27,817 bases of DNA, from the IMG/VR virus record IMGVR_UViG_3300003690_000084, positions 1-27,817 of that record; one strand, 5' to 3'. Shown here one piece after another: positions 1 through 27,817 of this stretch (the first letter of the stretch is position 1; the number at the start of each line of letters is the position of its first letter). Source of the DNA: a virus. The position numbers and the translations under genes were made by a program. The notes beneath the pieces are model-generated. The model did not search any database. It was not told the origin of the DNA and saw nothing but the letters and a program-made list of their open reading frames with translations.

Positions 1-28
1 TCATATTTTTAAAATATTTAAAATACAT
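1..28 (-). CDS. Possible start of next baseplate gene (partial)
   Basis: An ATG lies just downstream of the gp48 stop on the minus strand and stays open for nine codons (MYFKYFKNM) to the window edge. Its position after gp48 and the aromatic-rich start would suit a baseplate wedge protein such as gp53, but nine residues cannot establish this. No clear ribosome binding site is visible in the 3-nt gap. Confidence 0.3.
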
Positions 29-31
29 AAA

Positions 32-883
32 TTAACCACCACCACTTAATGTGCTAAAATATTCAGATCTACTCAAAATAGCTTGATTTTGATAATTCAA
101 TGCATTTTCCAATTCTACAAAGTTAAGAGAAATATAATATGAATAAGGAGAAACTCTATCGCTTGTTTCTTGAAAATATGCTTGATTATCTGTAGAATGA
201 TAAACTTGCATTAAAATACAAGGTTTAGGACTTCCTAACCACAATTCTGTATTGGCTTCTGCATTGATTCCACTATATCCAATTGCTTCTATTGTCCATA
301 TATTTGGTGGTCGCATTCTAGTCATTTGTGAAAGAGTTCCTTCATCTGCAAAATCCCCAACAACAGGCATTGAATGTAGTTCAAAAGTATTTCCTATATC
401 ACTTGCTACTACACTATTTGCAGTGGGTGATGTAGATCTTAATGTCCAATTAAAATTATATTTTCTTTTACTCGAACCCAGAAATGCCGCTTCAGTTGTA
501 AGAAGTTCAATTCTACCCAATGTAGAATTTATATGACCAAACGTATCTTGTTGAAAAAGTGCAGCACTTTCTGCTAATTTTCTATAAACTGCTTCACGAA
601 GATCAGCAACAGATGCACCTTCACCAAGTTTAATATTTGATAATGCTGGATCAGCAGTAGCTAATGCCTGTAACATGTTTTCACTCATTGTCGAATCTTC
701 AGAATACCTGTGAGATGTGCCTCTGGTAAATTTTTGCACCCCTGGCAATGTTATTTGACCGATTGGTGCAGGTAGATGGGTTCGTCCCCATGAAGTACGA
801 GGAAATGGATAGCATCTAAAAACTAAATAATATGGTGCTTCAGATGAACCATCTCGAAAGCCCCAATCCAATGTCCATGTCAT
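32..883 (-). CDS. 48: Baseplate tail tube cap protein, T4 gp48-like
   Basis: A 283-aa protein matching the T4 gp48 pattern. In T4, gp48 sits on the baseplate hub and, with gp54, forms the platform from which the tail tube polymerises. The diagnostic part is the C-terminal half. It has SKRKYNFNWTLRSTSP (about residues 137-152), which corresponds to the T4 gp48 stretch ending in FTWDLTPRS. This is followed by a tryptophan/proline segment (RPPNIWTIEAIG), PCILMQV, and a C-terminal strand ending in VELENAL. The N-terminus carries YPFPR and a proline-rich stretch. The start is the ATG at 883, preceded by AAGGGA seven bases upstream, and a late-promoter-like AATAAATA (7 of 8 matches) lies just before that. 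It is divergent from the gp4 gene. Family assignment is by eye, but the tail-tube-fold features are consistent. Confidence 0.75.
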   Translation of the reverse strand: MTWTLDWGFRDGSSEAPYYLVFRCYPFPRTSWGRTHLPAPIGQITLPGVQKFTRGTSHRYSEDSTMSENMLQALATADPALSNIKLGEGASVADLREAVYRKLAESAALFQQDTFGHINSTLGRIELLTTEAAFLGSSKRKYNFNWTLRSTSPTANSVVASDIGNTFELHSMPVVGDFADEGTLSQMTRMRPPNIWTIEAIGYSGINAEANTELWLGSPKPCILMQVYHSTDNQAYFQETSDRVSPYSYYISLNFVELENALNYQNQAILSRSEYFSTLSGGG

Positions 884-928
884 ATGTTATTCCCTTATAT
901 TTATTAATCCTTTATATATATTGCAGAG

Positions 929-1378
929 ATGGCGTACAAATCCAAATACAAACCAGAAAATCCAGATAAGTATGTTGGAAATGCAAACAGCATTATTTGT
1001 CGTTCTACATGGGAAAGAAAAATGTGTAAATATCTAGATAAGAATGCAAATGTGATAAAATGGGCAAGTGAAGAAGTATCAATTCCTTATATTTCACCCA
1101 TTGATAAAAAACACCATAAATATTATCCAGATTTTTTAGCAGAAATAAAACAAAAATCAGGTTCCATACAAACATTTCTTATAGAAATTAAACCAGAAAA
1201 ACAAACAAAGCTACCAACAACAAAAAATAAAAGAACAAAGACACACAATATTAATATGAAAACATTTGTTATAAATAATGCAAAATGGAAAGCAGCAGAA
1301 AAATTTTGTTCTGATAACGATTGGAAATTTACAGTACTAACAGAAAAACATCTATTTAAAGGTAACAAATGGGGCTAA
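929..1378 (+). CDS. 4: Head completion protein, T4 gp4-like
   Basis: A 149-aa protein closely resembling T4 gp4, which acts after DNA packaging so that heads become competent for tail joining. Hallmarks are an N-terminal YKPENPDKYVG segment, RSTWERKMCKYLD (residues 25-37), the ISPIDKKHHKYYPDF segment, and a late IEIKPE. The order E48/E49, D68 and E86-x-K88 is that of a TnsA/PD-(D/E)XK-type nuclease core, a fold proposed for this family. Activity here is inference. The gene overlaps the next one by 10 nt, which suggests translational coupling. Its own Shine-Dalgarno is weak (GCAGAG directly before the ATG). Length and gene context both fit the family. Confidence 0.88.
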   Translation: MAYKSKYKPENPDKYVGNANSIICRSTWERKMCKYLDKNANVIKWASEEVSIPYISPIDKKHHKYYPDFLAEIKQKSGSIQTFLIEIKPEKQTKLPTTKNKRTKTHNINMKTFVINNAKWKAAEKFCSDNDWKFTVLTEKHLFKGNKWG

Positions 1379-1944
1379 GAGGAACAAATGTAGATCATTT
1401 ACGAGATACCATTTATAGAAATGGCTTTATTCGTCACAATAGATTTGAAATTGATTACTTTCCCAATATTAGTGGAATAAACCTTAATGGTAGATCAGGA
1501 GTCCCAGCATTTGCAGTAAAAATTCCTGGCTGGGATACAACAACAACCACAGAAACAAATGTATATGGTCCAAATGATTGGGGAAGCCCAAAAATTATGC
1601 CAATAAGAAAAAATTGGAATCAAGCATTATTTATCACCTTTTATATGGAAAATCATCATGCAGAAAATCAATCTATTTTAGATGAAATGTTCGCATGGAA
1701 CAATGCTGTTGTTAAAGGAGGTGGTCCCCAACCTTTCTACAACGAAAGAATATTTAATTCTAATTTAACTATTCGTGTAGGAGAAAATGCACATAGATTG
1801 GAATGGAAATTTTGGGAAGTATGGCCTAGAGTTCTTTACCCAATAGATCTCAAACCAGTCGAAGATTTTGCCCCGTTTATTTTTAGTATACAATTTATTT
1901 ACCGTTACTTTGAACTTATTGCTGATGGAACTGTGATTGGATAA
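1369..1944 (+). CDS. Tail tube-fold protein (gp54/gp19-like)
   Basis: A 191-aa protein with the pattern of T4 tail-tube-fold proteins: an N-terminal RHNRFEIDYFPN strand, an AVKIPGW segment, then NDWGSPKIMPIRKNWNQALF followed by ITFYMENHH. After these comes a helix with FAWNNAVV and a last beta strand in FSIQFIYRYFE. In T4, gp19 is the tube subunit and gp54 the baseplate tube initiator. The lack of neighbouring sheath/tube genes and the presence of gp48 nearby favour the gp54-like role, but I cannot separate the two by eye. The start overlaps gp4 by 10 nt and is preceded by AAAGG with 6-nt spacing. It is followed after 3 nt by the gp26-like gene, so these form one operon. Confidence 0.65.
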   Translation: MGLRGTNVDHLRDTIYRNGFIRHNRFEIDYFPNISGINLNGRSGVPAFAVKIPGWDTTTTTETNVYGPNDWGSPKIMPIRKNWNQALFITFYMENHHAENQSILDEMFAWNNAVVKGGGPQPFYNERIFNSNLTIRVGENAHRLEWKFWEVWPRVLYPIDLKPVEDFAPFIFSIQFIYRYFELIADGTVIG

Positions 1945-1947
1945 ACT

Positions 1948-2595
1948 ATGATTGAATTGCCTGTTTATGAAACAAAATTGCCTGTAAAAAATAAAATCGT
2001 TGAATTCTGCCCTTTAGTGGTAAAAGAAGAAAAAAATATAACAATAGCAAAAGAAGCTGGTTCTAAATCTGATTCTTATGTTACATTTTTAAAAATTTTA
2101 AATGAAAAATTTAATTTAGATTTTTCAAAATTAACTGAAACTGACTTAATTCATTGTATTATAGAATTAAGAAAAAAATCTATAGGTGAACAAATACAAA
2201 TTAAATTTAATTGCCCCTTTTCACAACAAGATGTAATAACTTCTTTTAATTGTAATGATATAACTCTTAAAGGATCTTCTTATTCAAAAAAAATCAAAAT
2301 ATCTGATTATATAATAGAAATTACTGTTCCCCATTCAAAAAATATTGTTGTTTCTTCAATTAAAAATATAGAAACTTCAAAACAAAAAATTGAATTTTCA
2401 ACTTTATTAAAAGAAAAAAAAGAAGAATTAGTTGATTCATTGCCAATTAATATAAAAAATGAAATAGAAAAAGCCTGTAATGATTTATATCACTATTCGT
2501 ATGATTTAACTTATACTTCTGATCGTGAACATAAAATCGAAATAAGGAGCGCAGAGGATTTTTTTACCTTATTTTTTGCAATGCAGACTCTATAA
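1948..2595 (+). CDS. 26: Baseplate hub/tail assembly chaperone, T4 gp26-like
   Basis: A 215-aa lysine-rich protein resembling the 'T4 bacteriophage base plate protein' family (gp26; about 208 aa in T4). It starts with IELPVYETKLPVKNKIVEFCPL and continues with the typical segment EEKNITIAKE, then an LTETDLIHCIIELRKKSIGE stretch. The C-terminal part (SAEDFFTLFFAMQTL) contains the run of seven T used for a predicted -1 frameshift. In many tailed phages the genes just before the tape measure encode paired assembly chaperones made by such a shift (lambda G/GT), and gene content here fits that role. Codon use is extremely A/T rich. The start codon follows the previous stop by 3 nt with no strong Shine-Dalgarno, so translation is probably coupled. 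Confidence 0.72.
   Translation: MIELPVYETKLPVKNKIVEFCPLVVKEEKNITIAKEAGSKSDSYVTFLKILNEKFNLDFSKLTETDLIHCIIELRKKSIGEQIQIKFNCPFSQQDVITSFNCNDITLKGSSYSKKIKISDYIIEITVPHSKNIVVSSIKNIETSKQKIEFSTLLKEKKEELVDSLPINIKNEIEKACNDLYHYSYDLTYTSDREHKIEIRSAEDFFTLFFAMQTL
2544..2565 (+). promoter_or_regulatory. Predicted -1 ribosomal frameshift signal
   Basis: The zero-frame codons GAT TTT TTT place a T TTT TTT heptamer at 2559-2565, where both P- and A-site tRNAs can re-pair after a -1 slip. An internal Shine-Dalgarno-like AAGGAG (2544-2549) lies 9 nt upstream, the arrangement known to stimulate -1 shifting in E. coli dnaX. The -1 frame is open from 2535 to 2765 and stops at 2766-2768. It has no convincing start codon of its own. 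Confidence 0.7.
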
Positions 2596-2768
2596 CATTT
2601 TATTATCTGAATTTCCAATTAATACACATATATGGTTATAGTTTAGCTGAATTAGAAAATATGATTCCGTGGGAAAGATTAATTTATACTACAATGTTAG
2701 ATACTTATATAAAAGAAGAGAATTTAAAAATCCAACAAAACCTTGCAATTAGGGGAGGACAATTTTAA
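2565..2768 (+). CDS. Frameshift extension of the gp26-like chaperone (GT-type)
   Basis: This is the -1 frame reading after the slippery run: 67 codons beginning YLIFCNAD, then FYYLNFQLIHIYGYSLAELE, NMIPWERLIYTTMLDTY and IKEENLKIQQN. A segment of the type 'GYS..E....PWER..Y' followed by a charged helix is common in the C-terminal part of frameshifted tail assembly chaperones, where the extension contacts the tape measure protein. The frame has only an internal ATG (in ENM), no plausible initiation site, and clear coding character. It is therefore best explained as a C-terminal extension of the gp26-like product, about 270 aa in total. In T4 the next gene is 51, another hub assembly factor, and this extension may be its counterpart. 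The stop overlaps the next ATG (TAATG). Confidence 0.65.
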   Translation, partial: YLIFCNADSITFYYLNFQLIHIYGYSLAELENMIPWERLIYTTMLDTYIKEENLKIQQNLAIRGGQF

Positions 2769-3256
2769 TGGCAGAAAACACAGAAAAAGTAGAAATTAAA
2801 GAACTTGCACAAACACAAATACTAGGTATGGATGATATAAAACAAACAACTACTACATCAATAGAAGATCTTGATGCTCGGAGAGATTCTGCACAACTTA
2901 CAGAAGAACCATTAGAACAACAAGAATATACTAGAGATTCAACAGAAAAAACTGTAGTGCAGTCTATTAGTACCAATGTGCAATCTAAACAAGACCGAGA
3001 AGAAGCATTGGCTTTAGGACTTCAACCACCTCTTGGAGCAGATAGTGTTAGTAAAGGACCTCAATATACAGATGAGCCTTCAGTATCAGCCTTTGCACAA
3101 GCCCCACCCGATGTCAATCCATCCATTATTCCCGATAATGTGGGGGGTGCAAGAATAAGCGGCTCTAGAGCTATCTCTAACTTTAGAGCCGCCATAAGTC
3201 CTAAAGGCTTAGCTCATTTCTGGAACATCCGTAGCAGTCTCATCTTGAGATGTTGA
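2768..3256 (+). CDS. Unknown acidic, low-complexity protein in the tail operon
   Basis: A 162-aa reading frame starting with the ATG overlapping the chaperone stop, with GGGGAGGA as a strong ribosome binding site. The first 130 residues are polar, rich in Thr, Glu, Gln and Asp, and without cysteine or tryptophan. This looks like a disordered N-terminal region of a structural or tape-measure-type protein. The frame then runs through the hairpin at 3161-3190 and overlaps the 3' end of gp32 by 48 nt, which is unusual. Around a run of six G (3142-3147) a +1 shift would give NVGVQE and a TAA at 3156-3158, right before the hairpin. The natural end may therefore be there, with the last 33 codons spurious. 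I recognise no family. Confidence 0.55.
   Translation: MAENTEKVEIKELAQTQILGMDDIKQTTTTSIEDLDARRDSAQLTEEPLEQQEYTRDSTEKTVVQSISTNVQSKQDREEALALGLQPPLGADSVSKGPQYTDEPSVSAFAQAPPDVNPSIIPDNVGGARISGSRAISNFRAAISPKGLAHFWNIRSSLILRC
3161..3190. terminator. Hairpin between convergent operons, probable terminator
   Basis: GGCTCTAGAG (3161-3170) pairs with CTTTAGAGCC (3181-3190) as a 10-bp stem with one G-U pair and a 10-nt loop. It sits between the end of the plus-strand tail operon and the end of gp32 on minus. There is no good T-tract on either side, so it may work with Rho or as an mRNA 3' end. Confidence 0.55.
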
Positions 3257-4036
3257 GATATCTTCTATAGTCGCATTAGTAACTTCATTGCAACGAATGT
3301 CATCTCCGATAACAGAACTGAGACGTTCTTTCAATTCATTATATGATTTGAAATTAGAAGAATCACTAAACGGCGTGAGCAGATATTGTTTCTTCCAAAG
3401 TTCTTCTAGCTGAGTATCATCACCATCAAACAAAGGGCTTAGTGAATCAAACTCAGACTTGTCATAATTGATGAATCCAGCAACTTTACGAACCTTTAAC
3501 TTAAAATTTGCACCAGCCCAGAAGTCAAACGGATTGATCTTCTCTTCATCTGCAAACTCAGGTTCCATAGATTCCTGAATCTTGTCAAAAATTCTCTTAC
3601 CATACTTGTAAAGAAAAACCTTACCCTCATTTTGAGGATTTGCAGGATCACTAATCACAAGAATGTTAGAGATATACTGGAGCTTACGCTTACGCGCTCG
3701 TGCGATATCCTTATCGCTCTCTATTCCACTATTCCAGAGTTCAGAGTTCATTTCTGAAACAGGATCCTTCTCACCAAGAGTCGTGCGAGAATTTTCGATA
3801 AACCACTGACCGCCTTTCCCCTGAAATGCATGAGAATAGAGCTTTGCCCAAGGAAGCTCTTCATTTGGAGGAGCAGGCAAGAATCGAATTATAGCATATC
3901 CATTACTCGCTTTATCGAGTTCTGGTCGCCAAAAACGATCATCCTTGTATGACTCTTTACCCGAACTTTCTTGAATCTTCTTTGAAAGTTTTTCAAGATT
4001 GCTCTTTGACCTACGTTTAAAATCTGAAAAATCCAT
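3209..4036 (-). CDS. 32: Single-stranded DNA-binding protein, T4 gp32-like
   Basis: A 275-aa gp32 homologue (T4: 301 aa). gp32 coats ssDNA cooperatively and organises replication, recombination and repair. The N-terminus has a LAST-type basic motif (FKRRSKSNLEK) that in T4 mediates cooperative self-interaction. The OB-fold core shows RFLPAPP, LPWAKLYSHAFQGKGGQWF, ENSRTTLGEKDPVSEMN, YISNILVISDPANPQNEG and KVFLYKYGKRIFDKI. The C-terminus is acidic (EDISTSQDETATDVPEMS), the region that contacts partner proteins. The zinc-binding cysteines of T4 gp32 are missing: the equivalent segment has no Cys. The ATG at 4036 has AAGGAT 8 nt upstream and is preceded by two tandem hairpins. The gene follows gp33, a T4-like order. 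Confidence 0.95.
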   Translation of the reverse strand: MDFSDFKRRSKSNLEKLSKKIQESSGKESYKDDRFWRPELDKASNGYAIIRFLPAPPNEELPWAKLYSHAFQGKGGQWFIENSRTTLGEKDPVSEMNSELWNSGIESDKDIARARKRKLQYISNILVISDPANPQNEGKVFLYKYGKRIFDKIQESMEPEFADEEKINPFDFWAGANFKLKVRKVAGFINYDKSEFDSLSPLFDGDDTQLEELWKKQYLLTPFSDSSNFKSYNELKERLSSVIGDDIRCNEVTNATIEDISTSQDETATDVPEMS

Positions 4037-4050
4037 AACACTATCCTTTC

Positions 4051-4095
4051 CCGAGGAACTACCTCGGCCTAAAATTACACAGGGAACTCCCCTGT
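4051..4095 (-). promoter_or_regulatory. Two look-alike hairpins in the gp32 leader
   Basis: Between gp33 and gp32 the minus strand has two perfect 6-bp hairpins 11 nt apart: ACAGGG-GAGTT-CCCTGT (4095-4079) and CCGAGG-TAGTT-CCTCGG (4067-4051). Stem length, loop length and loop sequence (NAGTT) match while the stem bases differ. This covariation-like pattern is expected for an RNA element rather than chance. T4 gp32 represses its own translation by binding a leader element, so this is a candidate operator. The hairpins could also be mRNA processing or attenuation signals. Confidence 0.6.
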
Positions 4096-4097
4096 AC

Positions 4098-4331
4098 TTA
4101 AATTGGTAACTTATTTTCTGGTCTAGGAAGAAGATTTAATTCTTGCCCTTCCATTTTTATTTTTTCAACTAATGGCTTAGATAAAGATTTTGCCACTATG
4201 GGAGGTTCTATTTCATATTCTTCACACAATAATAAAACTGCATCAATATAACTTCCACCCAGGTCCTGAACATGTTTTTCAACTCGATTTGAAAATATAT
4301 TTTTTTGTTCATCTGTTAGAAACACATTCAT
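4098..4331 (-). CDS. 33: Late promoter transcription coactivator, T4 gp33-like
   Basis: A 77-aa protein when started at the ATG at 4331. T4 gp33 bridges host RNA polymerase (beta flap) and the gp45 sliding clamp and is needed for late transcription with gp55. The match lies in GGSYIDAVLLLCEEYEIEPP, then AKSLSKPLVEKIKMEGQELN and LLPRPE, corresponding to T4 gp33 residues from SYLEA to NLLRP. The T4 C-terminal clamp-binding tail (hydrophobic LDFLL) is not evident; the protein ends in ENKLPI. A longer reading frame begins at a TTG (4373), but that TTG is part of a -35 box. A GTG at 4325 with GGGAG at 6-nt spacing is an alternative start. The gene is upstream of gp32 in the same operon, as in T4-type genomes. 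Confidence 0.82.
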   Translation of the reverse strand: MNVFLTDEQKNIFSNRVEKHVQDLGGSYIDAVLLLCEEYEIEPPIVAKSLSKPLVEKIKMEGQELNLLPRPENKLPI

Positions 4332-4345
4332 CTCCCGAGATTTAT

Positions 4346-4373
4346 AGTATACCTTATATATCTTGTATGTCAA
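4346..4373 (-). promoter_or_regulatory. 33: Sigma70-type promoter for gp33-gp32
   Basis: TTGACA (4373-4368), a 16-nt spacer and TATACT (4351-4346) on the minus strand. Transcription would start near 4339, only some 8 nt before the ATG at 4331 and about 14 nt before the alternative GTG, so the leader is very short. The boxes lie inside the longer alternative reading frame of gp33, which argues for the shorter gene. Confidence 0.6.
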
Positions 4374-4419
4374 ACCCTTATATATAATTTAGTCTGTAGG
4401 ACCGTAGGAGAATATATAA

Positions 4420-5346
4420 ATGCCTGATACTGCCTCTAATATTATTGTTCAAACTGTAGGAACAACTGCCAATATTGGCACTGATTATGGAACAAGTGGT
4501 GTAAATTTAGCTACTGCCCATGTTCCTCTTCAAAAAATAGTATTTGGTAATTCTGGAGCAGCAATCCGTGTTTCAAGTTCTGATCCACTGCCAATAACCG
4601 TTTCAGGTAGTGATGTTGCAATTACAATTAGTGGTAATGTTGGTAATTGCGGTGCATTTGGTATTGTAAATTATAGTGACCAATACCTTAAAGTAGCTGG
4701 TTCTACATCCGGGGCAGGAATTACAGTACAAGGCACATTGACTGTCACATCAGGAGTAAACCCCATTCATATAACTGGCGGTATTATACCTGGTCTTTCT
4801 TCTGGACGAGACACTGTAGGAATAACCGGAACAGTTTCTTTAATTGATATAGATGGTACGACTGGTGCAGCAGTAAAATTATATTCTGGATTAACTGCAA
4901 TTGGTGTTTCTGGAGATGCTCTTAAAGTTGCATTAATAGATTCTGGAATTTCAGCAAATGTAACTATATCAGCTACTGTAGGGGTGACAAATAGTGATAT
5001 TATTCTACGAGTACAAGGAGAAACGGGCGCAATTCAAATGGGAATAACCGGAGATGTTAGTGTTACATCTATAACTCTTCCCAGTGCATTCACAGCAGGT
5101 CAAATGAATGTAATTAGTAGCCCGGGTCTTGTTTTCCCAACTTTCACAATGAAGAGTGGGACTAAAATAAGAGCCCTTAGTACCAACACAGCAGCAATTT
5201 ATATTGGACATACAAGTAACATTGGGGCTACTTTAGGATATCCTCTCCTTGCAGGCGAAAGTTGTTTTGTAGAATTGAATAACTTAAACCTTGTCTACGC
5301 GGTTGGTGGAGCAACAGGACAAACAGTTACTTATTTTGCATCGTAA
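4420..5346 (+). CDS. Virion structural protein rich in short beta repeats
   Basis: A 308-aa protein, very rich in Gly, Thr, Ser, Val and Ile, with few charged residues and repeated short strands such as ITVSGSDVAITISGNVG, ITVQGTLTVTSG, VGITGTVSLIDI and ISATVGVTNS. This looks like a beta-solenoid or stacked-strand protein of a phage tail, fibre or head decoration. The C-terminal domain (FTMKSGTKIRALSTNTAAIY, then IGHTSNIGATLGYPLLAGES) looks like a compact beta-sandwich. The ATG has AGGAG 9 nt upstream. It is divergent from gp33-gp32 and followed at 7 nt by another structural gene, probably in one operon. Similar proteins of unknown role occur in marine T4-like phages, but I cannot name a family with certainty. 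Confidence 0.6.
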   Translation: MPDTASNIIVQTVGTTANIGTDYGTSGVNLATAHVPLQKIVFGNSGAAIRVSSSDPLPITVSGSDVAITISGNVGNCGAFGIVNYSDQYLKVAGSTSGAGITVQGTLTVTSGVNPIHITGGIIPGLSSGRDTVGITGTVSLIDIDGTTGAAVKLYSGLTAIGVSGDALKVALIDSGISANVTISATVGVTNSDIILRVQGETGAIQMGITGDVSVTSITLPSAFTAGQMNVISSPGLVFPTFTMKSGTKIRALSTNTAAIYIGHTSNIGATLGYPLLAGESCFVELNNLNLVYAVGGATGQTVTYFAS

Positions 5347-5353
5347 ATAAAAA

Positions 5354-6520
5354 ATGTCAAAGACAAATCCCTTTTTAGGTTATCCAAGATCGACTGCTAG
5401 ACCAACTTTTTACATAGAAGATTTGGGAACGGCCGGGTTTTTCGGTATTCAATTTATAGACACAGCAGAAGATCGAATAATAGCAAATCAAAATCTTACA
5501 ACCAAACCAAATATTGTAATAAAAGGCTCTACTATGGTCATAGATTATAGTGATTCTGGTAGTAATAGAGATAAAGATTTTATTGATATTGCTTTTACTT
5601 CCATGACAGCCGGGCATGGATTTACATTAAGCAATGCAAATTATAATGATGTAGTAAACGATTATACAGCCGATTTATCTGCTTCTTGTACACTAACAGG
5701 CTATAAAAATTATAAAATACTTTCTACTTTTTCTGCAATAGGAAGTACAACAGAAACTAATTATTACCAATCGAATAATTTTGAAACTGTGCCTCAAATA
5801 GGAATAACTGCTGGTTTAACTTCTGGTATAACATTTAATCAATTAATAAATTATACTACTAGCAGTGATACAAGTTTTATTTCAAATGAATTTTCTATTG
5901 GTGATTATGTAGATCTTTCTACCTCAAGTAATACAGGAAGATATACAATTAGTGGCATTACAGTAGATGGATTTTCTAGAGAAATAGTAGCTTTTCGTGA
6001 GGAATTTGTTCCACCCATAACCCCAGAAAATTTAATAGGAACAGAAGTTGTAGTAGGACACAAAAGAAAAGTCTACATGTCAGATTCAAATCCAACAACT
6101 ACTGATGTAATTGTTCATATGGTTAACACAAGAGAATTTGGTGGTGGGGTGTATTTTACTATTGATGGAACTACGCAAAAAGAACTCACTCTATACAGAG
6201 GAGTTCTTTATGTGTTTGTAGAAGAAAGTTATCCACAGTATACTTTTAATTTCTCTTCTGAACCAGATAATAATACTTCATATAGTGATCTTGGTATCTA
6301 TTCGGTGCTTGATAATTCATTAAATAAAAGATTAACTTTTATTGTTCCAAATAATATTACTCCAGATAATTTATATTATACTGATTCATCACGAGCATAC
6401 ATGGGCGGACCAATAAGAATAACAGGAAATTACACATATTCTTCTAATAGTCCCACATTAAGTTTATCATCAACTATAACTACATCAGATGCTACTACAA
6501 CTTCAGTAACCACATACTAA
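5354..6520 (+). CDS. Virion structural protein, probably tail fibre/appendage-related
   Basis: A 388-aa protein, Thr/Ser/Asn/Tyr-rich, with beta-strand character throughout. Repeated patterns include ITAGLTSGITFNQLINYTT, DYVDLSTSSNTGRYTISG and a C-terminal serine/threonine-rich tail (YTYSSNSPTLSLSSTITT). There is no signal peptide or transmembrane segment. The composition matches phage fibre and virion surface proteins made late in infection. It starts 7 nt after the preceding structural gene, with no clear Shine-Dalgarno, so translation may be coupled. It ends 3 nt from the stop of the convergent gene on minus, leaving no room for a separate terminator. I do not recognise a domain. Confidence 0.55.
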   Translation: MSKTNPFLGYPRSTARPTFYIEDLGTAGFFGIQFIDTAEDRIIANQNLTTKPNIVIKGSTMVIDYSDSGSNRDKDFIDIAFTSMTAGHGFTLSNANYNDVVNDYTADLSASCTLTGYKNYKILSTFSAIGSTTETNYYQSNNFETVPQIGITAGLTSGITFNQLINYTTSSDTSFISNEFSIGDYVDLSTSSNTGRYTISGITVDGFSREIVAFREEFVPPITPENLIGTEVVVGHKRKVYMSDSNPTTTDVIVHMVNTREFGGGVYFTIDGTTQKELTLYRGVLYVFVEESYPQYTFNFSSEPDNNTSYSDLGIYSVLDNSLNKRLTFIVPNNITPDNLYYTDSSRAYMGGPIRITGNYTYSSNSPTLSLSSTITTSDATTTSVTTY

Positions 6521-6523
6521 AAT

Positions 6524-6955
6524 TTAAGGCTGATTCCTTTTTCCTCTTGATCCCCTTTTATTTCTTTTACGGGAATCTTTTTTATGAGAATTTTTAAGTT
6601 TCTTCATATCGCTCAACTTAGCAACACGAACAATAAAGTTACCCCTAAAGAAGAAAACCTTAGCTTCGATTTTACGAGCTTTTAGTTCCTCTTCAATAAG
6701 AGTTCGAATCATCTCGACCATCTCTTTTTCATCTTGAGAAAAGCCTCGTGCTTCTTCTCTCTTTTCATCATCTCTCTTGCCAAATCTACCTTCATGTCCT
6801 CGATGTTCTCTATTTCCTCGAAGTTTAAAGTCGGGGGAATCATTAAAGCGTGGTGGGTCTTGGACTATATCAGAGACAGGATAAACAACATAGCCGGGCC
6901 CGGGTGGTGAAAATTCTAAAATTAATGCAATTAGAGTTGTAACTAAAAAGTTCAT
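6524..6955 (-). CDS. Unknown basic protein with N-terminal hydrophobic segment
   Basis: A 143-aa protein. The first 15 residues (MNFLVTTLIALILEF) are hydrophobic like a membrane anchor or signal sequence, but without a basic n-region or clear cleavage site. A proline-rich linker (SPPGPGYVVYP) follows. The central part is highly charged (RGNREHRGHEGRFGKRDDEK). A predicted amphipathic helix (EKEMVEMIRTLIEEELKARK) leads into a short strand segment (VFFFRGNFIVRVAK), and the tail is strongly basic (KKDSRKRNKRGSRGKRNQP). The start at 6955 is supported by AAAGGAG. It lies downstream of the protease-bearing structural gene (27-nt gap) and may be co-transcribed with it. No family recognised. Confidence 0.5.
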   Translation of the reverse strand: MNFLVTTLIALILEFSPPGPGYVVYPVSDIVQDPPRFNDSPDFKLRGNREHRGHEGRFGKRDDEKREEARGFSQDEKEMVEMIRTLIEEELKARKIEAKVFFFRGNFIVRVAKLSDMKKLKNSHKKDSRKRNKRGSRGKRNQP

Positions 6956-6982
6956 GGGGGTTCTCCTTTAGGTTATATAGTT

Positions 6983-8662
6983 TTAGGTAATCTTTAGATA
7001 CGTGAGTCCTTGTGCTAGGACAGTGTTATAAGTATTCACGTATCTTACATACAGAATACCTAGTGAGTCTCCTGCTTCAGCATCAGATGGAATTGTTATA
7101 CCAAAAGTAGCACCCTCAAAGGTTGCCTCAATAGGATCCATAACAAATCCAAGTCCAACGGCTGCCCAGTTACTATTTCCTCTATCAGGCATTGCTGTCC
7201 AGCCTGTAGCAGTTCCTATAATTGTTTGATTAGCAGTTGGGGTGTAATCATCAAACGCAAACGAACTAAAAGTAGGTCCAAATCCTTCTTCAAGTACGGT
7301 GCCCAATTCATAATACTCATTAGTATTTCCGGTTGAACCAAATAAATTTTCTAACCATGTAGAATAATATAGAGTGCTTCCTGCGGCTCCGGAAACTCCC
7401 GTAGGAATTTCGAACCCTCCTATCATTACAGGAGAAACTGCTATACCGGCCGATTCGCCCCCCGTGGGGCCTGTGTTGCCAATTTTTATATCCATCCATC
7501 TAGTTACAGGGGGAAATGTGTCCGTCCAGTCGTCATTCCCTTCGATTGTCCACCAGAGAGTAGTATTTTCACGAAAACTATTATAGAGATAGATGTCGCT
7601 TATGGTATGTTGTCCGGTAAATCCTAAAGACGGTGGACCCTCTCCCGAAACGGCAATAAAAGTATCTCCAAATTTTTTATCTTCCAGAGCACCTCTGATG
7701 GCAGTTACTTCACACTTGATATTTTTGGCATTCATATTGGTGGTGGGAACATAATTTTGGCCTGTGGCCATGGTAATGTATTTATCCAATGTATATAAAT
7801 CTGAAGGAGAAACCCAATCAATGCTATAACCATCTTCAGCTAATAAATCATCGAGCCAATCTTTATTAATAGTATCATTTAGTATATAACCCGGTTGGAG
7901 GCCCCCCTTGATAGGCGCACCGCTGGCCACCCCACATAATATAGTTCCTAGTGATTCGGATTCTACCAACACACCACTACTACTGTCACCAGAAAAAGCG
8001 ATCCATTGATTATAAATATCATCTTGGGGGAGGCGATATCCCATATTCAACGAAGCAATATTTGCTCCTCCTGCACCTCCTGCATAGCCCCATGCAATAA
8101 TGCCGTTAGAAGTCAAATAATATATCAAAGTACCATCGGGTATAAACGCAGATCCGTCTGATAATAACATTTTATCATATATTCTAATATTAGAATCTGT
8201 TATTGGGTCTTTTAATTTATATACTCCCAAATCGTCAATGCCTTCAAGGGTTGACACATCCAATTCTGCTGTGACTCCAACACCAGTACTATAATTTTTA
8301 AATTCTAATATATTCGTGCCAAGTCCAGTCCAATCTATATTTTCAAAATAACTATGAACATGATTTGCAATCAGAACATGTTGAGGCGAAATCAATATTC
8401 CGCCAAAAAACCCTGAATTATATTGTGAAATATCAGAAGTATCTCTTGTTACTTCTGAAGGATAGTCTTGTGGATAAATATTATTATATCGACGATGGCG
8501 CAGTTGTATTCCTGTTAGATCTAAATACGCAAAATCACAATCAGTATTTAGTCCTGTAATTGCAGCAGTAACACCTGAGTTAGCAGGAGATGTAGTTCCA
8601 CTAAAAGGTCCATATGTATAATAATCTAATCGAGTTTTGTCATAGTCATAAAAAAGTGCCAT
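6983..8662 (-). CDS. Structural protein with trypsin-like serine protease domain
   Basis: A 559-aa protein. Residues about 85-250 have the layout of a chymotrypsin-fold serine protease. GGILISPQHVLIANHVH puts H101 where family members have the TAAH histidine. DDLGVYKL puts D144 at the usual DIALLKL aspartate. AFSGDSSSGVLV puts S227 in a GDSxSG motif like GDSGGP. All three triad residues are therefore present in the right order. The rest (residues 290-559) is Gly/Thr-rich and beta-like, typical of virion proteins. Role is inference: a virion-borne protease could process other structural proteins, digest a host surface protein, or be a structural relic. The gene starts with ATG 12 nt after the stop of the preceding gene, whose last codons hold the GAGG ribosome binding site. 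Confidence 0.65.
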   Translation of the reverse strand: MALFYDYDKTRLDYYTYGPFSGTTSPANSGVTAAITGLNTDCDFAYLDLTGIQLRHRRYNNIYPQDYPSEVTRDTSDISQYNSGFFGGILISPQHVLIANHVHSYFENIDWTGLGTNILEFKNYSTGVGVTAELDVSTLEGIDDLGVYKLKDPITDSNIRIYDKMLLSDGSAFIPDGTLIYYLTSNGIIAWGYAGGAGGANIASLNMGYRLPQDDIYNQWIAFSGDSSSGVLVESESLGTILCGVASGAPIKGGLQPGYILNDTINKDWLDDLLAEDGYSIDWVSPSDLYTLDKYITMATGQNYVPTTNMNAKNIKCEVTAIRGALEDKKFGDTFIAVSGEGPPSLGFTGQHTISDIYLYNSFRENTTLWWTIEGNDDWTDTFPPVTRWMDIKIGNTGPTGGESAGIAVSPVMIGGFEIPTGVSGAAGSTLYYSTWLENLFGSTGNTNEYYELGTVLEEGFGPTFSSFAFDDYTPTANQTIIGTATGWTAMPDRGNSNWAAVGLGFVMDPIEATFEGATFGITIPSDAEAGDSLGILYVRYVNTYNTVLAQGLTYLKIT

Positions 8663-8674
8663 GTTAATTTAACC

Positions 8675-9235
8675 TCATGAGGTAATAAGGGGATTTAGAG
8701 TGGTATCATATGTCCATCTATATGTAAACGAAACTCCCGCTTTGCCTGAGTACATCTGTACATCAGCCCTCGCTGAATCAGAATCATTGGCATTTGGAGT
8801 AGTGGGAATTATAGTAACAGTTTTTATTCCAAAGCGGTCACTAACACTACCATCTGGTACATCAATATCTTTAAACACATTCAATGCAACCAGTGTAGTA
8901 TACCTATGAAATTCGCTAATTGTCAACTCTTCTTTTGTAACTACATTAACAAATTTATTAAGATTAGTATCAAAATACCACTGAGTATCATTTTTTAATG
9001 TGATAATATTAGAAGGCTTTTCAACAGGAGGCCTCATTGCTTCTTTTTGTTTATATGATATTTGTTGCTCTAGAAGAAGTTTTTCATTTTCTACGTTTTC
9101 TTTATAAAATTCTTGCGACTTTTGAAGTGCTTCTTGAGTTTTTTTAGAGCGTACTAAATGTTTAGGTAAAATAGGACTATATACCAGTTTCTTTGCAAAG
9201 TTATCAGATGATTTTTTTGAAGAATAATAATTCAT
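8675..9235 (-). CDS. Unknown, probable structural protein
   Basis: A 186-aa protein. The first 75 residues are charged and helical (a coiled-coil-like stretch around QKSQEFYKENVENEKLLLEQ). The second half is beta-like and ends in VQMYSGKAGVSFTYRWTYDT, similar in style to phage structural domains. It is cotranscribed with the protease-bearing structural gene, since its stop overlaps that gene's ribosome binding site. A 12-bp palindrome (ACCTCATGAGGT, 8672-8683) covers the junction. No family recognised. Confidence 0.5.
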   Translation of the reverse strand: MNYYSSKKSSDNFAKKLVYSPILPKHLVRSKKTQEALQKSQEFYKENVENEKLLLEQQISYKQKEAMRPPVEKPSNIITLKNDTQWYFDTNLNKFVNVVTKEELTISEFHRYTTLVALNVFKDIDVPDGSVSDRFGIKTVTIIPTTPNANDSDSARADVQMYSGKAGVSFTYRWTYDTTLNPLITS

Positions 9236-9261
9236 ATCAATTTATTTAGGTAGTTGGGAAA

Positions 9262-9335
9262 TAGCTCTGGTGGGATTCGAACCCACACTGTATGGATTTT
9301 AAGTCCACTGCCTCTGCCTATTGGGCTACAGAGCC
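9262..9335 (-). tRNA. tRNA-Leu(UAA), with short variable arm
   Basis: A 74-nt cloverleaf: acceptor GGCTCTG/CAGAGCT, T-arm GTGGG-TTCGAAT-CCCAC, and anticodon loop CTTAAAA, giving anticodon UAA. CCA is not encoded. The variable loop is only about 5 nt (ACAGT), whereas bacterial leucine tRNAs normally have a long variable arm, so the aminoacylation identity is uncertain. It directly follows guaC (6-nt gap), so it is probably processed from that transcript. Confidence 0.88.
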
Positions 9336-9341
9336 ATGTAC

Positions 9342-10379
9342 TCAAGAATTTCCATACATCTCATTGAGCTGTCTATTTACTCGTACAAATGTAGTGCATT
9401 TTGGAAGATCTTTTATTCGTTGAGCACCCACATAAGTACAAGCAGATCTCAATCCACCTAAAATTTCTTTAAGAGTATTTTCTACAGAACCTTTATATGG
9501 AACTTGAACTGCTTTACCTTCCGCAACTTTATAAGAAGCTACTCCACCATTATATTTTTCCATTGCTCTCTCTGAAGACATTCCATAAAATTCTTTATAT
9601 TGAGTTCCAGTATTATCAACATATAATTTGCCAGCACATTCATCATGGCCTGCAAGCATAGAACCGAGCATCACAAAATCAGCACCAGCCCCGAATGCTT
9701 TTACTACATCACCGGGACAGACGCACCCACCATCCGCCATGATGTGGCCTCCTAACCCGTGTGCTGCGTCTGCACATTCGATGATCGCTGACAGTTGAGG
9801 ATATCCCACTCCTGTCATCTTTCTCGTGGTACACACACTTCCGGGGCCGACACCAACCTTGACAATATCTGCGCCTGCAAGGATGAGAGCTTCGGTCATT
9901 TCGGCTGATACTACATTCCCTGCTATAATTATTTTATGAGGCCATTTTTCTCTAACCTTCCGAATATAATCAATAAATCGTTGTGTATATCCATTCGCTA
10001 TATCTAAGCAAAAGAATTTAAAGTTTTCTGCATGAGAAGAAAATTCACTATCATATTCAAACAATTCATGTTCATCCTTCGCAGTAATGCCAAAAGTGAG
10101 TGCCATATAATGCTTTTCTTCTTTACTGCTTGGAACATTTCGTAATCTTTTATCTAAGCAAGTAATCATTTTATGGGAAGCTAATGCTTCTCCCATGTCA
10201 ATAGTTCCTATTGTATCCATGTTTGAAGCAACAATAGGAATTCCTGTCCAATCATATAATGAATACTTAAATTTAAAATCCCTCACAAGATCTACTTGAC
10301 TTCTACTGTTAAGTGTACTTCTTTTTGGTTTAAGAAGAACATCAGCAAAATCTAATTTTACACCATCTTCTATTCTCAT
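9342..10379 (-). CDS. guaC: GMP reductase
   Basis: A 345-aa protein very similar to bacterial GMP reductase (E. coli GuaC, 347 aa), which converts GMP to IMP and ammonia with NADPH. It has the TIM-barrel landmarks of the IMPDH/GMPR family: LDFADVLLKPKRSTLNSRS, PIVASNMDTIGT, FCLDIANGYTQRFI and IIAGNVVSAEM. The catalytic loop VGPGSVCTTRKMTGVGYPQ contains Cys183, and then come IECADAAHGLGG, ADGGCVCPGDVVKAFGAGAD and FYGMSSERAMEK. There is no CBS insertion, which fits GMPR rather than IMPDH. In the cell it would feed guanine nucleotides back toward IMP and the adenine branch, which would suit an AT-rich phage. The ATG overlaps the previous stop (TAATG), so it is coupled to the small genes upstream. 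Confidence 0.95.
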   Translation of the reverse strand: MRIEDGVKLDFADVLLKPKRSTLNSRSQVDLVRDFKFKYSLYDWTGIPIVASNMDTIGTIDMGEALASHKMITCLDKRLRNVPSSKEEKHYMALTFGITAKDEHELFEYDSEFSSHAENFKFFCLDIANGYTQRFIDYIRKVREKWPHKIIIAGNVVSAEMTEALILAGADIVKVGVGPGSVCTTRKMTGVGYPQLSAIIECADAAHGLGGHIMADGGCVCPGDVVKAFGAGADFVMLGSMLAGHDECAGKLYVDNTGTQYKEFYGMSSERAMEKYNGGVASYKVAEGKAVQVPYKGSVENTLKEILGGLRSACTYVGAQRIKDLPKCTTFVRVNRQLNEMYGNS

Positions 10380-10594
10380 TATATCTTAGCACCAAATGCA
10401 CTAAGTTTTGTTCCATCTGATTTAAATTCTTTACCTCCATTTAATTTTTTATAAAAATCTTTAAGTATATCCCAATTTTTTTCTGGTAACCATTTGGGAT
10501 GACCCGACATAGCTCCATATTGAAGTACTTTTTTTATAGTTTCTTTCACTTTAAAGTTCCTGTTGCTCAAAATATCATCAGTTTTATTTGTCAT
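10379..10594 (-). CDS. Unknown small protein in guaC operon
   Basis: A 71-aa lysine-rich protein (MTNKTDDILSNRNFKVKETI...). It is predicted mostly helical, with one SGHPKWLPEKNWDILKDFYK segment. There is no recognisable domain, membrane segment or metal motif. The start overlaps the stop of the upstream gene (ATGA) and its stop overlaps the guaC start, so it is translationally coupled on both sides. That placement suggests a phage-specific role in the same nucleotide-related operon. Confidence 0.6.
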   Translation of the reverse strand: MTNKTDDILSNRNFKVKETIKKVLQYGAMSGHPKWLPEKNWDILKDFYKKLNGGKEFKSDGTKLSAFGAKI

Positions 10595-10797
10595 TCTGTT
10601 AAAAATTCTCCTTCATAATTAACATTATCTTGTATGAATGTAGCTAGATTATCTGGAGTTGTCCACCCAGTAGTTCCATTCTCGTATTTAAGTTCTATAA
10701 GTTGTTTACCTTCTTCATTAACTTTAGTTGTTATAACAGTTGCCTTCTTTTTAGAAGGAATATGAACCACTTCTTCTAAAAGCACAAAAGTTTTCAT
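10591..10797 (-). CDS. Unknown small beta-barrel-like protein
   Basis: A 68-aa protein with alternating strand residues: FVLLEEVVHIPSKKKATVIT, GKQLIELKYENGTTGWTTPD and NLATFIQ. The pattern of short strands and the 'GTTGWT' turn suggest an SH3-like or KOW-like small barrel, as found in many phage regulatory proteins. This is inference only. It is packed directly between the deaminase-like gene (stop TAA adjacent to its ATG) and the next small gene (ATGA overlap). Confidence 0.55.
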   Translation of the reverse strand: MKTFVLLEEVVHIPSKKKATVITTKVNEEGKQLIELKYENGTTGWTTPDNLATFIQDNVNYEGEFLTE

Positions 10798-11166
10798 TTA
10801 ATACTCCAATCGTTTAAATCCATTTGAGGTTGTGTAATAGATTTTATCAAATATTAATTTGCACCATGGGCAACATAAAGAACATGGGCAAGATACGCGA
10901 AGATCACCAAACCTGTTAAAACGAAAGTTGACCAATTCAAGATTCTTTCTTTCTTTGCATCTGAGTAATGCATCCAATTCTGAATGAACTTCATCATATC
11001 TATAACCTATTTTCTTTGCTCGGGGATGTGATTTTAATTGATTTGTGCCCACAGAAATAATATTATTTCTTACTATTATTAAAGAAACATGTTTCTTTTT
11101 TCTAGAACTCTCAAGTGCATATGGTAATGCTAGTGTTGCTAATTTATTAAACTTTTTTTTATTCAT
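10798..11166 (-). CDS. Zinc-dependent deaminase-like protein (CDA fold)
   Basis: A 122-aa protein when started at the ATG at 11166. A longer frame would start inside tRNA-Arg and is unlikely. It has the metal-site signature of cytidine/dCMP deaminases: HSELDAL (H61, E63, equivalent to the HAE motif) and CPCSLC (P94, C95, C98, equivalent to PCxxC). Extra cysteines follow (CCPWC). The region before the motif (SLIIVRNNIISVGTNQLKSH) also matches the fold's first strands. In T4, a dCMP deaminase supplies dUMP for thymidylate synthesis. A nucleotide role is consistent with guaC downstream in the same operon. The protein is shorter than T4 dCMP deaminase, and a tRNA- or nucleic-acid-editing role cannot be excluded. 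Confidence 0.65.
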   Translation of the reverse strand: MNKKKFNKLATLALPYALESSRKKKHVSLIIVRNNIISVGTNQLKSHPRAKKIGYRYDEVHSELDALLRCKERKNLELVNFRFNRFGDLRVSCPCSLCCPWCKLIFDKIYYTTSNGFKRLEY

Positions 11167-11172
11167 AATAAA

Positions 11173-11245
11173 CACCCTCGGTAGGAATTGCACCCACGAC
11201 CTAGTGATTAGAAGTCACTTGCTCTATCTCCTGAGCTACGAGGGC
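11173..11245 (-). tRNA. tRNA-Arg(UCU)
   Basis: A 73-nt cloverleaf: acceptor GCCCTCG/CGAGGGT, D-arm GCTC...GAGC, anticodon loop CTTCTAA (anticodon UCU, reading AGA/AGG), and T-stem GTGGG/CCTAC with the unusual T-loop TGCAATT. CCA is not encoded. Its first 10 nt overlap the 3' end of iscU, whose UAG stop lies at tRNA positions 8-10. Release of the tRNA would therefore cut the iscU mRNA. Confidence 0.93.
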
Positions 11246-11658
11246 AGATGTTCATCATCATCGATATTATTCTTTTTTTTATAATCGGCAATCGCACTAC
11301 GAATAGAATCTTCCGCAAGAACTGAACAATGAATCTTAACTGGAGGAAGGCTTAGTTCTTCAACAATCTGAGTATTCTTTATCGAAAGTGCCTCATCGAC
11401 CGTTCTGCCCTTGATCCACTCCGTGGCCAGCGAACTCGAAGCGATCGCGGATCCACACCCGAAGCACTTGAACTTGGCATCCTCGATGATGCCCTTGTCG
11501 TCCACCTTGATCTGGAGCTGCATGACATCGCCACACTCCGGGGCACCCACGATGCCCACTCCAATGTCGTTGCGATCACCGACCTCGGTTGAGGAACCGA
11601 ATGCGCCCACGTTTCGCGGGTTCTGGTAGTGATCCAATACCTTGTTGCTGTATGCCAT
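11236..11658 (-). CDS. iscU: Fe-S cluster scaffold IscU
   Basis: A 140-aa protein strongly resembling bacterial IscU (E. coli: 128 aa), which assembles [2Fe-2S] clusters from IscS-supplied sulfur and passes them to apoproteins with HscA/HscB. All cluster ligands are present: C42 and D44 (GAPECGDVM), C68 (FGCGSAIASSS) and H110/C111 (KIHCS). So is the HscA recognition motif LPPVK (104-108). Compared with E. coli there is a 5-residue insertion around residues 22-31, and an acidic DDDEHLPS tail that runs into tRNA-Arg. The middle of the gene is clearly richer in G+C than the neighbours, pointing to recent acquisition from a bacterium. The start has GGAG 10 nt upstream. No IscS, IscA or Hsc gene is in the window, so it must work with host partners. 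Confidence 0.95.
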   Translation of the reverse strand: MAYSNKVLDHYQNPRNVGAFGSSTEVGDRNDIGVGIVGAPECGDVMQLQIKVDDKGIIEDAKFKCFGCGSAIASSSLATEWIKGRTVDEALSIKNTQIVEELSLPPVKIHCSVLAEDSIRSAIADYKKKNNIDDDEHLPS

Positions 11659-11673
11659 TGTTCATATCTCCAA

Positions 11674-11790
11674 TTAGTTTTTGCGCCCACTTCTTCGAAT
11701 TCCATATTTATTTCTTTTAGATTTACGTGGTTTTCCTCGTTTTTTACCACGAAATACTTCGTCAAAACCTATTCTTTTTATTTTTGCCAC
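11674..11790 (-). CDS. Very basic 38-aa protein upstream of iscU
   Basis: A 38-codon frame from GTG (11790) to TAA, with GAAAGG 8 nt upstream. After a short IKRIGFDEVF segment it is dominated by Lys and Arg (GKKRGKPRKSKRNKYG, then IRRSGRKN) with almost no acidic residues. This suggests binding to nucleic acid or a ribosomal surface. It sits between the Lsm-like gene and iscU, with 15 nt to the iscU start. I recognise no family. Clear ribosome binding site and tight packing support it as real. Confidence 0.5.
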   Translation of the reverse strand: MAKIKRIGFDEVFRGKKRGKPRKSKRNKYGIRRSGRKN

Positions 11791-11802
11791 AGCAAAACCC
11801 TT

Positions 11803-12117
11803 TCAAGAAGTTAAAGTTAAGTTTGGGTTAGCTCCTGCACCTGCTATTTTCTTTTCAGGAACTACCAAACCACTTCCAAGATTTTCATTATATTGATTCA
11901 TTAATTCAATTTGAGGTTTGATTGCAAACATAACAAACTTATTGTCAAGTTCAATTTCTTTATAATCTGCATATGGCATCCAACTCATCAAACCCAATTG
12001 ACCTCCCTGCATTGGAATTAAGATTGCGGGGGTTTTAATTTTTGTAGTTTTACCATCTGTCTCATGTTTACAAATTATCTCTTCACCACTACTTAATCTT
12101 ACAATTCTTACTTCCAT
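11803..12117 (-). CDS. Lsm/Sm-like small protein (phage-conserved)
   Basis: A 104-aa protein starting EVRIVRLSSGEEIICKHETD, which has the shape of an Sm1-type strand pair ('V.L.SGEEI.C'). This is followed by TPAILIPMQGGQLGLMSWMPY and ELDNKFVMFAIKPQIELMNQ. Proteins of this form are common in T4-like marine phages and are annotated as Sm-like or hypothetical. A role in RNA binding similar to Hfq/Lsm rings is possible but not shown. The C-terminal 20 residues are flexible (VVPEKKIAGAGANPNLTLTS). The gene overlaps the small upstream gene by 29 nt and lacks a strong ribosome binding site, so it is likely coupled. Confidence 0.55.
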   Translation of the reverse strand: MEVRIVRLSSGEEIICKHETDGKTTKIKTPAILIPMQGGQLGLMSWMPYADYKEIELDNKFVMFAIKPQIELMNQYNENLGSGLVVPEKKIAGAGANPNLTLTS

Positions 12118-12220
12118 TTGTTTTACGCTTCACTTTCTTTTTATTGAAAATCTTTTCATAATTTTCTTGATATATTTTAAAATTTACTGGTCGATACCGA
12201 TCACCTTTACCAGAACTCAT
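12089..12220 (-). CDS. Small basic protein, SGKGDRYRPV type
   Basis: A 43-aa frame from the ATG at 12220, with a strong GGAGGT ribosome binding site 4 nt upstream. It begins MSSGKGDRYRPVNFKIYQEN and ends in a lysine-rich tail. Small proteins with an SGKGDRYRPV start recur in T4-like phage genomes, but no function is known to me. It overlaps the Lsm-like gene by 29 nt in another frame. Confidence 0.6.
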   Translation of the reverse strand: MSSGKGDRYRPVNFKIYQENYEKIFNKKKVKRKTNGSKNCKIK

Positions 12221-12222
12221 AT

Positions 12223-12420
12223 CTACCTCCAGAACAAAAAATATTCATACCATTTTGAAGGAATATCTTCTTGATTTCTTTGTGCCCTATAACGTGCTCT
12301 TTTTACATCATTTTCAGTTAATAGTATATCAACTTCTTCTTCATTATACAAGAGAGTAGTGTGATAATATTGTTCTGCCTCTCTTCTACTTTTACGATAT
12401 TTGTTAAAAATTAAGCCCAT
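12223..12420 (-). CDS. Unknown small charged protein
   Basis: A 65-aa protein started at the ATG at 12420, which has GGAG about 8 nt upstream; a longer frame to 12459 lacks a site. The sequence is rich in Arg, Glu and Tyr (FNKYRKSRREAEQYYHTTLL), then acidic (YNEEEVDILL), then RARYRAQRNQEDIP and an aromatic C-terminus (KWYEYFLFWR). It is predicted largely helical. It stops 2 nt before the next gene's start codon. No family recognised. Confidence 0.5.
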   Translation of the reverse strand: MGLIFNKYRKSRREAEQYYHTTLLYNEEEVDILLTENDVKRARYRAQRNQEDIPSKWYEYFLFWR

Positions 12421-12474
12421 TTTATTTCTCCAAACATAAAATCCCCGCATACTTCTCACGAGGATTTATTGTAA

Positions 12475-12897
12475 TTAATCTTTTATTAAAATTTTATGAG
12501 GCTTTTTTTCTTCTGGTATTTCCTGAATTAAATAAACCTTTAAAATCCCATTCTTATATTCTACGTCTTCTACTTTAATATGTTCTGCCAAAGTCCAAGA
12601 TTTTTTAAAAACTCTAGAAGCAATTCCTTTATGTCTATAACAAGAAGATTCATAAATATCTTCCATTTTACCAGAAATACTTAAAACATTATATTTTATT
12701 TCAATATCAATATTTTCTTTATCATAACCGGCAAGAGCCAATTCTAAAATAAAGTCATTTTCATTTTTAGTTATTATATTATAAGGAGGAAAATTTCCTA
12801 CCGTAATATCATTCTCGGTTGATGCGAGAAGTCGATCAAACCAATTATCAAAACCAATGCCAATACGTTCTAATTGTTTAGTTAATAACTCAGTCAT
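12475..12897 (-). CDS. hsp20: Small heat shock protein (Hsp20/IbpA family)
   Basis: A 140-aa alpha-crystallin-domain chaperone, close in length to E. coli IbpA. Small heat shock proteins hold unfolded proteins in a refoldable state. Seen in the sequence: NFPPYNIITKNENDFILELA, LAGYDKENIDIEI and LSISGKM, then YRHKGIASRVFKKSWTLAEH (the family 'RGIA.R.F.R.F.L...V'), NGILKVYLIQEIPEEKKP and KILIKD. The C-terminal I-x-I motif is present as ILI. Hsp20 homologues are frequent in T4-like cyanophages and other marine myoviruses, where a role in virion assembly has been suggested. The start at 12897 has AAAGGAG 5 nt upstream. It may lead the accessory operon that continues to guaC. Confidence 0.93.
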   Translation of the reverse strand: MTELLTKQLERIGIGFDNWFDRLLASTENDITVGNFPPYNIITKNENDFILELALAGYDKENIDIEIKYNVLSISGKMEDIYESSCYRHKGIASRVFKKSWTLAEHIKVEDVEYKNGILKVYLIQEIPEEKKPHKILIKD

Positions 12898-12957
12898 TTT
12901 ATCTCCTTTCTAAGCAAGAAAGACTGAAATTGAGATCTTTTTAAAGCATCTCTTTAT

Positions 12958-14760
12958 TTAATATTCATCCTCTGAAGTGCCTGGCTTCCCATAAGGAATT
13001 GGCTTCTGGAAGGCATCATCTGCACTAGTAGTACCAAAGAAGGCAGCAAGAACATAATGCCCAGTAGAAAATTCTATTTCAGCTTCTGGATCAGAAACAA
13101 GAATACCTTCTGGAAGAGTCACACCACCAGTAGATGGTTGTACTGGGAAATCTGTACCACCAATTCTAAATCCATCATATGATGTATTATATTCACTTCT
13201 GGCCATTAAGTGACCAAGACCCGAAATGTTACCATCTACAACAGTAATTGGATTATCTCCAATATTAGCCCCAACCTTAGCTAGACCGGAACCAATATCG
13301 AGACTGTCAAATGTTGCCCCGCAATCAAAAATAAGAGTATTATTTGTCTTTGAACCAGCAATCATATTTTCATCATTAAAAGCCTTCATATTTACGTCTG
13401 GATAAGACCTCATAGTCGTATCACCTGATCTTCTTGTAAGTTCAACACGACCCTGAAAGTTTTCACCCAATACGTGTGGTTGTTCTGGATAAACATCAAG
13501 AGTTGTAATATTTCCTACTATTTGAACAAGTCCCTTTCTAAATGCACGCACAATTACTGTAGGAATTCCACCACTTGATCTAATATAAGTAACCGGCCTA
13601 TTTGCTGAACCTTCTATGCCATCTGCATTTAAAGGCATATAAGTTCCACCAGCATGAACAATAGAATTACTTATAACAGTATCTAATAGATAAGTTGAGG
13701 TTGGGTCAGAAGGACCAAAGACTTGATTTAATCTTCTTCTCTGGATAAATTGTTCAATAGATCCACGCTTATAATTAAATGCGCCCGAACTTGAGATCTC
13801 ACATCGTTTACATATACTGTCTACTAAAGATAACTCGGTGGTTTCACGGTGATAAATATTATTTGTCAGAATTCTTAAACAATTCTCTCGTGTTACTCCG
13901 TCCCCACCAATAAAAAATCCTGTGTTACCAACTGAAATACCAGCAGTAACACTAGTACCAGTATTACCAGTTCCAACACTTCCAGTTATTAATGTTCCTG
14001 TAATTTCTGTATTACCACCACCACCACCTTTATTTTGAGTCAAAGTTAGACCAGTTGCCCCTTGACCTCCATATTCAATTTGCATTCTCAAAAGACCAGC
14101 AGTAATTGCTGAAGAAATGGCAAGTTGAACAGATCGTGTTGCCCATGTATTTCCATATATGTACTTTGTTCCTATTGTATTTTCATTAGATCCAGCATAA
14201 CTAATTCCTGCACTCACACCAAATATCACAGCACTTCCGTCATTATGAACAAGCTGTAAAGATCCTTGTGTATTACCAGACAATCCTGTCAGACCACTAA
14301 TAACAGTCGAAGCAGAATTTCCAGCCCAATAATTACCAAAGGTAGAACCAAAGGTATTACCTACTTTCATGTAATAAGGACCGTTACCATAACTAGCAAA
14401 TATGGTAAATGCAATAAGATTTCCTGTGCCGCTAGCATCACTATTATACCATGGTCCGGTCGCTGCACCTCCTGATGCAGCAGAAATACCACCGAATAAA
14501 AGTTCATTTGTTGGATAATCACCAGACAACCCTACTGCGGGATTATGAGACAACTGATAGAGGTTTACACTGTCTCCAGTCTCCGGCGTTCGCGTGGCAT
14601 CTTCATACACATAACCATAACTAGAGCCTACTGCTTCATTATTCTTGATAAACCAATTTCCAGTTCGTCCCCAATCATAGGATTCAATGGGTCTTTCATA
14701 AAACCCCATACTTTGGCCTTGTGGTATGTTTTTATTTCCTGCCCAAAAAAAATATGCCAT
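12958..14760 (-). CDS. Large Gly/Thr-rich virion structural protein
   Basis: A 600-aa protein with the composition of phage fibre or decoration proteins. It opens with AYFFWAGNKNIPQGQSMGFY and has long Gly/Ser/Thr-rich stretches in the middle (a run of five glycines in NKGGGGGNTEITG; TGSVGTGNTGTSVTAGISVG). Residues after about 300 form short beta repeats resembling a right-handed beta helix (TELSLVDSICKRCEI, LLDTVISNSIVHAGGTYMPL). A true late promoter (TATAAATA) lies 37 nt upstream of the ATG at 14760, so it is expressed late and by itself. The terminator pair further upstream separates it from the tmRNA unit. Whether it is fibre, whisker or head decoration cannot be told. Confidence 0.6.
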   Translation of the reverse strand: MAYFFWAGNKNIPQGQSMGFYERPIESYDWGRTGNWFIKNNEAVGSSYGYVYEDATRTPETGDSVNLYQLSHNPAVGLSGDYPTNELLFGGISAASGGAATGPWYNSDASGTGNLIAFTIFASYGNGPYYMKVGNTFGSTFGNYWAGNSASTVISGLTGLSGNTQGSLQLVHNDGSAVIFGVSAGISYAGSNENTIGTKYIYGNTWATRSVQLAISSAITAGLLRMQIEYGGQGATGLTLTQNKGGGGGNTEITGTLITGSVGTGNTGTSVTAGISVGNTGFFIGGDGVTRENCLRILTNNIYHRETTELSLVDSICKRCEISSSGAFNYKRGSIEQFIQRRRLNQVFGPSDPTSTYLLDTVISNSIVHAGGTYMPLNADGIEGSANRPVTYIRSSGGIPTVIVRAFRKGLVQIVGNITTLDVYPEQPHVLGENFQGRVELTRRSGDTTMRSYPDVNMKAFNDENMIAGSKTNNTLIFDCGATFDSLDIGSGLAKVGANIGDNPITVVDGNISGLGHLMARSEYNTSYDGFRIGGTDFPVQPSTGGVTLPEGILVSDPEAEIEFSTGHYVLAAFFGTTSADDAFQKPIPYGKPGTSEDEY

Positions 14761-14796
14761 AGCGGATATTCCTCATTAGAAGATGTCTGTCTTGAA

Positions 14797-14804
14797 TATT
14801 TATA
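14797..14804 (-). promoter_or_regulatory. T4-type late promoter
   Basis: A perfect TATAAATA on the minus strand, 37 nt upstream of the large structural gene at 14760. T4-like late promoters consist of this box alone and need gp55, gp33 and gp45. A gp33 homologue is present in this window. Confidence 0.75.
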
Positions 14805-14810
14805 AATTAT

Positions 14811-14849
14811 ATCAAGTTAAAAATGATAACTCTCCCGAAGGAGAGTTAT
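14811..14849 (-). terminator. Rho-independent terminator with UUCG loop
   Basis: On the minus strand GATAACTCTCC (14849-14839), TTCG, then GGAGAGTTATC (14834-14824) form a perfect 11-bp stem with a C(UUCG)G tetraloop, followed by ATTTTTAAC. It lies upstream of the late promoter and isolates the structural gene from the tmRNA transcript. Confidence 0.85.
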
Positions 14850-14910
14850 CACTCATGTATTTAATTGTCACTTTATATAGACGAAATGCTTTTGTTAAAA
14901 TAGGTAAAAT

Positions 14911-14937
14911 AAAAAAAGAGCTGGTATTTCTACCAGC
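14911..14937 (-). terminator. Rho-independent terminator
   Basis: On the minus strand GCTGGTA (14937-14931), GAAA, TACCAGC (14926-14920), then TCTTTTTTT. This is a 7-bp stem with a GAAA loop and a strong U-tract. It is the first of two terminators closing the transcript that carries the HTH gene, zinc-ribbon gene and tmRNA. Confidence 0.88.
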
Positions 14938-15188
14938 CCTTCTTCATTCAATGGAACTCAGGGTTATTGTTATTACCTGAACCTTTCGGGGTGACCGTAC
15001 AATTTCTTTGTAGTGTACCCTAATTAGACTACTCCATATATCCCGCTAAGGATTATCTCTCAAGCACTTGCTCGTTGAAACAGGTCGCTAAACCATCCGT
15101 CGTCTGCACTATACCCAATCACGGGGTATTATTATGCGAGTCCCAGAAAGAGATGATCCATCTCTTTCCCTTTTTCTTCACTTGTCAA
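14938..15188 (-). other. Gene-free structured stretch 3' of tmRNA; possible ncRNA
   Basis: About 250 nt with no convincing gene, between the tmRNA 3' end and its terminator. The minus strand has a chain of possible hairpins. GAAAGAGAT/ATCTCTTTC (9 bp) comes right after the tmRNA. It is followed by TACCC/GGGTA, ATCC/GGAT, GTACA/TGTAC, and TTCAGG pairing with CCTGAG near the terminator. A 20-codon GTG frame (VIGYSADDGWFSDLFQRASA) exists but has no ribosome binding site. It could be a structured 3' tail trimmed from pre-tmRNA, or a separate small RNA. I do not recognise an RNA family. Confidence 0.4.
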
Positions 15189-15527
15189 TGGAGTCGGGGG
15201 GATTCGAACCCCCGTCCTGACTCATCTTTGTATAGTATACTACATGTTTAGTCTCTTGTCAAGACTCTTTCAGAAAAAAGAGACATTTTCTGGAAGAGTT
15301 TTGATGAGTTAATTTCGGTCTTGTTACCCATCAATCACTTCGACCTATCCGAAAATCCACACGCACCCTTCATCGGAGTCAAGAGATTGTGTTCGCGCCA
15401 TTAATTAGGCAGCGAGAGCGTAACTGTTATCGGCAGTTATCATTTGGGCGGCTTTTTACGAGGCCAACCGACCAACCTCGACATGCAACTATTACTCCAA
15501 CTAAACCAGTCGATACCATTCGACCCC
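15189..15527 (-). ncRNA. ssrA: Transfer-messenger RNA (tmRNA), one-piece
   Basis: A complete 339-nt tmRNA. The 5' end GGGGTCG pairs with the 3' end CGACTCC (including the G-U pair at position 3 that is typical of tmRNA), and discriminator A follows. CCA is not encoded. The T-arm is GGGGG-TTCGAAT-CCCCC, and the conserved GACTAAACATGTAG precedes the tRNA-like domain. The first pseudoknot region (GCATGTCGAGG, GGTTGGCCTCGTAAAAAGCC) closely follows E. coli tmRNA. The resume codon GCC is at 15434-15432. The tag frame reads ADNSYALAA and ends with TAA at 15407-15405, giving a YALAA degradation signal. tmRNA with SmpB frees stalled ribosomes and marks the unfinished protein for ClpXP. It begins 1 nt after the zinc-ribbon gene's stop, so it is processed from a mRNA. 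No smpB is visible here. Confidence 0.96.
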
Positions 15528-15528
15528 G

Positions 15529-15675
15529 TTAATCTTCAATATGGTCCATACCATGGGCTTCTTGATAGGAGCACTGTCTACAAATAACAATTTCCCAGTT
15601 AGCGTCTTCTGGAACATCTTCCAATGATTCTATTGGACCACACAATGTACAGAACTTATATATCTTCGTTTCCAT
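15529..15675 (-). CDS. Small zinc-ribbon-like protein next to tmRNA
   Basis: A 48-aa protein started at the ATG at 15675 (weak GGGA 5 nt upstream). It has two CxxC knuckles: C9-TL-C12 and C32-RQ-C35, about 20 residues apart, in a context (IYKFCTLCGP ... IVICRQCSYQEAHG) typical of a small zinc ribbon. The C-terminus is acidic (MDHIED). A longer frame from GTG (15786) exists, but its start has no ribosome binding site and the extra region is occupied by strong hairpins, so I prefer the short form. It lies between the HTH gene and tmRNA, ending 1 nt before the mature tmRNA 5' end. Its partner is unknown; a nucleic-acid- or ribosome-related role is possible. Confidence 0.55.
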   Translation of the reverse strand: METKIYKFCTLCGPIESLEDVPEDANWEIVICRQCSYQEAHGMDHIED

Positions 15676-15752
15676 AAAAATCCCATAAAAAAAGAAAGCA
15701 TGGTGCTGGGCAGACGCTTCCCAGTAATTACCCACCACACTTCCTTCAAATT

Positions 15753-15780
15753 CTTGACAAGGATTTGACTCCTTGTCAAG
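15753..15780. repeat. Perfect 10-bp inverted repeat (leader hairpin)
   Basis: CTTGACAAGG (15753-15762) and CCTTGTCAAG (15771-15780) flank an 8-nt loop. It lies in the 127-nt leader between the HTH gene and the zinc-ribbon start. Two more possible hairpins are in the same leader: GCTCTC/GAGAGC (15790-15811) at the HTH stop and CTGGG/CCCAG around 15707-15725. There is no U-tract, so it is more likely an RNA control or processing element than a terminator. Its arms also contain TTGACA, so a DNA operator is an alternative. Confidence 0.55.
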
Positions 15781-15802
15781 TTTCACAAGGCTCTCTTATA
15801 TA

Positions 15803-16069
15803 TCAGAGAGCGTAACGAATACCCATGGGATCAAAACCGTAGGTTCGGTCACCCGGATGGACATCCTCCATGTAATAACGACTCTTGCCACTGGTAGTCT
15901 CTTCCAAGACGATTTCCCAATTGCCATATGCTTCAACAAGATCACGAATATCGCTGATCGTTGCTCGAAGATTCGCAACACCAAAACGGCTGCACGCTTC
16001 TGCCTCTGTGAGGCCCTTACCAGACGCGAGATAATTAATGACTCGCCTCTTCTTTGTCATGTTGGGCAT
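15803..16069 (-). CDS. HTH DNA-binding protein (winged-helix-like)
   Basis: An 88-aa protein. Residues 5-45 (KKRRVINYLASGKGLTEAEA, CSRFGVANLRATISDIRD) have the form of a phage helix-turn-helix domain: a basic helix, then 'GLTEAEACSRFGV' as helix-turn and 'NLRATISDIRDL' as recognition helix. The wing-like end is beta-rich (SRYYMEDVHPGDRTYGF). It is probably a repressor or transcription modulator. The ATG at 16069 has AAAGGAG at 5-nt spacing. A consensus sigma70 promoter lies 87 nt upstream. It is the first gene of the transcript with the zinc-ribbon gene and tmRNA, so it may regulate that unit. Confidence 0.65.
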   Translation of the reverse strand: MPNMTKKRRVINYLASGKGLTEAEACSRFGVANLRATISDIRDLVEAYGNWEIVLEETTSGKSRYYMEDVHPGDRTYGFDPMGIRYAL

Positions 16070-16155
16070 TCCAACTCCTTTAATATACTGGTGCTTTTCA
16101 CTTTCAAAGTCGGGGAAATCGTAGCACCAACACGACTATCGACTTAACTCTGTAT

Positions 16156-16183
16156 ATTATACGTTATATTTGATATTTGTCAA
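16156..16183 (-). promoter_or_regulatory. Consensus sigma70 promoter of the tmRNA transcript
   Basis: TTGACA (16183-16178), a 16-nt spacer, TATAAT (16161-16156) on the minus strand: both boxes match consensus. It gives an approximately 80-nt leader for the HTH gene. A 7-bp stem (TGGTGCT/AGCACCA, 16089-16095 and 16123-16129) can form within that leader. It would make the HTH, zinc-ribbon and tmRNA unit available early, using host polymerase. Confidence 0.82.
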
Positions 16184-16203
16184 CATCTTTTAGGAGATTT
16201 TAA

Positions 16204-16275
16204 CTGGAGAGGTGAGATTCGAACTCACGACCGGTCGGTTAACAGCCGACAGCTCTACCACTGAGCTACACTCCA
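16204..16275 (-). tRNA. tRNA-Asn(GUU)
   Basis: A 72-nt cloverleaf: acceptor TGGAGTG/CTCTCCA (one T-T mismatch), D-arm GCTC...GAGC, anticodon stem GTCGG/CCGAC with loop CTGTTAA (anticodon GUU), and T-arm GTGAG-TTCGAAT-CTCAC. CCA is not encoded. It lies 3 nt from tRNA-Lys, so the pair is processed from one transcript. Confidence 0.93.
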
Positions 16276-16278
16276 CAA

Positions 16279-16351
16279 TACCCCCGACAGGACTCGAACC
16301 TGTGACCAATCGGTTAAAAGCCGATTGCTCTACCAACTGAGCTACGGAGGC
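16279..16351 (-). tRNA. tRNA-Lys(UUU)
   Basis: A 73-nt cloverleaf: acceptor GCCTCCG/CGGGGGT, D-arm GCTC...GAGC, anticodon loop CTTTTAA (anticodon UUU), T-arm ACAGG-TTCGAGT-CCTGT. CCA is not encoded. AAA is a very frequent codon in the AT-rich genes of this genome. Confidence 0.95.
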
Positions 16352-16356
16352 AGTTA

Positions 16357-16842
16357 TTAAATAAACAATTCTTCAAGAGATGGACAATTATCCATTACTT
16401 TGGTAAGTTCTGGATTAATCGGATGCTCTACAGAAGCAACAGTGTTTATATTTAATCTACCAAAATTTTTATATACTTCCAATGGATAATATAATATTTT
16501 TTCAGCAATTTTATTTGAATCTGGTGAGGCAGGTAGAACACCAACAAGATAATCAACATTATAGTCAGCATATCTCATACCACTAGAATAAGTGTGTAGC
16601 CATTCTCTTTTTCTTGGCAGAATATGATCTTTTTGTCCGCCAGGAGTTACAAGAGTCTTTATTTGATAAGTAATGCTTCTCTTTTGAACAGGATCGAAAG
16701 TCATTAAATCAACCAAGGTTCTTTTGTTTAAATGAAAAAATGGTTCCCATCCTTTTTTCATAAGATCTAACACTACAGCAAATTCTCCTGTATCTCCGAA
16801 ATAACTAGACAATTTTTTCTTATTAATTTCAATAGTACTCAC
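16357..16842 (-). CDS. PD-(D/E)XK-like nuclease family protein
   Basis: A 161-aa protein. The N-terminal half fits a small PD-(D/E)XK nuclease core: E20 in GDTGEFAVVLDLMKKGWEPF, D45 in RTLVDLMTF, and Q60-x-K62 in ITYQIKTL, where Q replaces the first acidic residue of the ExK motif. Relatives include restriction-like and Holliday-junction-type proteins. Whether it cuts DNA is unknown. The C-terminal half (DYNVDYLVGVLPASPDSNK, YYPLEVYKNFG) matches the end of such 'group I intron endonuclease-like' families. It lies just upstream of the tRNA-Lys/Asn pair (5-nt gap), so the tRNAs may be released from its mRNA. Confidence 0.55.
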   Translation of the reverse strand: MSTIEINKKKLSSYFGDTGEFAVVLDLMKKGWEPFFHLNKRTLVDLMTFDPVQKRSITYQIKTLVTPGGQKDHILPRKREWLHTYSSGMRYADYNVDYLVGVLPASPDSNKIAEKILYYPLEVYKNFGRLNINTVASVEHPINPELTKVMDNCPSLEELFI

Positions 16843-16867
16843 AAATACATTCCTTTTAATAACTAAG

Positions 16868-17044
16868 TCATTGACCGATCTTTAAACCAACCCAAATTCC
16901 AACAAGTCCTCCAATTAAACCTAAAATAAGTGAGGAAAATGAAAAAAGTCCCGCTCCCCACAAAAGAGGAACATAACTACCAATTGTGGAACCAAATAAT
17001 AGTCCCAACCAAATAAATTTCGATTCTATATTTTCAAATGTCAT
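16868..17044 (-). CDS. Small two-span membrane protein
   Basis: A 58-aa protein started at the ATG at 17044 (GGAG 6 nt upstream). Two hydrophobic helices are separated by a short polar turn: FIWLGLLFGSTIGSYVPLLW and FSFSSLILGLIGGLVGIWVG. The second is glycine-zipper-like (GLIGGLVGIWVG). A short cationic C-terminus follows (LKIGQ). Size and topology would suit a holin or another inner-membrane phage protein, but no lysis gene is nearby to support that. Confidence 0.55.
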   Translation of the reverse strand: MTFENIESKFIWLGLLFGSTIGSYVPLLWGAGLFSFSSLILGLIGGLVGIWVGLKIGQ

Positions 17045-17060
17045 AATAATCTCCAATAAA

Positions 17061-17133
17061 TGAGCCGAGCGGGATTTGAACCCACGAAAACACCGTTATA
17101 AGCGGTGCCGCTAATGCCGTCCGCTTCCGGCCC
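17061..17133 (-). tRNA. tRNA-Ile(UAU)
   Basis: A 73-nt candidate: acceptor GGGCCGG/TCGGCTC with two G-U pairs, anticodon stem CACCG/CGGTG with loop CTTATAA (anticodon UAU), and T-arm GTGGG-TTCAAAT-CCCGC. The D-stem is weak (2 clear pairs). UAU reads AUA directly; most bacteria instead read AUA with a modified CAU anticodon. CCA is not encoded. Confidence 0.8.
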
Positions 17134-17139
17134 GTGTTT

Positions 17140-17304
17140 TTACGACTTCTTTATTACTTTTGCTATTTTAGCACGTTGTTTCTTTGCACGCAACTTAAAT
17201 TTATCAAGATAAGCAAGTTGTTCCTCGGGAGTCTTGTTTTGCCATGCAGAATTACGTGTTTCTGCCTCACGCCTCTTAATTTCTTTCTTTTCTTTCTTTT
17301 TCAC
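17140..17304 (-). CDS. Small Lys/Glu-rich protein
   Basis: A 54-aa frame from GTG (17304) to TAA, immediately upstream of tRNA-Ile. It begins with a lysine/glutamate run (KKKEKKEIKRREAETRNSAW) and continues QNKTPEEQLAYLDKF, then a basic helix (KLRAKKQRAKIAKVIKKS). The 'TPEEQLAYLD' piece recurs in small T4-like phage proteins of unknown role. GGAGGA lies 11 nt upstream, inside the end of the previous gene, and the two frames nearly touch, so it is probably coupled. Confidence 0.6.
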   Translation of the reverse strand: MKKKEKKEIKRREAETRNSAWQNKTPEEQLAYLDKFKLRAKKQRAKIAKVIKKS

Positions 17305-17308
17305 CTTT

Positions 17309-17572
17309 TCACTTGTCCTCCAAAGACAAATTTATACGACATTTCTTGTTTGTGACATGACCATTCTCAGTTTTTTGCAAATAATTGGACTTTTGACGAT
17401 CTTTATCATTTCCAAGACGATAATTCATTTTTTCAACTCCGCTAGCAAAACTCAAAATACGAGTTTTAGCGTCTTTATCTTCAAAACACCATCTTATGAT
17501 ATTTTTTGCCATTCTAGATGCTTCTTCTTCATCATTTCCAAGAGGAATGTCAATATGAAGTCTAAATTGCAT
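17309..17572 (-). CDS. Unknown conserved-type small phage protein
   Basis: An 87-aa protein starting MQFRLHIDIPLGNDEEEASR, with a helix 'EASRMAKNIIRWCFEDKDA' and a lysine-rich C-terminal half. It resembles small proteins found in T4-like phages, but I cannot assign a role. It starts 2 nt after the stop of the WYL_2-like gene and is followed 4 nt later by the Lys/Glu-rich gene, all in one operon. Confidence 0.55.
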   Translation of the reverse strand: MQFRLHIDIPLGNDEEEASRMAKNIIRWCFEDKDAKTRILSFASGVEKMNYRLGNDKDRQKSNYLQKTENGHVTNKKCRINLSLEDK

Positions 17573-17574
17573 GA

Positions 17575-17862
17575 TTATTCCTTAATTGCTTCAAAAACTC
17601 GAATATAATTGATATCAAAACTTCTCCAAGCACCATTATCCACATCCCAAACTTGCACAACAGTAGATTGTGTACCTTTTGAGGTGTATGGTCGATAACG
17701 ATCATAATTACCTAAACTTTTATATGCTCCCTGAGGCATATGTTGCGGATCAAGAGTACAATTCATCTCTCGAATCTGTCCTGTTGTCTTTTTCTTAAAG
17801 ACAACATGATATAAATGAGTAGAAAGTCTTAATACAGCATCACGGCGTGTAAGCGGGTTCAT
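17575..17862 (-). CDS. WYL_2/Sm-like SH3-barrel protein
   Basis: A 95-aa protein. The layout VVFKKKTTGQIREMNCTLDP, QHMPQGAYKSL, then QSTVVQVWDVDNGAWRSFD and INYIRVF matches the phage/bacterial WYL_2 family (Sm-like SH3 beta-barrel, PF10902 type). In that family 'F.KK.G..R.M..TL.P...P' is followed by 'V.VWD...G.WRSF....I'. WYL-type barrels can bind ligands or nucleic acid; function here is unknown. It overlaps the upstream gene by 23 nt, so it is coupled. Confidence 0.65.
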   Translation of the reverse strand: MNPLTRRDAVLRLSTHLYHVVFKKKTTGQIREMNCTLDPQHMPQGAYKSLGNYDRYRPYTSKGTQSTVVQVWDVDNGAWRSFDINYIRVFEAIKE

Positions 17863-18193
17863 TTTCTTCTCCTCTACGCATTACCCATGTAAGAATTCCA
17901 ACCAATTCTTCAGGAGAAACATAACTTTTTCTCTTTTCTCCACTAGAACGGAATGGAATAAATTTTTGGTTGGGTGTAATTACTGCTACTTCTGCACTTT
18001 TCACTTGTTCATCAATATTTGAGGGTGTAATCATATCATTTTCCTCTAAATTTTTGACTGAACATAAGGAATTTGGACCAAATTGTACAGAAACGGTATA
18101 TCCATTGTTAAATGTGATATGAAATCCACGATGCTGTATACTATGGGTGCTTGTTGTAAGATTAAAACCAGAATTTTTTGCTAAATCGTCCAT
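17840..18193 (-). CDS. Unknown phage protein
   Basis: A 117-aa protein with an N-terminal beta-rich segment (IQHRGFHITFNNGYTVSVQF, GPNSLCSVKN), a flexible middle, and a helical C-terminal part (YVSPEELVGILTWVMRRGEE). The 'F.NGYTVSVQFGP..LCS' segment resembles a small conserved phage family of unknown function. It starts 3 nt after the stop of the 47-aa membrane protein. A TATAAATA on minus (18259-18252) is 59 nt upstream and could be a late promoter for this gene. Confidence 0.5.
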   Translation of the reverse strand: MDDLAKNSGFNLTTSTHSIQHRGFHITFNNGYTVSVQFGPNSLCSVKNLEENDMITPSNIDEQVKSAEVAVITPNQKFIPFRSSGEKRKSYVSPEELVGILTWVMRRGEENEPAYTP

Positions 18194-18195
18194 AA

Positions 18196-18339
18196 TTAAG
18201 TCAAAAGTAAAAGACCAAGTATAAAAATAGAAAAAATGACCAACAAAATAGTATTTATAGCTTCTAAAAGTGATAAATCGGGGAATTTTTCCCCAATTTT
18301 TAAAACTATACGCCTAAAGAGTGTTGGTTTTTTTAGCAT
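18196..18339 (-). CDS. 47-aa single-span membrane protein, leaderless
   Basis: A 47-aa protein from the ATG at 18339. A basic N-terminal part (MLKKPTLFRRIVLKIGEKFP) is followed by an acidic turn (DLSLLEAINT) and one transmembrane helix (ILLVIFSIFILGLLLLT) that ends the protein. A sigma70-type promoter is placed so that the ATG is at or next to the transcription start, with no ribosome binding site. Such basic-TM small proteins are often inner-membrane regulators (superinfection exclusion, lysis control). The role here is unknown. Confidence 0.6.
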   Translation of the reverse strand: MLKKPTLFRRIVLKIGEKFPDLSLLEAINTILLVIFSIFILGLLLLT

Positions 18340-18346
18340 TTGATTA

Positions 18347-18375
18347 ATTTTAACATAAAATTAGTTAAAAGTCAA
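18347..18375 (-). promoter_or_regulatory. Sigma70-type promoter adjacent to ATG
   Basis: TTGACT (18375-18370), a 17-nt spacer, TAAAAT (18352-18347), then 7 nt to the ATG at 18339. This is a minus-strand example of the leaderless arrangement seen repeatedly in the 24-27 kb region. Confidence 0.65.
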
Positions 18376-18381
18376 TAATTT

Positions 18382-18747
18382 TTACTTTTTGAGCGGGACT
18401 TTTTGGACCAGTTTCAGTCGAGCATCTTCACCTTTACGAATATAAGGCATCATACGCAATGTTATCTTTTCAATCGCGTTTTTTCTCTTATCTGCCATCT
18501 TCTCAATCTGTTCTCGTGCCGCAAAGGGAAGTTTTGTCCATGTTACACCTCCCATGTAACGCTTCATTATATGCTTTCTGGCCGCTTTTCGAGACTTTTT
18601 ATGTAATTCCTTCTCAGTTTTACGTCTCATACGCTTGCGCTGGCGGGTTACATTGCGAATACGTGCAGTACGGCGTGCAATAATAGACCTTTTCATGCGC
18701 TGATGTGCTGTAAGAGCTTCGTTAATGAATTCTTCGTATGTTTTCAT
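18382..18747 (-). CDS. Basic internal head protein with capsid-targeting leader
   Basis: A 121-aa, very Arg/Lys-rich protein. The first ten residues, MKTYEEFINE, are nearly the capsid-targeting sequence of T4 internal proteins (MKTYQEFIAE), cut by the gp21 prohead protease after a (L/I)-x-E. The predicted cut is after E10. The mature part (ALTAHQRMKRSIIARRTARI ... RRKTEKELHKKSRKAARKHI) is histone-like. It would be packaged with the DNA and possibly ejected at infection. The start codon is ATG; the gene overlaps the upstream one by 4 nt. Confidence 0.72.
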   Translation of the reverse strand: MKTYEEFINEALTAHQRMKRSIIARRTARIRNVTRQRKRMRRKTEKELHKKSRKAARKHIMKRYMGGVTWTKLPFAAREQIEKMADKRKNAIEKITLRMMPYIRKGEDARLKLVQKVPLKK

Positions 18748-19892
18748 CTCAACCTATCCACGCCAGGATGTGAATCATAACTTTTCTTTGCTTTACTAAT
18801 CATTTTAATGCGACTTATAGTGGCTTCTGTGAGTTCTTTTTGGGTAAAAGTTTTATTTGTACTTTCACCGATCCCCTTTTCTTTAACACCATAAAGATTA
18901 TTTAACTCTCCTTCTTCATGCCTATAAAGTCTTCTCCCAATAGATTCTTTTCCTTGTTGGAAAAATGCATGTGTTAATGAATTTCCTAAACTAACTTCAT
19001 GGGGCACAAAAATTTTACCTTTATGTTCTGGTAGATCTGAAGTATGCATCCACCCCTTGTGTGCTTGACCTGTCCCTGCACCCAAATCGAATGATGTGAT
19101 ACCATGTTTTTTATGATCCCCAACATGTATACCACCTGCATCTTGAATTGCAGAATGCATTCGAGCATGATCCATTTCTTTAGCAGTTGATTCTGCATCA
19201 CCCACATCGAGCGAAGTAGGATATTCATAATCATCGTCACCTAGTCTCGTTGTAACCCCTGCTGGAGTTTCTGCGTCACGTTGCCTCTTCCGTTCATCAG
19301 GATCATATGAGTGTCGTTTACCTGATATTTCTGCTGCTAGATGTGCAGCAAAATCCCCTTCTTCTTCTGGAGTCTGAAGAGTCAGAGCAGCAGGAGTCAC
19401 ATCAGCAGGAGCAGGCTCTTCTTCTTTATTTGCTCGTGCGAATAAATCCCTAACATATGCTTTGCCTGCTGCCCTCTCCTGTTTTTCTCTATCAAATGCA
19501 CGAGCAAGTAGTGCTGCTGGATCATGTCTTTCATCAAGAAGAGATTGTATTATTTCAACTTTTCTCTCATTGAGAGTTTTCTTTGGTTTTTTAGTTTTAC
19601 CAGTTTTTGCTTTGATAATTTCACGCTTAATTGTGTCTCTCTTGTGTATCAAATAACTATCACTCTTATCAACATCACCATCATTATCAATGTCTTCATC
19701 TTCTTTACCAACAGGATCAAGAACTTCTTTTTTCTTGACCTTCTTTTTCTTTTTACCTTCTATTATAGAACGAACGATATTATTTTCTGTACGAACAGTA
19801 TCATTCTCTGCTTGTTCCCTGAGATTGATATTGCTTTTTCGAACAATATCTATTGCAGAAGAAAAAAGTTGTCGTTGTGTTCTACCGTCCAT
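18744..19892 (-). CDS. Probable internal virion protein with EF-hand/dockerin-like site
   Basis: A 382-aa protein, highly charged. Residues 67-78 (DIDNDGDVDKSD) form a textbook EF-hand/dockerin calcium loop, with D1, D3, D5, G6, V8, D9 and D12 in the expected positions. Before it is a lysine-rich strip (GKKKKKVKKKEVLDPV). The middle is long and predicted disordered. The C-terminal part (MHSAIQDAGGIHVGDHKKHG, PEHKGKIFVPHEVSLGNSLT, HAFFQQGKESIGRRLYRHEE) has a compact look. It shares an 'AI.DAGG.H' motif with the neighbouring 526-aa protein (NAIKDAGGHVFDSLDH). The gene is followed by the capsid-targeted protein with a 4-nt overlap. A late-type AATAAATA (7 of 8) lies about 26 nt upstream of the ATG at 19892. 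Confidence 0.55.
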   Translation of the reverse strand: MDGRTQRQLFSSAIDIVRKSNINLREQAENDTVRTENNIVRSIIEGKKKKKVKKKEVLDPVGKEDEDIDNDGDVDKSDSYLIHKRDTIKREIIKAKTGKTKKPKKTLNERKVEIIQSLLDERHDPAALLARAFDREKQERAAGKAYVRDLFARANKEEEPAPADVTPAALTLQTPEEEGDFAAHLAAEISGKRHSYDPDERKRQRDAETPAGVTTRLGDDDYEYPTSLDVGDAESTAKEMDHARMHSAIQDAGGIHVGDHKKHGITSFDLGAGTGQAHKGWMHTSDLPEHKGKIFVPHEVSLGNSLTHAFFQQGKESIGRRLYRHEEGELNNLYGVKEKGIGESTNKTFTQKELTEATISRIKMISKAKKSYDSHPGVDRLR

Positions 19893-19918
19893 AGTGGATA
19901 CCTTTCTTGTATATTACT

Positions 19919-21499
19919 TTATTTATTATGTGGGCACTCGCAAGAATGTTTTTTCTCTTTTTTATCTTTTTTATTATTATTATTTTTATTTATCATAGCA
20001 GCAAGTATCATGGAAGCCGTTTGATTGATATTATCTTTATTTATATCTGTAAATGGTTCCATGACACCCTTTATTATATCAATATTCTTCTCTTTTAAAA
20101 GAAAATCAGAAAAACTTTTACGAATTCCCTCTTCTAATTCCTCATCTCCCAACATAACAGTTTTTGCTGGTTTGACATAAGGAGATCCCCCACCCGCATC
20201 TGCATTAACAACTTTTTCGCCAGGTTCTGGCGTCTGATAGGGCACTGATTGATCTTGCCCTGGCTTTGTTCCAGGCTTTGTTCTATCAGTATTTTCTTCT
20301 TCATCATCCTCATCAGAAGAATTAACTTGTTCTTTCAACTTAGGTACTTTAAACTTGGGTGGCTCAATTTCAGTAATTTTACCGCCCTGTGTACCATATC
20401 TATCGCGTACATCACCCCATATATCACCGATTGTATCAAGCCAAGATTGATTTATGTCAGTTTTCGTAGGATCGGCCGCCGCAGTAGGTCCATCAGTATC
20501 AGCATCGTCTTCTCCTACCACTGAACGTAATGCTACCAAACCTAAAGATCTTAATATACTATCTCTTTTTTTCTTCTCTTTGTCTCCACTTCTAGGCATC
20601 ATACGATAAATCTCTTGATACCCCGTTATTGGATCGTAAATTCCTTCTGTCATTTCTACATTTTCGTTCATCGCATGTCCTGTCTCGGCACCCCAGCCAT
20701 GTGACCGAAGATGCTTTGTTGCATGATCAAGACTGTCAAACACATGCCCACCCGCATCTTTGATGGCATTTACCATATTGCCAGATGATGATTCTATTGA
20801 CGCATTGAATGTACCACCTTTTGCACGGGGACCACGTAGTTTCACACCAAGAGTATTTTTGTGACCATGTTCATCTGCAATGTGATCATATGTAACTGTT
20901 TTCTTGAGTCCCATCTTATCACCGAGATGTGCGTGCTCATTTTTGGTAGGAATGAGAGCGACTTCACCTGTTTTGTGGTGAATTGCAATGTGGACTGGAT
21001 CTCGCCTATCAAGGAAAGTTACTGCATTTTTGTTTTTTAAGCTCAGTCGCTTTGTGGGAACCTCTCCCTTTGCAGCAGGTCGTGTTTCTTTCCTTATTAT
21101 TGGGTTCCCTGACTGGTCAACCTTCGTTCTTGATGGACGTTCAATGTCTTGGGTTCCGGGAGTTAGCTGTTTTCCTCGGGTTAATCGTTGGACTAATCCA
21201 ATGACATCCCGTGTCTTTCCCGATGGCTTTTTATATTTTCCGGTCACATCACCAGAACTCTGGATAGATCCGACAGTCTGTCGGAGCTGCCCACTAAAAT
21301 GTTCTACATCCATTCGCATCTGACTGAAATCAATGGTGCCACCGGCTTTCATTTCAGCATCAAATGTACCATGATCGGGGTGATGCAATACAATATCAGT
21401 CGCCTGCGATCCTGCTTGCCCTTTATATAATTTACCACCCATTCCAGTAACAAAGGCATTCTCTGCTGCTTGTCCAGTATGAATTTTCTTCTTGGCCAC
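19919..21499 (-). CDS. Virion-type protein with N-terminal PD-(D/E)XK-like domain
   Basis: A 526-aa protein. The N-terminus has a nuclease-like order: E13 (GQAAENAFV), D35 (SQATDIVLHH), then E49-x-K51 (GTFDAEMKAGG), matching E...D...ExK of PD-(D/E)XK enzymes. The central part repeats an AI.DAGGHVFDSLDHATKHL motif shared with the next protein downstream. The C-terminal third is disordered and acidic (SSDEDDEEENTDRTKPGTKP). A late segment SFSDFLLKEKNI looks like an internal capsid-targeting-type sequence. The start GTG (21499) has AAGGA 7 nt upstream and a perfect late promoter 32 nt before. I infer a packaged protein that could act on DNA (host or own) after entry, but catalysis is unproven. 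Confidence 0.6.
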   Translation of the reverse strand: MAKKKIHTGQAAENAFVTGMGGKLYKGQAGSQATDIVLHHPDHGTFDAEMKAGGTIDFSQMRMDVEHFSGQLRQTVGSIQSSGDVTGKYKKPSGKTRDVIGLVQRLTRGKQLTPGTQDIERPSRTKVDQSGNPIIRKETRPAAKGEVPTKRLSLKNKNAVTFLDRRDPVHIAIHHKTGEVALIPTKNEHAHLGDKMGLKKTVTYDHIADEHGHKNTLGVKLRGPRAKGGTFNASIESSSGNMVNAIKDAGGHVFDSLDHATKHLRSHGWGAETGHAMNENVEMTEGIYDPITGYQEIYRMMPRSGDKEKKKRDSILRSLGLVALRSVVGEDDADTDGPTAAADPTKTDINQSWLDTIGDIWGDVRDRYGTQGGKITEIEPPKFKVPKLKEQVNSSDEDDEEENTDRTKPGTKPGQDQSVPYQTPEPGEKVVNADAGGGSPYVKPAKTVMLGDEELEEGIRKSFSDFLLKEKNIDIIKGVMEPFTDINKDNINQTASMILAAMINKNNNNKKDKKEKKHSCECPHNK

Positions 21500-21530
21500 G
21501 ACATATTCCTTATATTAACGTAGTACATAA

Positions 21531-21542
21531 TATTTATAAATA
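21531..21542. promoter_or_regulatory. Overlapping divergent T4-type late promoters
   Basis: TATTTATA (21531-21538; TATAAATA on minus) and TATAAATA (21535-21542; plus) share four bases. They drive the 526-aa gene on minus (start 21499) and the 344-aa gene on plus (start 21563). The two initiation complexes cannot bind at the same time, so the promoters likely compete. Confidence 0.75.
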
Positions 21543-21562
21543 TTTTAACAGGAGTCCTTGTT

Positions 21563-22597
21563 GTGAAAAGATTCAAAACTTATTTAACTGAAATTGATAA
21601 CGTTGTCAATGCACTGCCCGAGCCCGAAGATCCATTCAAAAGAACTTTATTAGATAGATTACTAGATCCAGAAGGTGGTAAAATTTCTCCTGAAGAAAAA
21701 TTTCGTGATATATTAGGTAATAAACCAAATGGGGGAGGTGTGCCAGGTGGGCCCAGTGACGATGACATAAAGGATGCAATTAAACGAGGAACTGCTGAAC
21801 GGAAAAAAAATATTCGCAGAATTCTCGACACCCCAGAATCCAAAAAAGCATTAGGTAACATTGATGCTCTGAGGGATGAACTCAAACGCACAAAAGGTCC
21901 CGGAAACCTCGAAAATTTTGGTTTAACAAAAGATGATATGAAACAACTGAGAGCAATCGAAAAAGCAAGAAATGCAGCAGCAGGGCATGTGGACGATGTA
22001 GCAAAAGAAACGAGAGCAGCAGCTTCGAAACTCACTCCAAAAGAACTCAAGAAAATTGGAAAACAACTCGACCTATTCCATGCCCAAGAAAAAGCAGAGG
22101 AAGTAGCCAGACGAAGTAAAGAACAGCTCAGCCATAGTATCAGTAGAATGCATGAATGGGAAAGACTTGGAAAACCCGGATATGAAGAATCAAGGTTCGA
22201 TCCTGCACATAGAGGTAAGCGAGCAGCCACAACAGGGCAGCGTGCAATGTCAAGATTGGGACAAGTTGAAAAGGCTGTTTCTGGTGTCGTAAAGAATATA
22301 GATTTGGGTGTTTCTTATGTTGCAAAGTCTGTAGAACCAGTTTTTTCTGCTGTTGCAAAGAATCCAATTGTTTCTGCTGTCGCAAAGAATCCAGTAACAA
22401 GAAGAGTGGTCACAGGAGCCGGAAGAGTGTTAGGAGTAGCCGCTCCTCCTCTAGCAGTCCTTGGAGTATATTCAGACGCACAGATTGCTGCCAAGATGTC
22501 AACAGCCGCACTTAGACAAGAGATGGAAAGAGCCGAACGACAAGGCAGGGACCCCCTCCCTAACCCAGAATTAACAAATCCGGGATTCAAGTTCTAG
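21563..22597 (+). CDS. Internal head protein with capsid-targeting leader (344 aa)
   Basis: A 344-aa protein started at GTG (21563; AGGAG 9 nt upstream). The leader MKRFKTYLTE fits the capsid-targeting pattern, with a gp21-type cut after L-T-E10. The mature body is mostly helical and charged up to residue about 230. A repeat of 'AVAKNPIVSAVAKNPV' and a hydrophobic helix (AAPPLAVLGVYSDAQIAAKM) near the C-terminus follow. The hydrophobic part suggests membrane contact during DNA entry, but this is inference. It is read from the plus-strand late promoter at 21535-21542 and is first in an operon with the 81-, 107- and 76-aa genes. Confidence 0.65.
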   Translation: MKRFKTYLTEIDNVVNALPEPEDPFKRTLLDRLLDPEGGKISPEEKFRDILGNKPNGGGVPGGPSDDDIKDAIKRGTAERKKNIRRILDTPESKKALGNIDALRDELKRTKGPGNLENFGLTKDDMKQLRAIEKARNAAAGHVDDVAKETRAAASKLTPKELKKIGKQLDLFHAQEKAEEVARRSKEQLSHSISRMHEWERLGKPGYEESRFDPAHRGKRAATTGQRAMSRLGQVEKAVSGVVKNIDLGVSYVAKSVEPVFSAVAKNPIVSAVAKNPVTRRVVTGAGRVLGVAAPPLAVLGVYSDAQIAAKMSTAALRQEMERAERQGRDPLPNPELTNPGFKF

Positions 22598-22607
22598 GAA
22601 AATTAAA

Positions 22608-22853
22608 ATGAAATCTTTTAAGCAATATATCACAGAAAACGATGACGAGAAATGGATGCAAGGAGCAGTCAAGAGACCAGGTGCTCTGAGCAAGAAACTC
22701 GGCATTCCTGAAGATGAAGATATTCCTTGTTCTCTCATCAATAAACATATTGCAACTCTAAGAGAGAAGGCAAAGGGTGATAAAACACTCAATGAGGGTG
22801 ATGCAAGATTCCTGCATCAACTACAATTTGCAAAAGCAGCTAAAAAATGTTAA
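22608..22853 (+). CDS. Small internal head protein with capsid-targeting leader
   Basis: An 81-aa protein. Leader MKSFKQYITE (cut after I-T-E10), followed by an acidic segment (NDDEKWMQGAVKRPGALSKK) and LGIPEDEDIPCSLINKHIAT. The 'W.QGAVKRPGAL.K.LGIPE.E.IP' portion resembles a short conserved phage protein family that often stands alone or fused to structural proteins. It starts 10 nt after the preceding capsid-targeted gene with GGAAAATTAAA as a weak ribosome binding site. Confidence 0.65.
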   Translation: MKSFKQYITENDDEKWMQGAVKRPGALSKKLGIPEDEDIPCSLINKHIATLREKAKGDKTLNEGDARFLHQLQFAKAAKKC

Positions 22854-22863
22854 ATAAGAAAAA

Positions 22864-23187
22864 ATGAAACTCGACTGGAATAAGATCATCTCAAATGCCG
22901 TGACTATCCTCGTAGGTGCTGTTTTTTTAGGCGCCGCCACACAGCTCTGGACTGGTGTACAGTCGATTGATTCTCGGATCGACTCTAACCTTATAGACAT
23001 CAAAGCAACCCAAGAAGTGCTCGCACCGAAGGTAGACGAGATCGAGAAGAGGCTCGTAGAGATACTAGAGCATATAGACCACGGTGATGAAATCAGACCC
23101 TTTGATGTACCTGAAAGGGGTGCTCTGGAATTGATTGATGAGCAACGTCACATCCAGAACCAGACGCAACAGATAGCACCCCGATAA
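22864..23187 (+). CDS. Membrane-anchored coiled-coil protein
   Basis: A 107-aa protein. The N-terminal transmembrane helix (ISNAVTILVGAVFLGAATQLW, approximately residues 9-29) has a short lysine-bearing start and no cleavage site. A helical coiled-coil region follows (DSRIDSNLIDIKATQEVLAP, KVDEIEKRLVEILEHID) and a polar C-terminus. It could be spanin-like or a virion/membrane protein, but no partner supports this. It is packed between other late genes with a 10-nt gap and weak start signals. Confidence 0.5.
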   Translation: MKLDWNKIISNAVTILVGAVFLGAATQLWTGVQSIDSRIDSNLIDIKATQEVLAPKVDEIEKRLVEILEHIDHGDEIRPFDVPERGALELIDEQRHIQNQTQQIAPR

Positions 23188-23204
23188 TTCATAAATAATC
23201 AGAG

Positions 23205-23435
23205 ATGAACATTCCGCCAATCAGTCTGGAGATGATGATAAATCTGCCTATACTAGGATGGATTGCCTATCGTGTATGGGTGTTGTCAACACTCATTCCG
23301 GGAATCCGTGATAAACTCAATGATCAGGATGAAGAGATAAAGAAGCTCAGAGATAAGGTCCATAATCTGGCAAATCATTCATTTGCGAACCGGGGGCGGA
23401 TCAGCCTGCTTGAGAGCAGAAAAAAAGAAGATTAG
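23205..23435 (+). CDS. Small membrane-associated coiled-coil protein
   Basis: A 76-aa protein with one hydrophobic segment (MMINLPILGWIAYRVWVLST, about residues 10-30) followed by a charged coiled coil (IRDKLNDQDEEIKKLRDKVH, NLANHSF) and an arginine/lysine-rich end. It has the same topology as the 107-aa protein before it, so the two may be a pair. ATG at 23205 with CAGAG upstream. The stop overlaps the convergent gene by 4 nt. Confidence 0.5.
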   Translation: MNIPPISLEMMINLPILGWIAYRVWVLSTLIPGIRDKLNDQDEEIKKLRDKVHNLANHSFANRGRISLLESRKKED

Positions 23436-23782
23436 TCTGCTGCCCCAGATCCTAGATGTCCACCGGGTTCACCGATGTCTTCTCGACCACCACTATCTGT
23501 ACCATATACACCGAGTAAATGTCTCAGTGCATTGCTGTGGGTTTTGAGATCTGAATGGAGAACTTTATTTGCACCAATAGGATGCCTGGCTATGATCTCA
23601 TTATTGAGGACTTTATTTTTAATACTATTCCGGACATGGGCTTCATATGCATCGAAGCCACCTTCATGTTCTTTAAAATGTGGACGTATTCTATCGGCTG
23701 CATTATTCATACGTGATTCTGCTCTTGCCTTATCAGCAAAATAATCAGCCTGTTCTGTGATATATTCTAGGAATGTTTTCAT
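23432..23782 (-). CDS. Internal head protein with capsid-targeting leader (116 aa)
   Basis: A 116-aa protein from the ATG at 23782 (an upstream in-frame TTG at 23785 is the other option). The leader MKTFLEYITE matches the capsid-targeting pattern with a cut after I-T-E10. The mature portion (QADYFADKARAESRMNNAAD, RIRPHFKEHEGGFDAYEAHV) is helical and highly charged; the end is glycine-rich (GGREDIGEPGGHLGSG). It lies opposite the other capsid-targeted genes on the minus strand. Confidence 0.6.
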   Translation of the reverse strand: MKTFLEYITEQADYFADKARAESRMNNAADRIRPHFKEHEGGFDAYEAHVRNSIKNKVLNNEIIARHPIGANKVLHSDLKTHSNALRHLLGVYGTDSGGREDIGEPGGHLGSGAAD

Positions 23783-23860
23783 CAAAGGTATGTATAATTT
23801 TTTACCCGGCCGAATTTTTTACTCTTGGAGTCCCAGAGAAAAAAAGAGGGGGTGGGGGGG

Positions 23861-23888
23861 TTGTCTTTATGGGGTTATGTGGTATAAT
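23861..23888 (+). promoter_or_regulatory. Sigma70-type promoter next to a short ATG frame
   Basis: TTGTCT (23861-23866), a 16-nt spacer, TATAAT (23883-23888), then 6 nt to ATG 23895. The spacing repeats that of the leaderless early genes. The ATG here opens a 7-codon frame (MEKRYNI) one base out of phase with the endonuclease frame. Confidence 0.6.
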
Positions 23889-24363
23889 CTGTGTATGGAG
23901 AAACGCTATAACATTTAAAAGTAAAGAAGAACAACAGGCGTACTACAAAAAGAACAAAAAGAAGATGATAGATTCAAATCGAGAGAGAAGAAAGGATCCA
24001 GTCTATAGGGAGAATGAGAGTGATAGGGACAGGGATAGGCATCTTCGGAAGAAGTATGGTATAGGGATTGATGAATACAATCTTCTCCGTGAAGAGCAGG
24101 GGTACTGCTGTAAGATCTGTGGTAGGCATGAGAGTGAAATACGCCCGAAGAAAAGGACCCGTATCAAAGGTCGTCCAGTAGATTCGTTGGTGGTAGATCA
24201 TTGTCATGAGACGGGAGATATTCGGGGATTGATATGCACGAAATGTAATACTGGATTGGGAGCATTTAGAGATGATCCGGCATTACTTAGAAAAGGCATT
24301 GTGTATCTGGAAGAGAGTCTAGAGCCGACTCTGGGGGTAAAAAAATCTCCCGGCAAAAGCTAG
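23869..24363 (+). CDS. Endonuclease VII/HNH-type nuclease, start uncertain
   Basis: A 164-aa frame from an ATG at 23869. The C-terminal 95 residues are a clear recombination endonuclease VII-type domain: KKYGIGIDEYNLLREEQGYC, CKICGRHESE, then LVVDHCHETGDIRGLICTKC and NTGLGAFRDDPALL. Zinc cysteines come in two CxxC pairs (CKIC; CTKC), and DHCH is the catalytic beta-beta-alpha metal site. T4 endonuclease VII (gp49) resolves DNA branches before packaging, but this version is more like the free-standing HNH nucleases that move between phages. The N-terminal part is a charged helix (SKEEQQAYYKKNKKK). The promoter suggests a start at 23895 in another frame, so the beginning may be frameshifted. Confidence 0.78.
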   Translation: MGLCGIICVWRNAITFKSKEEQQAYYKKNKKKMIDSNRERRKDPVYRENESDRDRDRHLRKKYGIGIDEYNLLREEQGYCCKICGRHESEIRPKKRTRIKGRPVDSLVVDHCHETGDIRGLICTKCNTGLGAFRDDPALLRKGIVYLEESLEPTLGVKKSPGKS

Positions 24364-24501
24364 CATTTTTGGGAGTCCCATAAATACTTGTCCCATATAC
24401 TGTTAGGACAGAACGTCAAGGGGGTCGAACTTTATTCGATAAAATTAGGAGTTTCCCCTTGCATCGCTTGCATCCTCTCCCATTCCTGCTATAATAACAG
24501 C
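24364..24501 (+). other. Gene-free spacer before the early region
   Basis: 138 nt with TTGGGAGTCCCA (24369-24380), which resembles TTGGAGTCCCA before the endonuclease gene (23825-23835), a CATAAATA (7 of 8 late box) at about 24379-24386, and a TGTCC/GGACA hairpin. It ends with the first early-type promoter. Base composition changes from here onward. Confidence 0.4.
24468..24495 (+). promoter_or_regulatory. Extended -10 promoter, leaderless arrangement
   Basis: TTGCAT (24468-24473), a 16-nt spacer, TATAAT (24490-24495) with an extended TGn, then 6 nt to the ATG at 24502. With usual spacing the A of ATG is transcription position +1. Confidence 0.78.
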
Positions 24502-24888
24502 ATGACATCCAACCACTATGACCAACTCAAATTCGTGCGCACTCGCAACCGTATGATCGAGGGTGATCGCTTCCTCTTCCAAACCGTCTGGAGCTTCTCC
24601 GATGACGGGATCAATGAGGAAGTCTACATCGTCTCCGCAGTCGTGAGCGTCACTAATGAGCGACTATGTGAAACATACGTTTACCCCGCTCTGGACGCTA
24701 ACGGTAACGACTTCAGTGCTAACGAAGTCTTCACCTCTTCCGACTTCAAGGGACATCACCACGATCATAAGCTGTTACTAGGTGAGTACTTACGGAAGTG
24801 CGCACGCGAGCAACGCGACGAATCACGACAATGCGGGATATCCCTCGAACATTTCTTCAATTCCGCTCGAAAATCTCTTGACCACTAA
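24502..24888 (+). CDS. Unknown early protein, leaderless
   Basis: A 128-aa protein from the ATG at 24502. A longer frame back to 24388 is unlikely because it covers the promoter. The sequence begins MTSNHYDQLKFVRTRNRMIE and has a beta-rich middle (RFLFQTVWSFSDDGINEEVY, then IVSAVVSVTNE). A polar end holds several histidines (DFKGHHHDHKLLLGEYLRKC) and SRQCGISLEHFFNSARKSLD. Metal binding through the His cluster is possible. No family recognised. Confidence 0.6.
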   Translation: MTSNHYDQLKFVRTRNRMIEGDRFLFQTVWSFSDDGINEEVYIVSAVVSVTNERLCETYVYPALDANGNDFSANEVFTSSDFKGHHHDHKLLLGEYLRKCAREQRDESRQCGISLEHFFNSARKSLDH

Positions 24889-24906
24889 CCCCCTCTGGAG
24901 TACAAT
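24878..24906 (+). promoter_or_regulatory. Sigma70-type promoter, leaderless arrangement
   Basis: TTGACC (24878-24883), a 17-nt spacer, TACAAT (24901-24906), then ACACTC and the ATG at 24913. The -35 box overlaps the last codons of the preceding gene. Confidence 0.8.
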
Positions 24907-24912
24907 ACACTC

Positions 24913-25224
24913 ATGGAAAACACTACCACAATGCACAGCAACTTCGACGACAATTTCAATATCGATCTCCCTGCGGAGATCGAGGACCTTCACGATGAGA
25001 ACACCGAATGGGAGCGCGTCACGCTCCAGCTCGAAGATCAGGAGCGTTGGGACAACGACGAACTGCTCGACGATCCGGACAACGAACCGCTCGACGATCC
25101 CGACGTTTACACCCTCGACGATCCGTCCGAAGACGACTCGTGGGACGACGCGGATACCTTCACCTCGATTGGTTGGGGAATCGATGAAGACTACGGACTC
25201 TTTGAAGAGCAGGAGAATTGGTGA
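24913..25224 (+). CDS. Extremely acidic early protein, possible DNA mimic
   Basis: A 103-aa protein with about 38 Asp/Glu and only 2 Arg and no Lys by my count, so a net charge near -36. Acidic residues are spaced along the whole chain, with three LDDP repeats (LLDDPDNEPLDDPDVYTLDD) in the middle and an aromatic C-terminal part (IGWGIDEDYGLFEEQENW). Early phage proteins of this size and charge include DNA mimics such as T7 Ocr, which block restriction enzymes or other DNA-binding proteins. This comparison is by composition, not homology. The start MENTTTMHS shows the Thr-rich opening shared by several early genes. Confidence 0.7.
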   Translation: MENTTTMHSNFDDNFNIDLPAEIEDLHDENTEWERVTLQLEDQERWDNDELLDDPDNEPLDDPDVYTLDDPSEDDSWDDADTFTSIGWGIDEDYGLFEEQENW

Positions 25225-25482
25225 ATGGACTCTTTCCTTGACTACATCAAGCTCGACGACAATGGTGCAACCCTCTGCGCATATGATCAAGGATTCGTCG
25301 ATCCCGACAAGGAAGGGAATGTCGTTTTCTTCCTTGAACGAACGACGCAATGGAATGAGGATTCGGTTGCGCTCACGACGATCCAAGCGCGTGCTCTCTT
25401 CCTCCTCCTCCCCAGATCAACCGTTTCCCAGTGGTACGAGTGGAAGCTCGCACTCGGTGGAATGACCCTGAAGTACGCTTGA
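25225..25482 (+). CDS. Unknown early protein
   Basis: An 85-aa protein whose ATG directly follows the stop of the acidic gene, so it is coupled to it. The N-terminal half is beta-like and acidic (MDSFLDYIKLDDNGATLCAY, VVFFLERTTQW). The C-terminal half has a leucine-rich helix (TIQARALFLLLPRSTVSQWY) and ends EWKLALGGMTLKYA. No recognised domain. Base use is GC-richer, like its neighbours. Confidence 0.6.
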   Translation: MDSFLDYIKLDDNGATLCAYDQGFVDPDKEGNVVFFLERTTQWNEDSVALTTIQARALFLLLPRSTVSQWYEWKLALGGMTLKYA

Positions 25483-25492
25483 CATTACACTC

Positions 25493-25711
25493 ATGAAAAC
25501 CACCCCCAGAATGACCCGCTCTCACTACCAGTTCCTAGCAGACTTTCTCAACGACTACGCTCAGGATCTTCACATCTCCCCATGCGATCACATCATCCTC
25601 GCAGTACGAATGCAAAGCGCACTCATGGGAACAAACCCCAACTTCGACGCTCAACGATTCTACAACGCAGCGACGAAGGACCTGGAACGAGATTCGCAGG
25701 AGGTGGTATGA
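25493..25711 (+). CDS. Unknown early protein
   Basis: A 72-aa protein, mostly helical: MTRSHYQFLADFLNDYAQDL, HISPCDHIILAVRMQSALMG and FDAQRFYNAATKDLERD. It starts 10 nt after the upstream stop. The ten bases TACACTCATG around its start are identical to those at the acidic gene's start (24913), and it also begins Met-Lys-Thr-Thr-Pro (ATGAAAACCACCCC). A GACATT 6 nt before the ATG could be a weak -10 box. It overlaps the next gene by 4 nt. Confidence 0.58.
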   Translation: MKTTPRMTRSHYQFLADFLNDYAQDLHISPCDHIILAVRMQSALMGTNPNFDAQRFYNAATKDLERDSQEVV

Positions 25712-25905
25712 TGAAAACCAAGAACCTCCGCACCGGGATGAAAGTCCGCTTCCGGGGATCGAAAACCGAAACGATCTACAAGATCATCGGACGCGATCCG
25801 GAAATGAACCGGCGGTTCGTAGTCGGACATGACGAAGACGAAGATGGAAGCGGATATCGAGTCACCATTCACTACGTACACGAAACAGCATTGGAGCGAG
25901 CATGA
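25708..25905 (+). CDS. Small SH3-like early protein
   Basis: A 65-aa protein from the ATG at 25708 (or the next ATG at 25711), with GGAGGT just before it. Strands such as LRTGMKVRFRGSKTETIYKI, RFVVGHDEDEDGSGYRVTIH look like a small beta barrel of the type used to bind nucleic acid or peptides. This is inference. It overlaps the previous stop (ATGA) and its own stop overlaps the next ATG, giving a tight coupled run of genes. Confidence 0.55.
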   Translation: MMKTKNLRTGMKVRFRGSKTETIYKIIGRDPEMNRRFVVGHDEDEDGSGYRVTIHYVHETALERA

Positions 25906-26093
25906 ACTTCCCCATTGGATGGAAAGTCAAAGGCATCGACGGAAACGATTATCGAATCCTCGCAGCAGATCACGACCACGGAACCTACCTGATCGCGGAG
26001 ATCGCCGGCTTCGACGAAGACAGCGACCTTGGCCCTCTTCACCCCCGTTCCTACCTTTTCACCTGCCAGGTGGAAGAAAGACTCATCTCATGA
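25902..26093 (+). CDS. Small beta-rich early protein
   Basis: A 63-aa protein overlapping the previous gene by ATGA. MNFPIGWKVKGIDGNDYRIL, AADHDHGTYLIAEIAGFDED, then RSYLFTCQVEERLIS: alternating strands with a GWKVKGIDGNDYRIL opening similar in layout to its upstream neighbour, so the two may be related small barrels. No family is recognised. Confidence 0.55.
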   Translation: MNFPIGWKVKGIDGNDYRILAADHDHGTYLIAEIAGFDEDSDLGPLHPRSYLFTCQVEERLIS

Positions 26094-26377
26094 GTAGCCT
26101 CTACGAAATTGAATCCGCAGTCGAAGACTACATCCGGGGCCATTATTACCCCGAGGACTTCGACGAACTCGCGCCCGATGATGTCGAGACGGACATGGAT
26201 GAACTCTTCGAGAACACCATCGATGGCGTCATCGAAGAGATCGCAGATCGGGCACAGGGGGACCTGGACGGGATGGTCACAGATTGGTGCAACAATTACC
26301 AAGGCCAGATCGACGAGGAGTTTGAAAGCCAGATCGTAACCGCCGTCGAATCAGGCAACTACGTGATCGAAAAATGA
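26090..26377 (+). CDS. Acidic early protein
   Basis: A 95-aa protein from the ATG at 26090 (overlap ATGA). A longer frame from 25829 is not used. Acidic residues are frequent throughout (GHYYPEDFDELAPDDVETDM, DELFENTIDGVIEEIADRAQ), with few basic residues. It is predicted helical with a short CNNYQGQIDEEFESQIV segment near the end. It is the last gene of the coupled run and is followed by GC-rich hairpins. A regulatory or mimic role is possible but unsupported. Confidence 0.55.
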   Translation: MSSLYEIESAVEDYIRGHYYPEDFDELAPDDVETDMDELFENTIDGVIEEIADRAQGDLDGMVTDWCNNYQGQIDEEFESQIVTAVESGNYVIEK

Positions 26378-26537
26378 AGGGCTCTGGCCCCATTCCCCTC
26401 GATCATTCGAGGACTGGCGCGCCAACCTATGGCTCCGGGGGCGGTCCCCGGAGTCAACTCAGATTGACTATAACAGGGCTGTGCTCAGGGGTAAGTAAGA
26501 TGTGAAACAGAAAAATAATATTGTTTATATTGTGGAG
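26378..26537 (+). other. Gene-free stretch with three GC-rich inverted repeats
   Basis: Perfect inverted repeats in a row: CCTCGA-TCAT-TCGAGG (26397-26412), the palindrome TGGCGCGCCA (26415-26424), and CTCCGGGG-GCGGT-CCCCGGAG (26433-26453). None is followed by a U-tract. A GTG frame (26502-26738) reads through the next terminator and a promoter and is not accepted. This could be the end of the early operon's mRNA or a small RNA ending at the terminator. Confidence 0.45.
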
Positions 26538-26576
26538 ACCGAGGCTACCCGGAAACGGCCCTCGGTTTTCTTTCTT
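26538..26576 (+). terminator. Rho-independent terminator
   Basis: ACCGAGG (26538-26544) pairs with CCTCGGT (26560-26566), with an inner CCG-GAAA-CGG hairpin, followed by TTTTCTTTCTT. It closes the transcript coming from the early operon or from a possible small RNA. Confidence 0.85.
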
Positions 26577-26598
26577 GAGAATATTCGAATATTCTCAA
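26575..26598. promoter_or_regulatory. 24-bp perfect palindrome, likely operator
   Basis: TTGAGAATATT, CG, then its exact mirror AATATTCTCAA: a 24-bp palindrome lying 19 bp upstream of the -35 box of the next promoter and directly after a terminator. It is typical of a dimeric repressor site. It has no T-tract, so it is not a terminator. Confidence 0.7.
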
Positions 26599-26616
26599 TA
26601 ATATGGCTTATGCCTA

Positions 26617-26644
26617 TTGACATCCTGCCTGATCCTGTTATAAT
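26617..26644 (+). promoter_or_regulatory. Strong sigma70 promoter, leaderless arrangement
   Basis: TTGACA (26617-26622), a 16-nt spacer, TATAAT (26639-26644) with an extended TGn, then ACTTAC and the ATG at 26651. Both hexamers match consensus. The palindrome upstream suggests it is regulated. Confidence 0.85.
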
Positions 26645-26650
26645 ACTTAC

Positions 26651-27286
26651 ATGGAAACCACCACCACCACCAAAGGCTCCAAGAATATCATCGCTGTCTT
26701 CGATCTCGCCTCAGCAGGTGAAGTCGAGGAGGGACTGAACTGGTACGCACGAGCCGAACGCATCGCGTGCCGCTTGTCTCATGACTACGACATCGACATG
26801 GAAACATGCGCCGGTGTCATCGCTGCGCTCAGCCCGAACAACCGTTGGGAGCGGAACACGGTTGATGCCGAGAACATCATCCGCGCCTATGTTGATGGCT
26901 CACCCGATGACGCCCTAAACGTCAAGGTCTGCACCTATGGGAAGATGAAAGAAAAGGCTGTCCGCGTTCTCGAATCAAGTGGCACTACTGAGGAGATTGC
27001 TAGGATTCTGAACGGCAGGAAGATCACCGCATTCTTCTACTGCATCATCGGATCGCACGACCATGTCTGCATCGACGGACATGCCTACAGCATCTGGTTT
27101 GGTGACCGCCTCACGATGAAGGACGTGCCGAACATTGGCAAGCGCCTCTGCAATTGCATTACCGAGGACTACGTGGCTGCAACTGAACAAATCAACAACT
27201 CCTTCGGACATCAGGAATTGACCCCCTACCAGGTCCAAGCCATCACATGGTGCGCCTGGAGACGACTCCACGGTGTGACGAAATAA
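26651..27286 (+). CDS. Conserved phage protein, possible DNA-glycosylase-like fold
   Basis: A 211-aa protein. It opens METTTTTKG, then has AGVIAALSPNNRWERNTVDA and NGRKITAFFYCIIGS followed by VCIDGHAYSIWFG. It ends in a helical part (TPYQVQAITWCAWRRLHG). The 'ALSP...W..N', 'K..AF...I.G', 'V.ID.HA' and 'Y..QAITW' segments recur in a phage/plasmid family of unknown function whose layout recalls HhH-GPD base-excision glycosylases. I am not sure of that link. It is probably expressed early from the consensus promoter directly before it, without a leader. It is followed by another leaderless gene. Confidence 0.6.
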   Translation: METTTTTKGSKNIIAVFDLASAGEVEEGLNWYARAERIACRLSHDYDIDMETCAGVIAALSPNNRWERNTVDAENIIRAYVDGSPDDALNVKVCTYGKMKEKAVRVLESSGTTEEIARILNGRKITAFFYCIIGSHDHVCIDGHAYSIWFGDRLTMKDVPNIGKRLCNCITEDYVAATEQINNSFGHQELTPYQVQAITWCAWRRLHGVTK

Positions 27287-27300
27287 ATACTGAGAACCTC

Positions 27301-27329
27301 TTGACAACCACCCCAGAACAAGGTACAAT
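27301..27329 (+). promoter_or_regulatory. Sigma70 promoter, leaderless arrangement
   Basis: TTGACA (27301-27306), a 17-nt spacer, TACAAT (27324-27329), ATACGC, then the ATG at 27336. The layout is the same as at 24878-24913. Confidence 0.82.
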
Positions 27330-27335
27330 ATACGC

Positions 27336-27503
27336 ATGACAACCACCACCGATACAACCTACAATGGCTACACGAACTACGCGATGTACGATAACCTCGA
27401 AGAACAGGACTGGGCATGGATTCTCGCAGACGGCGAAGACATCTGGGATGCACTTGCACCCTACTCAATCCTCGCACAGGATGAGGATGACGATGAACGA
27501 TAA
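27336..27503 (+). CDS. Small acidic early protein, leaderless
   Basis: A 55-aa protein from the ATG at 27336. It begins with four Thr codons (MTTTTDTTYNGYTNYAMYDN) and ends in a strongly acidic tail (SILAQDEDDDER). The middle has tryptophans (QDWAWILADGEDIWDALAP). It overlaps the next gene by 11 nt in another frame. No family is recognised. Confidence 0.6.
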   Translation: MTTTTDTTYNGYTNYAMYDNLEEQDWAWILADGEDIWDALAPYSILAQDEDDDER

Positions 27504-27744
27504 GACTGCACTGTTCTTCACAAAGGACGAAATCCTCGACGTTCTAGATATACTGGAGGATGCCCGTTTCCGCGTACAAGTCGCACGTTCTCTTGAGGAA
27601 GGCTCAAACTTTCGCTGCGAACGAACCATTGATGGACTGGACGATCTGATTCACCGATTCAATTTGGCAACCAGTTGCACTAAATTCGAGAAGGACCGAA
27701 ATTCGGGCTTGACAAACGACCCAGATGGATGGTATAATGGATGA
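27493..27744 (+). CDS. Unknown early protein
   Basis: An 83-aa protein from the ATG at 27493 (a longer frame from 27364 has no plausible start signal). It begins MNDKTALFFTKDEILDVLDI, is helical and charged (EDARFRVQVARSLEEGSNFR, GLDDLIHRFNLATSCTKFEK), and ends DPDGWYNG. It overlaps the upstream gene by 11 nt and holds the next promoter in its last codons. No family recognised. Confidence 0.55.
   Translation: MNDKTALFFTKDEILDVLDILEDARFRVQVARSLEEGSNFRCERTIDGLDDLIHRFNLATSCTKFEKDRNSGLTNDPDGWYNG
27709..27738 (+). promoter_or_regulatory. Sigma70 promoter at the window's end
   Basis: TTGACA (27709-27714), an 18-nt spacer, TATAAT (27733-27738): consensus boxes inside the previous gene's end. The first in-frame ATG after the expected start of transcription is at 27764, with AAGGA 14 nt upstream. 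Confidence 0.75.
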
Positions 27745-27817
27745 GAAGGAACTCGATGAACTGATGCAGATGAGCATTGAAGAACGCTGGAGAGAACTAC
27801 TCGACGATGCAGATGAT
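27737..27817 (+). CDS. Partial early gene (start uncertain)
   Basis: An open frame continues past the window edge: MDEKELDELMQMSIEERWRE, then LLDDADD. The ATG at 27737 overlaps the -10 box, so from that promoter the usable start would be 27764 (MQMSIEERW). The sequence is charged and helical, like the neighbouring small early proteins. Confidence 0.45.
   Translation, partial: MDEKELDELMQMSIEERWRELLDDADD

Follow-up and report, generated by a model that had tools for sequence, protein, structure and literature searches.

The end of this viral contig raises the question of whether a block of phage genes is built for expression from leaderless mRNAs, and whether such a design is confined to one sequence. 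We analysed the whole contig, an IMG/VR viral record of 27,817 bases (hereafter the window). Judged by the homology of its gp4 (929-1378, ~54% identity to cyanomyovirus gp4) and gp32 (3209-4036, 64% identical to that of Synechococcus phage S-T4), the phage is T4-like, and at these identities it shares core genes with the Kyanoviridae. From base 1 to ~23.4 kb the window is AT-rich, with genes mostly led by Shine-Dalgarno (SD) sites, T4-late-like TATAAATA sites and six RNA genes, one of them a one-piece tmRNA. This tmRNA and an IscU-like gene point weakly to a proteobacterial, not a cyanobacterial, host. Near 24.3 kb the GC content steps up from ~36-43% to 53%, and from ~24.4 kb to the contig end it stays at ~53% with a GC3 of ~50-70%; except for one DUF7178 gene, searches of Pfam and PHROGs assigned no family to the genes in this part.

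Within this GC-rich block (24.4-27.8 kb, + strand), the preliminary description had reported promoters placed exactly 6 nt before the ATGs at 24502, 24913, 26651 and 27336, and all four were recovered with TATAAT or TACAAT as the -10 hexamer. The first sigma70-type promoter (24468-24501, TTGCAT-16-TATAAT, discriminator AACAGC) precedes a leaderless-type gene of 128 aa without a family match (24502-24888, start ACATCCAACCACTAT), for whose product no protein-level relatives were found. Its -35 is the poorest of the four (3/6), so stricter counts omit this gene and credit the window with three. The second promoter (24878-24912, TTGACC-17-TACAAT, discriminator ACACTC) overlaps the 3' end of that gene and leads into an acidic orphan of 103 aa (24913-25224, MENTTT...), whose unit continues with an SD-led internal member (25225-25482, GCAGGAGA). 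A near-perfect palindrome (26572-26601) lies 5' of the third, a consensus promoter (26617-26650, TTGACA-16-TATAAT, discriminator ACTTAC) that precedes the leaderless-type DUF7178 gene (26651-27286, METTTTT...). The fourth (27301-27335, TTGACA-17-TACAAT, discriminator ATACGC) precedes a leaderless-type gene of 55 aa (27336-27503, MTTTTDTT...), which is overlapped by a downstream gene with an SD (27493-27744, GATGAGGAT). The window terminates within this block, and only three or four of its genes show the pattern.

The remaining genes of the block narrow the design. Three small overlapping genes (25711, 25902 and 26090; 25711-26377) are SD-led or coupled, with SDs at 25711 and 25902 and a weaker purine stretch at 26090. 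Ribosome binding sites are missing from the four promoter-proximal genes, as described, but SDs are present at 25225, 25711, 25902 and 27493, which limits the leaderless type to promoter-proximal genes. The gene at 25493-25711 (MKTTP), 10 nt past the preceding stop, had been cited as a further CA-rich start; the CA-rich start is real, but the gene has neither a 6-nt promoter nor an SD, only a TTGACA a few nt before its ATG, and it was ruled out as a fifth cassette. Similarly, the 6-nt spacing reported at 23895 is present, but its ATG opens only seven codons (MEKRYNI-stop), in a reading frame other than that of the endonuclease VII gene, and is not a normal gene start. The set had also been extended to 27738, near which a TTGACA-18-TATAAT overlaps the start codon of the final ORF and hence is no 6-nt case. 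Outside the block, the isolated minus-strand promoter (18340-18375, TTGACT-17-TAAAAT) does stand 7 nt from the ATG of the gene at 18196-18339, without an SD.

On the + strand of 24.4-27.8 kb, no other promoter-like site was found 0-25 nt before an ATG opening at least 40 codons, except for an in-frame ATG inside gene 24913. When the 60 nt upstream were shuffled, a promoter at gap 6 arose before a given start with a probability of at most 0.002. All four confirmed starts (24502, 24913, 26651, 27336) have C at -1, and the 24 nt that follow the ATG contain 19, 19, 21 and 21 A+C versus 13-20 in the six other genes of the block, a contrast equally extreme in 4 of 210 permutations; only 0.26% of internal windows reached an A+C of 19 or more. 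Near 24913 and 27336 there are SD-like matches, but these precede the predicted +1. Given the promoter-ATG geometry, the -10 would put +1 at the start codon or only a few nt away, and no SD falls in the predicted transcript of the promoter-proximal genes. These results suggest that the block very likely has a leaderless design, with transcription starting at the A of ATG and leaderless translation following from this arrangement.

The idea that the cassette is an oddity private to this contig was first raised by DUF7178 relatives in cyanophages and other viral contigs, which lack the leaderless arrangement; DNA-pattern scans disposed of it by finding arrays in other records. TTGACA-N17-TACAAT-N6-ATG occurs in dense arrays in at least 13 other viral records (denoted G001 onwards). 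The 6-nt arrangement had been expected to exceed chance, and in the window and these related array records it does so by a very large margin: across gaps of 0 to 20 nt in 14 records, related ones counted together, 126 genes lay at 6 nt, 8 at 7 nt and no more than four at any other length. Strict whole-record scans counted gap 6 22 times in G001 (146 kb), 16 in G002 (79 kb), 6 in G003, 10 in G004, 2 in G005 and 7 in G006, giving 63 in these first six records versus 6 at a 9-nt control gap (0-2 per record), and reversed-pattern controls gave 0 at gap 6 and 1 at gap 9. The array records were first found, among the matches listed, by a scan that included the window's own start code; after near-identical contigs were merged by eye, this first CA scan showed no clear gap-6 excess over an unbiased sample and was dropped as evidence. 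A second scan, TTGACA-N15-GGTACAAT-N-C-ATG, which left the sequence after ATG unspecified, yielded 51 gene-opening ORFs at gap 6 and at most four at each other gap among the matches listed; the 51 had an A+C of 18.1/24, and further array records were gained.

The same counts bear on whether the ATGs are 5'-terminal at all. Transcription might start 1-3 nt off or far upstream, with short leaders or another mechanism, and the 6-nt spacing might then reflect packing; sigma70 start sites do shift by 1-2 nt to either side of the favoured one. However, packing would not yield one exact gap (126 genes versus 8 or fewer) or a C before ATG in 115 of 127 cassettes of the 14 records, and we regard displaced starts as improbable.

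Of 49 array genes examined further for the start code, 48 had a 17-nt spacer, 48 had C at -1 and 39 had TTGACA as the -35; their discriminators were A/C-rich. A+C in the first 24 nt after ATG averaged 18.0, compared with 12.3 at SD-led starts of the same blocks (p = 2e-8; a set picked by a simple motif rule that includes some doubtful ORFs) and 12.2 at internal positions of the array genes themselves (p = 6e-10), and in 127 genes of 14 records the fraction of synonymous third positions that were A or C was 0.771 in codons 2-9 versus 0.545 later in the same genes (p = 5e-46) and 0.582 at SD starts, all p values being nominal because related records are not independent. The initial 40 nt are predicted to fold weakly, at a mean of -2.05 kcal/mol against -8.8 internally and -4.3 at SD starts. 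A conserved protein feature with an M-x-T-T start (a signal, tag or modification site) could in principle leave C/A-rich DNA as a by-product, and residues 2-9 are indeed enriched in Thr (5.8% to 21.7%) and Asn (4.8% to 13.3%). Against this stand the shift of synonymous third positions to A/C, the preference for ACC among Thr codons at gene starts (177/220 versus 347/651 later) and SD-led neighbours that lack a Thr/Asn-rich start, so that this protein-level account seems quite improbable, marginally more so than displaced starts. As the C/A-richness of codons 2-9 extends to synonymous choice, selection appears to act on the RNA and not only on the peptide. By sequence, the stretch after AUG is C/A-rich beyond background at the RNA level, as in a CA enhancer, and it was likely selected for expression through a benefit to translation, although it could serve general accessibility instead.

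Is this start code simply a property of leaderless genes in viruses, or of the host? In an unbiased scan of viral contigs (TTGACA-N16-18-TATAAT-N3-12-ATG), 46 of 71 gene-opening ATGs among the matches listed had a gap of 6 or 7, versus 20% expected (p = 3e-16), and leaderless-type starts of this known kind are thus common among viral contigs generally. The corresponding figure for bacterial genomes was 10 of 28 among the matches listed (p = 0.055), which differs from the viral one (Fisher p = 0.013). The unbiased viral starts showed a slight C/A bias and mostly T at -1, and the A+C counts per 21 nt (12.0 at gap 6 versus 12.9 at gap 8-12) ruled out a CA enrichment shared by leaderless-type starts of viruses in general. 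The CA-rich start proposed in the preliminary description therefore holds for the array class, synonymous third positions included, but not for leaderless-type viral genes in general, and together with C at -1 it marks the cassette class. These data also bear on the possibility that the host makes many of its own genes leaderless and the phage merely copies host-style promoters, in which case the block would not be special. Actinobacteria and Deinococcus-Thermus are rich in leaderless genes (PMC3160421), and consensus promoters of the unbiased viral sample also peak at gap 6-7. On the other hand, elsewhere in its genome the phage relies on SD sites, the unbiased starts lack the strong C/A bias and the predominance of C at -1, and the tmRNA and IscU-like gene hint, weakly, at a proteobacterial host. 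We consider such a host habit unlikely but worth serious attention.

The carriers of the arrays were then compared with the window. Homologues of its gp4 (50-58% identical) occur in eight array records (G001, G002, G003, G008, G010, G013, G014 and G015), and gp23 is present in G001, G002, G013 and G015; no gp4 match was found in array records G004, G009, G011, G012 and G016-G019, several of which are fragments. Gp4, gp32 and GMP reductase are colinear between the window, G001 and G002. Most cassettes fall in a single block in G001, G002 and G004, and the blocks of G001 and G002 have a GC content of 50-60% versus ~38-44% for most of the remaining sequence compared. The GC jump near 24.3 kb might by itself suggest a chimeric assembly in which the GC-rich end of the window came from another phage. 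However, G001 has the same jump beside the same kind of MK(T/S)F-ITE proteins, and arrays lie 19-30 kb beyond gp4 in G001 and G002 (~24 kb in the window), which makes a chimera very improbable. A DNA-level search with the G002 array retrieved no isolates carrying it among the matches listed, which were mostly tRNA matches.

The expected timing of the block follows from its promoters and position. In the AT-rich parts TATAAATA was more frequent than the average of shuffled sequence, and the arrays contained none; in the window alone it occurred 7 times versus 3.1 for shuffles, within the shuffle range. By sequence, the block genes resemble the T4 early class in having a host sigma70 promoter without the late TATAAATA motif, and an early class has been called on promoter type and lack of late motifs in another T4-like phage also (PMC9004378). 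The kind of promoter, the position of the block and its lack of T4-late motifs suggest that these genes are likely early and that host takeover is their most likely role.

Together, the promoter-ATG geometry, the C at -1, the nucleotide-level C/A bias, the clustering and the recurrence across records characterise the arrays. We are largely confident in reading the block as an array served by host sigma70 RNA polymerase, with leaderless first genes, CA-rich starts and probably early expression. It would consist of single-gene or short-operon cassettes whose promoters set +1 at the A of ATG, just after a C at -1, and because the promoter would fix the start there, the first gene of each unit would be made from leaderless mRNA. 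Ribosomes would recognise the 5'-terminal AUG with no need of a leader, while C/A-rich, G-poor codons 2-9 would give an unstructured, CA-repeat-like 5' end and may raise initiation. Genes deeper in a unit would use ordinary SD sites, and the block would most likely serve early host takeover. A broader proposal, which we doubt slightly more than we believe, is that a widespread aquatic T4-like clade has converted its takeover region into plug-in cassettes, each made up of ~60 nt of promoter, leaderless AUG and CA-rich ramp, so that genes could be gained, lost or shuffled without a leader through an SD-independent 5'-AUG route.

The ingredients of this design have precedents. The dependence of leaderless initiation on a 5' AUG and its enhancement by CA repeats are established in other systems (PMC9031893), the enhancer is reported on leadered mRNA too (PMC9031893), and the CA-repeat work of Martin-Farmer and Janssen (1999), as cited in PMC9031893, concerned individual mRNAs in E. 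coli. The C/A-rich stretch right after AUG is the same here, but as a natural, recurrent sequence bias. Known leaderless genes of Actinobacteria and Deinococcus-Thermus have a TANNNT -10 about 12 bp before the start (PMC3160421, PMC12340547) and share the geometry (predicted +1 at the A of ATG) and the lack of an SD for the first gene. The arrays differ in their near-consensus -35 at a constant 17-nt spacing, in the C that nearly always stands at -1 and in C/A-rich codons 2-9, and in forming one dedicated block in phages whose other genes use SDs. In Thermus phage phiYS40, leaderless mRNAs make up most of the middle and late transcripts, and altered IF2/IF3 have been proposed to favour them (PMC3594737). 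That phage likewise makes a temporal class as leaderless mRNA, but the class comprises middle and late genes in a leaderless-rich host, whereas here T4-like phages would carry host-type sigma70 cassettes for each gene, likely early. The predicted leaderless promoters PL1 and PR2 of cluster O mycobacteriophages (PMC4351075) and lambda cI (PMC9031893) are single promoters, neither arranged in an array nor reported with a CA-rich start code. Kyanoviridae such as S-T4 have the T4-like core in common with the window; however, S-T4 (181 kb), taken here as the nearest isolate tested, has 0 gap-6 or gap-7 starts. No description of such arrays was found in the open-access literature that we searched. 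Leaderless initiation and the CA enhancer are already known, and the array-wide cassette joining both appears to be new.

Most work on leaderless initiation has dealt with a handful of model genes and with bacteria that employ it broadly. This phage lineage seems to follow it consistently in one gene block while leading its other genes with SD sites, a natural contrast within one genome in which the per-gene leaderless design is directly testable. The rule TTGACA-N17-TACAAT-N6-ATG, with C at -1 and C/A-rich codons 2-9, finds cassette genes in unannotated virus sequence and sets their start codons, and the cassette may find use as a compact leaderless expression part.

The one block gene with a family assignment encodes a DUF7178 protein. 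Its structural model (pLDDT 89.8) matched archaeal 8-oxoguanine DNA glycosylases at a TM of ~0.5 and E-values of at least 0.01, values that make the glycosylase-like fold a lead only. The leaderless arrangement was absent from 16 other DUF7178 loci, many of them in cyanophages or similar contigs, and DUF7178 genes are of the leaderless type in the window (26651), G008, G011 and G015.

Within the block of leaderless-type genes, a terminator-like hairpin is followed by an inverted repeat (TTCTTGAGAATATTC/GAATATTCTCAATAA; 26572-26601), which lies a short way upstream of the promoter of the DUF7178 gene starting at 26651 and resembles an operator. At the contig end, a TTGACA-18-TATAAT sequence (27710-27744, plus strand) lies over the putative ATG start codon of the final ORF (MDEKELDEL). 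The sole promoter-proximal ATG of the endonuclease VII-like gene (23893-24363, plus strand), at 23895, is in another frame and meets a stop after 7 codons (ATTTAAAAG), which may reflect a frameshift, an assembly error or a leaderless micro-ORF.

Among other T4-like contigs retrieved via gp4, isolated leaderless-type starts with a 6-nt gap were found in L027 (13379), L054 (17770) and L074 (17839), all on the minus strand. Leaderless-type array genes of two viral records encode WYL_2 (PF10902) proteins (L121, 4638; L461, 3952, minus strand), and the array of the related record G002 is directly followed by an AAA ATPase (AAA_5, CbbQ-like C-terminus; L443 1043-2431/L121 9097-10485).

The window also encodes a GMP reductase/IMP dehydrogenase-like enzyme (9342-10379, minus strand), likewise kept in G002 and a further array-bearing record, G001, and an IscU/NifU-like Fe-S scaffold protein (11236-11658, minus strand) with up to 67% identity to IscU-like proteins of phage records. 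The IscU/NifU-like gene, with a GC content of 0.50 against AT-rich surroundings, is possibly a recent acquisition from the host. Besides a phage-encoded one-piece tmRNA (15186-15527, minus strand; tag ADNSYALAA), five tRNAs (Leu-TAA, Arg-TCT, Asn-GTT, Lys-TTT and Ile-TAT) are present.
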